DNA of 64,000 bases from Aquabacterium commune (lineage in GTDB: Bacteria; Pseudomonadota; Gammaproteobacteria; Burkholderiales; Burkholderiaceae_C), in NCBI RefSeq assembly GCF_004362855.1, contig NZ_SNXW01000007.1:124001-188000 (forward strand), in the 5' to 3' direction. Below the pieces are notes generated by a model, which was not told where the DNA came from, did not search any database, and saw nothing but the letters and a program-made list of their open reading frames with translations. The position numbers were made by a program, and so were the translations under genes. The stretch's first letter is position 1. The number at the start of each line of letters is the position of its first letter. This document shows positions 1-64,000 of the stretch, piece after piece.

Positions 1-189
1 GCATTCCAAAAACCCAATATTGAATATGTGATCCTGGGGTGCATGGGCATGATCACGAGCACCGCCATGCGGTGGATCGAGCGCGGCTTTTCCGACCCGA
101 TCGACACCGTGGTGGACCACACCCATTACGCGTGGATGGGATTGGATGATTGGATGACGCAAATGAATGCCACGTCAGCACCAGGCTGA
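1..189 (+). CDS. C-terminal end of a probable TetR-family regulator (partial)
   Basis: The window opens inside an open frame (frame 1) whose last 62 codons are present before a TGA at 187-189. The visible peptide contains a helical stretch with MRWIERGFSDPID, resembling the last helices of the ligand-binding domain of TetR/AcrR regulators. The DNA-binding half lies outside the window, so this is an inference from the tail only. Base composition is clearly more AT-rich than the genes further right, as is the next 600 bases. The gene ends 21 bases before a strong hairpin. It could equally be the tail of another all-helical protein. Confidence 0.45.
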   Translation, partial: AFQKPNIEYVILGCMGMITSTAMRWIERGFSDPIDTVVDHTHYAWMGLDDWMTQMNATSAPG

Positions 190-209
190 TGTGCTGGGCT
201 GGAAAACCA

Positions 210-249
210 TGAAAAGGCCGTCGCCTGTTGCCAGGAGACGGCCTTTTCA
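210..249. terminator. Bidirectional intrinsic terminator
   Basis: A perfect 13-bp inverted repeat (210-222 with 237-249) encloses a 14-base loop. One arm reads TGAAAAGGCCGTC, so the stem is GC-rich at its core and ends in A/T runs on both strands. It lies between two converging genes, the TetR-like tail on the plus strand and the small peptide gene on the minus strand, and can stop transcription from both sides. Confidence 0.85.
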
Positions 250-301
250 CATGTGACCGTGGTCGGCCGTGGCTGACGGGCAGCCTGGGCCGACAGACCG
301 G

Positions 302-487
302 TCAGGGCGCCTTGGGGAAGCCCAGCAACACGGCGAACGTGTTGTACAGGGGGCGACCGTAGGTGTTCCACTCGTTCTTGTGGATGGCGTCGATCAGGGC
401 GATGCCGGTGGGCTTGAACAGACCCAGTTCGGGGTCCAGGGCGCCGCCGCTGACTTGCTTGATTTCTTGCGTGTTCAGAATTTTCAT
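302..487 (-). CDS. Double-glycine leader peptide, putative bacteriocin (microcin-like) precursor
   Basis: Encodes 61 residues. The first 15, MKILNTQEIKQVSGG, match the double-glycine leaders of class II microcins and class II bacteriocins: hydrophobic residues at -12, -7 and -4 and a GG cleavage site. Cleavage after G15 would release a 46-residue, cysteine-free peptide starting ALDPELG and ending GFPKAP. It holds two hydrophobic, potentially helical stretches (around GIALIDAIH and YNTFAVLLGF) and only a few charges. This ATG was chosen because it places the leader at the N-terminus; the frame is open far upstream but encodes nothing leader-like. The ribosome site is weak (a GGA about 8 bases upstream). 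A C39-peptidase exporter, adaptor and channel start 250 bases away on the opposite strand, the expected processing machinery. Antibacterial activity is inferred; a secreted signal peptide is the main alternative. Confidence 0.72.
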   Translation of the reverse strand: MKILNTQEIKQVSGGALDPELGLFKPTGIALIDAIHKNEWNTYGRPLYNTFAVLLGFPKAP

Positions 488-739
488 GGTTTTGATCCAG
501 TGACAGGTTGATGCGCGGGTTTTGATTAACCCACCATTGAATTTTATTATCGCGCGCCGTTCATCGAAACGGGAATAACCCACAGAATTCAAATCATCAT
601 TCATCTCAGAATGACAGATAGAACAAAACCCCCTGAAAAGGTTAACCAACGGGTTATCACCCCATTTGAATGCGGGGCTCCAAACCCAAATCGTCGCCAT
701 TACCTCCCCGCACAAGCAAGCAAACGAAGCCAGGCTCTC
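488..739. promoter_or_regulatory. Divergent promoter region between peptide gene and exporter operon
   Basis: About 250 bases without a convincing gene, noticeably more AT-rich than the window average, between the minus-strand peptide and the plus-strand exporter genes. On the minus strand a GATAAT hexamer about 70 bases before the peptide start could be a -10 box, with no clear -35. On the plus strand an 8-bp palindrome, GGTTAACC, lies near 640-650. Both promoters must lie here, but neither can be placed with certainty. Confidence 0.4.
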
Positions 740-2320
740 ATGCACCGCGAAACAAATGGCGACAATGAGGGCAGATATTCCGCGACCGCCCCAACCGCCC
801 CTGGCCGACGTCTTGTGCCCCTCGCGCCCCACCCCAGCAGCATCGGCTTGCAGCTTCACGTGTGTGCCGCCGTGATCGTCACCGCGGCGTGCTGGCACAG
901 CGCGCATGCCCTGACCCTGAGCCAGCACCTGAGCTGGCCATCGGCGCCCACCCGCACCTCGCCCGCCACGGCTGAGGTCATGGCGTCCATCGGAGTCCCC
1001 AGCACCCCGCCCACCGCAGCGTCATCACAAGCGGCCACGACATGGGCGGCCCTGCTCGGCGGGCTGGACCAGGCGCCGGGCGTCAAGGAAGCCAAAGCCC
1101 GCGCCGAGGCCAGCCAGGCGATCAGCGAACAAAGCCAGGCCCGGGCGTGGCTGCCCCGGGTGGACGCCAGCGTGCGCACCGACGAGCAACGCCAGCGCTA
1201 CAACGGCCTGGCCACCCGCACCCCCAGTTCGGCCAGCACGCTGCAGGCCACCTTGCCGCTGTGGCGACCGGCAGACCGCGCCAACGCGCGCGCCGATGAC
1301 GCCGTCGCCGAGCAGGCGCAATGGCAAGCCAGCCTGCGCAGGCAATCGCTGGCGCGGGAACTGAGCCAGAGCTACCTGTCGGCTGTGGAAGCCGCCGAGC
1401 AAACCCGCCTGACCCGCGCATACCTGGCCGCCCTGGAGCAGCAAGCGCGCGCACACCAGAAAAGGCTGCAGGCCGGCCTGGGCACGGTGCTGGACGCCCT
1501 GGAGACGCGCGCGCGCCAGGAGCAGGCGCTGGCCCAATCAGAGCAGCTGTTGTCCCGCCTGTGCTCCCTGACGCTGACCTTGAACCGCCTCAGCGGCATG
1601 CCCGCGGCCCCGCCCGATGGCCTGAACCCGCACAGCCCTGAGGACCCCGACGTGACGTTGCCGCCTTTGCAGGACGCCACCGCGCAAGCGCTGTCCAGCC
1701 ATCCCGAGGTTCTGGACGCCCGAGCCGGCGTGCGCGGCAGCCTGGAAACCATCCGCGCGCGCGATGCCGAGCGCTGGCAACCCACGCTGGATGCCACTGC
1801 CGGACACAGCCGCACCCGCCAGACGCAACGCTTCGAGGGGCAGAGCGACCGCCAGGACATCCGCACCGAGGCCGTCGGGCTGGTGCTGAACTGGCCCCTG
1901 TTCAGCTCGGGGTTTCAACAAGCGCGCCAGCGCGAGGCCGCCGCTTTGCTCAGTGCCGCGCAGGCCCGTCTTGACGATGCCGAAGCGCGCGTGGCCACCG
2001 AGCTGCAGGATGCCTACCAGCGCCACGAGCAAGCACGGCGCCAGCAAGCCCGCCAGGAGGCCGTCGTGGCGAGCACACAGGCCACCCTGGACGCCGTGCA
2101 GAAGGCCTGGCTGGCGGGGCTGCGCGGCACCACCGAGCTGCTGGACGCCCAGCAACGCCTGCACAACGCGCGCATGGCCCACGCCAGCGCCCGGGTGGCC
2201 ACCTTGCAGGCCGGCAGCGACGCCCTGGCCCTGCTGGGCCTGCTCGACGCCACGCACATCGCCCCGTGGCTCGGCCTGTTCGACGCGGCATCCACCTCCT
2301 TCGCCCCCTCGTCACCATGA
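740..2320 (+). CDS. TolC-family outer membrane channel of a type I exporter
   Basis: Outer membrane efflux protein that would form the exit duct for the adaptor and ABC exporter encoded just downstream. Long Ala/Gln/Arg-rich amphipathic helices occupy most of the protein and fall into two similar halves, as in the TolC fold; conserved-looking stretches include LNRLSGM and TTELLDAQQRLHNAR. A hydrophobic signal-like stretch (LHVCAAVIVTAACW) ends in AHA. The start is uncertain. ATG at 740 has an AGG a few bases upstream and gives 526 residues but leaves the signal about 40 residues in. A GTG at 815 would give an ordinary 32-residue signal peptide but has no ribosome site. The frame also opens at 611. 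The stop overlaps the next start as ATGA, indicating translational coupling. Confidence 0.82.
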   Translation: MHRETNGDNEGRYSATAPTAPGRRLVPLAPHPSSIGLQLHVCAAVIVTAACWHSAHALTLSQHLSWPSAPTRTSPATAEVMASIGVPSTPPTAASSQAATTWAALLGGLDQAPGVKEAKARAEASQAISEQSQARAWLPRVDASVRTDEQRQRYNGLATRTPSSASTLQATLPLWRPADRANARADDAVAEQAQWQASLRRQSLARELSQSYLSAVEAAEQTRLTRAYLAALEQQARAHQKRLQAGLGTVLDALETRARQEQALAQSEQLLSRLCSLTLTLNRLSGMPAAPPDGLNPHSPEDPDVTLPPLQDATAQALSSHPEVLDARAGVRGSLETIRARDAERWQPTLDATAGHSRTRQTQRFEGQSDRQDIRTEAVGLVLNWPLFSSGFQQARQREAAALLSAAQARLDDAEARVATELQDAYQRHEQARRQQARQEAVVASTQATLDAVQKAWLAGLRGTTELLDAQQRLHNARMAHASARVATLQAGSDALALLGLLDATHIAPWLGLFDAASTSFAPSSP

Positions 2321-3576
2321 GCACCCCACCCGACGACACCCCCCTTTTCCGGCCCGAGGTGCTGCACGCCCGCAGCCATACCTCGGACGGCGCACCGCTG
2401 CACATCCAGCCCGTGGGCGGTGGCGCGCTCACGCTGTTCGCCGCGGCGCTGTGCCTGATCGTGGTGCTGGTGCTGGCCTTCGGGCAGCACACCAAGAAGG
2501 AGCGCGTGCAAGGCAGCCTGCAGCCGCGCAACGGCGTGGCCCAGGTCGCCCCCGGCGACACCGCCGTGCTGCAGCGCCTGCGGGTGCAGGAGGGCCAGCG
2601 CGTGCAGGCCGGCGAGGTGCTTGCCGAGCTGCGCCAGGACCGCTTCACCGACGGCGGCAGCGCCTCCGGGCAGATCGAGTCGAGCCTGCAAGGCCAGCGC
2701 GAGCGCATCGCCGACCAATCGGAAGGCCAGGCCCAGGCCCTGCGCGCCCAGCTCGACGCCCTGAACCAGCGCGTCCTGCGCCACCAGCAAGACGCCCAGT
2801 CGCTGCAGACCGACATCGCGCTGCAACAGGAACAGATGGCCTCGGTGCGCAAGCTGCTCGACCAGATGACCCCGCTGCTGGAAGAGCGCATCGTCTCGCA
2901 GGTGCAGTACGAGCAACAGCGCCAGGCCCTGCTGGACCACACCGCGCGCCTGCAAGGTCTGCAGCGCCAGCTGGGCTCGGCGCGCAGCGAGCTGACCCAG
3001 GCCCGCCAGGAACAATCGCGCCTGCAGGCCGAGCACCGCGTCAGCCAGGCCAGCCTGGAGCGCGACCGCCTGTCGCTGCAGCGCGAGTCGGTGCAGCAGC
3101 GCAGCCAGCAGCTGGCCTGGCTCAAAGCCCCCGTCAGCGGCACCGTGACCGGGCTGCAAGCCGGCGTCGGCCAGGCGGTGGCCGCAGGCGCGCCGGTGCT
3201 GAGCATCGTGCCCGACGACTCACCGCTCGAAGCCGTGCTGCACGTGCCCAGCACCGCCATGGGCTTCATCCGCGCCGGCCAGGTCGTGCGCATCGCCTAC
3301 GACGCCTTCCCCTACCAGCGCTTCGGCCAGCACCGGGGCGTGGTGCGCTCGGTGTCGCAGTCCGATGTGCCGCCGCCACCCGGCGCGGCCGAACGGGGCG
3401 ACCGCCGCGCCGTCTTCCAAGTGCGCGTGACGCTGGAGCGCAGCAGTGTGCGCGCCTACGACACCGACATCGCCCTGCGCCCGGGCCACACGCTGAGCGC
3501 CGACATCGAGCTCGACCGCCGCTCGCTGCTGCGCTGGATGCTCGACCCGCTGTTCGCCTTCAGTGGCCGCCTCTGA
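2317..3576 (+). CDS. HlyD/CvaA-type membrane fusion protein
   Basis: Periplasmic adaptor joining the inner-membrane exporter to the outer-membrane channel. The 419-residue product has a short cytoplasmic N-terminus, one transmembrane helix at about residues 37-56 and a lipoyl/biotinyl half-motif (VAPGDTAVLQRLRVQEGQ). A long Gln-rich coiled coil spans roughly residues 110-270. The second lipoyl half (LKAPVSGTVTGLQAGVGQ) and a beta-barrel C-terminal domain follow. The layout matches the CvaA adaptor of colicin V export. The ATG overlaps the stop of the channel gene (ATGA) and the stop lies 12 bases before the ABC gene, so the three are one operon. Confidence 0.9.
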   Translation: MSTPPDDTPLFRPEVLHARSHTSDGAPLHIQPVGGGALTLFAAALCLIVVLVLAFGQHTKKERVQGSLQPRNGVAQVAPGDTAVLQRLRVQEGQRVQAGEVLAELRQDRFTDGGSASGQIESSLQGQRERIADQSEGQAQALRAQLDALNQRVLRHQQDAQSLQTDIALQQEQMASVRKLLDQMTPLLEERIVSQVQYEQQRQALLDHTARLQGLQRQLGSARSELTQARQEQSRLQAEHRVSQASLERDRLSLQRESVQQRSQQLAWLKAPVSGTVTGLQAGVGQAVAAGAPVLSIVPDDSPLEAVLHVPSTAMGFIRAGQVVRIAYDAFPYQRFGQHRGVVRSVSQSDVPPPPGAAERGDRRAVFQVRVTLERSSVRAYDTDIALRPGHTLSADIELDRRSLLRWMLDPLFAFSGRL

Positions 3577-3588
3577 CCCCCGACCGCC

Positions 3589-5790
3589 ATGGCCGCCACC
3601 TCTGCCTCATCGCCCAACACCTTCAGCCCCTTCACGCTGTGGCCGCGCCAGCGCGTGCCCCTGGTCCTGCAGTCCGAAGCCGCCGAGTGCGGGCTGGCCT
3701 GCCTGGCCATGGTCGCTGGCGCCCACGGGCTCGACACCGACCTGCCCAGCCTGCGCCAGCGCTTCGAGCTGTCGTCGCGCGGGGCGACGCTGGCCCAGCT
3801 CATGGACATCGCCGAGCAGATGGGCCTGTCCAACCGCGCGGTGCGCCTGGAGCTGCAAGAGCTGCCCGAGCTGCGCACGCCCTGCCTGCTGCACTGGGAC
3901 CTCAACCACTTCGTGGTGCTGGTGCAGGCCGACGCGCGGCACATCACCGTGCACGACCCGGCCCTGGGCGAGCGCAAGCTGACGCTCAAGGAGGCCAGCC
4001 CGCACTTCACTGGCGTGGCGCTGGAGCTGGCGCCCGCACCGGGCTTTCGGCCGCGCAAAGAGCGCAGCGACTGGAAGCTGCGTTCGCTCTTCAAGGGCCA
4101 GCCCGGCCTGTGGCGGGCCTTCTCTCAGATGGCCGTGCTCTCGCTGGTGCTGGAGGTCTTTGCCATCCTCATGCCGATGCTGAGCCAGTGGGTGATCGAC
4201 GACGTCATCGTCAGCCGTGACACGCCGCTGCTGGCGGTGCTGGCGACCTCGCTGGGCCTGCTGGCACTGATGTCGCTGCTGACGCGGCTGATGCGCAGCT
4301 GGGTCGTGCTGGGCACCAGCCTGAGCTGGAAGCTCAACAGCAGCACGCAGGTCTTTCGCCACCTCATCCGCCTGCCGCTGTCCTACTTCGACAAGCGCCA
4401 CACGGGCGACGTCATGTCGCGTTTCGCATCGGTCGACACCATCCAGGACACGCTCACGCGCGAGCTGGTCGAAGCCGTGCTCGACGGCATGGTCAGCCTG
4501 GTCACGCTGGGCCTGATGTTCGCCTACAGCCCGAAGCTGGCGGCCATCGTCATGGGCGTGGCCACGCTGTACCTGCTGGTGCGGCTGGCCGTGTTCGGGC
4601 CCTTCCGGCGGGCCTCGGAAGAGCTCATCGTGCGCGAGGCGCAGGCGCAGACCTTCCTGATGGAGACGCTGCGCGGCATGAACGCCATCAAGTTCTTCTC
4701 GCGACCCGGCTGGCGCGTGGCAGGCTGGATGAACCAGCAGGCCAGCATGGTCAACGCGCGCGTCAAGCAAGAGCGCATCAACCTGCTGCACCAGGGCGTC
4801 AACGGCGTGATTGGCGCCATCGAGCAGGCGCTGGTGCTTTACCTGGCCGCGCAGATGATCATCGCCGAGCAGTTCTCCATCGGCATGCTGGTGGCCTTCA
4901 TGGCCTACAAGGGGCAGTTCCTGCAGCGCGCCAACGACCTCATCGAGCGCGTCATCAGCCTGCGCCTGCTGCGCCTGCAGGGCGACCGGCTGGCCGACAT
5001 CGTGCTCACGCCGACCGAGCCCGCCTCGCCCGCTCAGGCGGGGCACCGGGCGGGTCTGCAGGCGGCAGATCCCACGCCCATGACCCTGAGCCTGCGTGAC
5101 GTCGTCTTCCGCTACGCGCGCGACGAGGCCCCTGTGCTCGACCACGTCAGCCTGACCCTGCACACCGGGCAGGCGCTGGCCGTGCTCGGCCCCTCAGGCT
5201 GTGGCAAGTCCACGCTGATGAAGATCCTGTGCGGCCAGGTCACGCCCGAGGCGGGCGAGGTGCTGCTCAACGGCGTGCCCATGGCCTCGCTGGGCGCCGA
5301 AGCCTTCCGCTCGGTGCTGGGCACCGTCTTCCAGGACGACCAGCTGTTCTCGTGCAGCATCCACGACAACATCGCCATGAACGACGCCGAGGCGAGTGCC
5401 GAGAAGGTCGAAGCCGCGGCCGCCCTGGCCTGCGTGCACGAGGACATCGCACGCATGCCCATGGGCTACCAGACGCTGGTGGGCAGCATGGGCGCGACGC
5501 TCTCGGGCGGGCAAAAGCAGCGCATCCTGCTGGCGCGCGCGCTCTACAAGCGGCCGCGCTTCCTGCTGCTGGACGAGTACACCAGCCACCTGGACTTCGC
5601 CACCGAAAAACGCGTGCAGGACGCCATCAACGCCCTGGGTTGCGGGCGCTTCATCATCACGCACCGCGAACATTCGCTGCGCGAGGGCGACGAGGTTCGC
5701 GTGCTGTCGCAGGGGCAGCTGGTCGATCCACAGCACCTGGCAGGGCCCGAGAATGCGCCGCACGCCCCTCAGACGCCGCCACAGGGTTGA
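3589..5790 (+). CDS. Peptidase-containing ABC exporter (C39 peptidase, CvaB-like)
   Basis: A 733-residue bifunctional exporter that cuts the double-glycine leader and pumps the peptide out. The N-terminal C39 domain is intact: oxyanion Gln28, catalytic Cys34 (AAECGLACLA), His107 (LNHFVVL) and Asp123 (VHDP). A membrane domain with about six helices covers residues 175-450. The nucleotide-binding domain follows, with Walker A GPSGCGKST (about 534-542), signature LSGGQKQR (about 638), Walker B LLLDEY (about 659) and the switch His in ITHRE (about 689). Domain order and length match CvaB and other bacteriocin exporters. It ends one base before the stop of a convergent hydrolase gene. The only double-glycine peptide visible nearby is the one at 302-487. 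Confidence 0.95.
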   Translation: MAATSASSPNTFSPFTLWPRQRVPLVLQSEAAECGLACLAMVAGAHGLDTDLPSLRQRFELSSRGATLAQLMDIAEQMGLSNRAVRLELQELPELRTPCLLHWDLNHFVVLVQADARHITVHDPALGERKLTLKEASPHFTGVALELAPAPGFRPRKERSDWKLRSLFKGQPGLWRAFSQMAVLSLVLEVFAILMPMLSQWVIDDVIVSRDTPLLAVLATSLGLLALMSLLTRLMRSWVVLGTSLSWKLNSSTQVFRHLIRLPLSYFDKRHTGDVMSRFASVDTIQDTLTRELVEAVLDGMVSLVTLGLMFAYSPKLAAIVMGVATLYLLVRLAVFGPFRRASEELIVREAQAQTFLMETLRGMNAIKFFSRPGWRVAGWMNQQASMVNARVKQERINLLHQGVNGVIGAIEQALVLYLAAQMIIAEQFSIGMLVAFMAYKGQFLQRANDLIERVISLRLLRLQGDRLADIVLTPTEPASPAQAGHRAGLQAADPTPMTLSLRDVVFRYARDEAPVLDHVSLTLHTGQALAVLGPSGCGKSTLMKILCGQVTPEAGEVLLNGVPMASLGAEAFRSVLGTVFQDDQLFSCSIHDNIAMNDAEASAEKVEAAAALACVHEDIARMPMGYQTLVGSMGATLSGGQKQRILLARALYKRPRFLLLDEYTSHLDFATEKRVQDAINALGCGRFIITHREHSLREGDEVRVLSQGQLVDPQHLAGPENAPHAPQTPPQG

Positions 5791-5791
5791 A

Positions 5792-6775
5792 TCACACGGC
5801 CCAGTGCCGCTTCATGAACTCGGCCTGTCGCGCCAACGCCTGCACCGAACTGGGCAGCATGCTGGCGTGCGCCTGGAAAACGTGCCAGCGCTTCATGTAG
5901 ATCTCCAGCTCGGCGACCCGACCCGCGGCGGTGGCGCGCTCGACCACCCACACGGCGTTGTCGAACAGCACCTCGTCGTCGCCCACCTGCGTGAGCGAGG
6001 GCGGCAGCTGGGACAGGTCCTGCGCCATCGGATTGGCCAGCGGGTGGTCGGCAGGCACCTTCATCGCGCGCTCGACGTCATCGGCCCAGGCCAGGCGGAT
6101 CATGGGGTCGCGGGACACGCGCTCGTAGGCGGTCGTGTCGGGCAAAGGGTGCAGGCTGAGCGCGGGCGACATCATCACCAGCGACGCCGGCGCGGGCAGA
6201 CCTTGCTTGACCGCGGCAATCGCCGTCATGAAGGTCAGGTTGCCACCGGCGGAATCCCCGGCAATGCTGATGCGGTCGGCCGTGTAGCCTTCTTGCAGCA
6301 ACTGCTTGTAGCACTGCACGCAGTCGTCGAGCTGCGCCGGGAAGGGCGATTCGGGCGCCAGGCGGTAGTGCGGCACCAGCACCTGGGCACCGGTCAGCGC
6401 CGACAAGGCCCGGGTGATGCTGCGGTGGGTGCGCGGGCTGCCGGCCACGAAGGCGCCACCGTGCAAGTACAAGATGGCATGGCGCGGCTGGCCCTTGGCG
6501 GCCTTGGGCACGACGCGGTCCACCTCGATGCTGCCGACGCGGTCCACGCGAACATTCGCACGCCCGTCCTGCGGCATCAGGGAGGAGCCCAGCGCCAGCG
6601 ACATGCGCTGCACCGCGAAGGGCCAGGGCGGCCCCAGGAAGGGCTTGAGCGTGACCTTCAGCGCCACGCGCAGGATGGCCGCCACGATGGACTCCTGCAG
6701 CCCGGTGGGCGGCTGGTAGCGGCGGATCACGGGCTGGGCCGAGGCGGTGGCAGGCGTCTTTGGAACGGCGGACAT
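5792..6775 (-). CDS. Alpha/beta hydrolase, hormone-sensitive-lipase (HSL) type esterase
   Basis: Carboxylesterase of the HSL family, 327 residues, probably cytoplasmic as no signal peptide is seen. The oxyanion-hole motif YLHGGAFVAGSP, the nucleophile elbow GDSAGGN (catalytic Ser), the acid region VGDDEVLFDNA and the C-terminal His in WHVFQAH form a complete triad. The start at 6775 was chosen because GAGGAG lies 6 bases upstream. An SDR dehydrogenase gene follows upstream in the same direction with a gap of about 54 bases, and a divergent TetR gene beyond it suggests a small inducible catabolic unit. The natural substrate is not evident; related enzymes cleave short-chain acyl esters. Confidence 0.88.
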   Translation of the reverse strand: MSAVPKTPATASAQPVIRRYQPPTGLQESIVAAILRVALKVTLKPFLGPPWPFAVQRMSLALGSSLMPQDGRANVRVDRVGSIEVDRVVPKAAKGQPRHAILYLHGGAFVAGSPRTHRSITRALSALTGAQVLVPHYRLAPESPFPAQLDDCVQCYKQLLQEGYTADRISIAGDSAGGNLTFMTAIAAVKQGLPAPASLVMMSPALSLHPLPDTTAYERVSRDPMIRLAWADDVERAMKVPADHPLANPMAQDLSQLPPSLTQVGDDEVLFDNAVWVVERATAAGRVAELEIYMKRWHVFQAHASMLPSSVQALARQAEFMKRHWAV

Positions 6776-6829
6776 GGGCATCTCCTCAGGGGACTGCAAA
6801 GCGGAGCGTGGACGCGAGCCAGGCCGGGC

Positions 6830-7672
6830 TCAGCCCAGCATGCCCTTCTTGGCGAACAGGGTGATCAGCGGCTGGTACCAGGAGCCCAGCACGCGCACGA
6901 GCTTGTCGAGGAACTTGGCGTCCAGGCCGACCAGCACGCGGCGCTGGTTGCCCGCCACAGCGCGCAGGATCTGCAGCGCGGCGCTCTCGGCGGTGGTGGC
7001 ATTGAGCAGCTTGTCGAACTTGGCGCGGGCCTCTTCGACCTTGCCACCGGTGGCCTTGTGCATGCTCTCGTCCATCTTGGCGGTGCGCGCGATGTTGGTG
7101 CGGATGCCGCCCGGGTGCACACAAGTCGCGCTCACACCGCACTTGGCCATGTCGAGTTCCTGGCGCAGCGCTTCGGTGAAGCCGCGCACGGCGAACTTGC
7201 TGGCGTTGTACGTGCCCTGCGTGGGCACGGACAACAGACCGAACAGGCTGGAGGTGTTGACGATGTGGCCCTCCCCGGCCTTCTTCAGGTGCGGCAGGAA
7301 GGCTTGCGTGCCCCAGACCACGCCCCAGAAATTGATGCCCATGATCCACTCGAAGTCCGAGGGCTTGACGGTTTCCACGAAGGCACCGAGAGCCACACCG
7401 GCGTTGTTGAAGATCAGGTTGACCTTGCCGTGGTCACGGGCGGTCTGGTCGGCCCAGGCCACCATGGCCTCGCGGTCGGCCACATTGACTTTGGCGGTGG
7501 TCACTTTCACGCCCAGCTTGCTGGCCATGGCGGCCGTCTCGGCCAGGCCCTTCTCGTTGACATCGCTCAGCGAGAGGTGGCAACCGCGGCGCGCCAACTC
7601 CAGTGCCAGGGTGCGGCCCATGCCGGATGCAGCACCGGTGATGGCCGCGACTTTGTTCTTGAACTCTTTCAT
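6830..7672 (-). CDS. Short-chain dehydrogenase/reductase (SDR)
   Basis: NAD(P)-dependent oxidoreductase of the classical SDR family, 280 residues. The cofactor loop TGAASGMG is at residues 12-19, the NNAG motif at 89-92, and the catalytic Ser (141-142) with YNASK (Tyr155, Lys159) are all present. The start at 7672 has AGGAAAG just upstream. The C-terminal region after about residue 190 resembles family members acting on lipophilic alcohols or ketones, but the substrate cannot be read from sequence. It is the first gene of a two-gene leftward unit with the HSL esterase; the ester product could pass to this enzyme, which is inference only. The divergent TetR gene is the likely regulator. Confidence 0.9.
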   Translation of the reverse strand: MKEFKNKVAAITGAASGMGRTLALELARRGCHLSLSDVNEKGLAETAAMASKLGVKVTTAKVNVADREAMVAWADQTARDHGKVNLIFNNAGVALGAFVETVKPSDFEWIMGINFWGVVWGTQAFLPHLKKAGEGHIVNTSSLFGLLSVPTQGTYNASKFAVRGFTEALRQELDMAKCGVSATCVHPGGIRTNIARTAKMDESMHKATGGKVEEARAKFDKLLNATTAESAALQILRAVAGNQRRVLVGLDAKFLDKLVRVLGSWYQPLITLFAKKGMLG

Positions 7673-7835
7673 GTCTTTCCTCGGTAGGCACTCACAAGGT
7701 CGCCACGGCAGGTGGCCCCAAAAGGCCGCAGGGATGCGAAAATCCCAGGTTGGACACACCGAGTGCCGATCCACCACACCGTTCCACGGACCGTCGCATG
7801 GCTGCACGCACACAATGCACGCAGATTTTGACAAC

Positions 7836-7867
7836 GGTCAATTTCAAAATGGTATTTGACAATGACC
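7836..7867. promoter_or_regulatory. Putative TetR operator overlapping the regulator start codon
   Basis: A 32-bp imperfect palindrome with outer arms GGTCA and TGACC and inner arms TCAAA and TTTGA. It contains the ATG of the TetR gene (7862). A second short inverted repeat, TTGAC-N4-GTCAA (7828-7841), overlaps its left end, and the element TTTGACAA recurs 28 bp apart (7827 and 7855). The position between divergent SDR and TetR genes is typical for an autoregulatory operator controlling both. Binding is inferred. Confidence 0.5.
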
Positions 7868-8590
7868 GTTTCCAAAAACCGGGTTAACCCTGAGCCGCCA
7901 TCCAACCCGGGGAGCCCCGGGCGGCGCTACGGCGGGGTGGACTCCGACGAGCGCCAGCGCCAGCGCCACCAACGCCTGATCGAAGCCGGCCTGGCCGTTT
8001 TCGGAGAGCACGGCTACCACCAGTCCACCGTGCGCGACGTCTGCAAGCAGGCGCAACTGACCTCGCGCTACTTCTACGAATCCTTCGACAGCATGGAAGC
8101 CCTCTTCCGCGCGGTCTATCAAGACACCAACCGGCGCCTGATGCAGGCCACCATCATGTCGCTGGCGGCCTGCCAGCCCGACCCCGAAAAGCTCGCCGAA
8201 GCCGCGCTGCGCACCTTCCTGGAGTTCATCCGCGAAGACCCCCACCGCGCCCGCGTGGCCCTGATCGACGCCCTCAACGTCGGCGAGACCATGAACGTGC
8301 TGGCCGACAAGGCCTCGCAAGACTTCGCCCACCTCATCGCCGGCTTCATGCGCCAGATGTTCCCGCACCTCGAAGAGGCCGGACTGGACTTCCAGATCCT
8401 GGGCAACGGCCTGGTGGGCGCCAACACCCGCATCGCCACGCAGTGGGTGGCCGAGCGCTGCAAGACGCCGCTCGAAGACGTGCTGCGCAATGTGCTGATG
8501 CTGTTCAAAGCCAGCATCGCCTACGCCCGCGAGCAGGAAGCCGCGCTGGTGCAGCCCCTGAAGCAGCCCCGCAGGGCCTCGGCGGCCTGA
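7862..8590 (+). CDS. TetR/AcrR-family transcriptional regulator
   Basis: A 242-residue repressor-type regulator. The N-terminal three-helix DNA-binding domain is clear (RQRHQRLIEAGLAVFGEHGY, then STVRDVCKQAQLTSRYFYESF), followed by an all-helical ligand-binding domain. An unstructured Pro/Gly-rich tail of about 25 residues precedes the HTH domain. The ATG at 7862 was preferred to an in-frame TTG two codons upstream; there is no recognisable ribosome site, and the start sits inside the palindrome that is probably its own operator. Divergent from the SDR-esterase pair, which it most likely represses until an inducer binds. The inducer is unknown. Confidence 0.9.
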   Translation: MTVSKNRVNPEPPSNPGSPGRRYGGVDSDERQRQRHQRLIEAGLAVFGEHGYHQSTVRDVCKQAQLTSRYFYESFDSMEALFRAVYQDTNRRLMQATIMSLAACQPDPEKLAEAALRTFLEFIREDPHRARVALIDALNVGETMNVLADKASQDFAHLIAGFMRQMFPHLEEAGLDFQILGNGLVGANTRIATQWVAERCKTPLEDVLRNVLMLFKASIAYAREQEAALVQPLKQPRRASAA

Positions 8591-8621
8591 GCCAACAGGC
8601 GGCAAAGCCTGCCCCCAAAGC

Positions 8622-8656
8622 ACAACGCCCCGCAGCCTGCCGGCCCGGGGCGTTGT
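8622..8656. terminator. Bidirectional terminator hairpin
   Basis: A perfect 10-bp inverted repeat, ACAACGCCCC at 8622-8631 and GGGGCGTTGT at 8647-8656, lies between the converging TetR gene and the pectin-acetylesterase-like gene. No long T-run follows on either strand, so termination may be partial or Rho-assisted. Confidence 0.6.
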
Positions 8657-8671
8657 CATGTCAGCCAGGCC

Positions 8672-9982
8672 TCAGAGGAAGAAGCCTTCGAACAGGGCCA
8701 CCAGCCACTGGATCGGGTTGACCGACAGCACACGCTTGTGATCGCCGACCTGGTCGTACTCGATGGCGCGCATCACAGGCCGGGTGTCGTCGATCAGGTT
8801 GTTGTAGAAGTCAGCCACCGACTTGATGCCCTGCTCTTCGATGCCCGTGCCGGTGAAGTCCATGATCGCCATCGTGTGTGACTTCAGGAAAGGCCGCCAG
8901 GTGGGCAGGTAAAAGCCGGTGTTGCTGTTGGCCGTGCGCAGCTGGCTGACCCAGTTGTTGAGGTCGCGACGCCACAGGTTGTTCAGCGCTGTGTCCTTGG
9001 CACTGCCGCTGAGTGCGGCGATCTCGGGGTAGAAGCTCGTGTACGAGAAGGCCGAGAAAATGCCGTCTTCCTGGAAGGTCATGAAACCGAAGCGGTCCTG
9101 GGGGAAAACCTTGGACAGGCCCGTGTTCAGGGTGGACAGGTCGGACACGTCACCCGCCTGCGGGAAGCGCGAGATCAACTCCGTGGCCACGCCGTCTGGG
9201 CGGTCCACGCCCCACAGCGAGCGCACCTTGTTCTGCAGCGGCAGCGAGGGGTACTGCTCGGCCGTGCCGCTCTGCGGTGCCGGGAACAGCGGGCCGGAGT
9301 CGGCCGCCATGGCGGACTTCACCGGGTTGGTGGCCAGGCGCAGCACGCCGTAGTTGGCCGTGGCGCCCACACCACCGGCGGATGAGCCCGACACCAGCAG
9401 GTGCTCCGGCCTGGGCAAGTTGGCCGCCATCCAGTCCCCCAGCGCCTTGGCGTTCTTGTAGCCGCGGTGGTAGTAGGTCAGCGGCTGGCTGGGGTCGCTG
9501 TCCTTGTAGATCTGGACGCTGGCGCCGGTGTGGACGTCGCCGGTGCAGTAAGGCACATAGACGAGGTTCCAGTCCTGCGTGTAGATCTTGCCCAGCAGCG
9601 GCGTGCGCGTGATGAGCGGCGTGGACAAACCGAAGGCCGCCAGGTTGAGCTGGCTGAAGTAGTTCTCGGACACGCCGTTGGGGTTGGAGGCCACCTCGGT
9701 CAGCTTGCCCTTGCCCAGGCAACCCTTCTGGTTCCAGCAGGCACCGCCGCCCTCGAAGTACACCAGCGTTTTGCTGGTCTTGGGCGTGCGGTTGACGAAA
9801 ACGCGGGCCGGCGTGCCATTGCCACACGAGGCCCCCGAGGCGGCCGGCAGCGTCACCGGGGTCCACTTGTAGTACTCGACGGCGGCTTGGGCCAGCGTGG
9901 GTGCGCCCCAGGCCAGGGCCATGACCAGGGCCCAAGGGGCGCCCTGGGCCAGCACTGCGGGGCGACGGTTCAGTTTCAGCAT
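8672..9982 (-). CDS. Secreted pectin-acetylesterase-like (Notum/PAE family) hydrolase
   Basis: A 436-residue secreted serine hydrolase. A Sec-type signal peptide covers about residues 1-33, ending AQA. The PAE-family landmarks are LVYFEGGGACWNQKGC (about 74-88) and the nucleophile elbow SGSSAGG (catalytic Ser201). C-terminal DFTGTG and the DH of QVGDHKR are candidate acid and histidine positions. The start at 9982 is supported by AGGAG 7 bases upstream. Bacterial members act on acyl esters of polysaccharides or other polymers; the substrate here is not evident. It stands alone, with a hairpin beyond its stop and a 345-base divergent spacer upstream. Confidence 0.78.
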   Translation of the reverse strand: MLKLNRRPAVLAQGAPWALVMALAWGAPTLAQAAVEYYKWTPVTLPAASGASCGNGTPARVFVNRTPKTSKTLVYFEGGGACWNQKGCLGKGKLTEVASNPNGVSENYFSQLNLAAFGLSTPLITRTPLLGKIYTQDWNLVYVPYCTGDVHTGASVQIYKDSDPSQPLTYYHRGYKNAKALGDWMAANLPRPEHLLVSGSSAGGVGATANYGVLRLATNPVKSAMAADSGPLFPAPQSGTAEQYPSLPLQNKVRSLWGVDRPDGVATELISRFPQAGDVSDLSTLNTGLSKVFPQDRFGFMTFQEDGIFSAFSYTSFYPEIAALSGSAKDTALNNLWRRDLNNWVSQLRTANSNTGFYLPTWRPFLKSHTMAIMDFTGTGIEEQGIKSVADFYNNLIDDTRPVMRAIEYDQVGDHKRVLSVNPIQWLVALFEGFFL

Positions 9983-10327
9983 GGACGGGCTCCTTGGAAG
10001 GTCGGCTGCGGCGCCCGCAGGCACCCGGTGGCCCACAACAGGGGCTTGCCGCGCATGGTGCCAACCGCAAGCCGTTCAACGCATCAAGACATGCCCTGAC
10101 AGGGAACTCCCGCCGCTCATCCGCGCGTCGGGTCTGTCTGGGTCATGAAACACGACGCCGCCCTGACGCCTGACAAGCTAGGGAGAACAGGGGCCGCCTC
10201 CCTAGTCTGAACTTTGACGGCGTCCGAAAACACCCATAGCATCACGCTGCTTTGGCAAGTTGAATATGAAAAAAGTGCACATACTGTGCCGAACTTGCCT
10301 GGCGATCACACAACCTCAGGAAGCCCC
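9983..10327. promoter_or_regulatory. Divergent spacer between secreted hydrolase and peroxidase genes
   Basis: Non-coding stretch of 345 bases holding the promoters of both flanking genes. The half nearest the peroxidase is more AT-rich, with an A-rich run near 10265-10275. The one distinct structure is an 8-bp inverted repeat described separately. No small gene with a ribosome site was seen. Confidence 0.4.
10178..10205. promoter_or_regulatory. Perfect inverted repeat, possible operator
   Basis: CTAGGGAG (10178-10185) and CTCCCTAG (10198-10205) are exact reverse complements separated by 12 bases. It lies about 120 bases before the peroxidase start and about 195 bases before the hydrolase start. 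It could be a dimeric regulator site or a hairpin in the leader; no T-run follows, which argues against a terminator. Confidence 0.4.
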
Positions 10328-12025
10328 ATGACACGCAAACCGACGATCGCGCCCTTGCTCGCAGCCACGCTGACCCTCGCGCTGGCCCAAGCTGCACAGG
10401 CCCAAACCCTGGACGCCACCAGCACCAGCACCGGCACCACGGCCACCACCATCGACAGCAGCAGCACCCTGCAATCGGTGTCGATCGACCCCAACGTCGC
10501 CGCCCTGCGCCAGGCCACCAACACCTTCTCCCGCATGTTCCGCAACCTGCCGCCCTTCGCGCTGCAGTCGGACAGCGTGCGCACGGCCATGAAGCAACTG
10601 GGCGCCGCCGGCGGCGTGCTGGATGCCAAGGACGTGCTGACCGACCCCATCCAGTCGATCACCAACCCGGCGGTGTTCAGCCCCAACAACGCCGACAACC
10701 CGAACATGACGGCCGGCGTGACCTTCTTCGGTCAGTTCCTGGACCACGACATCACGCTGGACAAGAACTCGCCGCTGAACCAGAACGCATCACCCAGCCG
10801 CACCATCAACTTCCGCACCGCCGCCTTTGACCTCGACTCGGTCTATGGCAACGGCCCGGCAGGCTCGCCCGAGCTCTACCAGACCGTCAACGGTCGCATC
10901 AAGTTCAAGCTGGAGCGCATCCCCGGCGCAGAGGCTGTGTCGCGCAATGGCGCACCGCGCTATGACCTGCCCCGCAAGGCCGACGGCGCCGCCATCGTGG
11001 CGGAAGGCCGCAACGACGAGAACGTCATCCTCTCGCAGTTCCAGGTCGCCATGCTGCGCTTCCACAACGCGGTCACCGACCACCTGGCAAGCCAGCCAGG
11101 CAACGCGGGTGCCAAGCCGGCCGCCCTGTTCGCCGCGGCCCGTCGCTACGTCACCTGGCACTACCAGTGGATCGTCGTCAACGAGTTCCTGCCGCAGACC
11201 ATTGGCCAGGACCGCGTGAACAACATCCTCACGAACGGCACGCGCTTTTTCAACGCACAGGACCCGGCCAACCAGTACTTGGCAGCCGACGGCAGCCGCA
11301 ACATCCTGCTGCCCATCGAGTTCTCGGTGGCCGCCTACCGCTTCGGCCACAGCCAGGTGCGTCCCAGCTACCGCCTGAATTTCGGCCCCACCGGTGGTGC
11401 ACCTTTCTTCGCCTTCATCTTCGACGACAACCTGGACCCGACCGACCCGGATCCCGCCGACCTGCGTGGCGCCAAGCGCGCACCCCGTCGCTTCGTGGAC
11501 TGGCAGACCTTCTTCAACTTCGGCGACGGCAACTTCCGCCCGAACAAGCGCATCGACAGCCACCTGTCCACACCGCTGATGATCCTGCCCGGCGCGAAGG
11601 CACCGTCGCCTGGCCTGCCGGCCGACGGCCTGCAATCGCTGGCCTCGCGCAACCTGGTGCGCCACGTGAACTTTGGTCTGCCTTCGGGCCAGGCCATCGC
11701 CACCCGCATGGGCGTGACCGCGCTGACCCCGGCCGAGCTGCCTGAACTGGCCAGCTACGTGGTGGACGGCGGCGTGCGACTGGACCAGTCCACCCCGCTG
11801 TGGTATTACATCCTCAAAGAAGCCGAGGTCAAGGAAAGCGGTCTGCGCATGGGCGATGTCGGCGGCAACATCGTGGGCGAGGTCTTCGTGGGCCTGCTGA
11901 AAGCGGACCCGGCCTCCTACCTCTCGGTGCGCCCGGGCTGGAAGCCCACCCTGCCGTCCGCCACGCCCGGCACCTTCAAGCTCACCGACCTGCTGAAGTT
12001 CGCTGGCGCCGTGCCCCCGCTGTGA
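10328..12025 (+). CDS. Secreted animal-type (peroxinectin-like) heme peroxidase
   Basis: A 565-residue member of the animal heme-dependent peroxidase superfamily. Residues 1-25 form a Sec signal peptide ending AQA. The distal His140 lies in FFGQFLDHDITL, the ENVILSQFQVAMLRFHN helix follows, and the proximal His341 is in YRFGHSQVRPSY. Such enzymes use hydrogen peroxide to oxidise halides or phenolics outside the cytoplasm. The start has AGGAAG a few bases upstream; the frame is open further upstream but lacks a signal there. Base composition matches its neighbours. It is monocistronic, flanked by the divergent spacer and a convergent regulator gene. The substrate is not determinable from sequence. 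Confidence 0.9.
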   Translation: MTRKPTIAPLLAATLTLALAQAAQAQTLDATSTSTGTTATTIDSSSTLQSVSIDPNVAALRQATNTFSRMFRNLPPFALQSDSVRTAMKQLGAAGGVLDAKDVLTDPIQSITNPAVFSPNNADNPNMTAGVTFFGQFLDHDITLDKNSPLNQNASPSRTINFRTAAFDLDSVYGNGPAGSPELYQTVNGRIKFKLERIPGAEAVSRNGAPRYDLPRKADGAAIVAEGRNDENVILSQFQVAMLRFHNAVTDHLASQPGNAGAKPAALFAAARRYVTWHYQWIVVNEFLPQTIGQDRVNNILTNGTRFFNAQDPANQYLAADGSRNILLPIEFSVAAYRFGHSQVRPSYRLNFGPTGGAPFFAFIFDDNLDPTDPDPADLRGAKRAPRRFVDWQTFFNFGDGNFRPNKRIDSHLSTPLMILPGAKAPSPGLPADGLQSLASRNLVRHVNFGLPSGQAIATRMGVTALTPAELPELASYVVDGGVRLDQSTPLWYYILKEAEVKESGLRMGDVGGNIVGEVFVGLLKADPASYLSVRPGWKPTLPSATPGTFKLTDLLKFAGAVPPL

Positions 12026-12056
12026 CCTGAAGCCAAGCTCCCTCCCGAGCCGCGGA

Positions 12057-12704
12057 TCAAGCCTGGGGCTTGGGGGGGCTCAGGCGGAACCGGCACACGT
12101 TGCCGTTCTTGGCCATGCATTCCTGGTGGTCGATCTGGCGGTCCGTGAACGCGGACATCAGCGCCAGATCGAACTCGCAAACCTCCGGGTGCTTGATGGC
12201 CAGGGCATGGAAGACGCAGTTGTCGGCCTCGATCAGGGCGGCGCCCTGGGTGTCACGGCCAGCCCGCGCGACATAGCCCAGTTCGTCCATCAAGGTGGCC
12301 AGGACTTCGGAGCGCTCCACATTGGGGCCCAACTCGTGGGCGTGCTGGGCGGCCAGTTGCAAACCGATCTTGCGACCGAGCGCAGCCAGTTGGGCCGACA
12401 CCCCCGTGGCGCCCGCCTGCTCGACCAGCGTCGTCACCAAGAGCTCGGCGAACCAGGAGTAGTGGCGCGGAAAGCACTCGTGGCCCTTGTCGGTCAGCAC
12501 GTACAGCTGCTTGGGACGCCCGCCCGTGGCGCAGGTTTCACCGCGCTTGAGCAGGCGTTCGTTTTCGAGCGCGGCCAGGTGCTGGCGCACGGCATTGCGG
12601 CTGATGCCGAGCTGTTCGGCGATGTCGTCGGCCGTCAGGCCCACCTTGTTTTTGAGCAACAGGACGAGCAAGTCCTTTTGCCGGGATCCAAGCATTTCGA
12701 GCAT
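12057..12704 (-). CDS. SufR-like winged-helix regulator with a cysteine cluster
   Basis: A 215-residue transcription factor. The N-terminal winged helix (LTADDIAEQLGISRNAVRQHL, residues 23-43) and the wing region GGRPKQLYVLTDKG are typical of the DeoR/ArsR-like COG2345 group that includes SufR. Four C-terminal cysteines, Cys163, Cys176, Cys196 and Cys204, are spaced C-x12-C-x19-C-x7-C. The first pair has the spacing of SufR, which binds an Fe-S cluster; the second half is arranged differently. An Fe-S or redox sensor role is therefore likely but inferred. The ribosome site is weak. It is divergent from a Tat-exported ferritin-like gene across a 293-base spacer holding an FNR-like box. Confidence 0.78.
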   Translation of the reverse strand: MLEMLGSRQKDLLVLLLKNKVGLTADDIAEQLGISRNAVRQHLAALENERLLKRGETCATGGRPKQLYVLTDKGHECFPRHYSWFAELLVTTLVEQAGATGVSAQLAALGRKIGLQLAAQHAHELGPNVERSEVLATLMDELGYVARAGRDTQGAALIEADNCVFHALAIKHPEVCEFDLALMSAFTDRQIDHQECMAKNGNVCRFRLSPPKPQA

Positions 12705-12820
12705 GGGAGAGCGTCACGACGACAGGGGCAGACATCCGCGACGGCCAACAGGCGACCGTGACGGGACTGGGCGCACAACCCCAAGCGCACGGACTTCACA
12801 CCAGGGGCGCTTTCATTGTA

Positions 12821-12834
12821 ATGATGCGCATCAA
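12821..12834. promoter_or_regulatory. FNR/ANR-like box
   Basis: The sequence ATGATGCGCATCAA matches the FNR consensus TTGAT-N4-ATCAA at nine of ten defined positions and contains the perfect palindrome TGATGCGCATCA. It sits in an AT-rich island about 165 bases before the ferritin-like gene and about 117 bases before the divergent regulator. Candidate -10 hexamers downstream on the plus strand (around 12861-12875) are AT-rich but not decisive. Confidence 0.5.
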
Positions 12835-12997
12835 ATCACTATAAACACTTTTTCATTGTTTATGTGTTTAAATAACTCCCGCAGCCGCACATGGCCCGAT
12901 GCCGACGCAGCTGAGGGCGCCACCCCAAGGCGCTGCCCCCGTGTCCCGACCGCCTCAACGCGGTCTTCCTTTGAAGCCCCATCCAGGAGTGAAAGTC

Positions 12998-13597
12998 ATG
13001 CACAACATCATCCAATCCCCCCTCCAGTTCCTGCAAACCACCCCGAGCCGCCGCGGCTTCCTGCGCGGCACCTCGGTCGCCACCCTGTCGGCCGGCGCCG
13101 TGCTGCTGCTGTCCGGTCAGGAAGCCTCGGCCGCCTCGCATGGCGACATGGCCAACGACGCCGGCATCCTCAACGTCGCCCTGGGCCTGGAGCACCAGGG
13201 CATCGCCGCCTACACCCTGGGCGCCAAGAGCGGCCTGCTGCAAAAGGGCGTGCTGGACGTGGCCGTGAAGTTCCAGGACGACCACAAAATCCACCGCGAC
13301 CTGCTGGCTGCCGCCATCACCAAGCTGGGCGGCAAGCCCGTGGCCGAGAAGTCGCTGGACGACTACGCCAAGGCCCTGAACGCCGGCTCGCTCAAGAGCC
13401 AGGAAGACGTGCTCAAGCTGGCCCTGTCGCTGGAACTGGGCGCCACCAACGCCTACCTGAGCGTCATCCCCTCGTTCAAGGACAGCGCCCTGGCCAAGGT
13501 CGCCGGTCGCCTGGCCGCCGACGAAACCGCCCACTGGGCCTTCCTGAACCAGGCCCTGGGCATGCCCCTGCCCAAGGCCATGGTGTTCGGCGCTTGA
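12998..13597 (+). CDS. Tat-exported ferritin-like domain protein
   Basis: A 199-residue protein beginning with a twin-arginine signal (SRRGFLRGT, Arg18-Arg19, then a hydrophobic segment to about residue 46). The rest is a ferritin-like four-helix bundle. Candidate di-metal ligands fall in pairs: Glu65-His66 (LGLEHQG), His96 and His99 (DDHKIH), Glu146 (LSLELGA), and Glu176 with His179 (DETAH). Tat export implies folding, and probably metal loading, in the cytoplasm before transport. A clear AGGAGTGAAAG ribosome site supports this start; the frame runs upstream but lacks the signal there. A c-type cytochrome gene follows in the same direction. The substrate or stored metal is unknown. Confidence 0.85.
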   Translation: MHNIIQSPLQFLQTTPSRRGFLRGTSVATLSAGAVLLLSGQEASAASHGDMANDAGILNVALGLEHQGIAAYTLGAKSGLLQKGVLDVAVKFQDDHKIHRDLLAAAITKLGGKPVAEKSLDDYAKALNAGSLKSQEDVLKLALSLELGATNAYLSVIPSFKDSALAKVAGRLAADETAHWAFLNQALGMPLPKAMVFGA

Positions 13598-13706
13598 TGC
13601 CCTGATGCACTCGCATTCATGAGGTGAGGAGCCGCACGTGGGGGCGCGCCTGTGCGCAGGCCGTCCCCACCTCTGCGGCCGCCACCTGCCTTGCGGAAAG
13701 CCCACC

Positions 13707-14156
13707 ATGCAGCGACACCCTTCTTCCTTCGCGCACCGCGCCACCCCGCCCAGCATCGGCCGGGCCCTGGCCTGCCTGACCCTGACTTGCCTGACATGGC
13801 TCGGCACCGCGCATGCCGCCCCACCCAAAGGCGACGCCAGCCGCGGCCAGACGCTCTACGGCCAGCAGTGCATGGCCTGCCATGCCGCTGACATCAGCCT
13901 GGCCGGGCCGCTCCACCGCGGCGTGGTCGGACGCCCATCCGCCAGCGTGCCGGACTACCCCTACAGCCCGGCCCTGCAGCGGCTCAAGCTGACCTGGACC
14001 GAGCGCACGCTGGACACCTGGCTGCGCGACCCCAACCGCATGGCGCCTGGCAACCGCATGGGCTTTGCCGTGTCCAGCGCCCAGGACCGCCTGGACCTCA
14101 TCGCCTACCTCAAGACCCTCCAGCCGCAGGCCGCCACCGGCAGCAGCAAGCCCTGA
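13707..14156 (+). CDS. Periplasmic class I c-type cytochrome
   Basis: A 149-residue monoheme cytochrome c. A signal peptide ends AHA at about residue 37. The heme site is Cys55-x-x-Cys58-His59 (QQCMACH), and the axial methionine is most likely Met118 in the PGNRMGF turn, the position used in cytochrome c-550/c2-type proteins. The start at 13707 has GGAAAG 7 bases upstream. It follows the ferritin-like gene after a gap of about 110 bases and precedes folE2 by about 60 bases. A soluble periplasmic electron carrier is expected; a partner is not obvious, though the ferritin-like protein exported by Tat is a candidate. Confidence 0.92.
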   Translation: MQRHPSSFAHRATPPSIGRALACLTLTCLTWLGTAHAAPPKGDASRGQTLYGQQCMACHAADISLAGPLHRGVVGRPSASVPDYPYSPALQRLKLTWTERTLDTWLRDPNRMAPGNRMGFAVSSAQDRLDLIAYLKTLQPQAATGSSKP

Positions 14157-14215
14157 CAGCGTCATCCCCCCGAGCACTCTGCGAGCCCTCACCGAACTCA
14201 CCCTCGAGACCCACC

Positions 14216-15040
14216 ATGAACGCACCCGAACTCCTGCCCCTGATCGACATCCAATCCCAGATCGACACCCGCCAGTTGCCCATCCAGGCGGTCGGGGTCA
14301 AGGGGGTGCGCTACCCGGTGCGCCTGCGGGCGGGCCATGCAAATCACATCGGCCAGGGTCGCAGCACCGACACCGTGGGCCACTGGACGATGTCCGTCGG
14401 TCTGGCCGCCACGGTCAAGGGCACGCACATGTCGCGCTTCATCGAGCTGCTCGAAGCGCCGCGCGACGCGCTCGACCTGCCCGGCTTCGCCGCCATGGCC
14501 CGCGAGATGCTGCAGCGGCTCGGCGCCGACAGCGGCCGCATCAGCGTGCAGTTCCCCTATTTCCTGCGCAAGGCGGCGCCGGTGTCTGGCGTCGAGAGCC
14601 TGCTCGACATCGACGCCACCTGGGCCTGCCACATCCCCACCCAGGGCGCCGAGCCCGAGCTGTCCATGACGCTGACCGTGGCCGCCACCAGCCTGTGCCC
14701 TTGCTCCAAGGAGATCTCGGCCTATGGCGCACACAACCAGCGCTCGCACATCACCCTGAACGTGCAGCTGCGCCAGGCGATGTCCATCGAGGAACTGGCC
14801 CGCGTGGCCGAGGACAGCGCCTCCTGCGCCGTGTACGGCCTGCTCAAACGCGTCGATGAAAAGCACGTCACCGAACGCGCCTATGACAACCCCAAATTCG
14901 TCGAAGACCTGGTGCGCGACGTCGCGCTCGCGCTGGCGGCCGAGCCCCGCGTGAAGGCCTACGAGGTCGAGGTCGAGAACTTCGAATCCATCCACAACCA
15001 TTCTGCATTCGCAACCATCGGAGGACACCGTGACGATTGA
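14216..15040 (+). CDS. folE2: GTP cyclohydrolase FolE2 (type IB)
   Basis: Converts GTP to 7,8-dihydroneopterin triphosphate, the first step of folate and queuosine-type pterin synthesis, in the cytoplasm. The 274-residue length and motifs are diagnostic for FolE2: TSLCPCSKEIS with Cys161 and Cys163, YGAHNQRSH, and the C-terminal ENFESIHNHSA. FolE2 works without strict zinc dependence and in many bacteria replaces FolE when zinc is scarce; whether a FolE exists elsewhere cannot be seen here. The last 11 bases overlap the GTG start of the next gene. No Zur-like site was recognised upstream. Confidence 0.96.
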   Translation: MNAPELLPLIDIQSQIDTRQLPIQAVGVKGVRYPVRLRAGHANHIGQGRSTDTVGHWTMSVGLAATVKGTHMSRFIELLEAPRDALDLPGFAAMAREMLQRLGADSGRISVQFPYFLRKAAPVSGVESLLDIDATWACHIPTQGAEPELSMTLTVAATSLCPCSKEISAYGAHNQRSHITLNVQLRQAMSIEELARVAEDSASCAVYGLLKRVDEKHVTERAYDNPKFVEDLVRDVALALAAEPRVKAYEVEVENFESIHNHSAFATIGGHRDD

Positions 15041-16241
15041 CTTGCACAGGGGGCGCTCGGCCCTGCCCTTGACGGCCACCGGCCTGATCGCCGCCTGCCC
15101 CACCGGCGCCCAGGCCCACGTGAAATGGTTTTCCAACGTGGTGAATTGCGCCAACACCCCGCTGCCGCCCTGGAGTGTGATCGGCACCCCCCTGTTCATC
15201 GCCCTGCTCGTCGGCGCGGTGCTCGCGCTGCTGGGCGTGTTCACGGTCGAGCGCCGCGTGCTGCCGCGCTTCGAAACCCTGCACCAGGTCCACGCCGACT
15301 GGAAGCAGCGCTTCAACCGCAGCGCCGCCTGGCTGCTGCGCATCGGCGTGTGCGTGTACTTCCTTTCGCTGTTCACCCAGGACAGCGCTGCCCGCATGGT
15401 GTTGACCCCCGAGCTCAAGGCCGCGGGCGCATGGGTGGGCATCGTCCAGCTGCTCATTGCCACCCTGGTGCTGTGGAAGCGCACCGTGCCCCTGGCCGTG
15501 CTGGGCATGCTGTCGCTCTACGCCTATGGCGTGTGGGCTGCCGGCTGGTTCCACATGCTGGATTACGTTTATTTCCTCGGTGCCGCCGCCTTCCTGTGGC
15601 TGGACGCGACGCGCGGCGCCTCGCAACACTACGTCGCCTTCACGCTGCTGCGCGTGTCGGCCGGCTTCAGCTTCATGTGGGTCAGCATCGAGAAATGGCT
15701 GTACCCGCAATGGACCTACGACATCCTCGACCACGAGCTGAGCATGGTCACGATGGGCCTGGACAAGGCCTTCTTCGTGAGCTCGGCCGGCATGGTGGAG
15801 TTCTGCCTGGCGCTGCTGCTCGTGCTCGGACGCCTGTCGTCACAGGTGGCCTCACTGATCCTGCTGGTGCTGATGGTGGCGGCCGTGCCCCTGGTGGGCC
15901 TGATCGACGCCATCGGGCACGCACCGCTGATGATCGTGCTGTTCATCTTCTCGGCCAGCCAGAACCGCATCGGCTACCGCACCGAAGCGGCCCGCAAAGG
16001 CGCCGACCTGGGCCATGTGCTGACCTTCGCGCTGGCGGTGCCGGGCTTCATGGGCCTGTACGTGCTGACCCACGCGCTGGCCTACCCTGCAGCCGGCGAG
16101 CTGTGGACCGGGCGCACCTTGCTGGGCCTGGCCATGACGCTGCCCTTGCTGTGGCGCTTGGTGCGGACCTCGCCCCAGCTGTTCCCGGTGCGCCGCCGCA
16201 GCTGGCGTGACCTGGGTGGGATGACCGCGCAGGCGGGTTGA
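15030..16241 (+). CDS. Polytopic membrane protein, tentatively DoxX-like
   Basis: A 403-residue integral membrane protein with about nine to eleven hydrophobic segments, for example IALLVGAVLALLGVF, LLIATLVLW and LILLVLMVAAVPLVGL. Hydrophilic loops carry VKWFSNVVNCA near the N-terminus and VSIEKWLYPQW in the middle; the latter recalls the EK..YP element of DoxX-type quinone-associated proteins. It starts with GTG preceded by GGAGGA, inside the last codons of folE2, so translation is probably coupled. Function is not known. Assignment to the DoxX-like group is tentative. It could act in redox or thiol chemistry at the membrane, consistent with the neighbouring cytochrome, but that is speculation. 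Confidence 0.6.
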   Translation: MTIDLHRGRSALPLTATGLIAACPTGAQAHVKWFSNVVNCANTPLPPWSVIGTPLFIALLVGAVLALLGVFTVERRVLPRFETLHQVHADWKQRFNRSAAWLLRIGVCVYFLSLFTQDSAARMVLTPELKAAGAWVGIVQLLIATLVLWKRTVPLAVLGMLSLYAYGVWAAGWFHMLDYVYFLGAAAFLWLDATRGASQHYVAFTLLRVSAGFSFMWVSIEKWLYPQWTYDILDHELSMVTMGLDKAFFVSSAGMVEFCLALLLVLGRLSSQVASLILLVLMVAAVPLVGLIDAIGHAPLMIVLFIFSASQNRIGYRTEAARKGADLGHVLTFALAVPGFMGLYVLTHALAYPAAGELWTGRTLLGLAMTLPLLWRLVRTSPQLFPVRRRSWRDLGGMTAQAG

Positions 16242-16285
16242 GGCGATGGGCTGAAGCGATGGCTTGAAGCAATGGGTTGAGGCGG
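16239..16285. repeat. 13-bp tandem repeat after a stop codon
   Basis: Three full copies and part of a fourth of a 13-bp unit, consensus TGARGCRATGGSY, begin at the stop codon of the preceding membrane protein gene (16239, 16252, 16265, 16278). Each unit starts with TGA in the reading frame of the upstream gene or one shifted by 13, giving repeated stops. Probably slipped-strand amplification. Confidence 0.65.
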
Positions 16286-16343
16286 CATGCGGGCCGCAAA
16301 CCCATGAGCGAGTTAGGGATGTCCAAACCGCCGGCAGGCACGA

Positions 16344-17825
16344 ATGATGCGCACTTTCCAACCAGAGAGAGCATCCTTCGTGAACCTGATCGTCGCATGG
16401 AACAACGTCGCCCTGGAGGCCATCCGGGCCCTGGGCAAACTGCCCTTCACCAGCCGTGACCGCGAGCGCGGCGGCCCGCCGCAGGTCGCGCGCTCGCTGG
16501 GCGTCATCTACACCACGGTGTACGACGCCTGGGCCGCTTACGACGATGTGGCCAAGCCGCTGCACAGCGGCACGCCACGCCGTCCGGCCGCCCAGCGCAC
16601 CGACGCCAACCGCCGCAAGGCCGTGAGCCAGGCGGCTTACCGCGCCCTGATCGACCAATTCCCCCCCGTCATCTACCCAGAACCGTTCCGCACGGCCTAC
16701 ACGGCCCTGCTGAACGACCACCTGCTGGCCGAGGGACTCACCCCCGGTGACACCAACACCAACGCCAACAACCCTGTGGGCGTGGCCAACCTGGCCGCCA
16801 ACGCCGTGCTGGCCTTTCGCCACGCAGACCACGCCAACCAGGCCAACCTGTACGCCGACAACAGCAGCCCGGCCTACGCCACGGTCAACCCACCGATGGT
16901 CGCTGCCCTGCCTGCGCCCCACGACAGCACGCCGCACGCCGGACGCTGGCAGGCGTTGAGCTACCTGACCCTGGACCACGAGCTCAAGACGCCCCGCTTC
17001 ATCGCGCCGCACTGGGGCGGTGTGGCGCCCTTCGCCATGGCCAACGGCCAGCAATTCCGCCCGGTGACGCCGCCGCAGCACCCGCTGTCGCAAGGCTTCC
17101 TGGACCAGGCGCGGTACGTGATGGACGTGCAGGTGCGCCTGACGGCCGAGCAGAAGGTCACGGCCGAGTACTGGGCCGATGGCCCCAAGTCGGAGCTGCC
17201 GCCCGGCCACTGGACGGAATTCGCCGCCTTCGTGGCCGAGCGCCCGGCCCTCACCGGCTTGCCGCAAAGCGGTGCGCTCGACCTCGGCCAGACGGTGCGG
17301 CTGTACTTCGCGCTGGCCAACGCCATCCTGGACGCCAGCATCGCCACCTGGGATGCGAAGCGCCATTTCGACTACGTGCGCCCCGTCACGGCCATCCGCC
17401 ACCTGTTCCGCGGCAAGCGCGTGCAAGGCTGGGCGGGCCCGGGCCGTGGTGTGCAGGACATCGCCGGCGAGGCCTGGCTCCCGTTCCAGGTGCCGACCTT
17501 CCCCACCCCGCCGTTCTCGGAGTTCACCTCGGGCCACAGCGCCTTTTCGATGGCCGCGGCCACCGTGCTGCGCCAGTTCACCGGCAGCGACCGCTTCGGC
17601 TTCTTCTACGCGCAGACCGAAGCCCTGAAGGCCGATCCGAGCGAGGACGTGGGCGGCATCATCCTGTCGTGGCCCACCTTCACGGCGGCCGCACGCGAGG
17701 CGGGAGAGTCGCGCCTGTACGGCGGCATCCACTTCTACGAGGGCAATGTGGTGGGCCTGGACATCGGCGAGAAGTGCGGCAACGCGGCTTTCGCCAAGGC
17801 CCAGGGGCTGTGGACGGGCGCCTGA
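16344..17825 (+). CDS. Vanadium-dependent haloperoxidase-like PAP2-superfamily protein
   Basis: A 493-residue protein of the vanadium haloperoxidase / PAP2 acid phosphatase superfamily. The phosphate/vanadate pocket is recognisable: RPVTAIRHL supplying an arginine, FTSGHSAFSMA with the SGH triplet, and LYGGIHFYEGN with the vanadate-ligating or catalytic histidine. The long helical N-terminal half (VARSLGVIYTTVYDAWAAYD) is typical of the large bacterial group. No signal peptide is visible at this start (ATG 16344); an in-frame GTG at 16380 is an alternative. Whether it binds vanadate and halogenates, or acts as a phosphatase, cannot be told from sequence. Monocistronic, with lipA convergent downstream. 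Confidence 0.8.
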   Translation: MMRTFQPERASFVNLIVAWNNVALEAIRALGKLPFTSRDRERGGPPQVARSLGVIYTTVYDAWAAYDDVAKPLHSGTPRRPAAQRTDANRRKAVSQAAYRALIDQFPPVIYPEPFRTAYTALLNDHLLAEGLTPGDTNTNANNPVGVANLAANAVLAFRHADHANQANLYADNSSPAYATVNPPMVAALPAPHDSTPHAGRWQALSYLTLDHELKTPRFIAPHWGGVAPFAMANGQQFRPVTPPQHPLSQGFLDQARYVMDVQVRLTAEQKVTAEYWADGPKSELPPGHWTEFAAFVAERPALTGLPQSGALDLGQTVRLYFALANAILDASIATWDAKRHFDYVRPVTAIRHLFRGKRVQGWAGPGRGVQDIAGEAWLPFQVPTFPTPPFSEFTSGHSAFSMAAATVLRQFTGSDRFGFFYAQTEALKADPSEDVGGIILSWPTFTAAAREAGESRLYGGIHFYEGNVVGLDIGEKCGNAAFAKAQGLWTGA

Positions 17826-17862
17826 GCCGCGTCCTCATCCACCCGTCAACGCCCCCGTCGGC

Positions 17863-18891
17863 TCACACCACGCCGGCTTGCATCGCTTGCTGGTCGGCGT
17901 GGTAGCTGGAGCGCACCATCGCACCCACGGCCGCGTGCGTGAAGCCCATCTTCACGGCCTCGGCCTCGAACATCTTGAAGGTGTCCGGGTGCACGTAGCG
18001 CTTGACCGGCAGGTGGTGCCCCGAGGGCGCCAGGTACTGGCCGATGGTGATCATGTCGATGTGGTGTTCGCGCATGTCGCGCATCACCTGCAGCACTTCC
18101 TCATCGGTCTCGCCCAGGCCGACCATGATGCCGCTCTTGGTCGGCACGTCGGGGTGCAGGGCCTTGAACTTCTTGAGCAGGTTCAGGCTGAACTGGTAGT
18201 CGGAGCCCGGGCGCGCTTCCTTGTAGAGGCGCGGCGCGGTTTCCAGGTTGTGGTTCATCACGTCGGGCGGCGCGGCCTTCAGGATCTCCAGGGCGCGCTC
18301 GTCGCGGCCGCGGAAATCGGGCACCAGGATCTCGATGCGCGTGGCGGGCGATTGCGCGCGCACCTGCTGGATGCACTCGACGAAGTGGCCGGCACCGCCG
18401 TCGCGCAGGTCGTCGCGGTCCACCGAGGTGATCACCACGTACTTGAGCTTGAGCGCCGCGATCGTTTTGGCCAGGTTGGCCGGCTCGTTCACATCGAGCG
18501 GATCCGGGCGGCCGTGGCCGACGTCGCAAAACGGGCAGCGGCGCGTGCACTTGTCGCCCATGATCATGAAGGTGGCCGTGCCGTGGCCGAAGCACTCGCC
18601 GATGTTCGGGCAGGAGGCTTCCTCGCAGACCGTGTGCAGCTTGTGCTCGCGCAGGATGTTCTTGATCTCGTAGAAGCGCGTGCTGGGCGATCCGGCCTTG
18701 ACGCGGATCCAGTCGGGCTTCTTCAGCACTTCACCGGCCGGCACGATCTTGATGGGGATGCGCGCGGTCTTGGCTTCGGCTTTCTGCTTGGCAGACGGGT
18801 TGTAAGCGGCGGCCTGGGGCGCTGCGGAACCGGCTTGTGGCTGGCTGGCGGGCACGTCGGCCTGATCTCGGGAGGGGGTGGACTCGGACAT
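17863..18891 (-). CDS. lipA: Lipoyl synthase
   Basis: Radical SAM enzyme inserting two sulfurs into protein-bound octanoyl groups to make lipoyl cofactor. The 342-residue product carries the auxiliary-cluster motif with Cys89, Cys94 and Cys100 ([12 protein letters not shown]), the radical SAM motif CTRRCPFC (Cys115, 119, 122), and the C-terminal RSSYHA whose serine ligates the auxiliary cluster. A 40-residue Ala/Gln-rich N-terminal extension precedes the conserved core. It follows lipB in the same direction after an 84-base gap, so the two consecutive steps of the pathway are adjacent, and it converges on the haloperoxidase-like gene. Confidence 0.98.
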
Positions 18892-18975
18892 CCCGTCACT
18901 TTAGCCCATCGGGCTGGGCCCTGGCGTGCGGATGGCCACATCCACCCACCGCTGGCTCGGTGCTCGGCGATGGTT

Positions 18976-19671
18976 TCAGGGCGCCAGGAAGCTGTCGAGG
19001 TGCTGGACCAGGCGGCCCGCGGCTTCGTCCCACGACACCGGCACGCCCAGGCTGGCGAGGTCCACCGTGTTCAGGCCGTTGTAGCCGCAGGGGTTGATGC
19101 GGCCGTAGGGGGCGAGGTCCATGGCCACGTTGAGCGCCACCCCGTGGTAAGTGCAGTGCCGCGAGACCTTGATGCCCAAAGCGGCGACCTTGCCCAGGCC
19201 GCGGAAGGGGGCGGCGGGGTCGGTCGGCCCGGTGAGCGCGGCGTGGGCGAAGGGGTCGTCCAGGCGCACGTAGATGCCGGGGGCGCCCGCCACGCGGTGG
19301 CCGGTGACGCCCAAATCCTGCAGCGTGCGCAGCACGGCCTGCTCGACGCGATAGACGTACTCTTTGACGAAGTAGCCGCGGCGCTGGAGGTCCAGCAGCG
19401 GGTAGGCCACGACCTGGCCCGGGCCGTGGTAGGTCACCTGGCCACCGCGGTTGGTCTGCACCACGGGGATGTGGTCGGGCCCGGGCGGATTGAACAGCAG
19501 GTGCTCGGCCTTGCCGGCCAGGCCCTGGGTGAAGACGGGCGGGTGCTGGCACACCCAGATCTCATCGGGCGTGTCCTCGCTGGGCTTCGCGGTGCGCTGC
19601 TCGGTGAAGGCCTGCATGGCGGCCATCGTCGGCTCGTAGGGCGCCAGGCCCAGGTTCAGTGTCTTCGTCAC
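18976..19671 (-). CDS. lipB: Octanoyl-[acyl-carrier-protein]:protein octanoyltransferase
   Basis: Transfers octanoate from ACP to lipoyl domains of 2-oxoacid dehydrogenases and the glycine cleavage H protein, supplying the substrate of LipA encoded downstream. The 231-residue sequence has the family motif [14 protein letters not shown] (residues 73-86), the conserved Lys161 ([11 protein letters not shown]) and the catalytic Cys195 ([10 protein letters not shown]). The start at 19671 gives normal length. Its first codons lie 49 bases from the stop of dprA, in a short stretch with a 13-bp direct repeat. Cytoplasmic. Confidence 0.97.
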
Positions 19672-19681
19672 GCAGCGATTG

Positions 19682-19715
19682 TGCAGCAGACCCGTGCAGC
19701 AGACCCGTGCAGCAG
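19682..19715. repeat. 13-bp direct repeat between dprA and lipB
   Basis: Two exact copies and a partial third of TGCAGCAGACCCG (19682, 19695, 19708) lie immediately upstream of lipB. The sequence is unrelated to the other 13-bp array at 16239 but has the same unit length. It fills most of the 48-base gap between the two genes. Confidence 0.7.
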
Positions 19716-19719
19716 TTCT

Positions 19720-20880
19720 TCAGGCCCGGCCGACGCGCTGGAACAGCTGTCCCGGCAGGCGGGCGACCTCGCCCAGGAGTTCGAGCTCCAGCAGGCGCAC
19801 GCCGAGCTCGGCCGGCCCCATGCCGGTGCGCGCCGAGAGCGCCTCCTGGCTGACCGGGTCGAAGCCAAGGGCGGTGAGGACAGGATCGGCGTGACCTGGC
19901 GCATCGGCATCGGCGAACACCGCATCGGCCGCATCGGCCGCATCGCCCGCCTCGGCTGGGTGGCGCACAACAGCGACGTCCAGGCGCAGCTCTTCCATCA
20001 CGTCTTGCGCGGTCTCCACCAGCTTGGCGCCCTGCTTGATGAGGGCGTGGCAGCCGCGGGCCTGGGGCGCGTGGATGGAGCCGGGGATGGCCAGCACCTC
20101 CCGACCCATTTCTGCGGCGAGGCGGGCGGTGATGAGCGAGCCCGATTGCACCGCGGCCTCCACCACCAGGGTGCCGCGCGACAGGGCCGCGACGATGCGG
20201 TTGCGCTTGGGGAAATTGGCGCGCAGCGCGGGGGTGTCGAGCAGGAACTCGCTGAGCAAGAGGCCGTGCTGTCCAATGCGGCGCGCCAGCGCGGTGTGGC
20301 CCTTGGGGTAGATCTGCAGCAAACCCGTGCCCAGGACGGCGATGGTGCTGCCGCCGTCACGTCCGCCTTCTGCCACGGCGGCCAGGCCCCCTTCATGCGC
20401 CGCCGCGTCGATGCCACGCGCCAGGCCGGACACGACCGTCACGCCCGCCTGGCTCAACACCTCGGCAAAGGCCCGGGCGTTTTCCTCTCCTTGCGTGGTG
20501 GCGTGGCGGCTGCCCACGATGGCCACGGCCGGTGTCTGCAGCAAGCGCAAATCGCCCTCGGCGAACAGCAGCAAGGGCGGGTCGGCCGCCTCCAGCAGCG
20601 CGGCCGGGTAGCGCGGGTCGGCCAGCGTCAGGATGGTGCGCTCGGCGAGGGCCTCGCCCTGCCACCAGTCCCAGCTGAGGTCCAGCTGCTCGGCCAGGCC
20701 CTCGGGCGGGGTGGACAGGGAGGCGATGTCACGCGACAGCACCGCCCGCCGCGCCGAGGGGCTGGCATCGAACACCGCCTGGGGCGAGCCGAAGGCCGCC
20801 AGCAGCTTGCGCGCGCTCAGTGGCCCGACACCGGGCGTCATCAGCAGGCGCAGCCAGGCGCTCAGTTCAAGGCGGTCCAT
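19720..20880 (-). CDS. dprA: DNA-processing protein DprA
   Basis: Loads RecA on incoming single-stranded DNA during natural transformation. The 386-residue protein has an N-terminal helix-hairpin region (LLMTPGVGPLSARKLL), the Rossmann-fold DprA core (AIVGSRHATTQG, VVSGLARGIDAAAHEGGL, TIAVLGTGL, NFPKRNRIVAALSRGTLVVEA) and a C-terminal winged-helix domain (LGFDPVSQEALSARTGM). The ATG at 20880 aligns with the usual family start; an in-frame GTG at 20913 would add 11 residues, and neither has a strong ribosome site. It is followed by lipB and preceded by a LysM gene, all on the minus strand. Confidence 0.95.
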   Translation of the reverse strand: MDRLELSAWLRLLMTPGVGPLSARKLLAAFGSPQAVFDASPSARRAVLSRDIASLSTPPEGLAEQLDLSWDWWQGEALAERTILTLADPRYPAALLEAADPPLLLFAEGDLRLLQTPAVAIVGSRHATTQGEENARAFAEVLSQAGVTVVSGLARGIDAAAHEGGLAAVAEGGRDGGSTIAVLGTGLLQIYPKGHTALARRIGQHGLLLSEFLLDTPALRANFPKRNRIVAALSRGTLVVEAAVQSGSLITARLAAEMGREVLAIPGSIHAPQARGCHALIKQGAKLVETAQDVMEELRLDVAVVRHPAEAGDAADAADAVFADADAPGHADPVLTALGFDPVSQEALSARTGMGPAELGVRLLELELLGEVARLPGQLFQRVGRA

Positions 20881-20976
20881 CGGGCAAGTGCATCTGGCAG
20901 GTCCATCGGACACACCGGGGCCAACGCCGCGGTCGCCTCCGGCGATCTCCGGGATCGGTCCTGGGTCAGGGCTGGG

Positions 20977-22194
20977 TCAGGGCTGGGTGAAACGGTCGCC
21001 CGCCTTGACCGGCTCTTTCACGTTGAGGATCAGCGCGTAGGACATGCGGTCGAACACGCGGAACACCAGCAGCAGGCCATGGCGCTCATCGGGCAACTTG
21101 ATCGTGGGCTTGTCGGCCAGGGTCATGTCGCGGATGGTGCGGCCGTCGCGCCAGAGGGCCAGGATGGCACCGCGGTCCAGGCCATCTCGGCTGCCACGGT
21201 TGAGCGCGACGATCTGGTTCTGGCCGGCGCTGAGCGCATCGCCGTAAATGGAGACCAACTGCCCCGCGACGTCCTGGCGCGGTGCGTGCGGCGCCATGTT
21301 GTTGAAGTCGCGCGGGGGCACGGGGGCCAGGCGGTCACCCACCGCGGCTTCCTGGCGGATGCTGTTGACGGTGAAGGTGGACGGCACGACCAGCGGCTGG
21401 CCATCGGCACCCGTGCCTTCGGCGCCTTCACGCACCAGGGCCAGCGTGCCCACGAACTGGGCTTCGTAGCCGAGCACCTCGCGGGTGGCCGGGTCGCGCA
21501 GGGGCTTGGGCTCGCGGAACAGGCGCCAGTCGCGGCGGCCGCCCAGCTCTCCGCGCACATAGGCGGTTTCGCCGCGCGATAGCAGCACGCGGCCTTCTTG
21601 CGTGGCCACCAGGCGCGGGGCCTTGAGCAGCTCGTCGCTGCTGTCGAAGATGACGGCCTCGTTGAAGAAGGGCTCCAGCAGGTGGAGGGGCACCGTGGCG
21701 ATGGCATCGTCGAGGTTGCCCTCGCGCACGCGCGGCGACAGCCTGGCGTTGCCGCTGCTGTCGCTCAGGACCTGGCCCACGCGCAGGCGGGCGCGGCCGT
21801 TGCTCTTGTCGAGGTAGAGCATCTGGCCGGGGAAGATCAGGTGCGGGTTGCGGATTTGCTGCAGGTTCATGCCCCACAGCTCGGGCCAGCGCCAGGGCGA
21901 CTTCAGGAAGAGGCCCGACACGCCCCAGAGGGTGTCGCCGCGCTTGACGGTGTGGCTGTCGGGCGCGTTGGGCGAGAGTTCGGACAGCGGCACGCCGGCT
22001 TCGGCCACCTGCTGGGCGGTGCTGCGCTGCTGCGGGGAGATGGGGAAGTTGGGCTCGGCACGGGCCGACGATGCCAAGGTGGCCACCAGCAACCCGCTCA
22101 CGGCGGCGGCCACGGCAGCGGCGCTTCGGGCAGGCGCGCGCAGGTCAGGACGCGAGGGGGTGTGCGCAGCTTGGGGCAGCGATCGCTGGGTCAT
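20977..22194 (-). CDS. LysM-domain cell-envelope protein
   Basis: A 405-residue secreted or periplasmic protein. A signal peptide with a long hydrophobic segment (VAAAVSGLLVATLA) precedes ARAEPNFP. A LysM peptidoglycan-binding domain follows (HTVKRGDTLWGVSG to FPGQMLYL, about residues 80-130). The rest, about 270 residues, is a conserved region seen in betaproteobacterial LysM proteins encoded back-to-back with def, with no assigned enzymatic role. The start at 22194 has GGAGACC upstream; a longer open frame exists but lacks a signal. The divergent partner is def, 221 bases away. A role in envelope maintenance is inferred. Confidence 0.88.
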   Translation of the reverse strand: MTQRSLPQAAHTPSRPDLRAPARSAAAVAAAVSGLLVATLASSARAEPNFPISPQQRSTAQQVAEAGVPLSELSPNAPDSHTVKRGDTLWGVSGLFLKSPWRWPELWGMNLQQIRNPHLIFPGQMLYLDKSNGRARLRVGQVLSDSSGNARLSPRVREGNLDDAIATVPLHLLEPFFNEAVIFDSSDELLKAPRLVATQEGRVLLSRGETAYVRGELGGRRDWRLFREPKPLRDPATREVLGYEAQFVGTLALVREGAEGTGADGQPLVVPSTFTVNSIRQEAAVGDRLAPVPPRDFNNMAPHAPRQDVAGQLVSIYGDALSAGQNQIVALNRGSRDGLDRGAILALWRDGRTIRDMTLADKPTIKLPDERHGLLLVFRVFDRMSYALILNVKEPVKAGDRFTQP

Positions 22195-22415
22195 CAACAC
22201 GGTCTCCAATGAACAGCAGGTGCACGGACGCGCCAGACACGGCAAAATCCAGGCAATGATCAAATGATTCTGCCCGCAAACGTTGACCCGTCGCAATCAG
22301 TATTGCGCGGTGTTACGACGGGTGATGTCCCCTTCGGCGCGCCTGCCGTTGTGCGGGTTCCACAATCATCGACCGCCCTCCAGCCCCTTTCTGCCTGACC
22401 TGGCACCGACCCGAC

Positions 22416-22922
22416 ATGGCCCTGCTGCCCATCCTCCGCTACCCCGACCCCCGCCTGCACACCGTCGCCAAACCGGTGGCCGAGGTGAACGACCGCATCC
22501 GCCAGCTCGTCGATGACATGCTGGCCACCATGTACGAGGCCAAGGGCGTGGGCCTGGCCGCCACCCAGGTCGATGTGCACGAGCGCGTGGTCGTCATCGA
22601 CACCAGCGAGGAGCGCAACGATGCGCGCGTGCTGATCAACCCGGAAATCATCGCGGCCAGCGACGAGATGATCGTCTGGGAAGAAGGCTGCCTGTCGGTG
22701 CCCACCATCTACGACAAGGTGGACCGCCACGCCCGCGTGCGGGTGCGCGCGCTGAACCGCGACGGCCAGCCTTACGAGTTCGATGCCGACGAGCTGCTGG
22801 CCGTGTGCGTGCAGCACGAGCTGGACCACCTGCTGGGCAAGGTCTTCGTGGAATACCTCTCGCCGCTCAAGCGCAACCGCATCAAGACCAAGATGGTCAA
22901 GCGCGGCAAGGACGAGGCCTGA
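22416..22922 (+). CDS. def: Peptide deformylase
   Basis: Removes the formyl group from nascent N-termini in the cytoplasm. The 168-residue enzyme contains the three metal-site motifs: GVGLAATQ (44-51), EGCLS with ligand Cys92, and QHELDH with ligands His134 and His138 and catalytic Glu135. First gene of a def-fmt pair, 10 bases before fmt, which adds the formyl group to initiator tRNA, so the two opposing reactions are co-encoded. Divergent from the LysM gene. Confidence 0.98.
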
Positions 22923-22932
22923 GCGCCGCCCC

Positions 22933-23910
22933 ATGAGTGCAACCGCCCTGCGCGTGGCCTTTGCCGGCACGCCCGAATTCGCCGCCGTGGCGCTGGACGC
23001 CATCCTGGCGGCCGGCCACACCGTGCCCCTGGTGCTGACCCAGCCCGACCGCCCCGCCGGGCGCGGCATGAAGCTGCAGGCCTCGCCGGTCAAGCAGCTG
23101 GCGCAGCAGCACGGCATCGCCGTGGCACAGCCGCACAGCCTCAGGCTCGATGGCAAGTACCCCGATGAAGCGGCCGCCGCGCGCGAGGCGCTGCAGGCGG
23201 CGCACGCCGATGTGATGGTGGTGGCCGCTTACGGCCTGATCCTGCCGCAATGGACACTGAGCCTGCCCCGCCAGGGCTGCCTGAACATCCACGGCTCCCT
23301 GCTGCCGCGCTGGCGCGGGGCCGCGCCCATCCACCGCGCCATCGAGGCCGGTGACGCCGAAACCGGCATCACCATCATGCAGATGGACGCGGGCCTGGAC
23401 ACGGGCGACATGCTGCTGATCACGCGGGAAGCCATCGGCGCGGACGACACCACGGCCGCGCTGCACGACCGCCTGGCCGCGCTCGGTGGCCGCTGCATCG
23501 TCCAGGCGCTGGCCCAGGCTGCCGCGGGCACGCTGCAGGCCACGCCCCAACCGGCCGAGGGCGTGAACTACGCCCACAAGATCGAGAAGGCCGAAGCGGC
23601 CATCGACTGGCACCTGCCCGCCACCGAGATCGAGCGCCGCGTGCGCGCCTTCGACCCCTTCCCCGGCACGACCTTCACGGTGCACACCGCCCCCGGCAAG
23701 GACAAGGACGAGGTGGTCAAGCTCTGGCGCGCCAGCGTGGTGCCGGCCAGCGGCCAGCCCGGCGAAGTGCTGCGCGCCGAGGGCGACACCCTGGTGGTGG
23801 CCTGCGGCGAACAGGCGCTGGCCTTGCACACGCTGCAACGACCGGGGGGCAAGCGGGTGGCTGCACGTGAATTTCTGCAAAGCTGCACCCTGCCGGCCTC
23901 ATTGGCTTGA
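22933..23910 (+). CDS. fmt: Methionyl-tRNA formyltransferase
   Basis: Transfers a formyl group from 10-formyl-tetrahydrofolate to initiator Met-tRNA. The 325-residue protein shows the N-terminal [11 protein letters not shown] motif, [11 protein letters not shown], the catalytic [14 protein letters not shown] region, and a C-terminal OB-fold domain ([20 protein letters not shown] region here beginning VNYAHK). The start at 22933, 10 bases after def, is the usual one; the frame is open within def but is not coding there. Operon with def; htpX follows after 84 bases. Confidence 0.98.
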
Positions 23911-23994
23911 AACGCGGTCGATGCGCCGCACATGTGCATCTGCCACCATGGGGTGGTGTGCCCTCACACTTGACGGGTCAGGAGGCCCGATGAC

Positions 23995-24843
23995 ATGTTC
24001 AACCTGATGAAAACCGCCGTCCTGATGGCGGCGATCACCGCCCTGTTCATGGCCATTGGCGGCATGGTCGGCGGTCGCACCGGCATGATGCTCGCGCTGG
24101 TCGTGGCCGTGGGCATGAACTTCTTCAGCTACTGGTTCTCGGACCAGATGGTGCTGAAGATGTACAACGCCCGCGAGGTGGACGAAACCACCGCGCCGCG
24201 CTTCTACGCCATGGTGCGCGAGCTGGCCCAGCGCGCCGAGTTGCCCATGCCCAAGGTCTATCTGATCGACGAGGCCGCGCCCAACGCCTTCGCCACCGGG
24301 CGCGACCCCGAGCACGCCGCCGTGGCCGCGACCACCGGCATCCTCAACGTGCTGACCGAACGCGAACTGCGCGGCGTGATGGCGCACGAACTGGCCCACG
24401 TCAAGCACCGCGACATCCTCATCAGCACCGTCAGCGCGACCATGGCCGGTGCCATCTCGATGCTGGCGAACTTCGCCGTGTTCTTCGGTGGCCGCGACTC
24501 GGAAGGCCGTCCGGCCAACCCGCTGGCCGGCATCGCCGTGGCCATCCTGGCACCGCTGGCCGCCAGCCTGATCCAGATGGCCATCAGCCGCGCGCGCGAG
24601 TTCGAAGCCGACCGCGGTGGCGCCGAAATTTCGGGCGACCCGGCCGCCCTGGCCAGCGCGCTCGACAAGATCCACCGCTACGCCCAGGGCATCCCCCTGG
24701 GCCCGGCAGAGGCCCACCCCGAGACGGCGCAGATGATGATCATGAACCCGCTGTCGGCCGGTGGCATCAAGGGCCTGTTCTCGACGCACCCGGCCACCGA
24801 GGAGCGCGTCGCGCGCCTGATGGCCATGGCCCGCGGGCAGTGA
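23995..24843 (+). CDS. htpX: Membrane zinc metalloprotease HtpX
   Basis: M48-family protease of the inner membrane that degrades damaged membrane proteins. The 282-residue product has two N-terminal membrane helices, the catalytic HELAHVKH site (His131, Glu132, His135), the downstream acidic ligand in [11 protein letters not shown], and two further hydrophobic segments around residues 145-200. Length and motifs are standard. It closes the def-fmt-htpX row, an order seen in many betaproteobacteria. No heat-shock promoter could be placed with confidence in the 84-base spacer. Confidence 0.97.
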
Positions 24844-25008
24844 GCCACCCCGTGTGGCCGTGACCTAACGCACGAACCGGGGCCCACTTTCGCGCAAGAG
24901 GGTGCCTGCCGCGACACGCAGGCATCAAGACCGACCGCCCCCCCGCCGATACCCGAGGACGCGCCTTGCCACGCCGTGCGGCTGGGCGCCCCTTGTCCGA
25001 GGATCGGG

Positions 25009-28000
25009 ATGCAGTCGGAATTTCAAGAAACCCAACAAGAATCGCTGCGCTGGAAGCAGGCTTCGTGGCTGATGCTGCTGGCCGGGCTGCTGCTCAGCGG
25101 TCTGGGCTGGTGGTACGCCGGACAACGCCTCCAGCGGGACGCAGACGCCGCTTTCGCGGCCGACGCGCGCGAGCTCGCCCTGCACCTCGACCAGTTGGTG
25201 GACCACCACCTGGACGTGCTGGTGAGCTTCCAGTCGATGTTTGCGGTCAACGGGCAGGTGTCGCGCAAGACCTTCCACGAGCACTACCGCAACCTGCATG
25301 CCGAGAGCGAGTACCCGGCGCTGCTGGCCGTGCAGTACGCCCCGCTGCTCAAGCACAGCGAGAAAGCCGCCTTCGAGGCGCAGATGCGCAACGACCGCAG
25401 CGTCGCACCCGAGGGCTACCCGGATTTCCGTGTCCACCCCGCCGGGGAGCGCGCCGACTACATGCCCATCGCGTACCTGGAGCCGATGGCGCGCAACCGC
25501 AGCGCCTTCGGCTACGACCCGGCCCAGAGCGTCGTGCACCGCGAGCTGATGGAAAAGGCCCGAGACAGCGGTGCCATGCAGGTGTCGCCCCCCATCCAGC
25601 TGATCCAGGGCGGCAAAGACCCGCTGGGCCTGGTGGTGCGGCTGCCGGTGTACCGCCACGGCGATCGCCCCGAGACCGTGGCGGGCCGCCGCGCGGCCTT
25701 CCAGGGCCTGGTCAGCGGTGCCATCCGCATGAGTGACATGGTGGCCCAGGCCGACAACGGCGCGGCGTGGCAGCACCTGCACCTGCGCATCGACGACCCC
25801 GCGGCAGACACCCCGACGCTGTTCGACAGCGCACGCCTGCCCAAGGCCTTGCGCCCCGTGGCCGACAGCGACCCCAGCGATGTGCAGGTCCACACGCTGG
25901 AGGTGGCCGGGCGCCACTGGCGGCTGCAGTTCACGCGCGCCCCCGTGCAAGCCCTGGCCCAGGCCTACCCGCTGGCACTCTTGCTGGGTGGCGGCGGCTT
26001 CACCCTGGCCATCTGCCTGATGATGCGCAGTGCCGCAGGTCGGCATGCGCGCGCCGCCGAGATGGCGCAACGCATGAGCAAGCAGGCGCGCGACAGCGAG
26101 CAGCGCCTGCGCTCGGTGGTGGACCACACCGTGGACGGCATCCTGACGGTGGCGCCCTCGGGCCGCATCCTCAGCGCCAACCAGGCCGTGTGCCGCATGT
26201 TCGGGCACAGCGAATCGGCCATCGTGGGCCAGCACCTCAAGCTGCTGCTGCCGGAGGCGGGCTCACAGGAAGCGGGCATGCGCGTCGAGGGCTTCCTGCA
26301 GACGCAGCGCGTGGGCATGGACGGCCTGGGCCGCCACACCGAAGGCCTGCGCGCCGGTGGCCAGCGCTTCCCGCTGGAGCTGTCCATCAGCACGATGTCG
26401 CTGAACGGCGTGCGTCAGTACATCGGCGTGGTGCGCGACCTCAGCGCCCAGCAAGCGGCCGAGCACGCCGTGATGGAGGCACACCGCCAGCTCAACGAGG
26501 TCGATGAGATGCGCCGCGTGATCGTGCACAACGCGCCCTACGCCATCTTCGTGCTCAGCCAGCACGGCATCGTGCAGACGGTCAACCCCGCGGGCGAGCA
26601 CCTGCTGGGCTACAAGGCCCACCAGCTGGTCGGGCGTTTCTCCATCGAACGCTTTTTCGATGAACAACAGGTGGCCGAGCGCGCGCGCCTGCTGACCATG
26701 CGCCTGGGCCAGGCGGTGCAGACCCTGGACGTGCTCAACCACGTGGCCCAGGCCTCGCCGGGGCTGGCCGCGGAATGGACGCTGGTGCGCCAGGACGGCT
26801 CCAGCCTGCTGGCCGAGCTGCTCATCACGGAAATGAACAGCGAGTACGGCACGCAAAGTGGCTACCTGGTGATGGCCCACGACGTGACCTCGCGCCGCGA
26901 GGCCGAGAACCAGGTCCAGCACATGGCCTTGCACGATGCGCTGACCGGCCTGCCCAACCGCAACATGCTGCAAGAGCAGCTCAAGCACAGCCTGGTGGCG
27001 GCCGAGCGCGAAGGCCACTTCATGGCCATGATGTTCCTGGACCTGGACCGCTTCAAGAAGATCAACGACAGCCTGGGCCATCACCTCGGCGACGCCGTGC
27101 TCATCGAAGTGGCACGCCGCCTGCGCCAGGCCATGCGCACCTCGGACACCGTGGCCCGCCTGGGTGGCGACGAATTCGTGGTGCTGCTGCCCTGCATCAC
27201 CGCCATCGAGGACGGCGAGCGCGTGGCCCAGAAAGTGATGGAGCAGTTCGCCGAGCCGCTGCGCCTGGACGGCCACGAGCTGCGCGTGACGCCCAGCATC
27301 GGGCTGGCCCTCTACCCGCAGCACGGCAGCGACGCCGTCACGCTGATGCGCCATGCCGACCTGGCCATGTACCAGGCCAAGAGCCGTGGCCGCAACCGCG
27401 TGCAGGTGTTCAGCGACAAGATGGTCAGCGTCACGCCCGACACGCTGCTGCTGGAAAACGACCTCTACAAGGCGCTGGAGCGCGACGAGCTGCGCCTGCA
27501 CTTCCAGCCGCAGTTCGACTGCCGCAGTGGCCGCATCACCGGCGCCGAAGCCCTGCTGCGCTGGGATCATGGCGGCCGCCTGATCCCCCCCTCGGACTTC
27601 ATCCCGCTGGCCGAAGAAACCGGCCTGATCGTGCCCATGGGCGAGTGGGTGCTCCAGCGCGCCTGCACCATGGCCCAGCAGTGGCGTGAGCTCAGCGGCT
27701 GGCCCCTGCGCATCGCGGTGAACCTGTCGGCGCTGCAGCTCGACCAGCCCGACCTGATCGACACCGTGGCGCGCACCCTGGCCGAGACCGGCCTGCCTGC
27801 CACCGCGCTGGAGCTGGAGATCACCGAGAGCGTGGTGGTGCGTGAATCGCTGCGCGCCGCCGATGTGCTGATGCAGCTGCGTGCACTCGGCGTGGGCATC
27901 GCCATCGACGACTTCGGCGTGGGCTATTCCAGCTTCGCCTACCTGCGCGAGTTGCCGGTGGACCGCTTCAAGCTCGACCGCAGCTTCCTGAGCGCCGTGC

Positions 28001-28272
28001 CGCAATCCGGTGGCGACAGCCGCCTGGTGGCCGCGCTGATCGCCATGGGCCACCGCCTGGAAGTGGGCATCGTGGCCGAGGGCGTCGAGACCCAGGCGCA
28101 GGCCGACTTCCTGAAAGCCCACGGTTGCGACGAAGCCCAGGGCTACCACCTGGGCCGACCCATGAAGGAAGAAGCTTTCGAGGCCTTGCTGATGGCGCAC
28201 AGCAGCGAAGTGGCGCAGGACAACGCCGCGCCGGGCGACGCTCAGCGCGCGTCCACCGCCTGCACTTCCTGA
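25009..28272 (+). CDS. CHASE-PAS-PAS-GGDEF-EAL cyclic-di-GMP signalling protein
   Basis: A 1087-residue inner-membrane sensor with both synthesis and breakdown domains for c-di-GMP. A membrane helix (about 19-36), a periplasmic CHASE domain (about 60-300), a second helix (about 317-338) and two PAS domains (about 365-480 and 497-624) precede GGDEF (640-800) and EAL (810-1060). The GGDEF motif is intact (718-722) with an inhibitory-site RTSD five residues before it. The EAL motif EALLRW (about 847), ELEITES, DDFGVGYSS and AEGVET are also intact, so both activities are possible. The ATG at 25009 has GAGGA upstream. The 3-prime end overlaps the convergent mshP gene by 31 bases, next to a pilus operon whose ATPase looks c-di-GMP-responsive. 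Confidence 0.96.
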   Translation: MQSEFQETQQESLRWKQASWLMLLAGLLLSGLGWWYAGQRLQRDADAAFAADARELALHLDQLVDHHLDVLVSFQSMFAVNGQVSRKTFHEHYRNLHAESEYPALLAVQYAPLLKHSEKAAFEAQMRNDRSVAPEGYPDFRVHPAGERADYMPIAYLEPMARNRSAFGYDPAQSVVHRELMEKARDSGAMQVSPPIQLIQGGKDPLGLVVRLPVYRHGDRPETVAGRRAAFQGLVSGAIRMSDMVAQADNGAAWQHLHLRIDDPAADTPTLFDSARLPKALRPVADSDPSDVQVHTLEVAGRHWRLQFTRAPVQALAQAYPLALLLGGGGFTLAICLMMRSAAGRHARAAEMAQRMSKQARDSEQRLRSVVDHTVDGILTVAPSGRILSANQAVCRMFGHSESAIVGQHLKLLLPEAGSQEAGMRVEGFLQTQRVGMDGLGRHTEGLRAGGQRFPLELSISTMSLNGVRQYIGVVRDLSAQQAAEHAVMEAHRQLNEVDEMRRVIVHNAPYAIFVLSQHGIVQTVNPAGEHLLGYKAHQLVGRFSIERFFDEQQVAERARLLTMRLGQAVQTLDVLNHVAQASPGLAAEWTLVRQDGSSLLAELLITEMNSEYGTQSGYLVMAHDVTSRREAENQVQHMALHDALTGLPNRNMLQEQLKHSLVAAEREGHFMAMMFLDLDRFKKINDSLGHHLGDAVLIEVARRLRQAMRTSDTVARLGGDEFVVLLPCITAIEDGERVAQKVMEQFAEPLRLDGHELRVTPSIGLALYPQHGSDAVTLMRHADLAMYQAKSRGRNRVQVFSDKMVSVTPDTLLLENDLYKALERDELRLHFQPQFDCRSGRITGAEALLRWDHGGRLIPPSDFIPLAEETGLIVPMGEWVLQRACTMAQQWRELSGWPLRIAVNLSALQLDQPDLIDTVARTLAETGLPATALELEITESVVVRESLRAADVLMQLRALGVGIAIDDFGVGYSSFAYLRELPVDRFKLDRSFLSAVPQSGGDSRLVAALIAMGHRLEVGIVAEGVETQAQADFLKAHGCDEAQGYHLGRPMKEEAFEALLMAHSSEVAQDNAAPGDAQRASTACTS

Positions 28273-28763
28273 CGCCGCTCGACGTAGCCGGGGCCAGCCA
28301 CCGAGCCGGCGTCCGGACAGGTGTTGGCCGCGCCATTGCAGGCCACGGCCGTGAGCGTGTAGAGGCGGATGGTCTGCGGCGTGCCCGACACCGACTCGCC
28401 CTCGCTGTAGTCGGTCGAGGCGCAGCTCACGGTGACGCGAAAGCCTGTGTCGGCGCGCAGGTCCAGGGTCTGAGCCGCGCCGCAACTGGTTTTCCAGCCA
28501 GACTTGAGCGCCTGGTAGAGGCCCCACTGCACGCCCGCCTGCGCCGCCTGGGCCGCGCGCGAGGCACCGATGTCTTGCGCGCTGCCCATTTGCTGCGTCC
28601 AGTTCAACCGCACGATGGCCGCCGCCAAGGTGGCCAGCAAGACCAGCACGATCATGGCCGCGACCGCACCGAAGCCCCTGGCTGAAGTGCGACCGCAGCC
28701 CATCGCACGGCGCCACGCACGCGGCGGGCGCGGGCTGTGCAGATCGTGGACGGGCATGGCCAT
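28242..28763 (-). CDS. mshP: MshP-like pilus biogenesis protein (PilX-type minor pilin)
   Basis: A 173-residue protein with a positively charged N-terminus, a processing-like site RG-FGAVAAMIVLVLL at about residues 29-43 and a single hydrophobic helix. It lacks the Glu at +5 seen in classical type IV pilins, as is usual for PilX/MshP proteins. The C-terminal part is a small Cys-containing globular domain (SCGAAQ, SCASTD, CPDAG). It is the last gene of the leftward MSHA operon, 27 bases after mshO, and overlaps the 3-prime end of the GGDEF-EAL gene. The ribosome site is weak and the start could be two codons later. Assigned by position and architecture. Confidence 0.72.
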   Translation of the reverse strand: MAMPVHDLHSPRPPRAWRRAMGCGRTSARGFGAVAAMIVLVLLATLAAAIVRLNWTQQMGSAQDIGASRAAQAAQAGVQWGLYQALKSGWKTSCGAAQTLDLRADTGFRVTVSCASTDYSEGESVSGTPQTIRLYTLTAVACNGAANTCPDAGSVAGPGYVERRQEVQAVDAR

Positions 28764-28790
28764 GGCGAGGAACTTTCGAAGGCGATGCGC

Positions 28791-29693
28791 TCAGGGCGCG
28801 TTGGAGACGTGCGCACCCATCGTCAGGTGAACGGCCTCCGCGTTGCGGGACAGGTCCAGGTCCAGCAGCAGGTAGCCGCTTTGCTGGGTGGAACCCTGGT
28901 TCGGGTTGTAAGTCACCGTGCAGTTCACGATGCCCTTGAGGATCACGTCCGCGCCCGCCACGCTCGGGCAGGCCGCCGGGTAGGTCGGGTTGAAGCCGTA
29001 GTTCTTCAGGCGGTAGAGCACGCCCTTGCCATTGCCGGCGGTGTCGGTGCTGCCATCGGCGCCACTGCACACGTAAAACACCGCACGCTGGTTGTTGGGC
29101 ACGACGAGGTAGCGCCCGCCGTCGTAGCCCTGGGAGAACTGCTTGGCGTTGATGCTGATGCGGTGTGCGCCCATCCAGGCTGCCGGTGCCGCCGCAAAGC
29201 CGGTGATGGCCGACCGGTTGTAGCCGTCATAGACATCGTTGCTGTTCTGGTTGTTGACGACGATCCAATCCCCGATGGCGGGCGTGAGGGGCAAGGCGCT
29301 CAGGCTGTCGAAGACCGAGGTGGACTGGGTCGTGTCCAGCGGCGCGGAACAGGTCGTGCTGGGCGAACAACCGGCGCTGTCGTGCCCGGGCGAGGTGTCA
29401 GCGGCCATGCGGTAGCGGCCACCGGCCACCGCGGGGATCAGCTCGAAGCACTTGTTGGTGGACGGCGCGCGGATGGAGTTGGGCACGGCGCGCTGGACGT
29501 CGTTGACCATGCGGCGCACCGCCGTGTCCGCCTCGTCGGTCATTTGCGCGCGCAGCTTGACCGCGCCGTACGACTGCACGCTCGGGCCCACGATGGACGC
29601 CACGCCCGCGGCGACCACCGCGACCAGCACCATCACGACCACCAGTTCGATGATGGTCAGGCCGCGCTGTGAGGCCGGACGGGCGCCCATCAT
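28791..29693 (-). CDS. mshO: MshO-like minor pilin
   Basis: A 300-residue prepilin-type protein. The leader QRG-LTIIELVVVMVLVAVV contains the prepilin peptidase site (cut after Gly11) and Glu at +5 of the mature protein. A large C-terminal domain of about 260 residues rich in Cys, Asn and Thr follows. Size and position between mshD and mshP fit MshO of MSHA pilus loci. Its ATG overlaps the stop of mshD as ATGA; a second ATG follows at once. Minor pilins of this kind form the tip complex that primes pilus assembly. Confidence 0.82.
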   Translation of the reverse strand: MMGARPASQRGLTIIELVVVMVLVAVVAAGVASIVGPSVQSYGAVKLRAQMTDEADTAVRRMVNDVQRAVPNSIRAPSTNKCFELIPAVAGGRYRMAADTSPGHDSAGCSPSTTCSAPLDTTQSTSVFDSLSALPLTPAIGDWIVVNNQNSNDVYDGYNRSAITGFAAAPAAWMGAHRISINAKQFSQGYDGGRYLVVPNNQRAVFYVCSGADGSTDTAGNGKGVLYRLKNYGFNPTYPAACPSVAGADVILKGIVNCTVTYNPNQGSTQQSGYLLLDLDLSRNAEAVHLTMGAHVSNAP

Positions 29694-30190
29694 GATGCGT
29701 AGTCCGTGCGCCAGCCGACCAGGACGTAGTTCTCGGTGCCCCGCGTCACGGTCACGGTGATCTTGCGTGCCGCCGTCACGCCATTGAGCGTGGTCGCCAC
29801 CACATCGACTTTCAGCGAGTAGCCATCGAGCGCCGCGATCGCCACGCCATCGACGTCGCAGATCTTGCCGGTCGTGGTGTGGCCGTTGTAGGCCGCCACG
29901 TCGTAGAACTGGTTGCGCGCACAGCCGACCGACGCGCTGGTCGCCGTCGAGTTGTAAGGCTTGAGCAGGATCTCTTCCATGATTTCGTCGGCCACCACCT
30001 GGCTCTGCTTGACCTGCATGGGGTCGGCGCTGTTGCGCACGCTCATGCTGAAGGCCGACAACAGCCCCGCCACGCCCACGCCGATGACGACGATGGCGAC
30101 CACCATTTCGATGATGGTGAAGCCACGCTGCGCCACGCGTGCGGTGAACACCGGCGCGCGAGAGGCCTTTTTCGAGGCCTCACTCCGCAT
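29690..30190 (-). CDS. mshD: MshD-like minor pilin
   Basis: A 166-residue prepilin with the leader QRG-FTIIEMVVAIVVIGVGVAG (cleavage after Gly23, Glu at +5) and a small C-terminal domain (ADEIMEEILLKPYN). The wording and spacing are typical of MshD/PilV-class minor pilins. GGGGAG lies 7 bases before the ATG at 30190. The first 11 bases overlap the end of mshC and the last bases overlap the start of mshO, so the minor pilins are tightly coupled. A calcium- or disulfide-stabilised head cannot be predicted with confidence. Confidence 0.85.
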   Translation of the reverse strand: MRSEASKKASRAPVFTARVAQRGFTIIEMVVAIVVIGVGVAGLLSAFSMSVRNSADPMQVKQSQVVADEIMEEILLKPYNSTATSASVGCARNQFYDVAAYNGHTTTGKICDVDGVAIAALDGYSLKVDVVATTLNGVTAARKITVTVTRGTENYVLVGWRTDYAS

Positions 30191-30668
30191 GGCCGGTCTC
30201 CCCGGTGATGGCGATGGCCGTGCCCACGCCCGTGATGGTCACGGTGCGTGCGGACACGGTGGCGCCTGCGCCGTCGGTGGTGGTGCGGCCGTCGGGCTGG
30301 AAATAGATGGTGCCCGCGGGTGACACGGCCGTCTGGGTGCTGCCGCTGCCGCTGGTGGCGAACACGCCGGTGCTGCGCGGCCCGATGAGGTCGGTGTCGC
30401 AGGCCGTGGCCGGGTTGACCGAGGCAATTTGCAGGGAGATTTGCGTGTCGCTGACGGTGGCGCACACCAGCCTGCGGTGCGACACCGCCGACTTCTGTGC
30501 GAAGCGCAGGCCGGACAGCAGCCCGTCGCGCCAGATGTCATCGCGCACGTTCGTGGCCACGTCCAGCTTGGGCAGGGCCACCGCCGCCAGGATGCTGGCC
30601 AGGATGATCACCATGACCAGCTCGACCATGGTGTAGCCGCGGCCACACTGGCGCTCGAGAGGGTTCAC
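30180..30668 (-). CDS. mshC: MshC-like minor pilin (GspH/FimT type)
   Basis: A prepilin of about 162 residues. The leader GRG-YTMVELVMVIILASILAAVALPKL carries the cleavage site and Glu at +5. The body resembles GspH/FimT pseudopilins (FAQKSAVSHRRLVCA, IYFQPDGRTT), as in MshC. The GTG at 30668 was preferred because AGGA lies about 9 bases upstream and it clears the preceding gene; an ATG at 30695 would add nine residues and overlap mshQ by 11 bases. It lies between mshQ and mshD in the same transcript. Confidence 0.8.
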   Translation of the reverse strand: MNPLERQCGRGYTMVELVMVIILASILAAVALPKLDVATNVRDDIWRDGLLSGLRFAQKSAVSHRRLVCATVSDTQISLQIASVNPATACDTDLIGPRSTGVFATSGSGSTQTAVSPAGTIYFQPDGRTTTDGAGATVSARTVTITGVGTAIAITGETGHAE

Positions 30669-30684
30669 ATGGCGTCGTCCTGGC

Positions 30685-33408
30685 TCAAAACACATTGCGG
30701 ATGTTGACGGTCTTCTTCGATTCCGGAGAGTACACCCCGAACGAAGCGCGCGCCTTGGGGTTGCACACCGTGTTGGTCCCGCAGGCGTCGTCCAGGGACT
30801 GCAACCACGGCAGGTTGGCGCCCGAGGCCGTCAGGTCCAGCTCGACGTCCACGGTGCCGGTCTTGCCCGCACCTGGCGCCGTCAGCGTCAACTTGCCCAC
30901 GCCACCCGTCAGGGTCACAGACGAAGCCGTGGTGGCCCAGGCCGACGACACCGCACCGGCGTGCGACTTGTAGGCATTGCGCTTGAGGGCACCGGTCGTC
31001 ACCACCGAGGCGTTGGTGCAACTGTCGTTCGAGGCCGTCCACGACTTGCCCGTCCAGTACTGCACCTGGATGGGCATGTCGAGCACGGACTTCTCGGAGC
31101 CAAAGGCGTTCGACAGCTTGATGCGGCCGCTGCGCACCAGCACCGCAGGCGTGCTCTTGACGGTGTTGACGTCGGCGTCCGAAGCGGTGAGGGTGACGGT
31201 GTCAGGCGCCGACAGCTTGTTCGTCATGCCGTAAGTGATGGTGCCACTGCCCGAGCCGTTGGCGAAGGCCGTGGCGGCCAACACGGGGCTGCCACCCAAG
31301 GTGCCGCTGTTGGCGCCACCGGCCGTGGCGATGCTCACGCTGTTGGCCAGACGGTCCGTGGGGCTGGCCGCCGTGCCGTCGTAGTTTTGCGTGATCACGC
31401 CGTCGGCGTTCAGGGCCGTGACGGTGACGTCGATGGGTTGACCGGCATAGGCAAAAGCGATGTTGCTGGCACCTTCTGTGGCCGAGCAACGCGGGGTGGC
31501 GCTCAGACCGAACTTGGCGGGCACCAGGCGCAAGCCCGGAGGCACGGTGTCGGTCAGCTTGCCTTCGACCGACTTGCCTGAGCCCAGGTAGTCGGCCAGC
31601 GACGCCACGAAGTCCAGCGAGCCCACCTCGTCCCAGGACAGGGTCAGCAGCGAAATGCCGTTGTTGAAACTGATCAGGCCCATCGCCAGGTCAGGGTTGT
31701 TCTTGAGCGCAGCGCCCGCAGGCTTGAGCAATGCCTTGGTGAGGTTCACCGCACCCAGGCCCGGCTCGGCGCCAAAGTTCTTCAAGATGGCCCCCGCCTT
31801 GTTCAAGGCCGTGATGCGCAGCTGGAAATCACCCCCGGCCGCCAGCTTCGGGTTGGTCAGCACGATGTTGCCACCGATGACCGGCTCGACCTTGAGTGCC
31901 GCCGGCACCACCGTGGTCACCACGCTGTTCTTCACGCCCAGCAGGCTGCTGAGGGTGCCTGACAAGCCCGTGACGGTGACGTCCAGTTGCACCTGACCCG
32001 AATCGGCATAGCTGAAGGTGTTGGTGCCCACGGCCGAGCTGACGCCCGTGGTCAGGCCGGTGATGGCCGAGCCGCTGGTCAGCGTTTTCAGCGTGCTGCT
32101 GCTGCCGGAGCTGAGCAAGGTGGCCACGGTGGTGTTCGTGGCCACGCCGTACTTTGCCGTGACGGTGGACGTCAGGCTGCCCGAGCCCGAGGGCGAGGTG
32201 CACGCGCCGAACAGGTTCTCTGACACCAGGGTCGCGGTCAGCGTCTGCGGGTCACCGGCGATGCCTGCGGGCAAGGAGAGCAACAAACCGGTCTTGTTGG
32301 CCGTGAAGGCGCACGCACTGCTGCCCACCAAAGTGCCGAAGGCGCACATCGACGACGCGGCCGCGACCGGCACCGACGTGGCGGCGGTGTTCCAGGTGGT
32401 CGAGCTGCCCCAGTTGGACGGCATGCTCACCGACAAGTCGCCCGAATAGGCCGAGCCGCTGGCGATGCTGTAGGCCACCGCGCGCGAGGCGCCGCCGTCC
32501 GAGCGCGTGAAGTTCACCGTGCCCGTCACGCCCTTGGTGTAAAGGGTGGTGCAGGCCGCGTTGGCGCAGGCACGCACTTTGAAGGTGTTGTTCTGGCAGG
32601 TCAGGCCCGAAGCGTTGCTGGCCACCACCTCGACGTGGTCCAGCACCATCAAGGGCGCGCCATCGGTGTTGTCGTCGTAGCTCAGGTTGTCGATGCTGAG
32701 GTTGCGGTTGTCCCAGGAGCACAGGAACCAGAACGCGCAGACCTGGTGGCGCACGGCCGTCAGTTGCACCGAGGTCACCAGCACGCCGGCGGGCGGGGTG
32801 TACACGACCCGCACGGACTGGGTCTCGTTCACCTGCCCCGTCAGACCGAGCAGGACGTTGAAGAAGCCCTGGAAGAAGTTGACGGTGTCGTAGCCGCCCA
32901 CGCAGGTGGTGCTGGCGTCCGGGCAGTTGGTGAGCGTGCGGTAGTCACCATTGCTCAGGTTGATGCGGATGGTGTTGTCGCTGTCGCCCGTGCCCAGGTG
33001 CCACAGGAAGCTGACGTAGCCCGTGCCATTGGTGAAGCTGAGCTGCGTTTGCGATGAGCCACTGGTGCCCGACGCCACGCGTGCGAATTTGCTGGCAAAA
33101 CCGGTGGGCGCAGGGCTGGCCGTCGTCGTGGTGCTCCAGCCCCCACCGCCCGTGGCCGACGTGCTGCCTTGCGTCACACCGGCGGTGTTGGTCAGCAAGG
33201 TGGTGTCGAAGTCCACCGTCTTGAGGTTGGCCGAGGTGTAGGCCTGCGGGCTGAAGCCCGTCTGACTGGGCACCAGCACCTTGAGCGTGCCCGCGGTGGT
33301 GGCCGCAGCCTGCGCCAGCGTTGCACAGCAGCCCAAGGCCAGGCCCACGGCCACGCCCTGGCTGGCGGACTTCAACCGCCCCAGCACTTGCTTGAACAAC
33401 GCACTCAT
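30685..33408 (-). CDS. mshQ: MshQ-like large secreted adhesin-type protein (DUF6701)
   Basis: A 907-residue exported protein. A signal peptide covers about residues 1-33 (ending AQA). The N-terminal third resembles a lectin-like jelly-roll domain (VDFDTTLL, VSFLWHLGTGDSDNTIRINL, YDTVNFFQGFFNVLLG). Repetitive Thr/Ser/Gly-rich beta-structure follows, and the last about 500 residues match the DUF6701 region of MshQ (FGLSATPRCSA, AYAGQPIDVTVTALNADG). Proteins of this kind are thought to sit at or near the pilus tip. GAGGTG precedes the ATG at 33408. In Vibrio the gene lies at the end of the locus; here it follows directly after the major pilin, separated by a hairpin. Confidence 0.85.
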   Translation of the reverse strand: MSALFKQVLGRLKSASQGVAVGLALGCCATLAQAAATTAGTLKVLVPSQTGFSPQAYTSANLKTVDFDTTLLTNTAGVTQGSTSATGGGGWSTTTTASPAPTGFASKFARVASGTSGSSQTQLSFTNGTGYVSFLWHLGTGDSDNTIRINLSNGDYRTLTNCPDASTTCVGGYDTVNFFQGFFNVLLGLTGQVNETQSVRVVYTPPAGVLVTSVQLTAVRHQVCAFWFLCSWDNRNLSIDNLSYDDNTDGAPLMVLDHVEVVASNASGLTCQNNTFKVRACANAACTTLYTKGVTGTVNFTRSDGGASRAVAYSIASGSAYSGDLSVSMPSNWGSSTTWNTAATSVPVAAASSMCAFGTLVGSSACAFTANKTGLLLSLPAGIAGDPQTLTATLVSENLFGACTSPSGSGSLTSTVTAKYGVATNTTVATLLSSGSSSTLKTLTSGSAITGLTTGVSSAVGTNTFSYADSGQVQLDVTVTGLSGTLSSLLGVKNSVVTTVVPAALKVEPVIGGNIVLTNPKLAAGGDFQLRITALNKAGAILKNFGAEPGLGAVNLTKALLKPAGAALKNNPDLAMGLISFNNGISLLTLSWDEVGSLDFVASLADYLGSGKSVEGKLTDTVPPGLRLVPAKFGLSATPRCSATEGASNIAFAYAGQPIDVTVTALNADGVITQNYDGTAASPTDRLANSVSIATAGGANSGTLGGSPVLAATAFANGSGSGTITYGMTNKLSAPDTVTLTASDADVNTVKSTPAVLVRSGRIKLSNAFGSEKSVLDMPIQVQYWTGKSWTASNDSCTNASVVTTGALKRNAYKSHAGAVSSAWATTASSVTLTGGVGKLTLTAPGAGKTGTVDVELDLTASGANLPWLQSLDDACGTNTVCNPKARASFGVYSPESKKTVNIRNVF

Positions 33409-33538
33409 CTTGGCACCTCTTGGCTTGACATGGATCACGTCGTCACTGTGCTGGCGGGTTCGCCCCTTGTCCAGACGGTAACGATGTGTAACCGAGGCAT
33501 ATGACCGGCTGCTTTGAAAAAATTGAACAAAGACGCAG

Positions 33539-33566
33539 AAAGCCCGGCACCCGCGGCCCGGCCTTC
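33539..33566 (-). terminator. Hairpin between major pilin and mshQ
   Basis: Inverted repeat AAGCCCGG (33540-33547) and CCGGCCTT (33558-33565) with one mismatched pair. On the minus strand the stem is followed by a U-rich stretch containing a six-T run. It lies just after the major pilin gene and may attenuate transcription so that pilin is made in excess, a common arrangement. The stem is imperfect and the T-run is about 20 bases away, so this is tentative. Confidence 0.4.
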
Positions 33567-33581
33567 CGCGCAAGCTCAGGC

Positions 33582-33986
33582 TCAGTTGCCTGCGCCGATG
33601 CCGGTGAACTTCGCGGTCGGGGCGTAGTCGGCCATGGACAGCACGCACTCGGCGGTGGCGCCGTTGGTGGCCAGCGCGGCCGCGGTCACGGTGAACTTGG
33701 TGGGCAGGCCGCCTTGCAGGATGGCGGTGAGCTTGTTGCAGTCATCGACCTTCGTGCACTTGGCGGCATCGGCACCGGCGGTCTTGTGGCCCGTCGCCGA
33801 GCAACCGGCGTAGTTCAGCGACATGGCGCTGGAGGCGGTGCCTGCCATGCCGTCCAGTGCCGACTGCTGTGCATCGGACTTGAGGTCCAGGAACTTGGGC
33901 AGGGCGGTGGCGGCCAGGATGCCCAGGATGACGATGACCACGATCAGCTCGATCATGGTGAAGCCGGCTTGACGACGTTGTTGCAT
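33582..33986 (-). CDS. mshA: MshA-like major pilin
   Basis: A 134-residue type IV prepilin and the likely main subunit of the pilus. The short leader MQQRRQAG is cut before Phe9, and Glu13 is the essential +5 residue of FTMIELIVVIVILGILAA. The sequence ALPKFLDLKSDAQQSALDGM closely follows the MshA pattern. The C-terminal domain has four cysteines (GCSATG, KCTKVDDC, ECVLS), allowing two disulfides. GAGG lies 9 bases before the ATG at 33986. It is placed between mshG and mshQ in the operon; a hairpin after its stop may favour its expression over downstream genes. Confidence 0.92.
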   Translation of the reverse strand: MQQRRQAGFTMIELIVVIVILGILAATALPKFLDLKSDAQQSALDGMAGTASSAMSLNYAGCSATGHKTAGADAAKCTKVDDCNKLTAILQGGLPTKFTVTAAALATNGATAECVLSMADYAPTAKFTGIGAGN

Positions 33987-34046
33987 GGTGAAGACCTCGT
34001 GCGGGTGGGGAAAAAAGAAAGCTGTCTTGGTTTTCGGCATGTGCGA

Positions 34047-35312
34047 TCAATGCTTGATGGTGGCGCGGCCCATTTCCCACATCGGCATGAACACGCCAAG
34101 TGCCAACAACAGCACGATTGCGCCCAGAAAGATCACCAGGATGGGTTCGATCTGCTGGGCCAGGGTTTTCAGGGAATACTCGACTTCGCTGCCATAGACC
34201 TCGCCGATCTCGTCCAGCAGCTCGTCGAGCATGCCGGTCTCTTCGCCGATGGCCAGCATCTGCAGCACCATGGGCGTGAACACGCCCGTGGCCACGGCCG
34301 CGCGGGTGAGCGAGTCGCCCCGCGTGATGGCCTCGCGCATGCCGTCGATGCGGGCGCTGATGTATTTGTTGTCGGCCGTTTGCGCCACGCTGGTGAGGGC
34401 GCGCTCCAGTGGTACGCCGCTGCGCAGCGACAGCGAAAAGGCGCGGGCAAAGCGCGACAGCGCCGCCTGCGTGACGATGGGCCCGACCAGGGGCATGTTG
34501 ATGAGCAGGCGGTCCCAGACCATGCGGCCTTCGACCGAGGCGATCCACTGCTTGAACAGGAAGGCGCCGGCCACCGCCCCACCCAGCAGCCACCAACCGT
34601 AATTGAGCGTGAGGTTGGAGCTGGCGATCAGGATTTTCGTGGGCACCGGCAGGTTGGCGCCCAGGCTCTTGAACACGCCTTCGAAGGCGGGCACCACCAT
34701 CACGTTGATGACGGTGATCGCGCCGACCATGGCCATGATGACGAAGCTGGGGTAGCGCAGGGCCGACTTGACCTGCTGCTTCATGAACTGTTCGAAATCC
34801 AGGTGCTTGTACAGGCGCATGAAGACCTGGTCGATCTGGCCCGAGGCCTCGCCCACCTTGATCATGGCCACGTAAAAGCTGTCGAAAATCTTCGGGTGCG
34901 TGGCCACCGAGGTGGCCAGGTCCACGCCCGACTCCAGGCTGCGGCGCAGGTCCAGGATGACGGCCTTCATGGCCGGGTTGGTCGTGGTTTCCTGCAAACC
35001 CGCCAGCGCCCGCAAGATGGGCACGCCGGCCTTGAGCAGGGTGTGGATCTGTCGGCTGAAGAGCATCACGTCCGAGCGCTCCACCTTGGGCGCAAAGAGC
35101 TGGATGCCCTGCTTGCCGCCCAGGTCCACCATGCTGCCGCCCACGCCCAGGTTGCTGGCCAGTGCGGCGGCGGTGGCGGCATCGGCCGAAATCTTCACCG
35201 GGATGAGGCCTTTGCTCTTGAGGATGGCGGCCACCTGCGCGGTGGTCGCGGCCTCCTGCACGCCTTCGACCTGGCCGTAGGGCCCGCGGGCTTTGTAAAC
35301 GAAGCGTCCCAT
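34047..35312 (-). CDS. mshG: MshG, inner-membrane platform protein of the pilus (GspF/PilC family)
   Basis: A 421-residue polytopic protein that couples the ATPase to pilin polymerisation. It begins MGRFVYKARGPYG, typical of the family. Two repeated GspF domains each contain helices and the conserved patterns QIHTLLKAGVPILRAL and FARAFSLSLRSGVPLERAL. About three membrane helices are visible, including the C-terminal ILVIFLGAIVLLLALGVFMP. It lies between mshE (16 bases upstream) and mshA (60 bases downstream). A 90-residue Ala-rich N-terminal region is cytoplasmic. Confidence 0.95.
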   Translation of the reverse strand: MGRFVYKARGPYGQVEGVQEAATTAQVAAILKSKGLIPVKISADAATAAALASNLGVGGSMVDLGGKQGIQLFAPKVERSDVMLFSRQIHTLLKAGVPILRALAGLQETTTNPAMKAVILDLRRSLESGVDLATSVATHPKIFDSFYVAMIKVGEASGQIDQVFMRLYKHLDFEQFMKQQVKSALRYPSFVIMAMVGAITVINVMVVPAFEGVFKSLGANLPVPTKILIASSNLTLNYGWWLLGGAVAGAFLFKQWIASVEGRMVWDRLLINMPLVGPIVTQAALSRFARAFSLSLRSGVPLERALTSVAQTADNKYISARIDGMREAITRGDSLTRAAVATGVFTPMVLQMLAIGEETGMLDELLDEIGEVYGSEVEYSLKTLAQQIEPILVIFLGAIVLLLALGVFMPMWEMGRATIKH

Positions 35313-35328
35313 CTCGGTGCACCCTGCC

Positions 35329-37035
35329 TCAGTCGATCTGTGCGCTCACGCCCATGGCCTCGGCCACGGTGGTGCGCCCGCTCAAGGCCAGGCGCACGGC
35401 GTCGCGGCGCAAGGTGTTGCCGGCCATCTGCTCGCGCGCGGCCTTGGAGAAGGCCGTCGGGTCCTGCGCGCTCATGGCGTCCACCAGGGGCAGCGTCATC
35501 TGCAGGAATTCATAGACGCCGGTGCGGCCCTTGTAGCCGGTCTGGTTGCACTCGGGGCAGCCTGGTCCGTGGGAGACGCCGCTGGTGTCCACCTCGGCGC
35601 CCAGCTCGTTCTTGAGCCACACCAGCTCCTGCGGCGTGGGCTCGCAGTGGGTGGTGCACATGGGGCAGATGGTGCGCACCAGGCGCTGCGCCACCACGAG
35701 TTGCAGCGACAGCGCCACCATCCACTGCGGCACGCCCATGTCGATGAGGCGGGCGGGTGTGGAGGACGCGTCGTTGGTGTGCAGGGTGGACAGCACCAGG
35801 TGGCCGGTCATGGCCGCGCGCATGCCGATTTCGGCGGTGGTCTTGTCGCGCATTTCGCCCACCAGGATGACGTCCGGGTCCTGGCGCAAGGCGGAGCGCA
35901 GGATGCGCTCGAAGGTCATGTCGATCTTGTCGTGCACCTGCACCTGGTTGAGGCCGGGCAGGCGGTACTCGACCGGGTCTTCGACGGTGATGATCTTGCG
36001 CTCGGTGCTGTTGAGCGCGTTGAGTGCGGCGTACAGCGTGGTCGTCTTGCCCGAGCCGGTGGGCCCGGTCACCAGGATCATGCCGGCCGGCTTGGCGATC
36101 GCTGCGGTCAGGGCGTTGCGCATGCCCGCGGGCATCTGCAGCTTGTTGAGGTCGAGCATGCCGGTGCTCTGGCTCAACAAACGCATCACCACCGATTCAC
36201 CGTGCTGCGAGGGCAGCGTGGAGATGCGCACATCGACGTTGCCGTCCTTGAGGCGCACGGCGAAGCGGCCGTCCTGCGGCAGGCGCTTCTCCGAGATGTC
36301 CAGGCCCGACATGAGCTTGAGGCGCAGGGCCACGGCGCTGGCGATCTTGGCATCGGCCTCGGTCTGCACGTGCAGCACGCCGTCGATGCGGAAGCGGATG
36401 CGCAGGATCTTTTCCTGCGGCTCGATGTGGATGTCGGAGGCGCGCATGCGCAGGGCCTGCTCGAACACCGAGTACAGCAGGCGCACCACGGGCGCGTCTT
36501 CGTTGCTGGTCGAGTCGATGCCCAGCAGGTCGCCCAGGTCGCTCTCGATGCCGGCGAGTTCGCTGGTCAACTCGCGCGCCAGGCCTTCGATTTCCTTGGT
36601 GCTGCGGTAGGCGCGGTCCAGCGCCGTCAGCAGGTGCGACTCGGTCACCACGGCGATGTCCACGTTGCGCTTGAGCAAGCGGGCGATCTCGTCGTAGGCG
36701 TAGATGTCGGTCGGGTCGGCCATCCCGATCATCAGGCCGGCCGGGGTTTCGTCCAGCACGATGGCGCGCATGCGGCGTGCGTGGGTTTCGGGCAGCAGTT
36801 GCGCCAGCTCGGGCTTGAGCGGGAAGTGCACCAGGTCCACGAAGGGCGCATGGATCTGCCGCGCCACGGCCTTGGCGATCTGGGCCTCGGTCAACCACTC
36901 GCGGTCGATGAGCACGCGGCCCAGCTTGCGCCCGCTGTTGCGCTGCTCCTGCAAGGCTTCCTGCAGTTGCGCATCGGTGATCAGGCCGGCCTGAACCAGC
37001 AGGTCGCCGAGTCGGAATTTCTGGGGCACGGGCAT
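35329..37035 (-). CDS. mshE: MshE, pilus assembly ATPase with c-di-GMP-binding N-terminus
   Basis: A 568-residue secretion ATPase of the GspE/PilB class powering pilus extension. The N-terminal MshEN domain has two tandem 24-residue elements starting RLGDLLVQAGLI and KLGRVLIDREWL, the pattern shown in Vibrio MshE to bind c-di-GMP. The ATPase core has Walker A GPTGSGKTTT (about 320-330), the Asp box VGEMRD, and the His box LSTLHTND. Two CxxC pairs (CPMC, CPEC) form the usual zinc-binding knuckle near the end. The ATG at 37035 with GAGGT just upstream was preferred to a GTG at 37047 that overlaps the mshL stop. Confidence 0.95.
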   Translation of the reverse strand: MPVPQKFRLGDLLVQAGLITDAQLQEALQEQRNSGRKLGRVLIDREWLTEAQIAKAVARQIHAPFVDLVHFPLKPELAQLLPETHARRMRAIVLDETPAGLMIGMADPTDIYAYDEIARLLKRNVDIAVVTESHLLTALDRAYRSTKEIEGLARELTSELAGIESDLGDLLGIDSTSNEDAPVVRLLYSVFEQALRMRASDIHIEPQEKILRIRFRIDGVLHVQTEADAKIASAVALRLKLMSGLDISEKRLPQDGRFAVRLKDGNVDVRISTLPSQHGESVVMRLLSQSTGMLDLNKLQMPAGMRNALTAAIAKPAGMILVTGPTGSGKTTTLYAALNALNSTERKIITVEDPVEYRLPGLNQVQVHDKIDMTFERILRSALRQDPDVILVGEMRDKTTAEIGMRAAMTGHLVLSTLHTNDASSTPARLIDMGVPQWMVALSLQLVVAQRLVRTICPMCTTHCEPTPQELVWLKNELGAEVDTSGVSHGPGCPECNQTGYKGRTGVYEFLQMTLPLVDAMSAQDPTAFSKAAREQMAGNTLRRDAVRLALSGRTTVAEAMGVSAQID

Positions 37036-37043
37036 GTCGGACC

Positions 37044-38966
37044 TCACTGCGGCTTGAGCATGACGGGATCGGGCTGGTCGCCCTCGAAACCGTTGCCGTC
37101 GTCACCGATCACGGTGGGTTTGATCAACACCACCAGCTCGCGCTTGAAACGGGTCGAGTCGCGTTGCTTGAACAGGTTGCCGAACACCGGCACCTCGCTG
37201 ACACCCGGCACGCCGGAGCGGTCGGACGTGGCCTGCTGCGTCATCAAGCCGCCGATGGCAACGATCTGGCGGTCCATCACCCGCACGATGCTGTCGGTCT
37301 CGCTGATGGAGGCCACCGGCAAGGGCAAGGAGTAGGAACCTTGCAGGCCGAGGGTGAGGTCCTTGTTGCGCTCGGTGACGACGCTGATGGACGGGTGCAC
37401 GTGCAGCATGATGGCGCCCGAGGCGTCGATCTGCGGGGTCACGTCCAGCACGATGCCGCTGAAGAAGGGCTTGAGCTCCACCGTGGGCACGGCCGAGGTG
37501 TTGCTGGTGTTGCCGGTGGTGGTGACCGACTGCACCGCCGTCACGTTGACCACGTAGAGCTCGTCGCTGCCGACCTTGAGCACGGCCTTCTGGTTGTTCA
37601 GCGTGGCGATGCGCGGGCTGGACAGCACCTGCACCTCGCCCTGGGTTTCCAGGAAGTTCAGCAGGGCCGAGAAGTTGGCCGCCTGGAAGGCCAGGCCGTA
37701 GAAGCCTTTGCCCAGCGCCGTGGTGGTGATGCTGGCGCCCGGGTTGATCGTCACACCCGGTGCGCTGATGGCGCCCGTGCCGCTGATGGTGGCGCCCGGC
37801 GCGACGATGCCGATGCCGGCTTTGTGGCCGCTGGCGTTGCCGCGGAAGAGCTGCCAGTTGATGCCGGCCTGGCTTTCCGTTTTCAGCGAGACCTCGATGA
37901 TCTTGGCCTCCAGCATCACCTGGCGTTCGATGGTCAGCTGCACGGCCTTGAGGTAGTCGCCCACATGGCGCAACTCGGCGGGGGTGGCACGCACCACGAT
38001 CACGCCGGACCCGGCGTTCAGCACCACGCCACGGCCATCGGCGCTGCCTACCATGCTGGTCAAAGAAGTCTGGACGTCGCGCCAGAAATCGGCGTCCGAG
38101 GAGGTGCGCACCTGCGCGGTGTTGTCGCCCTGCACATTGCCCGCACCCTGGGGGTTGCTGCTGAGGGTGCTGCCCGTGCTGCCCGGCGTGCCAGGGGTGC
38201 TGCGGTTGGTGGAGATGGAGGTGGAGCTCACGCGCAGGGACGAATCGCCCTGGCGGCGGCCTGGCAGGTAGTTGACACGGAAGATGCGCGTCTGCACGGT
38301 GTTCGGATAGACGAAGACGCGGCTGCCCGAGTAGCGGAAGTCGTAGCCGTAGAGCTCGCGCAGGGCCTCCAGGGCCTCGGGCAGGCTGGTGCCGCGCAGG
38401 TTGAGCGTGACGTTGCCCGAGACCTCGGGCGGCACCAGCACGGTGAAGCCCGAGCCCGCGCCCAGCTGCAGGAAGACCTGCGCGGCCGGCGCGTTGTTGA
38501 CGACGAGGTCGAAGCGGGTGGTGTCGCGTGCGGGGTCGCGTGCAGCGGCAGGGCTGGCCGCCACGTTGGTGGCCGCGCCGGCGTTCACGCTGGGTGCGGG
38601 CAGGATGGCGGCGGGCAAGGCTTGCTGGGCGCCGGTCGCGCTCGGCAAAGCCTCGGAGCGGCGGCTGCGCGGGCTGGCTTTGGCCAGGCGGGCGCTGCTG
38701 CGCTCCAGGCTGGAGGGCACCAGCGGCACCGCGTCCAGCGAGGGGTCAGGCACGGGCTCGGCCACGGGCGCGGCCAACGGTGCGCTCACCGGGGCCCCCA
38801 ACGGCGCGCGGGCGTCCAGGCTGGCCAGGTTGAAGCTCAGGCGGGCGTTGTCACCGGCGAAATCGGCATCGGCTGGGGTGACCACGCGGCGCTTGCCGGC
38901 CCAGCCCAGGCTGGGGTCGCACAAGGTCAGGGTGACCAGGGCCACGGCGGTGAGGAGCTGCTTCAT
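37044..38966 (-). CDS. mshL: MshL, outer-membrane secretin of the pilus
   Basis: A 640-residue protein forming the outer-membrane ring through which the pilus emerges. A signal peptide occupies residues 1-22. A Pro/Ala-rich linker, an STN/N-domain (VFLQLGAGSGFTVLVPPEV) and N-domains follow, then the secretin domain (LEAKIIEVSLKTESQAGINW; SPRIATLNNQKAVLKVG; LDVTPQIDASGAIMLHVHPS; ILIVRVMDRQ-type region VRVMDRQIVAIGGLM). There is no lipobox. The start overlaps the mshK stop (ATGA). Operon neighbours match canonical msh order K-L-(M-N)-E, but mshM and mshN are absent between L and E. Confidence 0.94.
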   Translation of the reverse strand: MKQLLTAVALVTLTLCDPSLGWAGKRRVVTPADADFAGDNARLSFNLASLDARAPLGAPVSAPLAAPVAEPVPDPSLDAVPLVPSSLERSSARLAKASPRSRRSEALPSATGAQQALPAAILPAPSVNAGAATNVAASPAAARDPARDTTRFDLVVNNAPAAQVFLQLGAGSGFTVLVPPEVSGNVTLNLRGTSLPEALEALRELYGYDFRYSGSRVFVYPNTVQTRIFRVNYLPGRRQGDSSLRVSSTSISTNRSTPGTPGSTGSTLSSNPQGAGNVQGDNTAQVRTSSDADFWRDVQTSLTSMVGSADGRGVVLNAGSGVIVVRATPAELRHVGDYLKAVQLTIERQVMLEAKIIEVSLKTESQAGINWQLFRGNASGHKAGIGIVAPGATISGTGAISAPGVTINPGASITTTALGKGFYGLAFQAANFSALLNFLETQGEVQVLSSPRIATLNNQKAVLKVGSDELYVVNVTAVQSVTTTGNTSNTSAVPTVELKPFFSGIVLDVTPQIDASGAIMLHVHPSISVVTERNKDLTLGLQGSYSLPLPVASISETDSIVRVMDRQIVAIGGLMTQQATSDRSGVPGVSEVPVFGNLFKQRDSTRFKRELVVLIKPTVIGDDGNGFEGDQPDPVMLKPQ

Positions 38967-39628
38967 GGCGTGTCCTTGTCGGGGCGGGCCCCGTTCTGCA
39001 GAGAGGGGAAAGCGTTGGCCTGGCCTTGCGGCATGGCGGTGGGTGCGGCCTCCGGCTGGGCGGAGCCCCCAGGGGAGGCAGGGCCCTTGTCCTTTGCATG
39101 GTTCGCGCTGGGTGCGGAGGCCGCCCCTTCGGGCTGGCGCGCGAACAGCGACAAGCGGGCGGCGCCCTTGCCACTGCCCAGAAGCACACCGGTGGCGTCG
39201 ATGGCCGTGAGGGTCGCGCCTTGCACTTTGTCACCCACGCGGTACACCTCGCCGTCGATGATGGCGACGCTGCGGCCAGCGCCATTGCCCAGCATCACCG
39301 ACGTCAGCCGGTGGCGGGGCTTCGGGGGCGGTGGGGGCGCGGCGCGCGTGGCGGCCTCGCCGGCAGACTCACCGGCCAAGGCGCCCGCGGGCACGCCGGC
39401 CTGACGCAGCAGGGCGGCAGTGGCCGGGTTGAGCCCGGCGGCACCCGGGCTGGGCGCGGCGTTGCGAGGCAGCACGTAGGGCGCGCGGGTCGGGTCGGCC
39501 AGTTGGGCCAGGGTGGGCGACGGTGTGCTCACGGCAGCCAGGGCACCCACCGCGGCCACGGTGGCCAGGGCCACCGACACGGCGCGCTGCGCCCGCAGCG
39601 TCTGTGCGAAGGAAGGGGGGCGCGTCAT
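38963..39628 (-). CDS. mshK: MshK-like pilus biogenesis protein (PilP analogue)
   Basis: A 221-residue protein with an N-terminal membrane anchor or signal (VSVALATVAAVGALAAV), a Pro-rich middle (PPPPPKPRH) and a small beta-domain (VMLGNGAGRSVAIIDGEVYRVGDKVQGATLTAIDATGV) of the PilP/GspC type. This layout and its place between mshJ and mshL fit MshK. The start at 39628 overlaps the end of mshJ as ATGA and its stop overlaps mshL, so mshI to mshL are translationally linked. The Ala/Pro/Gly-rich tail after residue 165 looks unstructured. Confidence 0.78.
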   Translation of the reverse strand: MTRPPSFAQTLRAQRAVSVALATVAAVGALAAVSTPSPTLAQLADPTRAPYVLPRNAAPSPGAAGLNPATAALLRQAGVPAGALAGESAGEAATRAAPPPPPKPRHRLTSVMLGNGAGRSVAIIDGEVYRVGDKVQGATLTAIDATGVLLGSGKGAARLSLFARQPEGAASAPSANHAKDKGPASPGGSAQPEAAPTAMPQGQANAFPSLQNGARPDKDTP

Positions 39629-40470
39629 GGTGCAGAGATCTCCAGGGGCACGGCATCGGGGCTGAGCGTGATCACGCGCACCGACAGGAACAGTCGCTGC
39701 TCTTCGTCCAGCTCCAGACGCAGGCCGGACCACAGCAGCCGGCGCGGCAGGCGCTCGATGCTGGCCAGCCATTCGTAGAGGTCGTTGAAGCCGCCGGTCA
39801 CGCGCACGTCCAGGCCGTGCCGGTACATGCCGGGCACGTCCTGCACGCCCGGCGTCAGCTTGGCCGTGTCCTCTGGCGACAGGGTCTTCATCGACACCAG
39901 GCGCACGCCGTCAGTGCGCGCCAGCAGGCCTTGCAGCACCTGGCGCATCTCGCGCGCGGGCACCAGACCGCTCTGGAAGGAGTCGATGTCCTTCTTCTGG
40001 CCGGCCACGCGCTGGCGCACCGCCTCGACCTCGTCCTTGAGCTGGGCGGTCATCGCCTGGATGTCGTTGCTGACGCGCTGGTTCTCAGCACGCTTGCTGT
40101 TGAGCTCGGAGCGCACCTTGTTGTAGCGCGCCGAGGTTTGTTTGAAGCTGGCGTAAGAAGGGCCAATCAGCAAGGTGTCCGAGATGAACCAGGCGATGGC
40201 GACGGCACCCAGCACCAACAGCCTGCGCTCGCTGGCCGTGCGGGCGGCGTGGGCACGCTTGAGGCGACGCCAGTGGCGCAAGGCCAGACCCGTCCACTCC
40301 TGCCAGCTGGCGGTCAAGGCCGGCACAGCGGCCAGCGCCGAGGCAGACTTCTGGGATGCCGGGGACGCCGATGCCCGCGCCATGCCCTCGGGCGGAGGGG
40401 TGGTGGGCCCTTTCTGGCGCCGCAAAGCCGCCAGGCCTGCGGTGACGCGTGCGGGCAAGGCGAACTTCAT
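39625..40470 (-). CDS. mshJ: MshJ-like pilus alignment-complex protein (PilO analogue)
   Basis: A 281-residue bitopic protein. After about 75 cytoplasmic residues comes one membrane helix (LLVLGAVAIAWFISDTLLIG), a coiled coil (RYNKVRSELNSKRAENQRVSNDIQAM split by short breaks) and a periplasmic ferredoxin-like fold (LLARTDGVRLVSMKTLSP) as in PilO/GspM proteins. MshJ links the cytoplasmic actin-like component to the secretin. Start overlaps mshI stop; stop overlaps mshK start. Confidence 0.8.
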   Translation of the reverse strand: MKFALPARVTAGLAALRRQKGPTTPPPEGMARASASPASQKSASALAAVPALTASWQEWTGLALRHWRRLKRAHAARTASERRLLVLGAVAIAWFISDTLLIGPSYASFKQTSARYNKVRSELNSKRAENQRVSNDIQAMTAQLKDEVEAVRQRVAGQKKDIDSFQSGLVPAREMRQVLQGLLARTDGVRLVSMKTLSPEDTAKLTPGVQDVPGMYRHGLDVRVTGGFNDLYEWLASIERLPRRLLWSGLRLELDEEQRLFLSVRVITLSPDAVPLEISAP

Positions 40471-42059
40471 GGGCGGGCCCCTTCCTTGCCATCCGCCGCA
40501 TCGGCCGAAGACGCCGCGGCGGCCGCACCGTTGGCACGTGCACGCAGGCTGAATTCGCTGACGTTCGCGTGGGCCGTCTGCTCGCTGGTGGCGAGGGATT
40601 TGATCTCCAGCTGCGCAAAGCGCCGACCGCGGAACAGCTGCTCGGCGGCCAGGTGCTCCAGGTACACCGGCAGTTGACGCGGGTCGGTCATGCGGCCGCG
40701 CAGCTCGACGTCCAGGCCGTTGGGCTGCACCGTCAGCCCGGTGATCCACAGCGAGCCCTGGCTCTGGCGCGACAAGGCCTTGAGGTAGCCCGAGTAGCTG
40801 CCCACCGCCTCGGCAGACATCCGCGTGAGCGCATCCTTGATGGCACGCTGGCGCTGCTCGGTTTCGCGCAGTTCTTCCAGCTCGACCAGGATGCGCGGGC
40901 GCGGCGCGGTGCCCGTGGTCGTGCCACCCAGGCCAGCCACCGACTTCTCCAGCTCATCGGCCAGGCGCTGCTGGCGCATGCCCCACAGGTTCAAACCGAC
41001 GGATGCCACCACGGCCACGGCCACGAGGGCCCCGGCCCAGGTCGCGCCCTTCTCCAGGCCCCAGGAAGGCTCGGCCAGCGCACCCTGCGGCAGCTGCATC
41101 GAAATCTGCAAGACGCCACGGCGCTCCGACCAAGGCCGCAGCGCAGCCCCGATCGCGCACAGTTCGTTGAACGAAGCCACCTGACCGATGCGCTCGCCCT
41201 GCTCGCCCATGCGACTCAGGTCGAGGTGCTCGGACAGCTGCAGGCACTTCAGGGGCTGATAGACCAGATCGCGCAGCACCTCGATGGCGTTCTCGAAGCC
41301 TTGCGGCAGCGCCACCGACACATGCGCCAGCACGACCTGGCTGTGGATGCGCTCGAAGGTGTCCAGGGTGCGCAGGATTTCCAGGCCGGCGCGGCCGATG
41401 GCGGCGCTGCGGCTGCCCTCGTCCTGGGTGTCCGACGACAGCGCCACCTCGATGGTGCGCGCCATCAGCAACTCGCCCTGGAAGGTCACGACCAGCACGC
41501 TGTAGTGCTCGCCGAACACCATCAGGGCGTGGGCCTTGCCATCTTCCTCGCCCAGGGCGCAGATGTTGCGCAGGGCGGTCTCAGGCACCTCGATGGCCGA
41601 CCAGACCATGCCCTCGTCGGCGGCTTCGGTGTCCAGCTGCAAGGCTTGCTGGTGCGAACACATCAGCACGATGCTGGCGTTGCTGGCGCGCAGCTGGGTC
41701 GCTTCCGGCACGGCCAGCAGCTGCAGCACGGCGTCATCGACGGGGTATTCGACCAGGTCGGACAGCTGCCAGCGCAGGGCCTCGGCCCACTCCTCGCGGG
41801 GCACGTCGGGGGCTTCGGTGGCGGCCAGGCTGTACTGACCGCGGTCCAGCACCAGGGCGGTCGCGGGCACGCGGCGCTTCCACTCGCGCTGCAGCACGTG
41901 GATCACGTCTGCCTGGGTGTCGGCGTGCTGGGTGAACAGGCGGCTGAGCACAGGCAAGCCGTCCTCGGCGGTTTCCACGGATGCGCAGGACACGAGCGAG
42001 CCCGACCGGGCTGCCCCGACCATGTCTGCGCGTTCGATCCGTTTCCGTTTGAAAAGCAT
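40467..42059 (-). CDS. mshI: MshI-like pilus protein (PilM/PilN-type)
   Basis: A 530-residue protein, first gene of the MSHA operon. The N-terminal about 310 residues have an actin-like (PilM/GspL) character (YPVDDAVLQLLAVP, MVFGEHYSVLVVTFQGELL). Then come a membrane helix (WAGALVAVAVVASVGLNLWG) and a periplasmic PilN/GspL-like part (SGYLKALSRQSQGSLWITGLTV). The ATG at 42059 has GGAGCC 6 bases upstream; the frame extends further but without a better start. It lies 156 bases from the DUF1631 gene, so the operon promoter is probably in that gap. Recognised mainly by gene order and architecture. Confidence 0.82.
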   Translation of the reverse strand: MLFKRKRIERADMVGAARSGSLVSCASVETAEDGLPVLSRLFTQHADTQADVIHVLQREWKRRVPATALVLDRGQYSLAATEAPDVPREEWAEALRWQLSDLVEYPVDDAVLQLLAVPEATQLRASNASIVLMCSHQQALQLDTEAADEGMVWSAIEVPETALRNICALGEEDGKAHALMVFGEHYSVLVVTFQGELLMARTIEVALSSDTQDEGSRSAAIGRAGLEILRTLDTFERIHSQVVLAHVSVALPQGFENAIEVLRDLVYQPLKCLQLSEHLDLSRMGEQGERIGQVASFNELCAIGAALRPWSERRGVLQISMQLPQGALAEPSWGLEKGATWAGALVAVAVVASVGLNLWGMRQQRLADELEKSVAGLGGTTTGTAPRPRILVELEELRETEQRQRAIKDALTRMSAEAVGSYSGYLKALSRQSQGSLWITGLTVQPNGLDVELRGRMTDPRQLPVYLEHLAAEQLFRGRRFAQLEIKSLATSEQTAHANVSEFSLRARANGAAAAASSADAADGKEGARP

Positions 42060-42215
42060 TCCGGCTCCAATGTCTGGCCATGCAATGCTCTCAAAAAGCC
42101 ATTCCACCAAGTGGAAGGATAAGGACGCAGATCGTGTCTTATTTCTCGCAACTTGTCCCGGGGTGAGGCGGGTCACCGGGGGAGATGCAGGCGGGCCTGG
42201 CCGCGGGGGTCTGGC

Positions 42216-44603
42216 TCAGTTCAGCAGGCGCGCCGGGTCGGCGTCGAGCTTGGCCAGGGCCTGGCGGGTCGCGCGGGTGGTCAGCGACTCTTCCTCCAGC
42301 GGCAACAGCAGGCCGGCCTGCAGGAAGGCGCCCAGGCGGTGCATCTGGAACAGCACGCCCCGGCCCTGCGGCGTCACGAACAGGCTGAGCTGCTTGTTCA
42401 GGCCCTGCCAGGCCAGTTGCACCTGCTCGCGCCGGCCGCGGTAGTCGAGCTGGAACCAGGCGCCAATCTGCAACTCGCGGGCCCAGGCCTGCATGGCCGG
42501 CGTGGGCATGGTGCCGCCCTCGGCCACCACTTCGAGGTTCTCGGACTCGTGACCGGAGAGGTCGCGCAGGGTGTCGGCGTCCAGCTCCATGGCGGCGATG
42601 TCGGGCAGCAGTTCGTCCAGGGCTTCCAGGCGCTGCGTGACCTCGCGCAGGTGCGCCGAGGACAGCGGCGCCGAGCGCGCCGAAAACGCCGCGGCCAGGG
42701 CCGTGTTCAGGGCCTGGATGTGCGCGTCCTGCGCGTCGGCACCCAGACCGGCACGCACCATCCCCTCGCGCACCAGCTTGAGCAGCGGCGGCAGGCGGCG
42801 CAGCACCTCGGCGCGCTCCTCGCGCGAGGTCTTGGCGCTGGCCGACCAGATCAGGTCGGCGGCAGCGCGCTTGAGCTCGCGCGTGGCCTCGCTGGCCTGG
42901 CCCGTCTGCACGGCGCTGTGGGCCAGCACATCGGCCCAGACGCGGAAGAGGAACTCGCGCACGCCGTCGTGCACGGGCACGGTCTCCAGCATCTTGCGCA
43001 GCTCGATGGTGTACTGGATGGCCCAGGTCTCGCGCTGCTCGACCTGCTGCGCCAGGGACACGCCCATGCGGCTGGCCTGGTTCTGGTCACGGAAATAGGT
43101 TTCCAGGAAGCGCTCGAACTCGCCCAGCACGGTCTGGAAGACGCGCCGGCCGGTGTCGGGGTAGGCCTCGACCACCTGCACCACGCGCTTGATCTCGTCG
43201 TGCAAGGCGTCTTCGCTGTCGTGCTCGCCGGCCACGAAGCCCATCACGCAGGCGCCCATGCGGTCGATCAGCATGCGCGCCGGGTGGCTGGTGGCGGCGA
43301 AGAAATCGGGCTCGGTCACGGCCACGCGCAGCACCGGCATCTGCAGGCGCGCGAACCACACGCGGATCGCCGCGGGCAAGCGCTCTTCCTGCAGGATGGA
43401 CTGGAACAGCAGGGCCACGATCTCGATGGTGGCGCGCTCCACCGGCGTGGCGGCGGCGTCTTTGAGGGCCTTCTGGCTGTGGCGCAGGTCCTGCAGGACG
43501 GCGTCCGGCGTGGCGGGCGCGGTGCCCGGCTGGGTGTCGGCCTGGCGGCGCACCACCTCGGTGACGCGCTGGATGGCCTGGCCCAGACCCGGCGACACCC
43601 TTGCAGCAGACGGCGACGCCTGACCCGAGGACGATGACGGCATCGGCGCCGTGGCCGCAAAACCCGGCACCTGGCGCGACACCAGCGCCGCCAGCTTGCC
43701 CAGCATGGCCTGCGACTGCAACTGGCCGCGCCCCATGGCCGGCGTCTGCGTCATCAAGCGGGTTTCTTCGTAAGGCCGGCCCAGCGGCTGCAAACCGCTG
43801 TTGCCCGCAGGGGCGGTGCGGGCCGGTGCGCCTGAATGTGTGCCCGAATGTGCGCCCCAATGTGCCCCTGAGTGCGCGAAACCAGCACCCCCGACGTCGT
43901 CCACATCGCCCGGCCGGGTCAACGCCACGCCCGCATCGCGCGCGCGGCGGATGAAAGGCCGCAGGTCGATCTCCGGGCGCACGCCCTGGTCGAGCAGCGC
44001 CTTGTTGGCCACGTGGTAGGCCTCTTGGGCCCACTGCGCCACCTCGTGCTGCAGCACGTTTTGCAAGGTCTGCCAATGCGCGGCGGCCAGGCCACCGTCG
44101 TGCCAGCTGTCCACCACGCCACGCGCCAGCCAGCCCACGCTGAGCACATCGACCTGGGTGCCGCTGGACTCCACCGGACCGCCCACGGCCTGCAGCCGCG
44201 CGTTGAGGTCGGTGTACTCGGAGCCGGTCAAGTCGGCCACCGCCTGCGCCAGCCGCGAGGCCGAGAGGTCGCGCTCCATGACGTGGTCGTCAACCAGCGT
44301 CAGGGGGATGTCCACGGCGTCCGCACCCGCCACCCGCGCGAGCAGGCTGCGGCCCAGGCGCAGGTCGCGCAAAGCCAGTTGCAAACGGGTGTCGAGGGCG
44401 GCTTCCCAGGCCGGCACGGCGCGGGGCAGGTCCAGCACCAGGTCGCGGCGGCGGGTGTAGAGGCCCGGTTCGGCCGACTGGCTGGCCAGCAGGCGGGCAC
44501 CGTCGGTGCAAGCCTGCACCAGCCCATGCACCCCTTTGATCAGGGCATCCAGGTAACTGACGCGTGCGGTCAGCGCCAGGGCACGGTGGGGTCCCAGGGA
44601 CAT
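42216..44603 (-). CDS. DUF1631 family protein
   Basis: A 795-residue, largely helical, cytoplasmic protein of the betaproteobacterial DUF1631 family, sometimes wrongly labelled thymidine phosphorylase. Conserved-looking blocks include ALIKGVHGLVQACTDGARLL near the N-terminus, FFAATSHPARMLIDRMG in the middle and WFQLDYRGRREQVQLAW near the end, a PilZ-like beta segment. Function is unknown. A 12-bp repeat encodes GAHWGAHSGTHSG in a linker. It lies downstream of secF in the same direction after 97 bases. There is no strong ribosome site before this ATG. Confidence 0.8.
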   Translation of the reverse strand: MSLGPHRALALTARVSYLDALIKGVHGLVQACTDGARLLASQSAEPGLYTRRRDLVLDLPRAVPAWEAALDTRLQLALRDLRLGRSLLARVAGADAVDIPLTLVDDHVMERDLSASRLAQAVADLTGSEYTDLNARLQAVGGPVESSGTQVDVLSVGWLARGVVDSWHDGGLAAAHWQTLQNVLQHEVAQWAQEAYHVANKALLDQGVRPEIDLRPFIRRARDAGVALTRPGDVDDVGGAGFAHSGAHWGAHSGTHSGAPARTAPAGNSGLQPLGRPYEETRLMTQTPAMGRGQLQSQAMLGKLAALVSRQVPGFAATAPMPSSSSGQASPSAARVSPGLGQAIQRVTEVVRRQADTQPGTAPATPDAVLQDLRHSQKALKDAAATPVERATIEIVALLFQSILQEERLPAAIRVWFARLQMPVLRVAVTEPDFFAATSHPARMLIDRMGACVMGFVAGEHDSEDALHDEIKRVVQVVEAYPDTGRRVFQTVLGEFERFLETYFRDQNQASRMGVSLAQQVEQRETWAIQYTIELRKMLETVPVHDGVREFLFRVWADVLAHSAVQTGQASEATRELKRAAADLIWSASAKTSREERAEVLRRLPPLLKLVREGMVRAGLGADAQDAHIQALNTALAAAFSARSAPLSSAHLREVTQRLEALDELLPDIAAMELDADTLRDLSGHESENLEVVAEGGTMPTPAMQAWARELQIGAWFQLDYRGRREQVQLAWQGLNKQLSLFVTPQGRGVLFQMHRLGAFLQAGLLLPLEEESLTTRATRQALAKLDADPARLLN
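43831..43878. repeat. 12-bp coding repeat in the DUF1631 gene
   Basis: Four diverged copies of a 12-bp unit (near CCCGAATGTGCG) starting at 43831, 43843, 43855 and 43867. In the protein they give a four-residue repeat of the form H-S/W-G-A/T in a presumed linker. Because the unit is a multiple of three, copy changes would not break the frame. Confidence 0.6.
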
Positions 44604-44700
44604 GAGGCGGTTCAGACGGTCAGCCCGCCCTCAACCCTGGAGGGACAAGACCCGGCAGGGGCAGGCAAGGCTGACGCGCAAAGTTCGATTGACTTTGACT

Positions 44701-45753
44701 CTACACCACCGCACCCGCGTGCGGGTCGTTCGGGTCGATGTCTTTTTTGCCACCCTTGACGAGGTCTTCGCGCTTGACGCCCAACCACATCGCGATGGCC
44801 GCGGCCACGAACACCGAGGAGTAGATGCCGAACAGGATGCCGATGGTCAGGGCCATGGCGAAGTAGTGCAGCGTCGGGCCACCGAAGATCAGCATGGCCA
44901 GCACCATCATCTCGGTGCAGCCGTGGGTGATCATGGTGCGGCTCATGGTGCTGGTGATGGCGTGGTCGATGGCCTGGCGCGTGTCCATCTTGCGCATCTT
45001 GCGGAAGATCTCGCGGATCCGGTCGAAGATCACCACCGACTCGTTCACCGAGTAACCCAGCACCGCCAGCACCGCCGCCAGCACCGACAGCGAGAACTCC
45101 CACTGGAAGAAGGCGAAGAAGCCCAGGATGATGACCACGTCGTGCAGGTTGGCGATCACGCCAGCCACGGCGAACTTCCACTCGAAGCGGATGGCCAGGT
45201 AAATCATGATGCCGATGACGGTCGCCAACAGCGCCTTGGCGCCATCGGTGGCCAGCTCGTCACCGACCTGCGGGCCGACGAACTCGCTGCGCTGCAGGGT
45301 CAGGGGCTCGGTCTGCGCGCCATCGGCCGCACCGGCTTTCGCCCCACCTGAGGCGACCAGGCACACCTGGCGATCGCCCTTGTCGGACGACTGCACCGAC
45401 ACCTTGCCCGACTCGCTCTGGCACAGGGCGTCGAACACCTTGGTGACCAGCTCGGTCTGCTTCATCGTGCCGCGCAGGGGCAGGCGGATGAGCACATCGC
45501 GCGAGGTGCCGAAGTTCTGCACCTGCACCTCACCGAGCTTGAGGCCTTCGACGGCCTCGCGGGCCTTGTGCAGGTCGGCCGCCTGCGCGTACTGCACCTC
45601 GATGAGCGAGCCGCCCGTGAACTCGATGGACAGGTGCAGCCCCCGCGTGACCAGGAAGAACACGGCCAGCGCGAAGGTCAGGAAAGAGATGATGTTGAAA
45701 ACCAGCGCATGCCGCATGAACGGGATGTCGCGCTGGATGCGGAAAAATTCCAT
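44701..45753 (-). CDS. secF: Protein translocase subunit SecF
   Basis: Inner-membrane partner of SecD that uses the proton gradient to help pull proteins through SecYEG. The 350-residue product has the first membrane helix (ALVFNIISFLTFALAVFFL), the conserved IEFTGGSLIEV element, the periplasmic P4 domain and five C-terminal helices including YSVNESVVIFDRIRE and LAMLIFGGPTLHYFAMAL. It follows secD by 36 bases in the yajC-secD-secF operon. The periplasmic domain is somewhat longer than in E. coli, with an extra Cys/Lys-rich stretch after residue 100. Confidence 0.98.
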   Translation of the reverse strand: MEFFRIQRDIPFMRHALVFNIISFLTFALAVFFLVTRGLHLSIEFTGGSLIEVQYAQAADLHKAREAVEGLKLGEVQVQNFGTSRDVLIRLPLRGTMKQTELVTKVFDALCQSESGKVSVQSSDKGDRQVCLVASGGAKAGAADGAQTEPLTLQRSEFVGPQVGDELATDGAKALLATVIGIMIYLAIRFEWKFAVAGVIANLHDVVIILGFFAFFQWEFSLSVLAAVLAVLGYSVNESVVIFDRIREIFRKMRKMDTRQAIDHAITSTMSRTMITHGCTEMMVLAMLIFGGPTLHYFAMALTIGILFGIYSSVFVAAAIAMWLGVKREDLVKGGKKDIDPNDPHAGAVV

Positions 45754-45789
45754 GGTGTCTTGCTCCGCTGGGGTGCTGATGCGGTGTGC

Positions 45790-47679
45790 TTATTCGACCG
45801 AGGGCGCCGGGGCGGTGGTCGAAGCCTGCGGCTTCCAGACCTGCCCGATGGACACGCCCTTGAGCTTTTTCTGACGGCCATACCAGAGGTTGACCAGGCC
45901 GCGCGAGAAGAACACGGCCGAGAACATCGAGGTCAGGATGCCCAGGCAGTGCACCACGGCGAAGCCGCGCACGGGTCCTGAGCCGAAGGCCAGCAGCGAC
46001 AGGCCGGCGATCAGGGTCGTGACGTTCGAGTCCAGGATGGTCGCCCAGGCGTGCTCGTAGCCGGCCGCAATCGCCGACTGCGGCGCCGCACCGTTGCGCA
46101 GCTCTTCGCGCACCCGCTCGTTGATCAGCACGTTGGAGTCGATCGCCATGCCCAGCGTCAGGGCGATGGCCGCGATGCCCGGCAGCGTCAGCGTGGCCTG
46201 CAGCATGGACAGCACGGCGATCAGCAGCAGCAGGTTGACCGACAGGGCCACGGTGGAAAACACGCCGAACAGCAGGTAGTAAAACACCATGAACACCGCG
46301 ATGGCAGCGAAGCCATACACCAGGGAGTTGAAGCCCTGGGCGATGTTTTCTGCGCCCAGGCTGGGGCCCACGGTGCGCTCTTCGATGATCTCCATGGGCG
46401 CGGCCAGCGAACCGGCGCGCAGCAGCAGGGCCGTGTCGGCGGCTTCCTCGGTGCTCATGCGGCCCGAGATCTGCACGCGGCCACCGCCGATTTCAGCGCG
46501 GATGACCGGCGCGGTCACGACCTCGCCCTTGCCCTTCTCGAACAGGATGATGGCCATGCGCTTGCCGACGTTCTCACGCGTGACGTCGCGGAAGATGCGC
46601 GCGCCGCGGGCGTCCAGCGTCAGGTGCACGGCACCTTCCTGGTTCTCGTCGAAGCCGGGCTGGGCGTCGGTCAGGTTGTCGCCGGTCAGCACCACCTGGC
46701 GCTTGACGATGATGGGCTCGCCGCTGCGCTCCAGATAACGTTCGGAGCCAAAGGGCACCAGGCCACCGCTGAGCAGCGCGGTCTGCGCCTCGGCACTGTC
46801 GTCGGCCATGCGCACTTCCAGCGTGGCGGTGCGACCGATGATGTCCTTGGCCTTGGCCGTGTCCTGCACGCCGGGCAACTGCACCACGACGCGGTCCAGG
46901 CCCTGCTGCTGGATCACGGGCTCGGACACGCCGAGTTCGTTGATCCGGTTGTGCAGGGTGGTGATGTTCTGCTTGAGCGCCTGCTCCTGGATGCTGCGCT
47001 CGCTTTGCGGCTTGAGCGCGCCGACCAGGGTCAGGTCGCCGCTGGCATCGGTGCCATCGGTCCAGAGCAGGTCCACCAGGCCGTCTTGCAGCAGCGGGCG
47101 GGCGGCCTGGCGGGTGGCCTCGTCGCGGAAGCGCACGGTCAGCGCCTTGTCATCGCGGCGGATGCCACTGTGGCGGATGTCCTTGTCACGCAGCAGGGTG
47201 CGCACATCACCGGCCAGGCTCTCGACCTTCTGGGTCAGCGCGGCCTTCATGTCCACCTGCATCAGGAAGTGCACGCCACCGCGCAGGTCCAGGCCCAGGA
47301 ACATGGGGTGGGCATGCAGGCTGCGCAGCCACTGCGGCGAGCGCGACACCAGGTTCAGCGCCACGATGTAGCGCGGGTCGGCCGCATCGGGGTTGAAGGC
47401 GCGGCTGAGGGCGTCACGCGCCTTGATCTGGGCGTCGGTGTCCTTGAAACGGGCGCGCACCGAGGTGCCGTCCAGCTCGACGAAGTCGGCCTGGACGCCG
47501 GCCGTCTCCAGGACGGACTGCACGCGCTTGACGGCATCGGCATCGAGCTTGACCGTGGCCTTGCCGCTGGACAGCTGCACCGCCGGCGCCTCGCCGAACA
47601 CGTTGGGCAGGCTGTACATCAGGCCAATGAACACCGCCAGGGCAATGATCAGGTACTTCCACAAGGGGTAGCGGTTCAT
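45790..47679 (-). CDS. secD: Protein translocase subunit SecD
   Basis: Forms the SecDF complex that completes protein export from the periplasmic side. The 629-residue product has an N-terminal helix (LIIALAVFIGLMYSLP), the characteristic LDLRGGVHFLMQVD motif, periplasmic P1 head and base domains (IGRTATLEVRM; VHLTLDARGARIF), and five C-terminal membrane helices including GMAIDSNVLINERVREEL, which carries the conserved Asp of proton transfer. It starts 48 bases after yajC. Standard length and order. Confidence 0.98.
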   Translation of the reverse strand: MNRYPLWKYLIIALAVFIGLMYSLPNVFGEAPAVQLSSGKATVKLDADAVKRVQSVLETAGVQADFVELDGTSVRARFKDTDAQIKARDALSRAFNPDAADPRYIVALNLVSRSPQWLRSLHAHPMFLGLDLRGGVHFLMQVDMKAALTQKVESLAGDVRTLLRDKDIRHSGIRRDDKALTVRFRDEATRQAARPLLQDGLVDLLWTDGTDASGDLTLVGALKPQSERSIQEQALKQNITTLHNRINELGVSEPVIQQQGLDRVVVQLPGVQDTAKAKDIIGRTATLEVRMADDSAEAQTALLSGGLVPFGSERYLERSGEPIIVKRQVVLTGDNLTDAQPGFDENQEGAVHLTLDARGARIFRDVTRENVGKRMAIILFEKGKGEVVTAPVIRAEIGGGRVQISGRMSTEEAADTALLLRAGSLAAPMEIIEERTVGPSLGAENIAQGFNSLVYGFAAIAVFMVFYYLLFGVFSTVALSVNLLLLIAVLSMLQATLTLPGIAAIALTLGMAIDSNVLINERVREELRNGAAPQSAIAAGYEHAWATILDSNVTTLIAGLSLLAFGSGPVRGFAVVHCLGILTSMFSAVFFSRGLVNLWYGRQKKLKGVSIGQVWKPQASTTAPAPSVE

Positions 47680-47727
47680 GCGGTCCTCGACACCTTTGCT
47701 GCTGTGCGCGCTTTGCGGGGCACGTGA

Positions 47728-48051
47728 TTACTTGTAGGTGCCCTTGGGCAGCACCTGGACGATGGCCGCGCGCTGCACCTGCAGCTCCACACCGCTGGCG
47801 ACTTCCACGCTGACGAAGGTTTCGCCCAGCTTGCTGATCTTGCCGATCACGCCACCTTGCGTGACGACCTCGTCGCCCTTGGCCAGCGCGTCGAGCATGG
47901 CCTTGGTTTCCTTCTGCCGCTTCATCTGCGGGCGGATCATCACGAAGTACAGGACGACGAACATCAGCACCAGGGGCAGCATGCTCATCAGGCCACCAGA
48001 GGCACTGGCAGCAGGGGCGGCGGCTTGGGCGTAGGCTTCGGAAATCAACAC
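47728..48051 (-). CDS. yajC: Preprotein translocase accessory subunit YajC
   Basis: A 107-residue single-span protein associated with SecDF. The membrane helix MLPLVLMFVVLYFVMIRPQMKRQKE and the following KGDEVVTQGGVIGKI are diagnostic. It begins with GTG (VLISEAYAQAA), chosen because AAGGA lies 7 bases upstream and the resulting N-terminus matches the family; a TTG immediately follows as an alternative, and a longer ATG-initiated frame has no ribosome site. First gene of yajC-secD-secF. Confidence 0.94.
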   Translation of the reverse strand: MLISEAYAQAAAPAASASGGLMSMLPLVLMFVVLYFVMIRPQMKRQKETKAMLDALAKGDEVVTQGGVIGKISKLGETFVSVEVASGVELQVQRAAIVQVLPKGTYK

Positions 48052-48205
48052 GTTCAGGTCCTTCAAACAAAGGGCCGAGGCACCGGGCCCACGCACAAGC
48101 GTGGACACAGGCACACCGGCCAGGGAGCGCTCAGACCTGGCGGGCCAAGTCTGCTGCGGGATTGTATGCGGGCGCCGTGACGGCCTGTCACACAGGCGCT
48201 CAGGC

Positions 48206-48502
48206 TCAGAGCACGTACTTGACGTGCGGCAGGCTGGTCAAAGCGCGGTAGATGGCGTCAAGCTGCTCGCGGCTGGTGGCCGTGACCGTGACGGTCAGGC
48301 CCAGGTAGGTGCCGCTGCTGCTGGGTCGGCGCTCCAGGGTGGCGGCGTCGAAGTCGGGCGCGTGCTGTACCACCACGCCCAGCACCGAGGCCACGAACGC
48401 CTCGTGATTCGGCCCCATCACCTTGATGGGGAAGGCGCTGGGGTACTGGATGAGGGACTCTTGCGGCGGGATCGCCGGGTTCACAGGCTGGTGGGGGGTC
48501 AT
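48206..48502 (-). CDS. ybeD: YbeD/DUF493 family small protein
   Basis: A 98-residue protein of the YbeD (DUF493) family with a ferredoxin-like alpha-beta fold: FPIKVMGPNHEAFVASVLGVV, then SSSGTYLGLTVTVTATSREQLDAIYRAL (split by loops) and the C-terminal VKYVL. Function is unresolved; a regulatory or lipoylation-linked role has been suggested because it often lies with lipB. AGGAG sits 8 bases before the ATG. It follows dacA after 23 bases. In E. coli the order is dacA-ybeD-lipB-lipA; here lipBA lie about 29 kb away. Confidence 0.92.
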   Translation of the reverse strand: MTPHQPVNPAIPPQESLIQYPSAFPIKVMGPNHEAFVASVLGVVVQHAPDFDAATLERRPSSSGTYLGLTVTVTATSREQLDAIYRALTSLPHVKYVL

Positions 48503-48525
48503 GGGGTCGCTCCTCTCACCGTCGC

Positions 48526-49761
48526 TCACTGGATGCCCAGGCGCAGGGCGTCCCACATCCGGCCCACGAAGCCGGCCTGGGGCACCTCGTCCAGGGACAG
48601 CAAGGGCAGCGTCTGCCAGGGCTGGGTGCCCAGCGTGATCTGGATGCTGCCCACGGCCTGGCCCTTGCTCAAGGGGGCGATGAGCGGGTCATTGCGCGTC
48701 ACTGCCGTCTTCACCGACGCCCCCTGCCCGCGCGGCACCACGACCACCACGGGCGTGCTGCGGCCCAGGCGGGCGGTGTTGGCCTGGCCCTTCCAGACCT
48801 GGGCGGTGGTGACGGGCTGGTTGGCGTCGAACAGCTTGACGACGTCGAAGGCGCTGTGGCCCCAGTTCAGCAGCTTCTGGCTTTCGTTGGCGCGGGCCTC
48901 GGGCGAGGCGGCACCCAGCACCACGCTGAGCAGGCGGCGCTCGCCACCGGCGGTCGGGCGCCTGGAGGTGGCGATCAGGCAGTAGCCGGCGGCGTCGGTG
49001 TAGCCGGTTTTCAGGCCGTCCACCGTGGCGTCGCGGAACAGCAGCAGGTTGCGGTTGCCCTGCTTGATGCCGTTGAAGGTGAACTCCTTCATCGAGTAGT
49101 ACGGCAGCGAGTTCGGGAAGTCGGTGATCAGGCGCGTGGCGATGATGGACAGCTCGCGCGCCGTGCTGACGTGGCCCGGCGCGGTCAAGCCTTCCGGGTT
49201 GGCAAAGCGCGTGCCTTTGAGGCCGAACACCTGCGCCTGGCGGTTCATCATCTCGACGAAGACCTCGACCGTGCCACCCACGCCTTCGGCCAGGGCCACG
49301 GTGGCGTCGTTGCCGCTCTGCACGATCATGCCCTTGATCAGGTCATCGACCTTCACGCGGCTGTTGAGGTTGATGAAGGAGCGGGAAGCGCCGGTCATGC
49401 CGGTGCGCCAGGCGCGCTCGGAGACGGGCAGCTCCTGGCTGAGGCTGAGCTTGCCGCCTTGCAGCGCCTGGAAGACCAGGTAGGCCGTCATCAGCTTGGT
49501 CAGGGACGCGGGCTCGACGCTCTGGTCGGGGTTGCGCGAGGCCAGGGTCTGGCGGGTGGAGAGGTCCTGCAGGATGAAGGCGCGCGCAGCCACTTCGGGC
49601 GGCTGCGGCATGGCCGTCGAGGGCTCGGCGAACAAGGCCGCTGGCGACGCAGCAGCAGGCGCTGCGGCATGGGATGCGACCGGCACGGCGGCCGACAGGA
49701 CCGAGGCCAGCAAAGAGAGGGTCGCGCTCAGGACGAGGCGACGGGAACGAAAAGCAGTCAT
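48526..49761 (-). CDS. dacA: D-alanyl-D-alanine carboxypeptidase (PBP5/6 type)
   Basis: Low-molecular-weight penicillin-binding protein that trims the terminal D-Ala from peptidoglycan pentapeptides in the periplasm. The 411-residue product has a signal peptide (to about residue 33), SxxK at Ser86-Lys89 (PASLTKL), SGN (VQSGNDAT), and KTG (GLKTGYTD). The C-terminal region contains the PBP5 beta-domain and an amphipathic membrane-anchoring end (VGRMWDALRLG). The start at 49761 is placed before the signal peptide; ribosome site weak. Operon with ybeD. Confidence 0.96.
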   Translation of the reverse strand: MTAFRSRRLVLSATLSLLASVLSAAVPVASHAAAPAAASPAALFAEPSTAMPQPPEVAARAFILQDLSTRQTLASRNPDQSVEPASLTKLMTAYLVFQALQGGKLSLSQELPVSERAWRTGMTGASRSFINLNSRVKVDDLIKGMIVQSGNDATVALAEGVGGTVEVFVEMMNRQAQVFGLKGTRFANPEGLTAPGHVSTARELSIIATRLITDFPNSLPYYSMKEFTFNGIKQGNRNLLLFRDATVDGLKTGYTDAAGYCLIATSRRPTAGGERRLLSVVLGAASPEARANESQKLLNWGHSAFDVVKLFDANQPVTTAQVWKGQANTARLGRSTPVVVVVPRGQGASVKTAVTRNDPLIAPLSKGQAVGSIQITLGTQPWQTLPLLSLDEVPQAGFVGRMWDALRLGIQ

Positions 49762-49861
49762 GCCGTCAATATGGAGTGAGAACAGGGGAAACGCAAGAAA
49801 GGAAATGTGCACAGACCTGGGCGCGGGCGCCATGCCGCGCGGCCCCATCTCCGCCGCACCG

Positions 49862-50530
49862 TCAGCCAGCGGCCTCGGCGCGCAGGTGCTTGAGCACCAC
49901 CTCGCGCAGCAAGGCCAGCTGGCCATGGAAAAAGTGGCCGGCGCCGGGCACCACCGTCACGGGCAGGGCCTGGGGGCGGGCCCAGTCGAGCACGCTGGCC
50001 AGGGGCACGACGTCGTCGGCCTCGCCCTGCACCACCAGGGTGTGGCCCGGCACCACCGGCACTTCGAAGCGAGAGGTCGCCGGGCTGACGAGCACCAGCG
50101 TGGTCGGCGCGCGCACCGACGGCTGGTCGGCCGCAGCCTGGCTCAGGCGGGAGGCCGCCTGGGCGGCCACGTAGCCACCGAACGAGAAACCGGCCAGCGC
50201 CAGCGGCAGGCCGCGCATGGCAGGGTCGGCCAGGTGGTGGGCCACCACGGCCAGCATGTCGGAGGTCTCGCCCCGGCCCTCGTCCCAGGCCGACTCGGAT
50301 TGCCCGACGCCCCGGAAATTGAAACGCACGGCACGCCAGCCCGACAGCACGAAGGCGCGCACCAGGGTGTGCACGACCTTGTTGTCCATGGTGCCGCCCA
50401 TCAGCGGATGCGGGTGGGCGATCACGGCCAAACCGCGCGGGGCGCCCTGGTCGGCAGGCGGGTCTTCGACCACGACCTCCAATTGGCCGGCAGGGCCGTC
50501 GATGGTCAGGGAAGCGGGACGTCCAAGCAT
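49862..50530 (-). CDS. Alpha/beta hydrolase (COG2945 type)
   Basis: A 222-residue cytoplasmic hydrolase. The family motif HPHPLMGGTMDNKVV (39-53), VRFNFRGVGQSE, nucleophile Ser116 (GFSFGGY), the acid in GEADDVVPL and the His of GAGHFFHG are all present, so the triad is complete. The substrate is unknown; proteins of this group are small esterase- or thioesterase-like enzymes. It begins 13 bases after the stop of a thioredoxin-like ferredoxin gene, and the pair probably forms one transcript. Confidence 0.85.
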   Translation of the reverse strand: MLGRPASLTIDGPAGQLEVVVEDPPADQGAPRGLAVIAHPHPLMGGTMDNKVVHTLVRAFVLSGWRAVRFNFRGVGQSESAWDEGRGETSDMLAVVAHHLADPAMRGLPLALAGFSFGGYVAAQAASRLSQAAADQPSVRAPTTLVLVSPATSRFEVPVVPGHTLVVQGEADDVVPLASVLDWARPQALPVTVVPGAGHFFHGQLALLREVVLKHLRAEAAG

Positions 50531-50543
50531 GGGCGGCCTTGCC

Positions 50544-50873
50544 TCAGCGACCGACGTCGTCGGGCAGCACCAGGCGCTCGACCACTTGGCCGCCGACCAG
50601 GTGCTGGTCCACGATCTCGTCGATGTCGGCCTGGTCCACGAAGGTGTACCAAGTGCCTTCCGGATAGACCACGGCCACCGGCCCACCGGCACAGCGGTCC
50701 AGGCAGCCGGCCTTGTTGACGCGCACGCCGCCCGGGCCGTTCATGCCCGCGGCCGAGATGCGCGCCTTGCAGTGGTCAAACCCTGCCTTGGCACCGTGGT
50801 CGCCGCAACTGGACTCGCCGTTGACGCGCTGGTTCAGGCAGAAAAAGATGTGGCGTTGGTAATAAGAAGCCAT
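50544..50873 (-). CDS. Thioredoxin-like [2Fe-2S] ferredoxin
   Basis: A 109-residue protein of the thioredoxin-like ferredoxin family (related to the NuoE cluster domain). The four cluster cysteines are Cys12 and Cys23 (FFCLNQRVNGESSC) and Cys57 and Cys61 (GCLDRC), with the following GGPVAVVYPEG. Cys35 is an additional cysteine. It would serve as a soluble electron carrier; the partner is not evident. It shares direction with the VanZ-like gene upstream, 15 bases away, and the hydrolase downstream. Confidence 0.92.
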   Translation of the reverse strand: MASYYQRHIFFCLNQRVNGESSCGDHGAKAGFDHCKARISAAGMNGPGGVRVNKAGCLDRCAGGPVAVVYPEGTWYTFVDQADIDEIVDQHLVGGQVVERLVLPDDVGR

Positions 50874-50888
50874 CCGCCCATTCTAGGC

Positions 50889-52040
50889 CTAGGCTTGCCG
50901 CGGCACCGGCGCGTCGGCCTCATGCCCCCACCAGCGCCCCAGCAACCAGGCCAGGGCCACATAGGGCCACAAGATGCCGAACCAGCGCGACAGGCCGTGG
51001 AAGCGGATGAAGCGGCCGTTCTCCCAGGCCTGCAGCGTCTGCGCGTAATAGGCATCGGGCGGCGCCAGGTGGATGAGCACCACCAGGGTCAGCACCACCC
51101 CCACGCCCAACGCGGCGCAGGTCCGCCGCCGCCAGGCCACCATCGGCACGGCGGCGGCCGCACCCAGCAGCAAGCCCGCCATGGCCTGGGTCGTGACCCA
51201 GCTGAACGCATGCACCGGGCCGAAGTTCAGCGCCGACGACAGCGCCGACATGCCCACCCCGATCAGCACCAGGCCGCTCAGCATCGCGATGCGCAGCACC
51301 CGCGGGCGCGCCACCGCACAGGCCACGCACAGCGGCGCCAGCATGCCGGCGGCCACCGTCAGCACCTCCACCCCATCGATCCATGGCGAAGCCACCACGC
51401 GCGCGTGCACCGAACTCCACAGCGTCAGCGGGTCTTCGGGCAGCAGCCAGGCCTGCCAGGGGGTGTCCCGGGTCAGCTCGACCAGGCCGATGCGCAGATG
51501 CGGCCACAACTGCCCCTGCCCCAGCGGCAAGGGCGGCGGGAACAGCAGGCCGAGCGGCCACAGGCTCAGCAGCGCCAGGCCATGGCCGGCTTGCGGGATG
51601 AACCAGCGCTCGCGCAGGCGGTGCCAGGCGTCCACCAGCCCCAGCGCATGCACGGTGATGGCCCCCAGCACGCCCCAGGCGGAGCCGAGGCTGTTGAGCA
51701 CCCAGTCCGACATCGACGGCACCCGGCCCGGCACGGTGAACTGCAGCAACTCCAGGCTGTAGGACAGCGCCACGCACAGCGCCAAGGTGCGCAACGCCGC
51801 CCAGGGCGCCTGCCAGCGCGAGCGCAGGTGCGCCAGGCACAAGATGAAGCCCAGCGGCAGGTAACCCAGCAGGTTGGCCACCACATCGTCCATGAGCTCG
51901 TTGGGCTGCTTGGGCAGGACCCAGCTGAACACATGGCTGTCAGGCCAATGCCAGCCCGCCATCGGGTGCAAGGTGGCATAGACGATGAGGGCAGCTGCCG
52001 CCCACGACAGCGGCCAGGCAGAACTGCGGTGCAGGCTCAT
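50889..52040 (-). CDS. VanZ-family membrane protein
   Basis: A 383-residue polytopic inner-membrane protein with about nine hydrophobic segments. The N-terminal about 130 residues match the VanZ-like domain: KQPNELMDDVVANLLGYLPLGF, then SLELLQFTVPGRVPSMSDWVLNSLGS. The C-terminal half has further helices and no recognised domain. The role of VanZ homologues outside glycopeptide resistance is poorly defined; a lipid or envelope function is likely. It is preceded by hemJ, 13 bases away, in the same direction. Confidence 0.88.
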   Translation of the reverse strand: MSLHRSSAWPLSWAAAALIVYATLHPMAGWHWPDSHVFSWVLPKQPNELMDDVVANLLGYLPLGFILCLAHLRSRWQAPWAALRTLALCVALSYSLELLQFTVPGRVPSMSDWVLNSLGSAWGVLGAITVHALGLVDAWHRLRERWFIPQAGHGLALLSLWPLGLLFPPPLPLGQGQLWPHLRIGLVELTRDTPWQAWLLPEDPLTLWSSVHARVVASPWIDGVEVLTVAAGMLAPLCVACAVARPRVLRIAMLSGLVLIGVGMSALSSALNFGPVHAFSWVTTQAMAGLLLGAAAAVPMVAWRRRTCAALGVGVVLTLVVLIHLAPPDAYYAQTLQAWENGRFIRFHGLSRWFGILWPYVALAWLLGRWWGHEADAPVPRQA

Positions 52041-52053
52041 GGCACCGCGCGGC

Positions 52054-52500
52054 TCAGCCCAGCGACGGCTTGAGCACCACCAGGAAGGTGATCACGGCGA
52101 ACAGCACCACCGACACCTCGTTGAACACACGGTACCAGCGGTGGCTGCGGCGGTTCTGGAAGCCTTCGAAGTCGCGCAGCAGCTTGCGGCAGACGTGGTG
52201 GTAGCCGATGGCGCCCAGCACCAGGGTCAGCTTGATGTGCAGCCAGATCTGGCCCGGCCCCTTGCCCATGCCGAAGTACAACCACAACGTCAGGCCGAAG
52301 ACCAGCGCAGGCACCATCAGCAGGGAGCTGAAGCGGTAGAGCTTGCGCGCCATGAGCAACAGCCGTTCGCGCTCGGCGTGGCTGTCGCCCGGCACCATGG
52401 CCAGGTTGACGAACAGGCGCGGCAGGTAAAACAGCCCGGCGAACCAGCTGGCCACGAAGATGATGTGCAGGGATTTGACCCAGAGGTAAGCGTTGCTCAT
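52054..52500 (-). CDS. hemJ: Protoporphyrinogen IX oxidase HemJ
   Basis: A 148-residue, four-helix inner-membrane protein of the HemJ (CopD-like, UPF0093) family, which oxidises protoporphyrinogen to protoporphyrin IX in many Gram-negatives lacking HemG and HemY. Diagnostic are WVKSLHIIFVASWFAGLFYLPRLF near the N-terminus, with the conserved His of KSLH, and KLTLVLGAIGYHH with conserved Lys and His residues. The start at 52500 gives the family N-terminus MSNAYLWVKS. It lies divergent from hemB, another step of the same pathway, with a candidate small RNA in the spacer. Confidence 0.93.
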   Translation of the reverse strand: MSNAYLWVKSLHIIFVASWFAGLFYLPRLFVNLAMVPGDSHAERERLLLMARKLYRFSSLLMVPALVFGLTLWLYFGMGKGPGQIWLHIKLTLVLGAIGYHHVCRKLLRDFEGFQNRRSHRWYRVFNEVSVVLFAVITFLVVLKPSLG

Positions 52501-52550
52501 GGTGGGATTATGAACAGGCCTCGGCGCAAATCTCAGCGCAAATTCCGGGC

Positions 52551-53838
<1,288 letters not shown>

Positions 53839-53846
53839 GCACCACG

Positions 53847-55103
53847 ATGCGCTTCTTCCTGATCCACGACCAGTTCACCGAGCTGCCCGCCTGGCCCACC
53901 AGCCTGCCGGCCAACGGCTTCCTGTGGGTGACGACCAGCCGGCGCGTGTTCGAGGTGCACCTGCCCGAGGTGCAGCAACACCTGCAGCGCCTGGCCGGTG
54001 GCAGCCTGATGGACCTGCACGTCACCGACCTGCTCAACCCGCAGCTGCCCTCGCAGTACGACTACACCTCGTGGTACGACCTGCTGGTGTTCCGCCGGCT
54101 GGCCGCGGGCCAGGGCACCGAGCGGCTGTTCCTCGACGAGGCGCACGGCACGGCCTCGTCGGCGCGCCAGGCCATGGCCTCCATCGACACCAGCCCGGTG
54201 GGCTTCGCCGTCTTCGACCGCGTGCTGCTGACCGTGCACCCGGCCGATTGCTCGGTGCGCGACTTCTTCGAGGCCCGCCTGAGCCAGATGATCCCGCAGG
54301 GCGTGCGCAATGCCGATGGCGCCGAGGTGGCAGCGCCCTCCCCCCTGGCCAAGGGCCTGTTGGGCGAGACGGAAGATGCCGTCGCCGCCGACACGCCCGC
54401 GGACCTGCCCACCGACCTGCCTGAAGCGCAGGAAGGCAGCGACGCCGCCACACCGCGCTTCCACGAAAGCCGCGGCAGCACCTCGCGCCTGCCGCCCAAC
54501 CCGGCCGACCTGATGCTGCGCATCGTCAACCACATGGTGGACAGCTACCTGGACCTGCGCCGGCTGCTGACGCGCCAGTTCGGCTACCTGCAGCAGGAGC
54601 TGTTCAGCAACCGCAACCAGTTCAACCACTGGCAGGCCCTGCTGGACGCGCGCAACACCCTGCACATGCTGGAAGACACCTGCGAGGACCAGCGCAGCGC
54701 GGTGCAGGAATGGATCGACGCGCTGGAAGAATGGCCACTGTCGCCTGACCCCCACGTGACGCGCGAGCGCGAAGTGCTGCGCGTGCGTTCGCGCGATGTG
54801 CACGAGCATGTCGAGCGCGTGCTGGCCCACGTGCGCCGACTGGAGAGCTCGGCCGAAAGCGCTGTGCAGATCCATTTCTCCGCGCAGGGCAGCCGCGCCA
54901 ACGACATCATGCGCACGCTGACGGTGCTGACCGCCGTGTTCCTGCCGCTGAACCTCATCACCGGCATCTTCGGCATGAACTTCGAGCAGATGCCCCTGCT
55001 CGCGCGCCCGGAGGGCTTCTGGCTGGCCATGCTGATGATGTTTGGCGTGGCGGTCGGCCTGATCTGGTGGTTCCGCCGCAGGCGCTACATCGGGCCGGAG
55101 TGA
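53847..55103 (+). CDS. CorA-family divalent cation transporter
   Basis: A 418-residue inner-membrane channel of the CorA superfamily. A large cytoplasmic N-terminal domain with long helices (about 240-360) precedes two C-terminal membrane helices. The signature GMN occurs as ITGIFGMNFEQM, and the end WFRRRRYIG is cytoplasmic and basic. An acidic insertion at about residues 165-215 (DLPTDLPEAQEGSD) is unusual and may be a disordered loop. The N-terminus MRFFLIHDQFTELPAW is that of a distinct subgroup. Transported ion, magnesium or another divalent cation, is not certain. It starts 8 bases after hemB and its 3-prime end overlaps the convergent glycosylase gene by 19 bases. Confidence 0.9.
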   Translation: MRFFLIHDQFTELPAWPTSLPANGFLWVTTSRRVFEVHLPEVQQHLQRLAGGSLMDLHVTDLLNPQLPSQYDYTSWYDLLVFRRLAAGQGTERLFLDEAHGTASSARQAMASIDTSPVGFAVFDRVLLTVHPADCSVRDFFEARLSQMIPQGVRNADGAEVAAPSPLAKGLLGETEDAVAADTPADLPTDLPEAQEGSDAATPRFHESRGSTSRLPPNPADLMLRIVNHMVDSYLDLRRLLTRQFGYLQQELFSNRNQFNHWQALLDARNTLHMLEDTCEDQRSAVQEWIDALEEWPLSPDPHVTREREVLRVRSRDVHEHVERVLAHVRRLESSAESAVQIHFSAQGSRANDIMRTLTVLTAVFLPLNLITGIFGMNFEQMPLLARPEGFWLAMLMMFGVAVGLIWWFRRRRYIGPE

Positions 55104-56038
55104 GTGCCTGAGCGTGCCGCGGCGCGGCTGAGTTGCAGCTCGCGCGCCCGGCACAGGTCGTCCCACACCAGGGCCTTGTCGGCCGGGTTGCGCAACAGGT
55201 AGGCCGGGTGGTAGGTGACCACCACCGGGATGCCCTGGACCTCGTGCACACGGACGCGCAGCTTGCCGATGGGCTCGCTCGTCTTGAGCAGCGACTGCAC
55301 GGCGAAGCGGCCCATGGCGAGGATGAGGTCGGGCTGCACCAGGGCCATCTGGCGGAGCAGGAAGGGCTCGCACTGTGCGACCTCCTGCGGCAGCGGGTTG
55401 CGGTTGGCCGGCGGGCGGCACTTGAGCGCGTTGGCGATGTACACCTGCTGCTCGGGCGGGGCTTCGCTGCGCGTGAGGCCCACGGCAGCCAGCATGCGGT
55501 CGAGCAACTGGCCAGCGCGGCCGACGAAGGGCTCGCCCTCGCGGTCTTCCTGCTCGCCGGGGGCTTCGCCGACCAGCATCCAGCGGGCCTGGACATGGCC
55601 GGTGCCGAACACCGTTTGCGTGCGGCTTTGGCACAGGCCGCAGGCCTGGCAGCTGGCCACGGTGTCGCGCAGGGTGCGCCAGTCCATGGTGTCAACGCCG
55701 GTGGGGCGGGGGCCAAGGATGGCCTCTGCGGCTTGGGCTGGCGCCGGGGGGGTGGCAGGCCGCACAACGAGCTGTGTGCGGGGCGGGGTGCGGGGCGGCT
55801 GCGCAGAGGTCTGCGGGCGCGGTGCGTCCTGCGGCGCGGCTGCGAAGGCGGCGGGTGCGCGGGCCGCCGCGCCCAAAGCTGCAGCAGGTGCAGCAGGTGC
55901 AGAGAAAGCGGCTTCGGCCGGCGCTGCATCGGGTGTGGCCACGGGCACGGTCGCCGCGGCAGCCACCGGCTCGGTCGGCCAGAACGGCGGCACGCCCATC
56001 TCGCGCAGCATGGCGAGTTGTCGCTCAGTCCAGCGCAT
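55085..56038 (-). CDS. Family 4-type uracil-DNA glycosylase
   Basis: A 317-residue Fe-S uracil-DNA glycosylase removing uracil from DNA. An N-terminal MRWTERQLAMLREMGV helix is followed by an Ala/Pro-rich linker of about 95 residues. The catalytic part has cluster cysteines in SCQACGLC and in LKCRPPANRNPLPQEVAQC, motif A GEAPGEQEDREGEPFVGRAG, and motif B HPAYLLRN. The long linker makes it longer than typical family 4 enzymes. The start overlaps the end of rimI by 14 bases. Related DNA-polymerase-like labels in databases derive from the N-terminal region. Confidence 0.92.
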   Translation of the reverse strand: MRWTERQLAMLREMGVPPFWPTEPVAAAATVPVATPDAAPAEAAFSAPAAPAAALGAAARAPAAFAAAPQDAPRPQTSAQPPRTPPRTQLVVRPATPPAPAQAAEAILGPRPTGVDTMDWRTLRDTVASCQACGLCQSRTQTVFGTGHVQARWMLVGEAPGEQEDREGEPFVGRAGQLLDRMLAAVGLTRSEAPPEQQVYIANALKCRPPANRNPLPQEVAQCEPFLLRQMALVQPDLILAMGRFAVQSLLKTSEPIGKLRVRVHEVQGIPVVVTYHPAYLLRNPADKALVWDDLCRARELQLSRAAARSGTHSGPM

Positions 56039-56576
56039 GCGGTGCCTCGCTGGGGTCGCTCGCGCAGATCTCGCGGCGCATGACCACCGCGTCCTCCCGG
56101 CCCGTGGCGGCGGGGTAGTAATGCTTGCGCACACCGATGTCCACGAAGCCTTCGCGCAGGTACAGGGCCCGCGCGCGCTGGTTGCTGGGACGCACCTCCA
56201 GCCACAGGGCCTCGGCACGGTGCTGCTGGCACCGCGCGTACAACGCTCGCAACAAGGCCTGCGCATGGCCCTGGCCATGCTGCTCGCGCGCGACCGCGAT
56301 GTTCAGCAGGTGCACCTCGTCCACGCCGTCCATGGCCACGCAGACGGCGACGATGCGGCCCGTGGCGGCGTCGCAGCGCACGCGCGCCCAGTAGCCGGCG
56401 CGCAGCGAGGAGCGGTAGTTGTCGTCGGTCCAGGCGTGCAGCGGGTGGGCGCAGGCCAGGCGCTCCATGGCCGTCACCTCGGGGATGTCGGCGTCGGTGA
56501 GGATGCGGTCGATGACCTCACCCGCGGCGTCGGCGAGCGCCTGCGGGTGGGTGGTGGGGGTGTCCAGCATGGGCAT
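56025..56576 (-). CDS. rimI: Ribosomal-protein-alanine N-acetyltransferase RimI
   Basis: GNAT-family acetyltransferase expected to acetylate the N-terminal alanine of ribosomal protein S18. The 183-residue protein has the GNAT acetyl-CoA loop (LLNIAVAREQHGQGHAQALL, with the Q/R-x-x-G-x-G/A pattern), WLEVRPSNQRARALYLREGF and the final VRKHYYPA motif typical of RimI. It has about 35 extra residues at the N-terminus. Start uncertain: ATG at 56576, another two codons later, or GTG at 56588. It follows tsaB after 17 bases, the usual partnership. Confidence 0.92.
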   Translation of the reverse strand: MPMLDTPTTHPQALADAAGEVIDRILTDADIPEVTAMERLACAHPLHAWTDDNYRSSLRAGYWARVRCDAATGRIVAVCVAMDGVDEVHLLNIAVAREQHGQGHAQALLRALYARCQQHRAEALWLEVRPSNQRARALYLREGFVDIGVRKHYYPAATGREDAVVMRREICASDPSEAPHALD

Positions 56577-56593
56577 GGGCAAGCTCACGGGGC

Positions 56594-57370
56594 TCAGGCC
56601 TGCGCTGCGGCGGCGCGCTCGGCGGTGGTCTGGGCCACCTTGTCGCGGACGTAGCGCGGCAAGGCCAGGGCGGCGTCCACGCGGCGGCCCGCGCGCCAGG
56701 CCTGTGTGGCCAGCGCGGCCAGTGCGGCACCCGAGGGCACGGCCTGGGCGCCATCCGGCAGGCACAAGGCCTCGGGCAGGCCGGCCAGCGCCTGGGCGCA
56801 CTGCCGCAAGGCGTTGCCGCACAGTCGCACGGTGCCCGGCGCGGCCTCGGCCCAGCGGCGCAAGGGTTCGCTCAAGGGCCACAAGGCGGGACCTTCGGTG
56901 GCCTGCCAGGACTGCCCGTTCCAGGTGAAGGCGGCGACGTAGAGCTCGTCCATGCGGGCGTCTTGCAGCACCCACAGGGTCTGCCCGGGCGGGCAGGCTT
57001 GCGGGTCGGCCGCGCAGGCGCGCTGGCGGGCATCTTCGGCCACGGCCATCAGGGTGTCGAGCACGATGACGGGGCAGTCCAGGCCCAGCGCCAGGCCTTG
57101 GGTCACCGAGCAGGCGGTGCGCAAGCCGGTGAACGCACCGGGCCCGCTGCCAAAGGCGATGGCATCGACATCGGCCCAACGCAGGCCGGCCGCGTCCAGC
57201 AAGGCCTGGCAAGCTGGCAGCAAGGTGGCCGAGGCCTGGGCGCCACCGGGGAGGTCTTGCGCGTGCACGGCCTCGCCCGCCACCAGGGCGATGTGCAGGC
57301 GCTCGGTGGCAGTGTCCAGCGCCAGCAGGACGGGCGCCGCAGAGGGGGTCGGGAACACGCTGTCAGACAT
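56594..57370 (-). CDS. tsaB: tRNA threonylcarbamoyladenosine biosynthesis protein TsaB
   Basis: Non-catalytic partner of TsaD in making the t6A base of ANN-decoding tRNAs. The 258-residue protein has the ASKHA-fold opening LLALDTATERLHIAL and the family motif IAFGSGPGAFTGLRTACSVTQGLA, slightly broken by loops. First gene of tsaB-rimI-glycosylase on the minus strand, divergent from dacB with only 29 bases between the two start codons. The gene for TsaC/Sua5, which makes the activated intermediate, lies 3.4 kb to the right. Confidence 0.96.
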   Translation of the reverse strand: MSDSVFPTPSAAPVLLALDTATERLHIALVAGEAVHAQDLPGGAQASATLLPACQALLDAAGLRWADVDAIAFGSGPGAFTGLRTACSVTQGLALGLDCPVIVLDTLMAVAEDARQRACAADPQACPPGQTLWVLQDARMDELYVAAFTWNGQSWQATEGPALWPLSEPLRRWAEAAPGTVRLCGNALRQCAQALAGLPEALCLPDGAQAVPSGAALAALATQAWRAGRRVDAALALPRYVRDKVAQTTAERAAAAQA

Positions 57371-57399
57371 CGCGAGAGTGTAGCCCGCAGCCTCCCCCT

Positions 57400-59133
57400 A
57401 TGATGGCCGCCATGCGCGCCGCCCTGCCCTTGCCTCACCCACCGCTCTCGCCGCCTCCGCAAGCGACGACCCGCCTGGCAGGGGCGCGGCGGGTCGCCGT
57501 GGCGTTGGGCCTGGGCGCGGCAACGGCCGTCACCGCCGCAGGGACCGGCCCCGGTGCCCTGGCGGTCACACAAGCCCCACAAGCCCCACAGGCTCCACAG
57601 GCCCAGAAGGCATCCCAGGCACCCCAGGCCCCGATCAGCCCAACGCCCTGGCCACCCACGGTCGCCGCGGCACTGCAGGCCAGCGGCTTGCCGGCCGAGG
57701 CGTTTTCGCTGCTGGTCTGGCCGGTCGATGGCGTTGCGCCGCGCTGGCAGCACCTGGCCGCATCGCCCCGCCTGATGGCTTCGGTGATGAAGCTGTTCAC
57801 CACGGGCGCCGCGCTGCGCAGCCTGGGGCCGGCCTACACCTGGCGCACCGAGGCCGGGCTGGGCGGGCCGCTGCTGCCCAACGGCGCACTCGACGGGCCG
57901 CTCTACCTGCGCGGCGGTGGCGACCCCAGCCTGGTCATCGAGCGGGTGCAGCTGATGATGTCGCGCTGGCGGGGCGCCGGGCTGCGCGACATCCGCGGCG
58001 ACCTGCTGACCGACCGCAGCGCCTTCGAGCTGCCGCCGCACGACCCCGCGGCCTTCGACGGCCAGGTGCTCAAGCCCTACAACGCCGGCCCCGACGCCCT
58101 GCTGCTCAACCACGGCGCGGTCACGCTGCGCCTGCTGCCCGATGCGGCCCAGCCCGGTCAGGTGCGGGCCAGCCTGGCGCCGACGTTGGACGGCGTCGAG
58201 CTGGTCAACCACCTGTCGCCCCAACCCAAGCTGCCGTGCGGCGACTGGCGCGAGGCCCTGAACCTGACGATGGCGCCCGTGCTGGGCTGGCACCACCTGG
58301 GCCGGCAGCGCTGGCGCGTGACCGTGCAAGGGCCGTATCCCTTGAGCTGCGGCGAGCGCGAGTGGCCACTGCTGTGGCGCGGCGATGGCCCCGACGACCA
58401 CGGCGCGCGGCTGCTCAGCCAGGCCTGGCAGGATGGCGGCGGACGCCTCGGTGGCACGGTGCGCAACGGCACGTGGCCCGCCGGCCTGCCGGTGTGGCAG
58501 ACGTGGACATCGCCACCCCTGGCCACCGTGGTGCGCGACATCAACAAGTTCAGCAACAACGTGATGGCGCGCCAGCTTTTCCTGACGCTGGGCGCCGCCC
58601 CTGCCAACCGCGATGCCAGCCGCGATGCCAACGAGCCACCGCGCCCGGCCACGCTGGCCTCGGCGCGCGGCGCCACGGCGCAGCTGGTGCTGGAAGCCAC
58701 CCGTGCGGGCAATCGCAATGGCAACGGCAGTGGCAGGGGCCAACCCAGCGCCTGCGAAGGCGAGGCCCTGCAGCTGGACAACGGCGCGGGCCTGTCGCGC
58801 AGCGAGCGCAGCACGGCGCTGTGCCTGGGCCAGTGGCTGCAGGCCCTGTGGCGCAGCCCGGTGATGCCGGAGTTCGTGGCCTCCCTGCCCGTCAATGGCA
58901 CCGATGGCACGACGCGGCGCTGGCAGGCCGCGGCGGGCCGCGCCCACATCAAAACGGGTTCGCTCGATGGCGTCGCGTCGATGGCGGGCTACGTGGACGC
59001 CGCCGACGGCAGCACCCGCGTGATCGTCGTCGGTGTGGTCAACCACCCGCGTGCCGATGCCGGCCGACCCGTCCTGCAAGCCCTGACCGACTGGGCGCAA
59101 CACCTGAACACCTCTGACGCGAGCGCACCATGA
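57400..59133 (+). CDS. dacB: D-alanyl-D-alanine carboxypeptidase/endopeptidase (PBP4, S13 family)
   Basis: Periplasmic low-molecular-weight penicillin-binding protein cleaving D-Ala or peptide cross-links. The 577-residue product has a signal region (VAVALGLGAATAVTAAG), then a Gln-Ala-Pro repeat linker. SxxK is at Ser128-Lys131 (ASVMKLFTTG), SxN is in FSNNVMA, and KTG in HIKTGSLDG. A poorly conserved insertion with Asn/Arg/Gly repeats (NRDASRDAN, NRNGNGSGRG) lies before the last third. ATG at 57400 or 57412 are both possible; no good ribosome site. Its stop overlaps the following SemiSWEET gene (ATGA). Confidence 0.93.
   Translation: MMAAMRAALPLPHPPLSPPPQATTRLAGARRVAVALGLGAATAVTAAGTGPGALAVTQAPQAPQAPQAQKASQAPQAPISPTPWPPTVAAALQASGLPAEAFSLLVWPVDGVAPRWQHLAASPRLMASVMKLFTTGAALRSLGPAYTWRTEAGLGGPLLPNGALDGPLYLRGGGDPSLVIERVQLMMSRWRGAGLRDIRGDLLTDRSAFELPPHDPAAFDGQVLKPYNAGPDALLLNHGAVTLRLLPDAAQPGQVRASLAPTLDGVELVNHLSPQPKLPCGDWREALNLTMAPVLGWHHLGRQRWRVTVQGPYPLSCGEREWPLLWRGDGPDDHGARLLSQAWQDGGGRLGGTVRNGTWPAGLPVWQTWTSPPLATVVRDINKFSNNVMARQLFLTLGAAPANRDASRDANEPPRPATLASARGATAQLVLEATRAGNRNGNGSGRGQPSACEGEALQLDNGAGLSRSERSTALCLGQWLQALWRSPVMPEFVASLPVNGTDGTTRRWQAAAGRAHIKTGSLDGVASMAGYVDAADGSTRVIVVGVVNHPRADAGRPVLQALTDWAQHLNTSDASAP
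57571..57633. repeat. 9-bp coding repeat in dacB linker
   Basis: About seven imperfect 9-bp units of the type CARGCCCCA encode a Gln-Ala-Pro tripeptide repeat just after the signal peptide. It forms a probable extended linker between the membrane-proximal region and the enzyme domain. The copy number can vary without frameshift. Confidence 0.6.
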
Positions 59134-59405
59134 CCCTGTCACCCGACACCATCGAGTGGATCGGCGGCCTCGCGGCCATGCTGACCACGGCCTCCTTCGT
59201 GCCTCAGGTCTGGCTGACGCTGCGCACGCGCGATGTCAGCGGGATCTCACTGGGCATGTACAGCTGCTTCACCCTCGGGGTGGCGCTGTGGCTGGTCTAT
59301 GGCCTGTCGATCGGCTCGCTGCCCGTGACCATCGCCAACTGCGTCACCTTGACGCTGGCGCTGGCCATCCTGGGGATGAAGCTGTGGTTCGGGCGCAGGC
59401 GCTGA
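59130..59405 (+). CDS. SemiSWEET-type small transporter
   Basis: A 91-residue, three-helix membrane protein of the SemiSWEET/PQ-loop family. The family PQ motif is in TTASFVPQVWLTLRTRDVSG, followed by ISLGMYSCFTLGVALWLVYG and a third helix ending with a basic tail GRRR. Such proteins dimerise to form a sugar facilitator. The ATG overlaps the dacB stop, so translation is coupled, though a functional link between the two is unclear. Substrate unknown. Confidence 0.92.
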   Translation: MTLSPDTIEWIGGLAAMLTTASFVPQVWLTLRTRDVSGISLGMYSCFTLGVALWLVYGLSIGSLPVTIANCVTLTLALAILGMKLWFGRRR

Positions 59406-59411
59406 TCAGAA

Positions 59412-60638
59412 TCAGAGCTGCTGGCGGGCACGGTTGTAGGCCACCGAGCCGATGAGGCTGTGGCCCAAGGGCGCGTAGTGGATGGCGTCGGCCCAGATGT
59501 AGGTGCTGGTGCTGCCGTTCAGGCTGATGCTGGTGTTGCAGAAGCGGACATTGGCGTCGGCATCGGGTTCCAAACCAGTGGTCGTGGTGCCATCGGGCCT
59601 GACCAGGCCAGTGGTGTTGCACAGCGCACCCACGTTGCCGTGGACATAACTGGTGCTGCGCGTGCTGCTGTTGGTGAAGGAGTCGGGGTTGACGCCCACC
59701 AGGTCACGGCCAGAGACATTGCCCAGGCCGCGCACGTACAGGCGGTCGTTGTAGGCCACCACCAGGCGCGACATCAGGGCCGCGTCGGTGGCCACGCCCC
59801 GGGGCGAATCGTTCAGCGAGGGCGTCAGGGCCAGCACCACCTTGGCGCCCGCGCCGATCACGTCCTTGACGGCTGCGGCCATGCGGTCTGCGCGGGCCTG
59901 CAGCGTGGCGATGGCGGTGGCCTCGTCCGTGGTGGCCGGGGTGGCGCGCAGCGCGTTGAACTGCTCCAGGATGTCGTTCTGGCCGACCATGATGGTGACC
60001 AGGGTGCTGCCGTTGAGCTCACCGCGGTGGGCCGCGATCTGGGCGATGACGTCGTCGGTCTTGGCGCCGAAGGCGGCGTAACTGACGGCACCGCCGCGGG
60101 TGTCGAGCGCACACTGGCTGGTGTAGCCGCGGCCATAGGCTCGGGCCAGCACCTGCACCCAGATGCTGGGCGAACCGCAGTTGTAGGCGGTGGTCGTGGT
60201 GCGCTGATTGGGGCTCTCAACCTCCAGTTTGGTGGAGGAGTAGAAATCGAAGGCGTAGTGGCCGTTGAGCGTGGGCGAGGTCACGGTGGCGCCATTGGAC
60301 GCCACGCAGTCACGCGCAGGGGTGCCTGGTTGGGCGGCGGTGGTGTCAGCGCACACCACGGGAGAGCCCACCAACGCCGACTGCACCGTGTACGTGAGGC
60401 CCTTGATCTCGGCCCCCGCGCTGCCATCGGGTTTCTTCAGGTCATTGCTGGTGAAGGCGCTGATGGCGCTGTTCTCATCGCCAAATGACACCACGCTGTT
60501 GGGCGCAAAGAAACTGTTGCGGCTGCCGCCCCCGCAGGCCGACAGGCCCAGCGCCAGGCCGGCTGCCGAGCAGGCCAGCGCGACCCAGCCCAGGCGGCGG
60601 CGGTTCACGGGCAGGCGGGATGCGGCAACAGGGAACAT
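59412..60638 (-). CDS. SGNH/GDSL-like hydrolase lipoprotein with altered block I
   Basis: A 408-residue secreted lipoprotein. The lipobox LSAC places the lipidated Cys at residue 35. An SGNH-like fold is suggested by block I SVVSFGDENSAIS (49-61), block III GQNDILEQF and block V WADAIHYAPLGH with the Asp/His pair. However, the usual nucleophile position of GDS is Glu55 (GDE), with a serine two residues later. Either Ser57 takes over or the protein is not a standard esterase. GGAGAG precedes the start. It is convergent with the SemiSWEET gene, whose stop lies 7 bases away. Some autotransporter passenger lipases have similar block spacing. Confidence 0.75.
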   Translation of the reverse strand: MFPVAASRLPVNRRRLGWVALACSAAGLALGLSACGGGSRNSFFAPNSVVSFGDENSAISAFTSNDLKKPDGSAGAEIKGLTYTVQSALVGSPVVCADTTAAQPGTPARDCVASNGATVTSPTLNGHYAFDFYSSTKLEVESPNQRTTTTAYNCGSPSIWVQVLARAYGRGYTSQCALDTRGGAVSYAAFGAKTDDVIAQIAAHRGELNGSTLVTIMVGQNDILEQFNALRATPATTDEATAIATLQARADRMAAAVKDVIGAGAKVVLALTPSLNDSPRGVATDAALMSRLVVAYNDRLYVRGLGNVSGRDLVGVNPDSFTNSSTRSTSYVHGNVGALCNTTGLVRPDGTTTTGLEPDADANVRFCNTSISLNGSTSTYIWADAIHYAPLGHSLIGSVAYNRARQQL

Positions 60639-60814
60639 GGTCTCTCCAGGGGATCCAGGGGTCGGGGGATGTCAGGGCGGCGGCGGATCACCGTGACCCG
60701 CGCGCCAGGGTGGCAGTCTGCCACGGGATTGCCCTCGCCCGCGCGGTGCCGGGGTGAAGGGCGGTGAAGTGCCAGGGTTGCGCCAGGGTTGCGCAGGGAG
60801 GTGAGCGCCGCGGC

Positions 60815-61882
60815 TCAGGCGGCCGCAGCGCGGCTCAGGCGGTCGCGCACGCCGTCCCACGCGGGGCCTTCGGGCGGGGCTTCCACCCAGATCTGGGCGA
60901 CGCCGGTGGCGTCCATCTCGCGCAGGTCGGCGAAGAGGTCGTGGGCCGCCGTGACGGCGTCGCCCGGCATGGACAGGTGCACCACGCCCGGGTGGCGCGG
61001 GTGGTGGGCCCACAGGCTGCGCGAATAGACGGCCACGCGCGGCGCCACGCCCGGCGTGGCCAGGTGCTGGGCGGTGAGTTCGGGCTCGATGACGTCCAGG
61101 CCGACGGCCAATTGCGCGTCGCTCATCAAGACGACACGGGCGCGCGGCGCGTAGTGCGACAGCAGCGTGCCCGAGGCCTTGGGCGCGTTCGGGTCGGGCG
61201 CCTCCGGCCTGGACCACAGCAGCGGCTCGCCCGCGGCCGCTTCCAGCTCGGCCATGGTGAGGCGACCCGGGCGCAGCAGCACGGGCTGGCCGCGCGAGCA
61301 ATCCACGATGGTGGACTCGATGCCGACTTCGCAGGGGCCGCCGTCGAGCACCCAGACCTCGTCCAGGCCCTGGCCTTGTCCGGCGAACTCTTCGGCGACG
61401 TGCGCCGCCCGCGTCGGGCTGATGCGACCGAAGCGGTTGGCGCTGGGCGCGGCCACGCCGAGGATGTCGCGCTGGGCACAGGCATCGAGCAACTGGCGGG
61501 CCACGGGGTGGTCGGGACAGCGCAGGCCGATGGTGTCCTGGCCACCGGCCGCCGCACGGGCCATGTCGGGGTGACGCGGCACGATCACGGTCAGGGGCCC
61601 CGGCCAGAAGGCGCGCACCAGGCGCTGGGCCACCGGCGGGAAGGCGCTGACGAAGTGCAGGGCCGCGGCCTCGTTGGGCACGTGGACGATGAGCGGATGG
61701 TCGGCCGGCCTGCCCTTGGCCGCGAAGATGCGGGCCACGGCGGCGTCGTCATCGGCCCGGGCGCCGAGGCCGTAAACGGTTTCGGTGGGCAGGGCCAGCA
61801 GGCCGCCATCGGCCAGGCGCTGCGCGGCCTGTTCGATGGCGTCGGGCTGCAGGGCGGGGTCGAGCAGGCGCATGGTGGGCAT
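60815..61882 (-). CDS. sua5: L-threonylcarbamoyladenylate synthase (Sua5 type, TsaC)
   Basis: Makes threonylcarbamoyl-AMP from threonine, bicarbonate and ATP for tRNA t6A modification. The 355-residue protein is of the long Sua5 type: YrdC domain (LLALPTETVYGLGARADDD; KGRPADHPLIVHV; WPGPLTVIV; GVAAPSANRFGRISPT; IVDCSRG; LLRPG) and a C-terminal Sua5 domain from the linker SGTLLSHYAPRA onward. Starts at 61882 or 61873 are both possible. It lies 22 bases after purK in the same direction; tsaB, acting in the same pathway, is nearby. Confidence 0.95.
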   Translation of the reverse strand: MPTMRLLDPALQPDAIEQAAQRLADGGLLALPTETVYGLGARADDDAAVARIFAAKGRPADHPLIVHVPNEAAALHFVSAFPPVAQRLVRAFWPGPLTVIVPRHPDMARAAAGGQDTIGLRCPDHPVARQLLDACAQRDILGVAAPSANRFGRISPTRAAHVAEEFAGQGQGLDEVWVLDGGPCEVGIESTIVDCSRGQPVLLRPGRLTMAELEAAAGEPLLWSRPEAPDPNAPKASGTLLSHYAPRARVVLMSDAQLAVGLDVIEPELTAQHLATPGVAPRVAVYSRSLWAHHPRHPGVVHLSMPGDAVTAAHDLFADLREMDATGVAQIWVEAPPEGPAWDGVRDRLSRAAAA

Positions 61883-61904
61883 CGGGGTGTTCAAGACCTG
61901 GCGA

Positions 61905-63089
61905 TCAGAACGGCGCGATGCCCAGAATGGCCGCGGCCTGCAGCGCCGTGGCGCGGGCGGCTTGCGGCGTGGCACCGGTGACCGTCAGGTGGCCCATCTT
62001 GCGGCCAGCACGCGCTTCGGCCTTGCCGTAGAGGTGCAGGTGGGTGCCGGACAGGGCCAGCACGGCGGCCCAGTCCGGCTCTTGCTGGACCGTCACGCCA
62101 CCGGGGAACCACAGGTCGCCCAGCAGGTTGAGCATCAGGCAGGGGCTGTGCAGCACGGGCGCGACCAGGGGCAGGCCGGTCATGGCGCGCACCTGCAGCT
62201 CGAACTGCGACACGTCGCAGGCGTCGATGGTGTGGTGACCGCTGTTGTGCGGGCGCGGGGCCATCTCGTTGGCGACGATGCGGCCATCGGCCAGCACGAA
62301 GAACTCGGTGCACAGCACGCCGACGTAGTCCATGGACGCGGCGATCTGGTGCGCCGAGGCACAGGCCTGTTGCGAGACCGCTTCCGTCACGTTGGGCGCG
62401 GGCACCGTGGTCACGGCGAGGATGCCGTCACGGTGCAGGTTCTGCTGCAGCGGGAAGTGCACGATCTGGCCGTCGCGGCCTCGGGCCACGATGACGCTGA
62501 CCTCGTAGGCCAGGGGCAGCATCTTCTCCAGCACGCAGCCCACGCGCTGCAAGTCGTCCCAGGCCGCGATGAGCTCGGCGCGCGTCTTCACGCGGACCTG
62601 GCCCTTGCCGTCGTAGCCCATGCGCGATGTTTTGAGGATGCCGGGCAGCAGGTCGTCGGTGACGGCGGCCAGTTGCTCGGGCGTCTCGATGATGGCGTGC
62701 GGGGCGCAGTCCACGCCGCAGCCGACGAAGTGGGCCTTCTCGCGGGCGCGGTCCTGGCAGATGGCCACGGACGCTCCGGCGGGCGCCACCGGACGGGTCT
62801 GAGCCAGTTGCTCGAGGGCCGCGGCGGGCACGTTCTCGAACTCGGTGGTGATGGCGTCGGCCACGCGGGCCAGCTCGGTCAGGCCGGCGGCGTCGAGGTA
62901 GGCCGTGCGGATGTGTTCGTGCGACACGAGCCCGGCGGGGCTGGTGGCATCGGCATCGAGCACGGCGGTGCGGTAGCCCATGCTTTGCGCGGCGTGCACG
63001 AACATGCGGCCCAGTTGGCCGCCGCCCATCACGCCCAGGGTCGCACCCGGCAAGATCACGGGCAGGATCACGTCCTTGGCGGCGCTCAT
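61905..63089 (-). CDS. purK: N5-carboxyaminoimidazole ribonucleotide synthase
   Basis: ATP-grasp enzyme that carboxylates aminoimidazole ribonucleotide to N5-CAIR in purine synthesis. The 394-residue protein opens with [19 protein letters not shown] (in two parts), and contains [13 protein letters not shown], the ATP-grasp region [17 protein letters not shown], and [18 protein letters not shown]. Its ATG overlaps the stop of purE (ATGA), so the two successive enzymes are made together. Sua5 is downstream. Cytoplasmic. Confidence 0.98.
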
Positions 63090-63652
63090 GCCTGGCCGCC
63101 TTCCGGTGCGGGCATCGTCAGGTCGTTCGTCATCGCGCGGGCGACTTCGGTCTGGCGGGCGCGGAAGGCGTCGAGCTTGGCGCGCAAGGCGGGATGGCTG
63201 CCCGCCAGCATGGCCACGGCGAACAGCGCCGCGTTGCCCGCACCGGCCGTGCCGATGGCAAACGTCGCCACCGGGATGCCCTTGGGCATCTGCACGATGG
63301 AGTGCAGCGAATCCACGCCCTGCAAGTGGCGCGAGGGCACGGGCACGCCCAGCACGGGCACCGTGGTCTTGGCCGCCAGCATGCCAGGCAGGTGGGCGGC
63401 ACCGCCAGCGCCGGCGATGATGGCCACCAGGCCGCGGTCGGCGGCGGCTTCGGCGTAGCGGAACATGTCGTCGGGCATGCGGTGGGCCGAAACGACCCGG
63501 GCCTCGAAGGCGATGCCGAACTCGGTGAGAATGTCGGCAGCGTGGCGCATCACGTCCCAGTCGCTGCTGGAGCCCATGACCACGCCGACCTGGATGGCTT
63601 GCTGTTCTGTCTGCATCGGGCTGCTGGACGTCGTGTGGGGGGCTGTGCTCAC
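63086..63652 (-). CDS. purE: N5-carboxyaminoimidazole ribonucleotide mutase
   Basis: Rearranges N5-CAIR to CAIR, the step after PurK. The conserved [24 protein letters not shown] and [14 protein letters not shown] elements identify class I PurE. The start is uncertain: GTG at 63652 has AGGAG 6 bases upstream and gives 188 residues with a short unstructured extension, whereas ATG at 63616 gives the classical N-terminus ([13 protein letters not shown]) but almost no ribosome site. Divergent from the thioredoxin-domain gene. Operon purE-purK-sua5. Confidence 0.96.
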
Positions 63653-63749
63653 CGCGGGCTCCTGTCTCGTCAAACCCTGGATTTTAGGCGCTGCCCACGT
63701 TCTGCGCTGCGCAAGCCGCCACACCTGTCGCCCTCACTTTTGCTGACCC

Positions 63750-64000
63750 ATGATCGACATCACCCTCGCGAACTTCGAATCCGACCTGCTGGCCGCCTCG
63801 CAGCAGGTGCCGATCCTGCTGGACATCTGGGCGCCGTGGTGCGGCCCGTGCAAGCAGCTGGGCCCGGTGCTGGAAGGCCTGGAGACCGAGTACCAGGGCC
63901 GCTTCACGCTGGCCAAGCTCAATGCCGATGAGCAGCAGGAGATCGCCGGCCAGCTCTCGGAGATGTTCGGCGTGCGCTCCATCCCGTTTTGCGTGATGTT
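63750..64000 (+). CDS. Thioredoxin-domain protein, probably CnoX/YbbN-type co-chaperone (partial)
   Basis: The first 83 residues of a thioredoxin-fold protein cut by the window end. The active-site motif WAPWCGPCK (Cys31, Cys34) is intact, followed by LAKLNADEQQEIA and the cis-proline region VRSIPFCVM. The N-terminus MIDITLANFESDLL and Gln/Glu-rich helix resemble YbbN (CnoX) more than small thioredoxins, but the TPR part that would prove this is outside the window. In YbbN of gammaproteobacteria the motif is often SxxC; here both cysteines remain, so redox activity is possible. Divergent from purE. Confidence 0.85.
   Translation, partial: MIDITLANFESDLLAASQQVPILLDIWAPWCGPCKQLGPVLEGLETEYQGRFTLAKLNADEQQEIAGQLSEMFGVRSIPFCVM

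Follow-up and report, generated by a model that had tools for sequence, protein, structure and literature searches.

A double-glycine leader peptide family and its putative C39-peptidase exporter in one betaproteobacterial genus

The window analysed here is a stretch of 64,000 nucleotides (G000:C7:124001-188000) from a genome, G000, of 4.2 Mb in 39 contigs. A first-pass annotation had placed near its beginning a small peptide gene with a double-glycine leader and, on the other strand, genes of a TolC-like channel, a CvaA-like adaptor and a CvaB-like exporter. The 61-residue precursor was confirmed at 302-487 on the minus strand, opposite to the exporter genes, and the three export functions were borne out by Pfam domains. 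The features of the locus are as follows:

1..189 (+): end of a TetR-family regulator gene, a convergent neighbour not judged part of the system
210..249 (no strand): inverted repeat with 18-nt arms, a 4-nt loop and A/T-rich ends, likely a two-way terminator between the TetR and peptide genes
302..487, including the stop (-): GG-leader peptide precursor of 61 aa, from ORF translation, homologues and conservation; its translation is MKILNTQEIKQVSGG followed by ALDPELGLFKPTGIALIDAIHKNEWNTYGRPLYNTFAVLLGFPKAP, with the predicted cut between the two
305..442 (-): mature peptide, 46 aa, characterized by computed properties and structure prediction
443..487 (-): leader MKILNTQEIKQVSGG, 15 residues, with a predicted cut after Gly15, from translation and the leader profile
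488..739 (no strand): divergent region, presumed to hold the promoters of the peptide and exporter genes, with a GGTTAACC element in the five closest genomes
611..2320 (+): TolC-type outer membrane channel (OEP domain, E=1e-42), likely start inferred at 740
2317..3576 (+): HlyD/CvaA-type periplasmic adaptor (HlyD_3, E=6.5e-18), from the ATG at codon 18 of an ORF opening at 2266
3589..5790 (+): C39-peptidase ABC exporter, 733 aa (Peptidase_C39, E=1.1e-33, plus ABC membrane and ATPase domains)

In G000, the peptide frame is also open upstream of the ATG (302-928, with a GTG start). Since the same frame spans 64-152 codons in eight other genomes carrying close relatives of the peptide (type A, see below), and since the DNA upstream of the ATG is poorly conserved among the type A loci compared, translation likely starts at the ATG at 487. 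The gap of 250 bases previously given between the divergent genes holds if the TolC-type gene starts at the in-frame ATG 740 and shrinks to 123 bases for the longest ORF (611). A simple scan of the divergent region returned one weak promoter-like match. Because the inverted repeat at 210-249 lies between the TetR and peptide genes, the peptide transcript probably holds one gene. The simple terminator scan missed this hairpin and listed another, within chance; the stretch 195-305, which includes a second hairpin, has a folding z-score of -7.8.

Genes for the TetR-family protein and an acyl-CoA dehydrogenase adjoin the peptide gene in all nine type A genomes, and G003 keeps these neighbours even though its exporter is on another contig. 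Since G018, a genome with neither exporter nor peptide match, has an acyl-CoA dehydrogenase gene next to TetR (38% identity), the TetR gene probably belongs with the dehydrogenase gene beyond the window, and we judged it unlikely to be a dedicated regulator of the peptide. The TetR relatives of the nine type A genomes (41-100%) are closer than most others; three genomes without type A still have relatives at 46-48%. With 222 aa, this gene would pass the immunity screen described below by length alone.

Alignment of the exporters confirmed that the four C39 catalytic residues named by the first-pass annotation (Gln28, Cys34, His107 and Asp123) are intact, and the same residues are present in 24 of 25 other aligned exporters, the exception being the second exporter of G011, in which the Q/C stretch is absent from the aligned piece. 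Full-length relatives of the exporter among solved structures include HlyB, the bacteriocin transporter 4ry2 (PCAT1) and ComA. All three export proteins score under the curated cut-offs of NCBIfam models (for the exporter, among the best 25 of 197 models). The exporter reaches 494 bits against the NHLP bacteriocin exporter model TIGR03796, whose cut-off is 853, and the adaptor and channel, with their Pfam domains present, fall under the cut-offs of TIGR01843 and TIGR01844.

As anticipated, the 46-residue mature peptide contains no cysteine. Its computed net charge is 0 (K+R minus D+E) and its computed monoisotopic mass is 5080.72. In structure models of the precursor (best pLDDT 87, other four 68-81), residues 30-55 form a helix. 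A PDB fold search with the precursor model produced no match (best E 3.9), and a PDB sequence search with the peptide found nothing better than E=0.16; structure prediction and PDB comparison thus gave no pointer to peptide function.

A single-sequence search retrieved 22 relatives of the peptide at E<=1, among 22 candidates, and a profile search retrieved 110 at E<=0.1, among 186. At E<=0.01, the family is present in 18 of the 42 genomes of the genus: nine carry type A (75-100% identity, without a stop), G041 is intermediate (50%), and eight carry A2, a shorter relative of type A with the sequence ESLIDAIHRAEYNSYGVPL... Pooled over the 36 pairs of the nine type A genomes, the leader has a pN/pS of 0.53 and the mature part one of 0.19, a pattern of substitutions that points to purifying selection on the mature part. 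Compared with G000, precursor pN is 0.015-0.090 in seven pairs and 0.169 for G003. The TolC-type and TetR genes have a higher pN than the precursor in all eight genome pairs, the exporter and HlyD-type genes in seven of eight each (exception G017), and the acyl-CoA dehydrogenase gene next door in seven of eight (exception G003); exporter pN comes close for G009 and G014 (0.024 and 0.020 versus 0.015). Given relatives down to E=3.5e-33, a stop-free frame in nine of nine type A genomes and the mature pN/pS value, a chance ORF was ruled out, and we regard the 61-codon frame as a real gene on this comparative evidence. The low synonymous divergence suggested horizontal transfer of the peptide gene, which we did not accept because pS is about as low in the neighbouring dehydrogenase gene, which has changed at many amino-acid positions; codon bias may explain the low values.

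Family members share the core IDxIHxxEWxxYGxPL and differ in their C-terminal tails (TFAVLLGFPKAP, FGWLVK, YLYAAGTYAVGLLGSKDTSPAT and NAGIFAYNLFATTK). Counting the query, (I/L/V)DxIHxxE(W/Y) occurs in 107 of 111 sequences and IHxxE(W/Y)xxYG in 104, 84 of the 111 having the xPL as well. The peptide had been held to resemble no known microcin, and indeed no described family stood above cut-off: Pfam at E<=1 returned none for eight members and two other cargos, and NCBIfam none above cut-off for the query and the same ten. One member resembled sulfoacetaldehyde acetyltransferase models below cut-off, which was taken as chance. Of the bacteriocin models, the query matched TIGR03949 only, in its leader and below cut-off (12.6 bits, cut-off 21.5, E=0.088); the same model matches the leaders of two of ten further peptides, also below cut-off. 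The E492 microcin model weakly matches type B, one of the cargos described below (13.6 bits, cut-off 50).

Outside the genus, samples of 399 genomes of the order and 398 of the phylum gave no match at E<=0.001; among 399 genomes of the taxonomic family, the peptide was found only in three that belong to the genus, and two weak matches came up besides. These two, in G302 (E 0.005, frame of 356 aa) and G220 (E 0.009, frame of 1190 aa), were taken as chance. The hosts named in the protein collection are Aquabacterium, with single entries for Leptothrix, Rubrivivax or Pseudomonadota, most entries being without a host name. P0001 had no match in plasmids or phages and P0108 none in plasmids, and plasmid or phage carriage was rejected on these results. 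Aquabacterium is not mentioned among the literature matches listed, and five short fragments of mature peptides did not occur in the full-text literature searched, a result that falls short of proving absence from print. By these searches, the peptide family appears to be undescribed and so far confined to one genus, Aquabacterium by most named relatives.

We asked how the leader is distributed relative to the exporter, which (at >=70% identity) is present in 25 of the 42 genomes, in G041 as a fragment only and in G011 as two copies. It is found in 17 of the 18 genomes with the peptide; the remaining genome, G039, is 53% complete. A leader profile of 18 positions built from 25 peptides gave 39 matches at E<=0.01, spread over 26 genomes: all 25 exporter genomes and one of the 17 others, again G039 (Fisher p=1e-10, uncorrected for kinship). 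Since the exporter or peptide loci of 19 genomes supplied the rows of the profile, the presence of the leader is to some extent predetermined; the six exporter genomes that contributed no row (G014, G015, G017, G023, G031 and G032) were nevertheless all matched, some being close kin of the rows, and the absence of the leader in 16 of 17 genomes is independent of the choice of rows. Matches at E<=1 in G005, G006, G037 and G040, which have no exporter, were taken as chance (E 0.34-0.66, frames of 242-292 aa). The conserved pairing of leader and exporter that the first-pass annotation had proposed to look for was therefore found. The peptide frame itself is kept less generally: 17 of the 25 exporter genomes have the family and eight have other GG peptides only. 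These eight genomes would suit a frame that is a chance ORF or a relic beside an exporter handling other substrates, an explanation that we consider extremely improbable in view of the homologues and selection described above and of the fact that the peptide is the sole leader match at E<=0.01 in G000, a second match (E=0.465) lying inside a 1188-aa frame.

Twenty-five exporter loci were read, two of them from G011 and with the G041 fragment left out. The loci of G017 and G019 start at a contig end, which makes the flank unreadable, and a GG peptide adjoins the exporter in 21 of the remaining 23; in G003 and G015, none was found beside it with the leader search expression. Sorted by eye, the adjoining cargos are of type A in seven loci, A2 in four, B in four, D in two, E in two, C in one and F in one. 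These make six types in all, A and A2 being related, which look alike only in the leader; the family profile likewise reaches type B in the leader only. On a quick exporter tree, in which eight of 23 inner branches are weak, nine cargo changes suffice for nine labels ("none" and the outgroup counted; minimum 8), and none of 200 label shufflings gave a number as low (mean 16.7). Cargo labels thus follow the exporter tree, and cargo differs between exporter clades. Because the leader tracks the exporter while the cargo changes between exporter clades, export of the 46-residue peptide by the adjoining exporter is well supported by these genome comparisons.

The system had been called self-contained, which describes G000; in relatives, family peptides also sit away from the exporter. 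They are found on other contigs in G003 and G015 and about 30 kb away in G007 and G001, and G038 and G032 have second copies. Other leader-bearing peptides away from exporters occur in tandem in G003 and in G019, one pair per genome, and singly in G034 and G007; further off-exporter matches, at G041:C58, G039:C334 and a second at G011:C91, are known from the profile only.

C39 exporters bind the leader, cut after GG or GA and export the peptide through an adaptor and TolC. From the genes, catalytic residues, conservation and leader-exporter co-occurrence, we infer a dedicated type I export system that would secrete one small peptide. The C39 domain of the exporter would recognise the leader and cut after Gly15, and the exporter-adaptor-TolC assembly would pass out the 46-residue peptide, uncharged overall and with one predicted long helix. 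The leader would tie the peptide to the exporter, and the cargo behind it would vary by exporter clade.

The island had been termed an uncharacterised microcin-like system. The export island, GG leader and intact C39 exporter stand; the microcin label is not earned, because no immunity candidate stood out and the mature part is conserved. The export side does agree with class II microcins, since a GG/GA leader on a small precursor, a C39 ABC exporter with its catalytic residues, and an HlyD-type adaptor and TolC-type channel (by Pfam) are all present. The query matched no microcin or bacteriocin model above cut-off, and core peptides of microcins are described as highly variable (PMC9746304). 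Immunity genes are described there as lying near the microcin gene (PMC9746304). We took the 72 frames (35-300 codons) that lie no more than 3 kb from the peptide gene in G000 and compared them with eight other type A loci. By conservation and hydrophobicity, nothing beside the type A peptide genes stood out as an immunity candidate: hydrophobic or conserved frames all overlap the peptide gene, its antisense, or the TolC, HlyD, TetR or dehydrogenase genes. What remains is the antisense frame over the peptide (363-503, plus strand, 46 aa), which is partly hydrophobic and has similar counterparts in seven of the eight other type A loci; it is probably just a shadow of the conservation of the peptide. 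Scanning more widely, by cargo group (first two loci of each, groups B-F being small), gave no better candidate. A classical class II microcin, its immunity gene lying elsewhere in the genome or unrecognised, could be reconciled with the export features, the antisense frame and the report that immunity proteins have little sequence in common and are poorly accessible to homology searches (PMC9746304). With flanks that, this shadow apart, consist of TetR, acyl-CoA dehydrogenase and exporter genes only, we consider such a microcin unlikely.

By analogy with known GG peptides, we put at roughly 50% the probability that the product acts as a bacteriocin-like peptide against related bacteria, without a linked immunity protein. 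Replacement of cargos and a core with varying tails fit antagonistic peptides; a hybrid domain make-up has been reported for class II microcins (PMC13174018). Against antagonism stand the lack of an immunity candidate beside type A loci and a near-constant mature sequence at one chromosomal site, which suggests prolonged vertical inheritance more than a weapon of patchy occurrence. The lack of cysteine, unlike bacteroidetocins, also counts against it, and so does the charge of 0, compared with the cationic Nap peptides and bacteroidetocins, although the charge of class II bacteriocins tends to be low (PMC12648078).

The same constancy, with precursor pN below that of the neighbouring genes in seven or all eight genome pairs, the fixed site and the missing immunity candidate would suit a peptide that leaves by the same exporter and acts on its own population, be it as a signal, in the biofilm or matrix, or in controlled lysis. 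Precedents are the EbfG peptides, with biofilm formation needing a C39 transporter (PMC4997328), and the Nap peptides, linked to autolysis and reported to be without detectable antimicrobial activity (PMC11798529). Copies of A2 standing alone have suggestive neighbours. By Pfam, the lone A2 gene of locus L091 is preceded by a homocysteine S-methyltransferase gene and followed by an EAL-domain gene, with an MHYT-GGDEF-EAL gene one gene further upstream, and L087 and L106 have frames similar to these c-di-GMP-type genes. In L085, the surroundings of the lone A2 gene include, at a distance of 2.7-4.9 kb, a 736-aa frame with a histidine-kinase-type ATPase domain, and L081 and L091 have similar frames; phoH- and ybeY-like genes were recognised by eye in L085, L091 and L098. 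The EAL neighbour leans towards a communal role and away from antagonism, yet the c-di-GMP and kinase genes are leads for A2 and not for the peptide of the window. Beside type A, no receptor or sensor gene stood out, and cargos unlike outside the leader replace the peptide at the same exporter site, which would be odd for one communal role. Action on the own population is therefore a substantial possibility, and we keep antagonism slightly ahead because bacteroidetocins allow killing without an immunity protein.

More speculatively, one exporter might serve peptides with the same leader that are scattered over the chromosome throughout the genus, the IDxIHxxEWxxYG family being a long-kept factor for signalling, surface or population control and no weapon. 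This wider proposal is rather doubtful; if true, it would make the peptide a conserved intercellular factor in a Gram-negative genus. Within this single betaproteobacterial genus, six peptide types can be set against one exporter lineage and its leader, which makes leader-exporter matching and cargo replacement testable. A conserved peptide without a linked immunity candidate is also a good test of the habit of calling Gram-negative GG peptides weapons by default.

Among known systems, the class II microcins of Enterobacteriaceae (e.g., microcin V, with CvaA/CvaB/TolC) share the GG leader, the HlyD-type adaptor, the TolC-type channel and a mature peptide below 10 kDa. CvaB has the same C39 catalytic residues, given as Cys32/His105/Asp121 (PMC9746304). 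In contrast to these microcins, the cluster has its own TolC-type gene, no linked immunity candidate was found, no Pfam or NCBIfam family stands above cut-off, and the peptide is conserved across species.

Bacteroidetocins are reported to be GG peptides that kill relatives without an immunity protein, and the producers tested were sensitive to their own peptide (PMC10233263, PMC6671954, PMC8546649). Their leaders of 15-16 residues cut after GG, C39 ABC exporter and mature length of 42 residues (46 here) resemble the present system (PMC6671954, PMC8546649, PMC10233263), as does the reported lack of an immunity protein (PMC10233263), none having been found here by conservation and hydrophobicity. 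They have at least two cysteines and adjoining genes for a TM protein and, usually, a thiol oxidoreductase (PMC6671954, PMC8546649, PMC10233263). Unlike them, our peptide has no cysteine, and neither gene is among the identified neighbours.

Another comparison is the Nap island of Neisseria, also a betaproteobacterium. It likewise pairs GG peptides with a C39 peptidase and comprises three cationic peptides, the FapF-like channel NapF, the regulator NapR and the immunity protein NapI (PMC11798529). Unlike it, the present locus has one uncharged peptide, the only leader match at E<=0.01 in G000 where several cationic ones would be expected, a TolC-type channel and no immunity candidate comparable to napI. 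The EbfG peptides of Synechococcus similarly need a C39 peptidase transporter, PteB; they are cyanobacterial and have a biofilm role established by mutants (PMC4997328), whereas our system is known from sequence. Since earlier predictions had already turned up candidate class II bacteriocins across Pseudomonadota (PMC12648078), the peptide represents a new family in an already known class. The export apparatus is thus ordinary; the peptide family and its conservation are less so.

Two features were noted at the gene of the 61-aa double-glycine (GG) leader peptide, which together with its close relatives makes up type A:

Window 363-503, + strand: 46-aa frame antisense to the peptide gene
Window 640-650: GGTTAACC-like element that recurs between the divergently oriented peptide and TolC-type genes

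The antisense frame contains a hydrophobic stretch and is similar in seven of the eight other type A loci; it is probably a shadow of the peptide gene. Looser copies of the element are found at window positions 524 and 573, and upstream of the peptide gene it is present in G000 (the genome of the window) and in its relatives G009, G014, G017 and G025.

GG peptides with a similar leader were also detected at a distance from the exporter in four genomes, and their mature parts differ from type A:

L119 1235-1671 (G019): tandem pair
L129 1025-1548 (G003): tandem pair, identical copies
L128 1363-1548 (G034): peptide
L127 1501-1617 (G007): peptide

Type A2 comprises shorter relatives, some encoded away from the exporter. 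At one such locus (L091 3814-9613), the lone A2 gene is followed by an EAL-domain gene, with an MHYT-GGDEF-EAL gene close by; the surroundings in L087, L106 and L081 are similar, the Pfam assignment coming from L091 alone. A link of lone A2 genes to c-di-GMP control is possible. A 736-aa frame with a histidine-kinase-type ATPase domain (L085 10965-13172) lies 2.7-4.9 kb from a lone A2 gene; its N-terminal half appears membrane-like by eye, and counterparts occur in L081 and L091.

In the second exporter of G011 (L103 7385-9238), the aligned piece lacks ca. 55 C39-domain residues, the Gln and Cys among them, a gap that may reflect a deletion, frameshift or assembly fault. GG-leader-like frames were seen near more distant exporters (~45% identity):

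L010 6303-6638: Rhodoferax
L015 6530-6706: Rhodobacter
L108 3489-3635: G012

One further gene group lies outside the window:

L026 7244-9350 (window -4756 to -2650): MbnB/TglH/ChrH-type RiPP enzyme, DUF2063 protein and 97-aa frame

The enzyme matches PF05114 (Pfam, E=1.2e-107). The adjoining 97-aa frame is cysteine-rich and has no Pfam match. With the precursor picked by eye, the group looks like a bufferin-type cluster.
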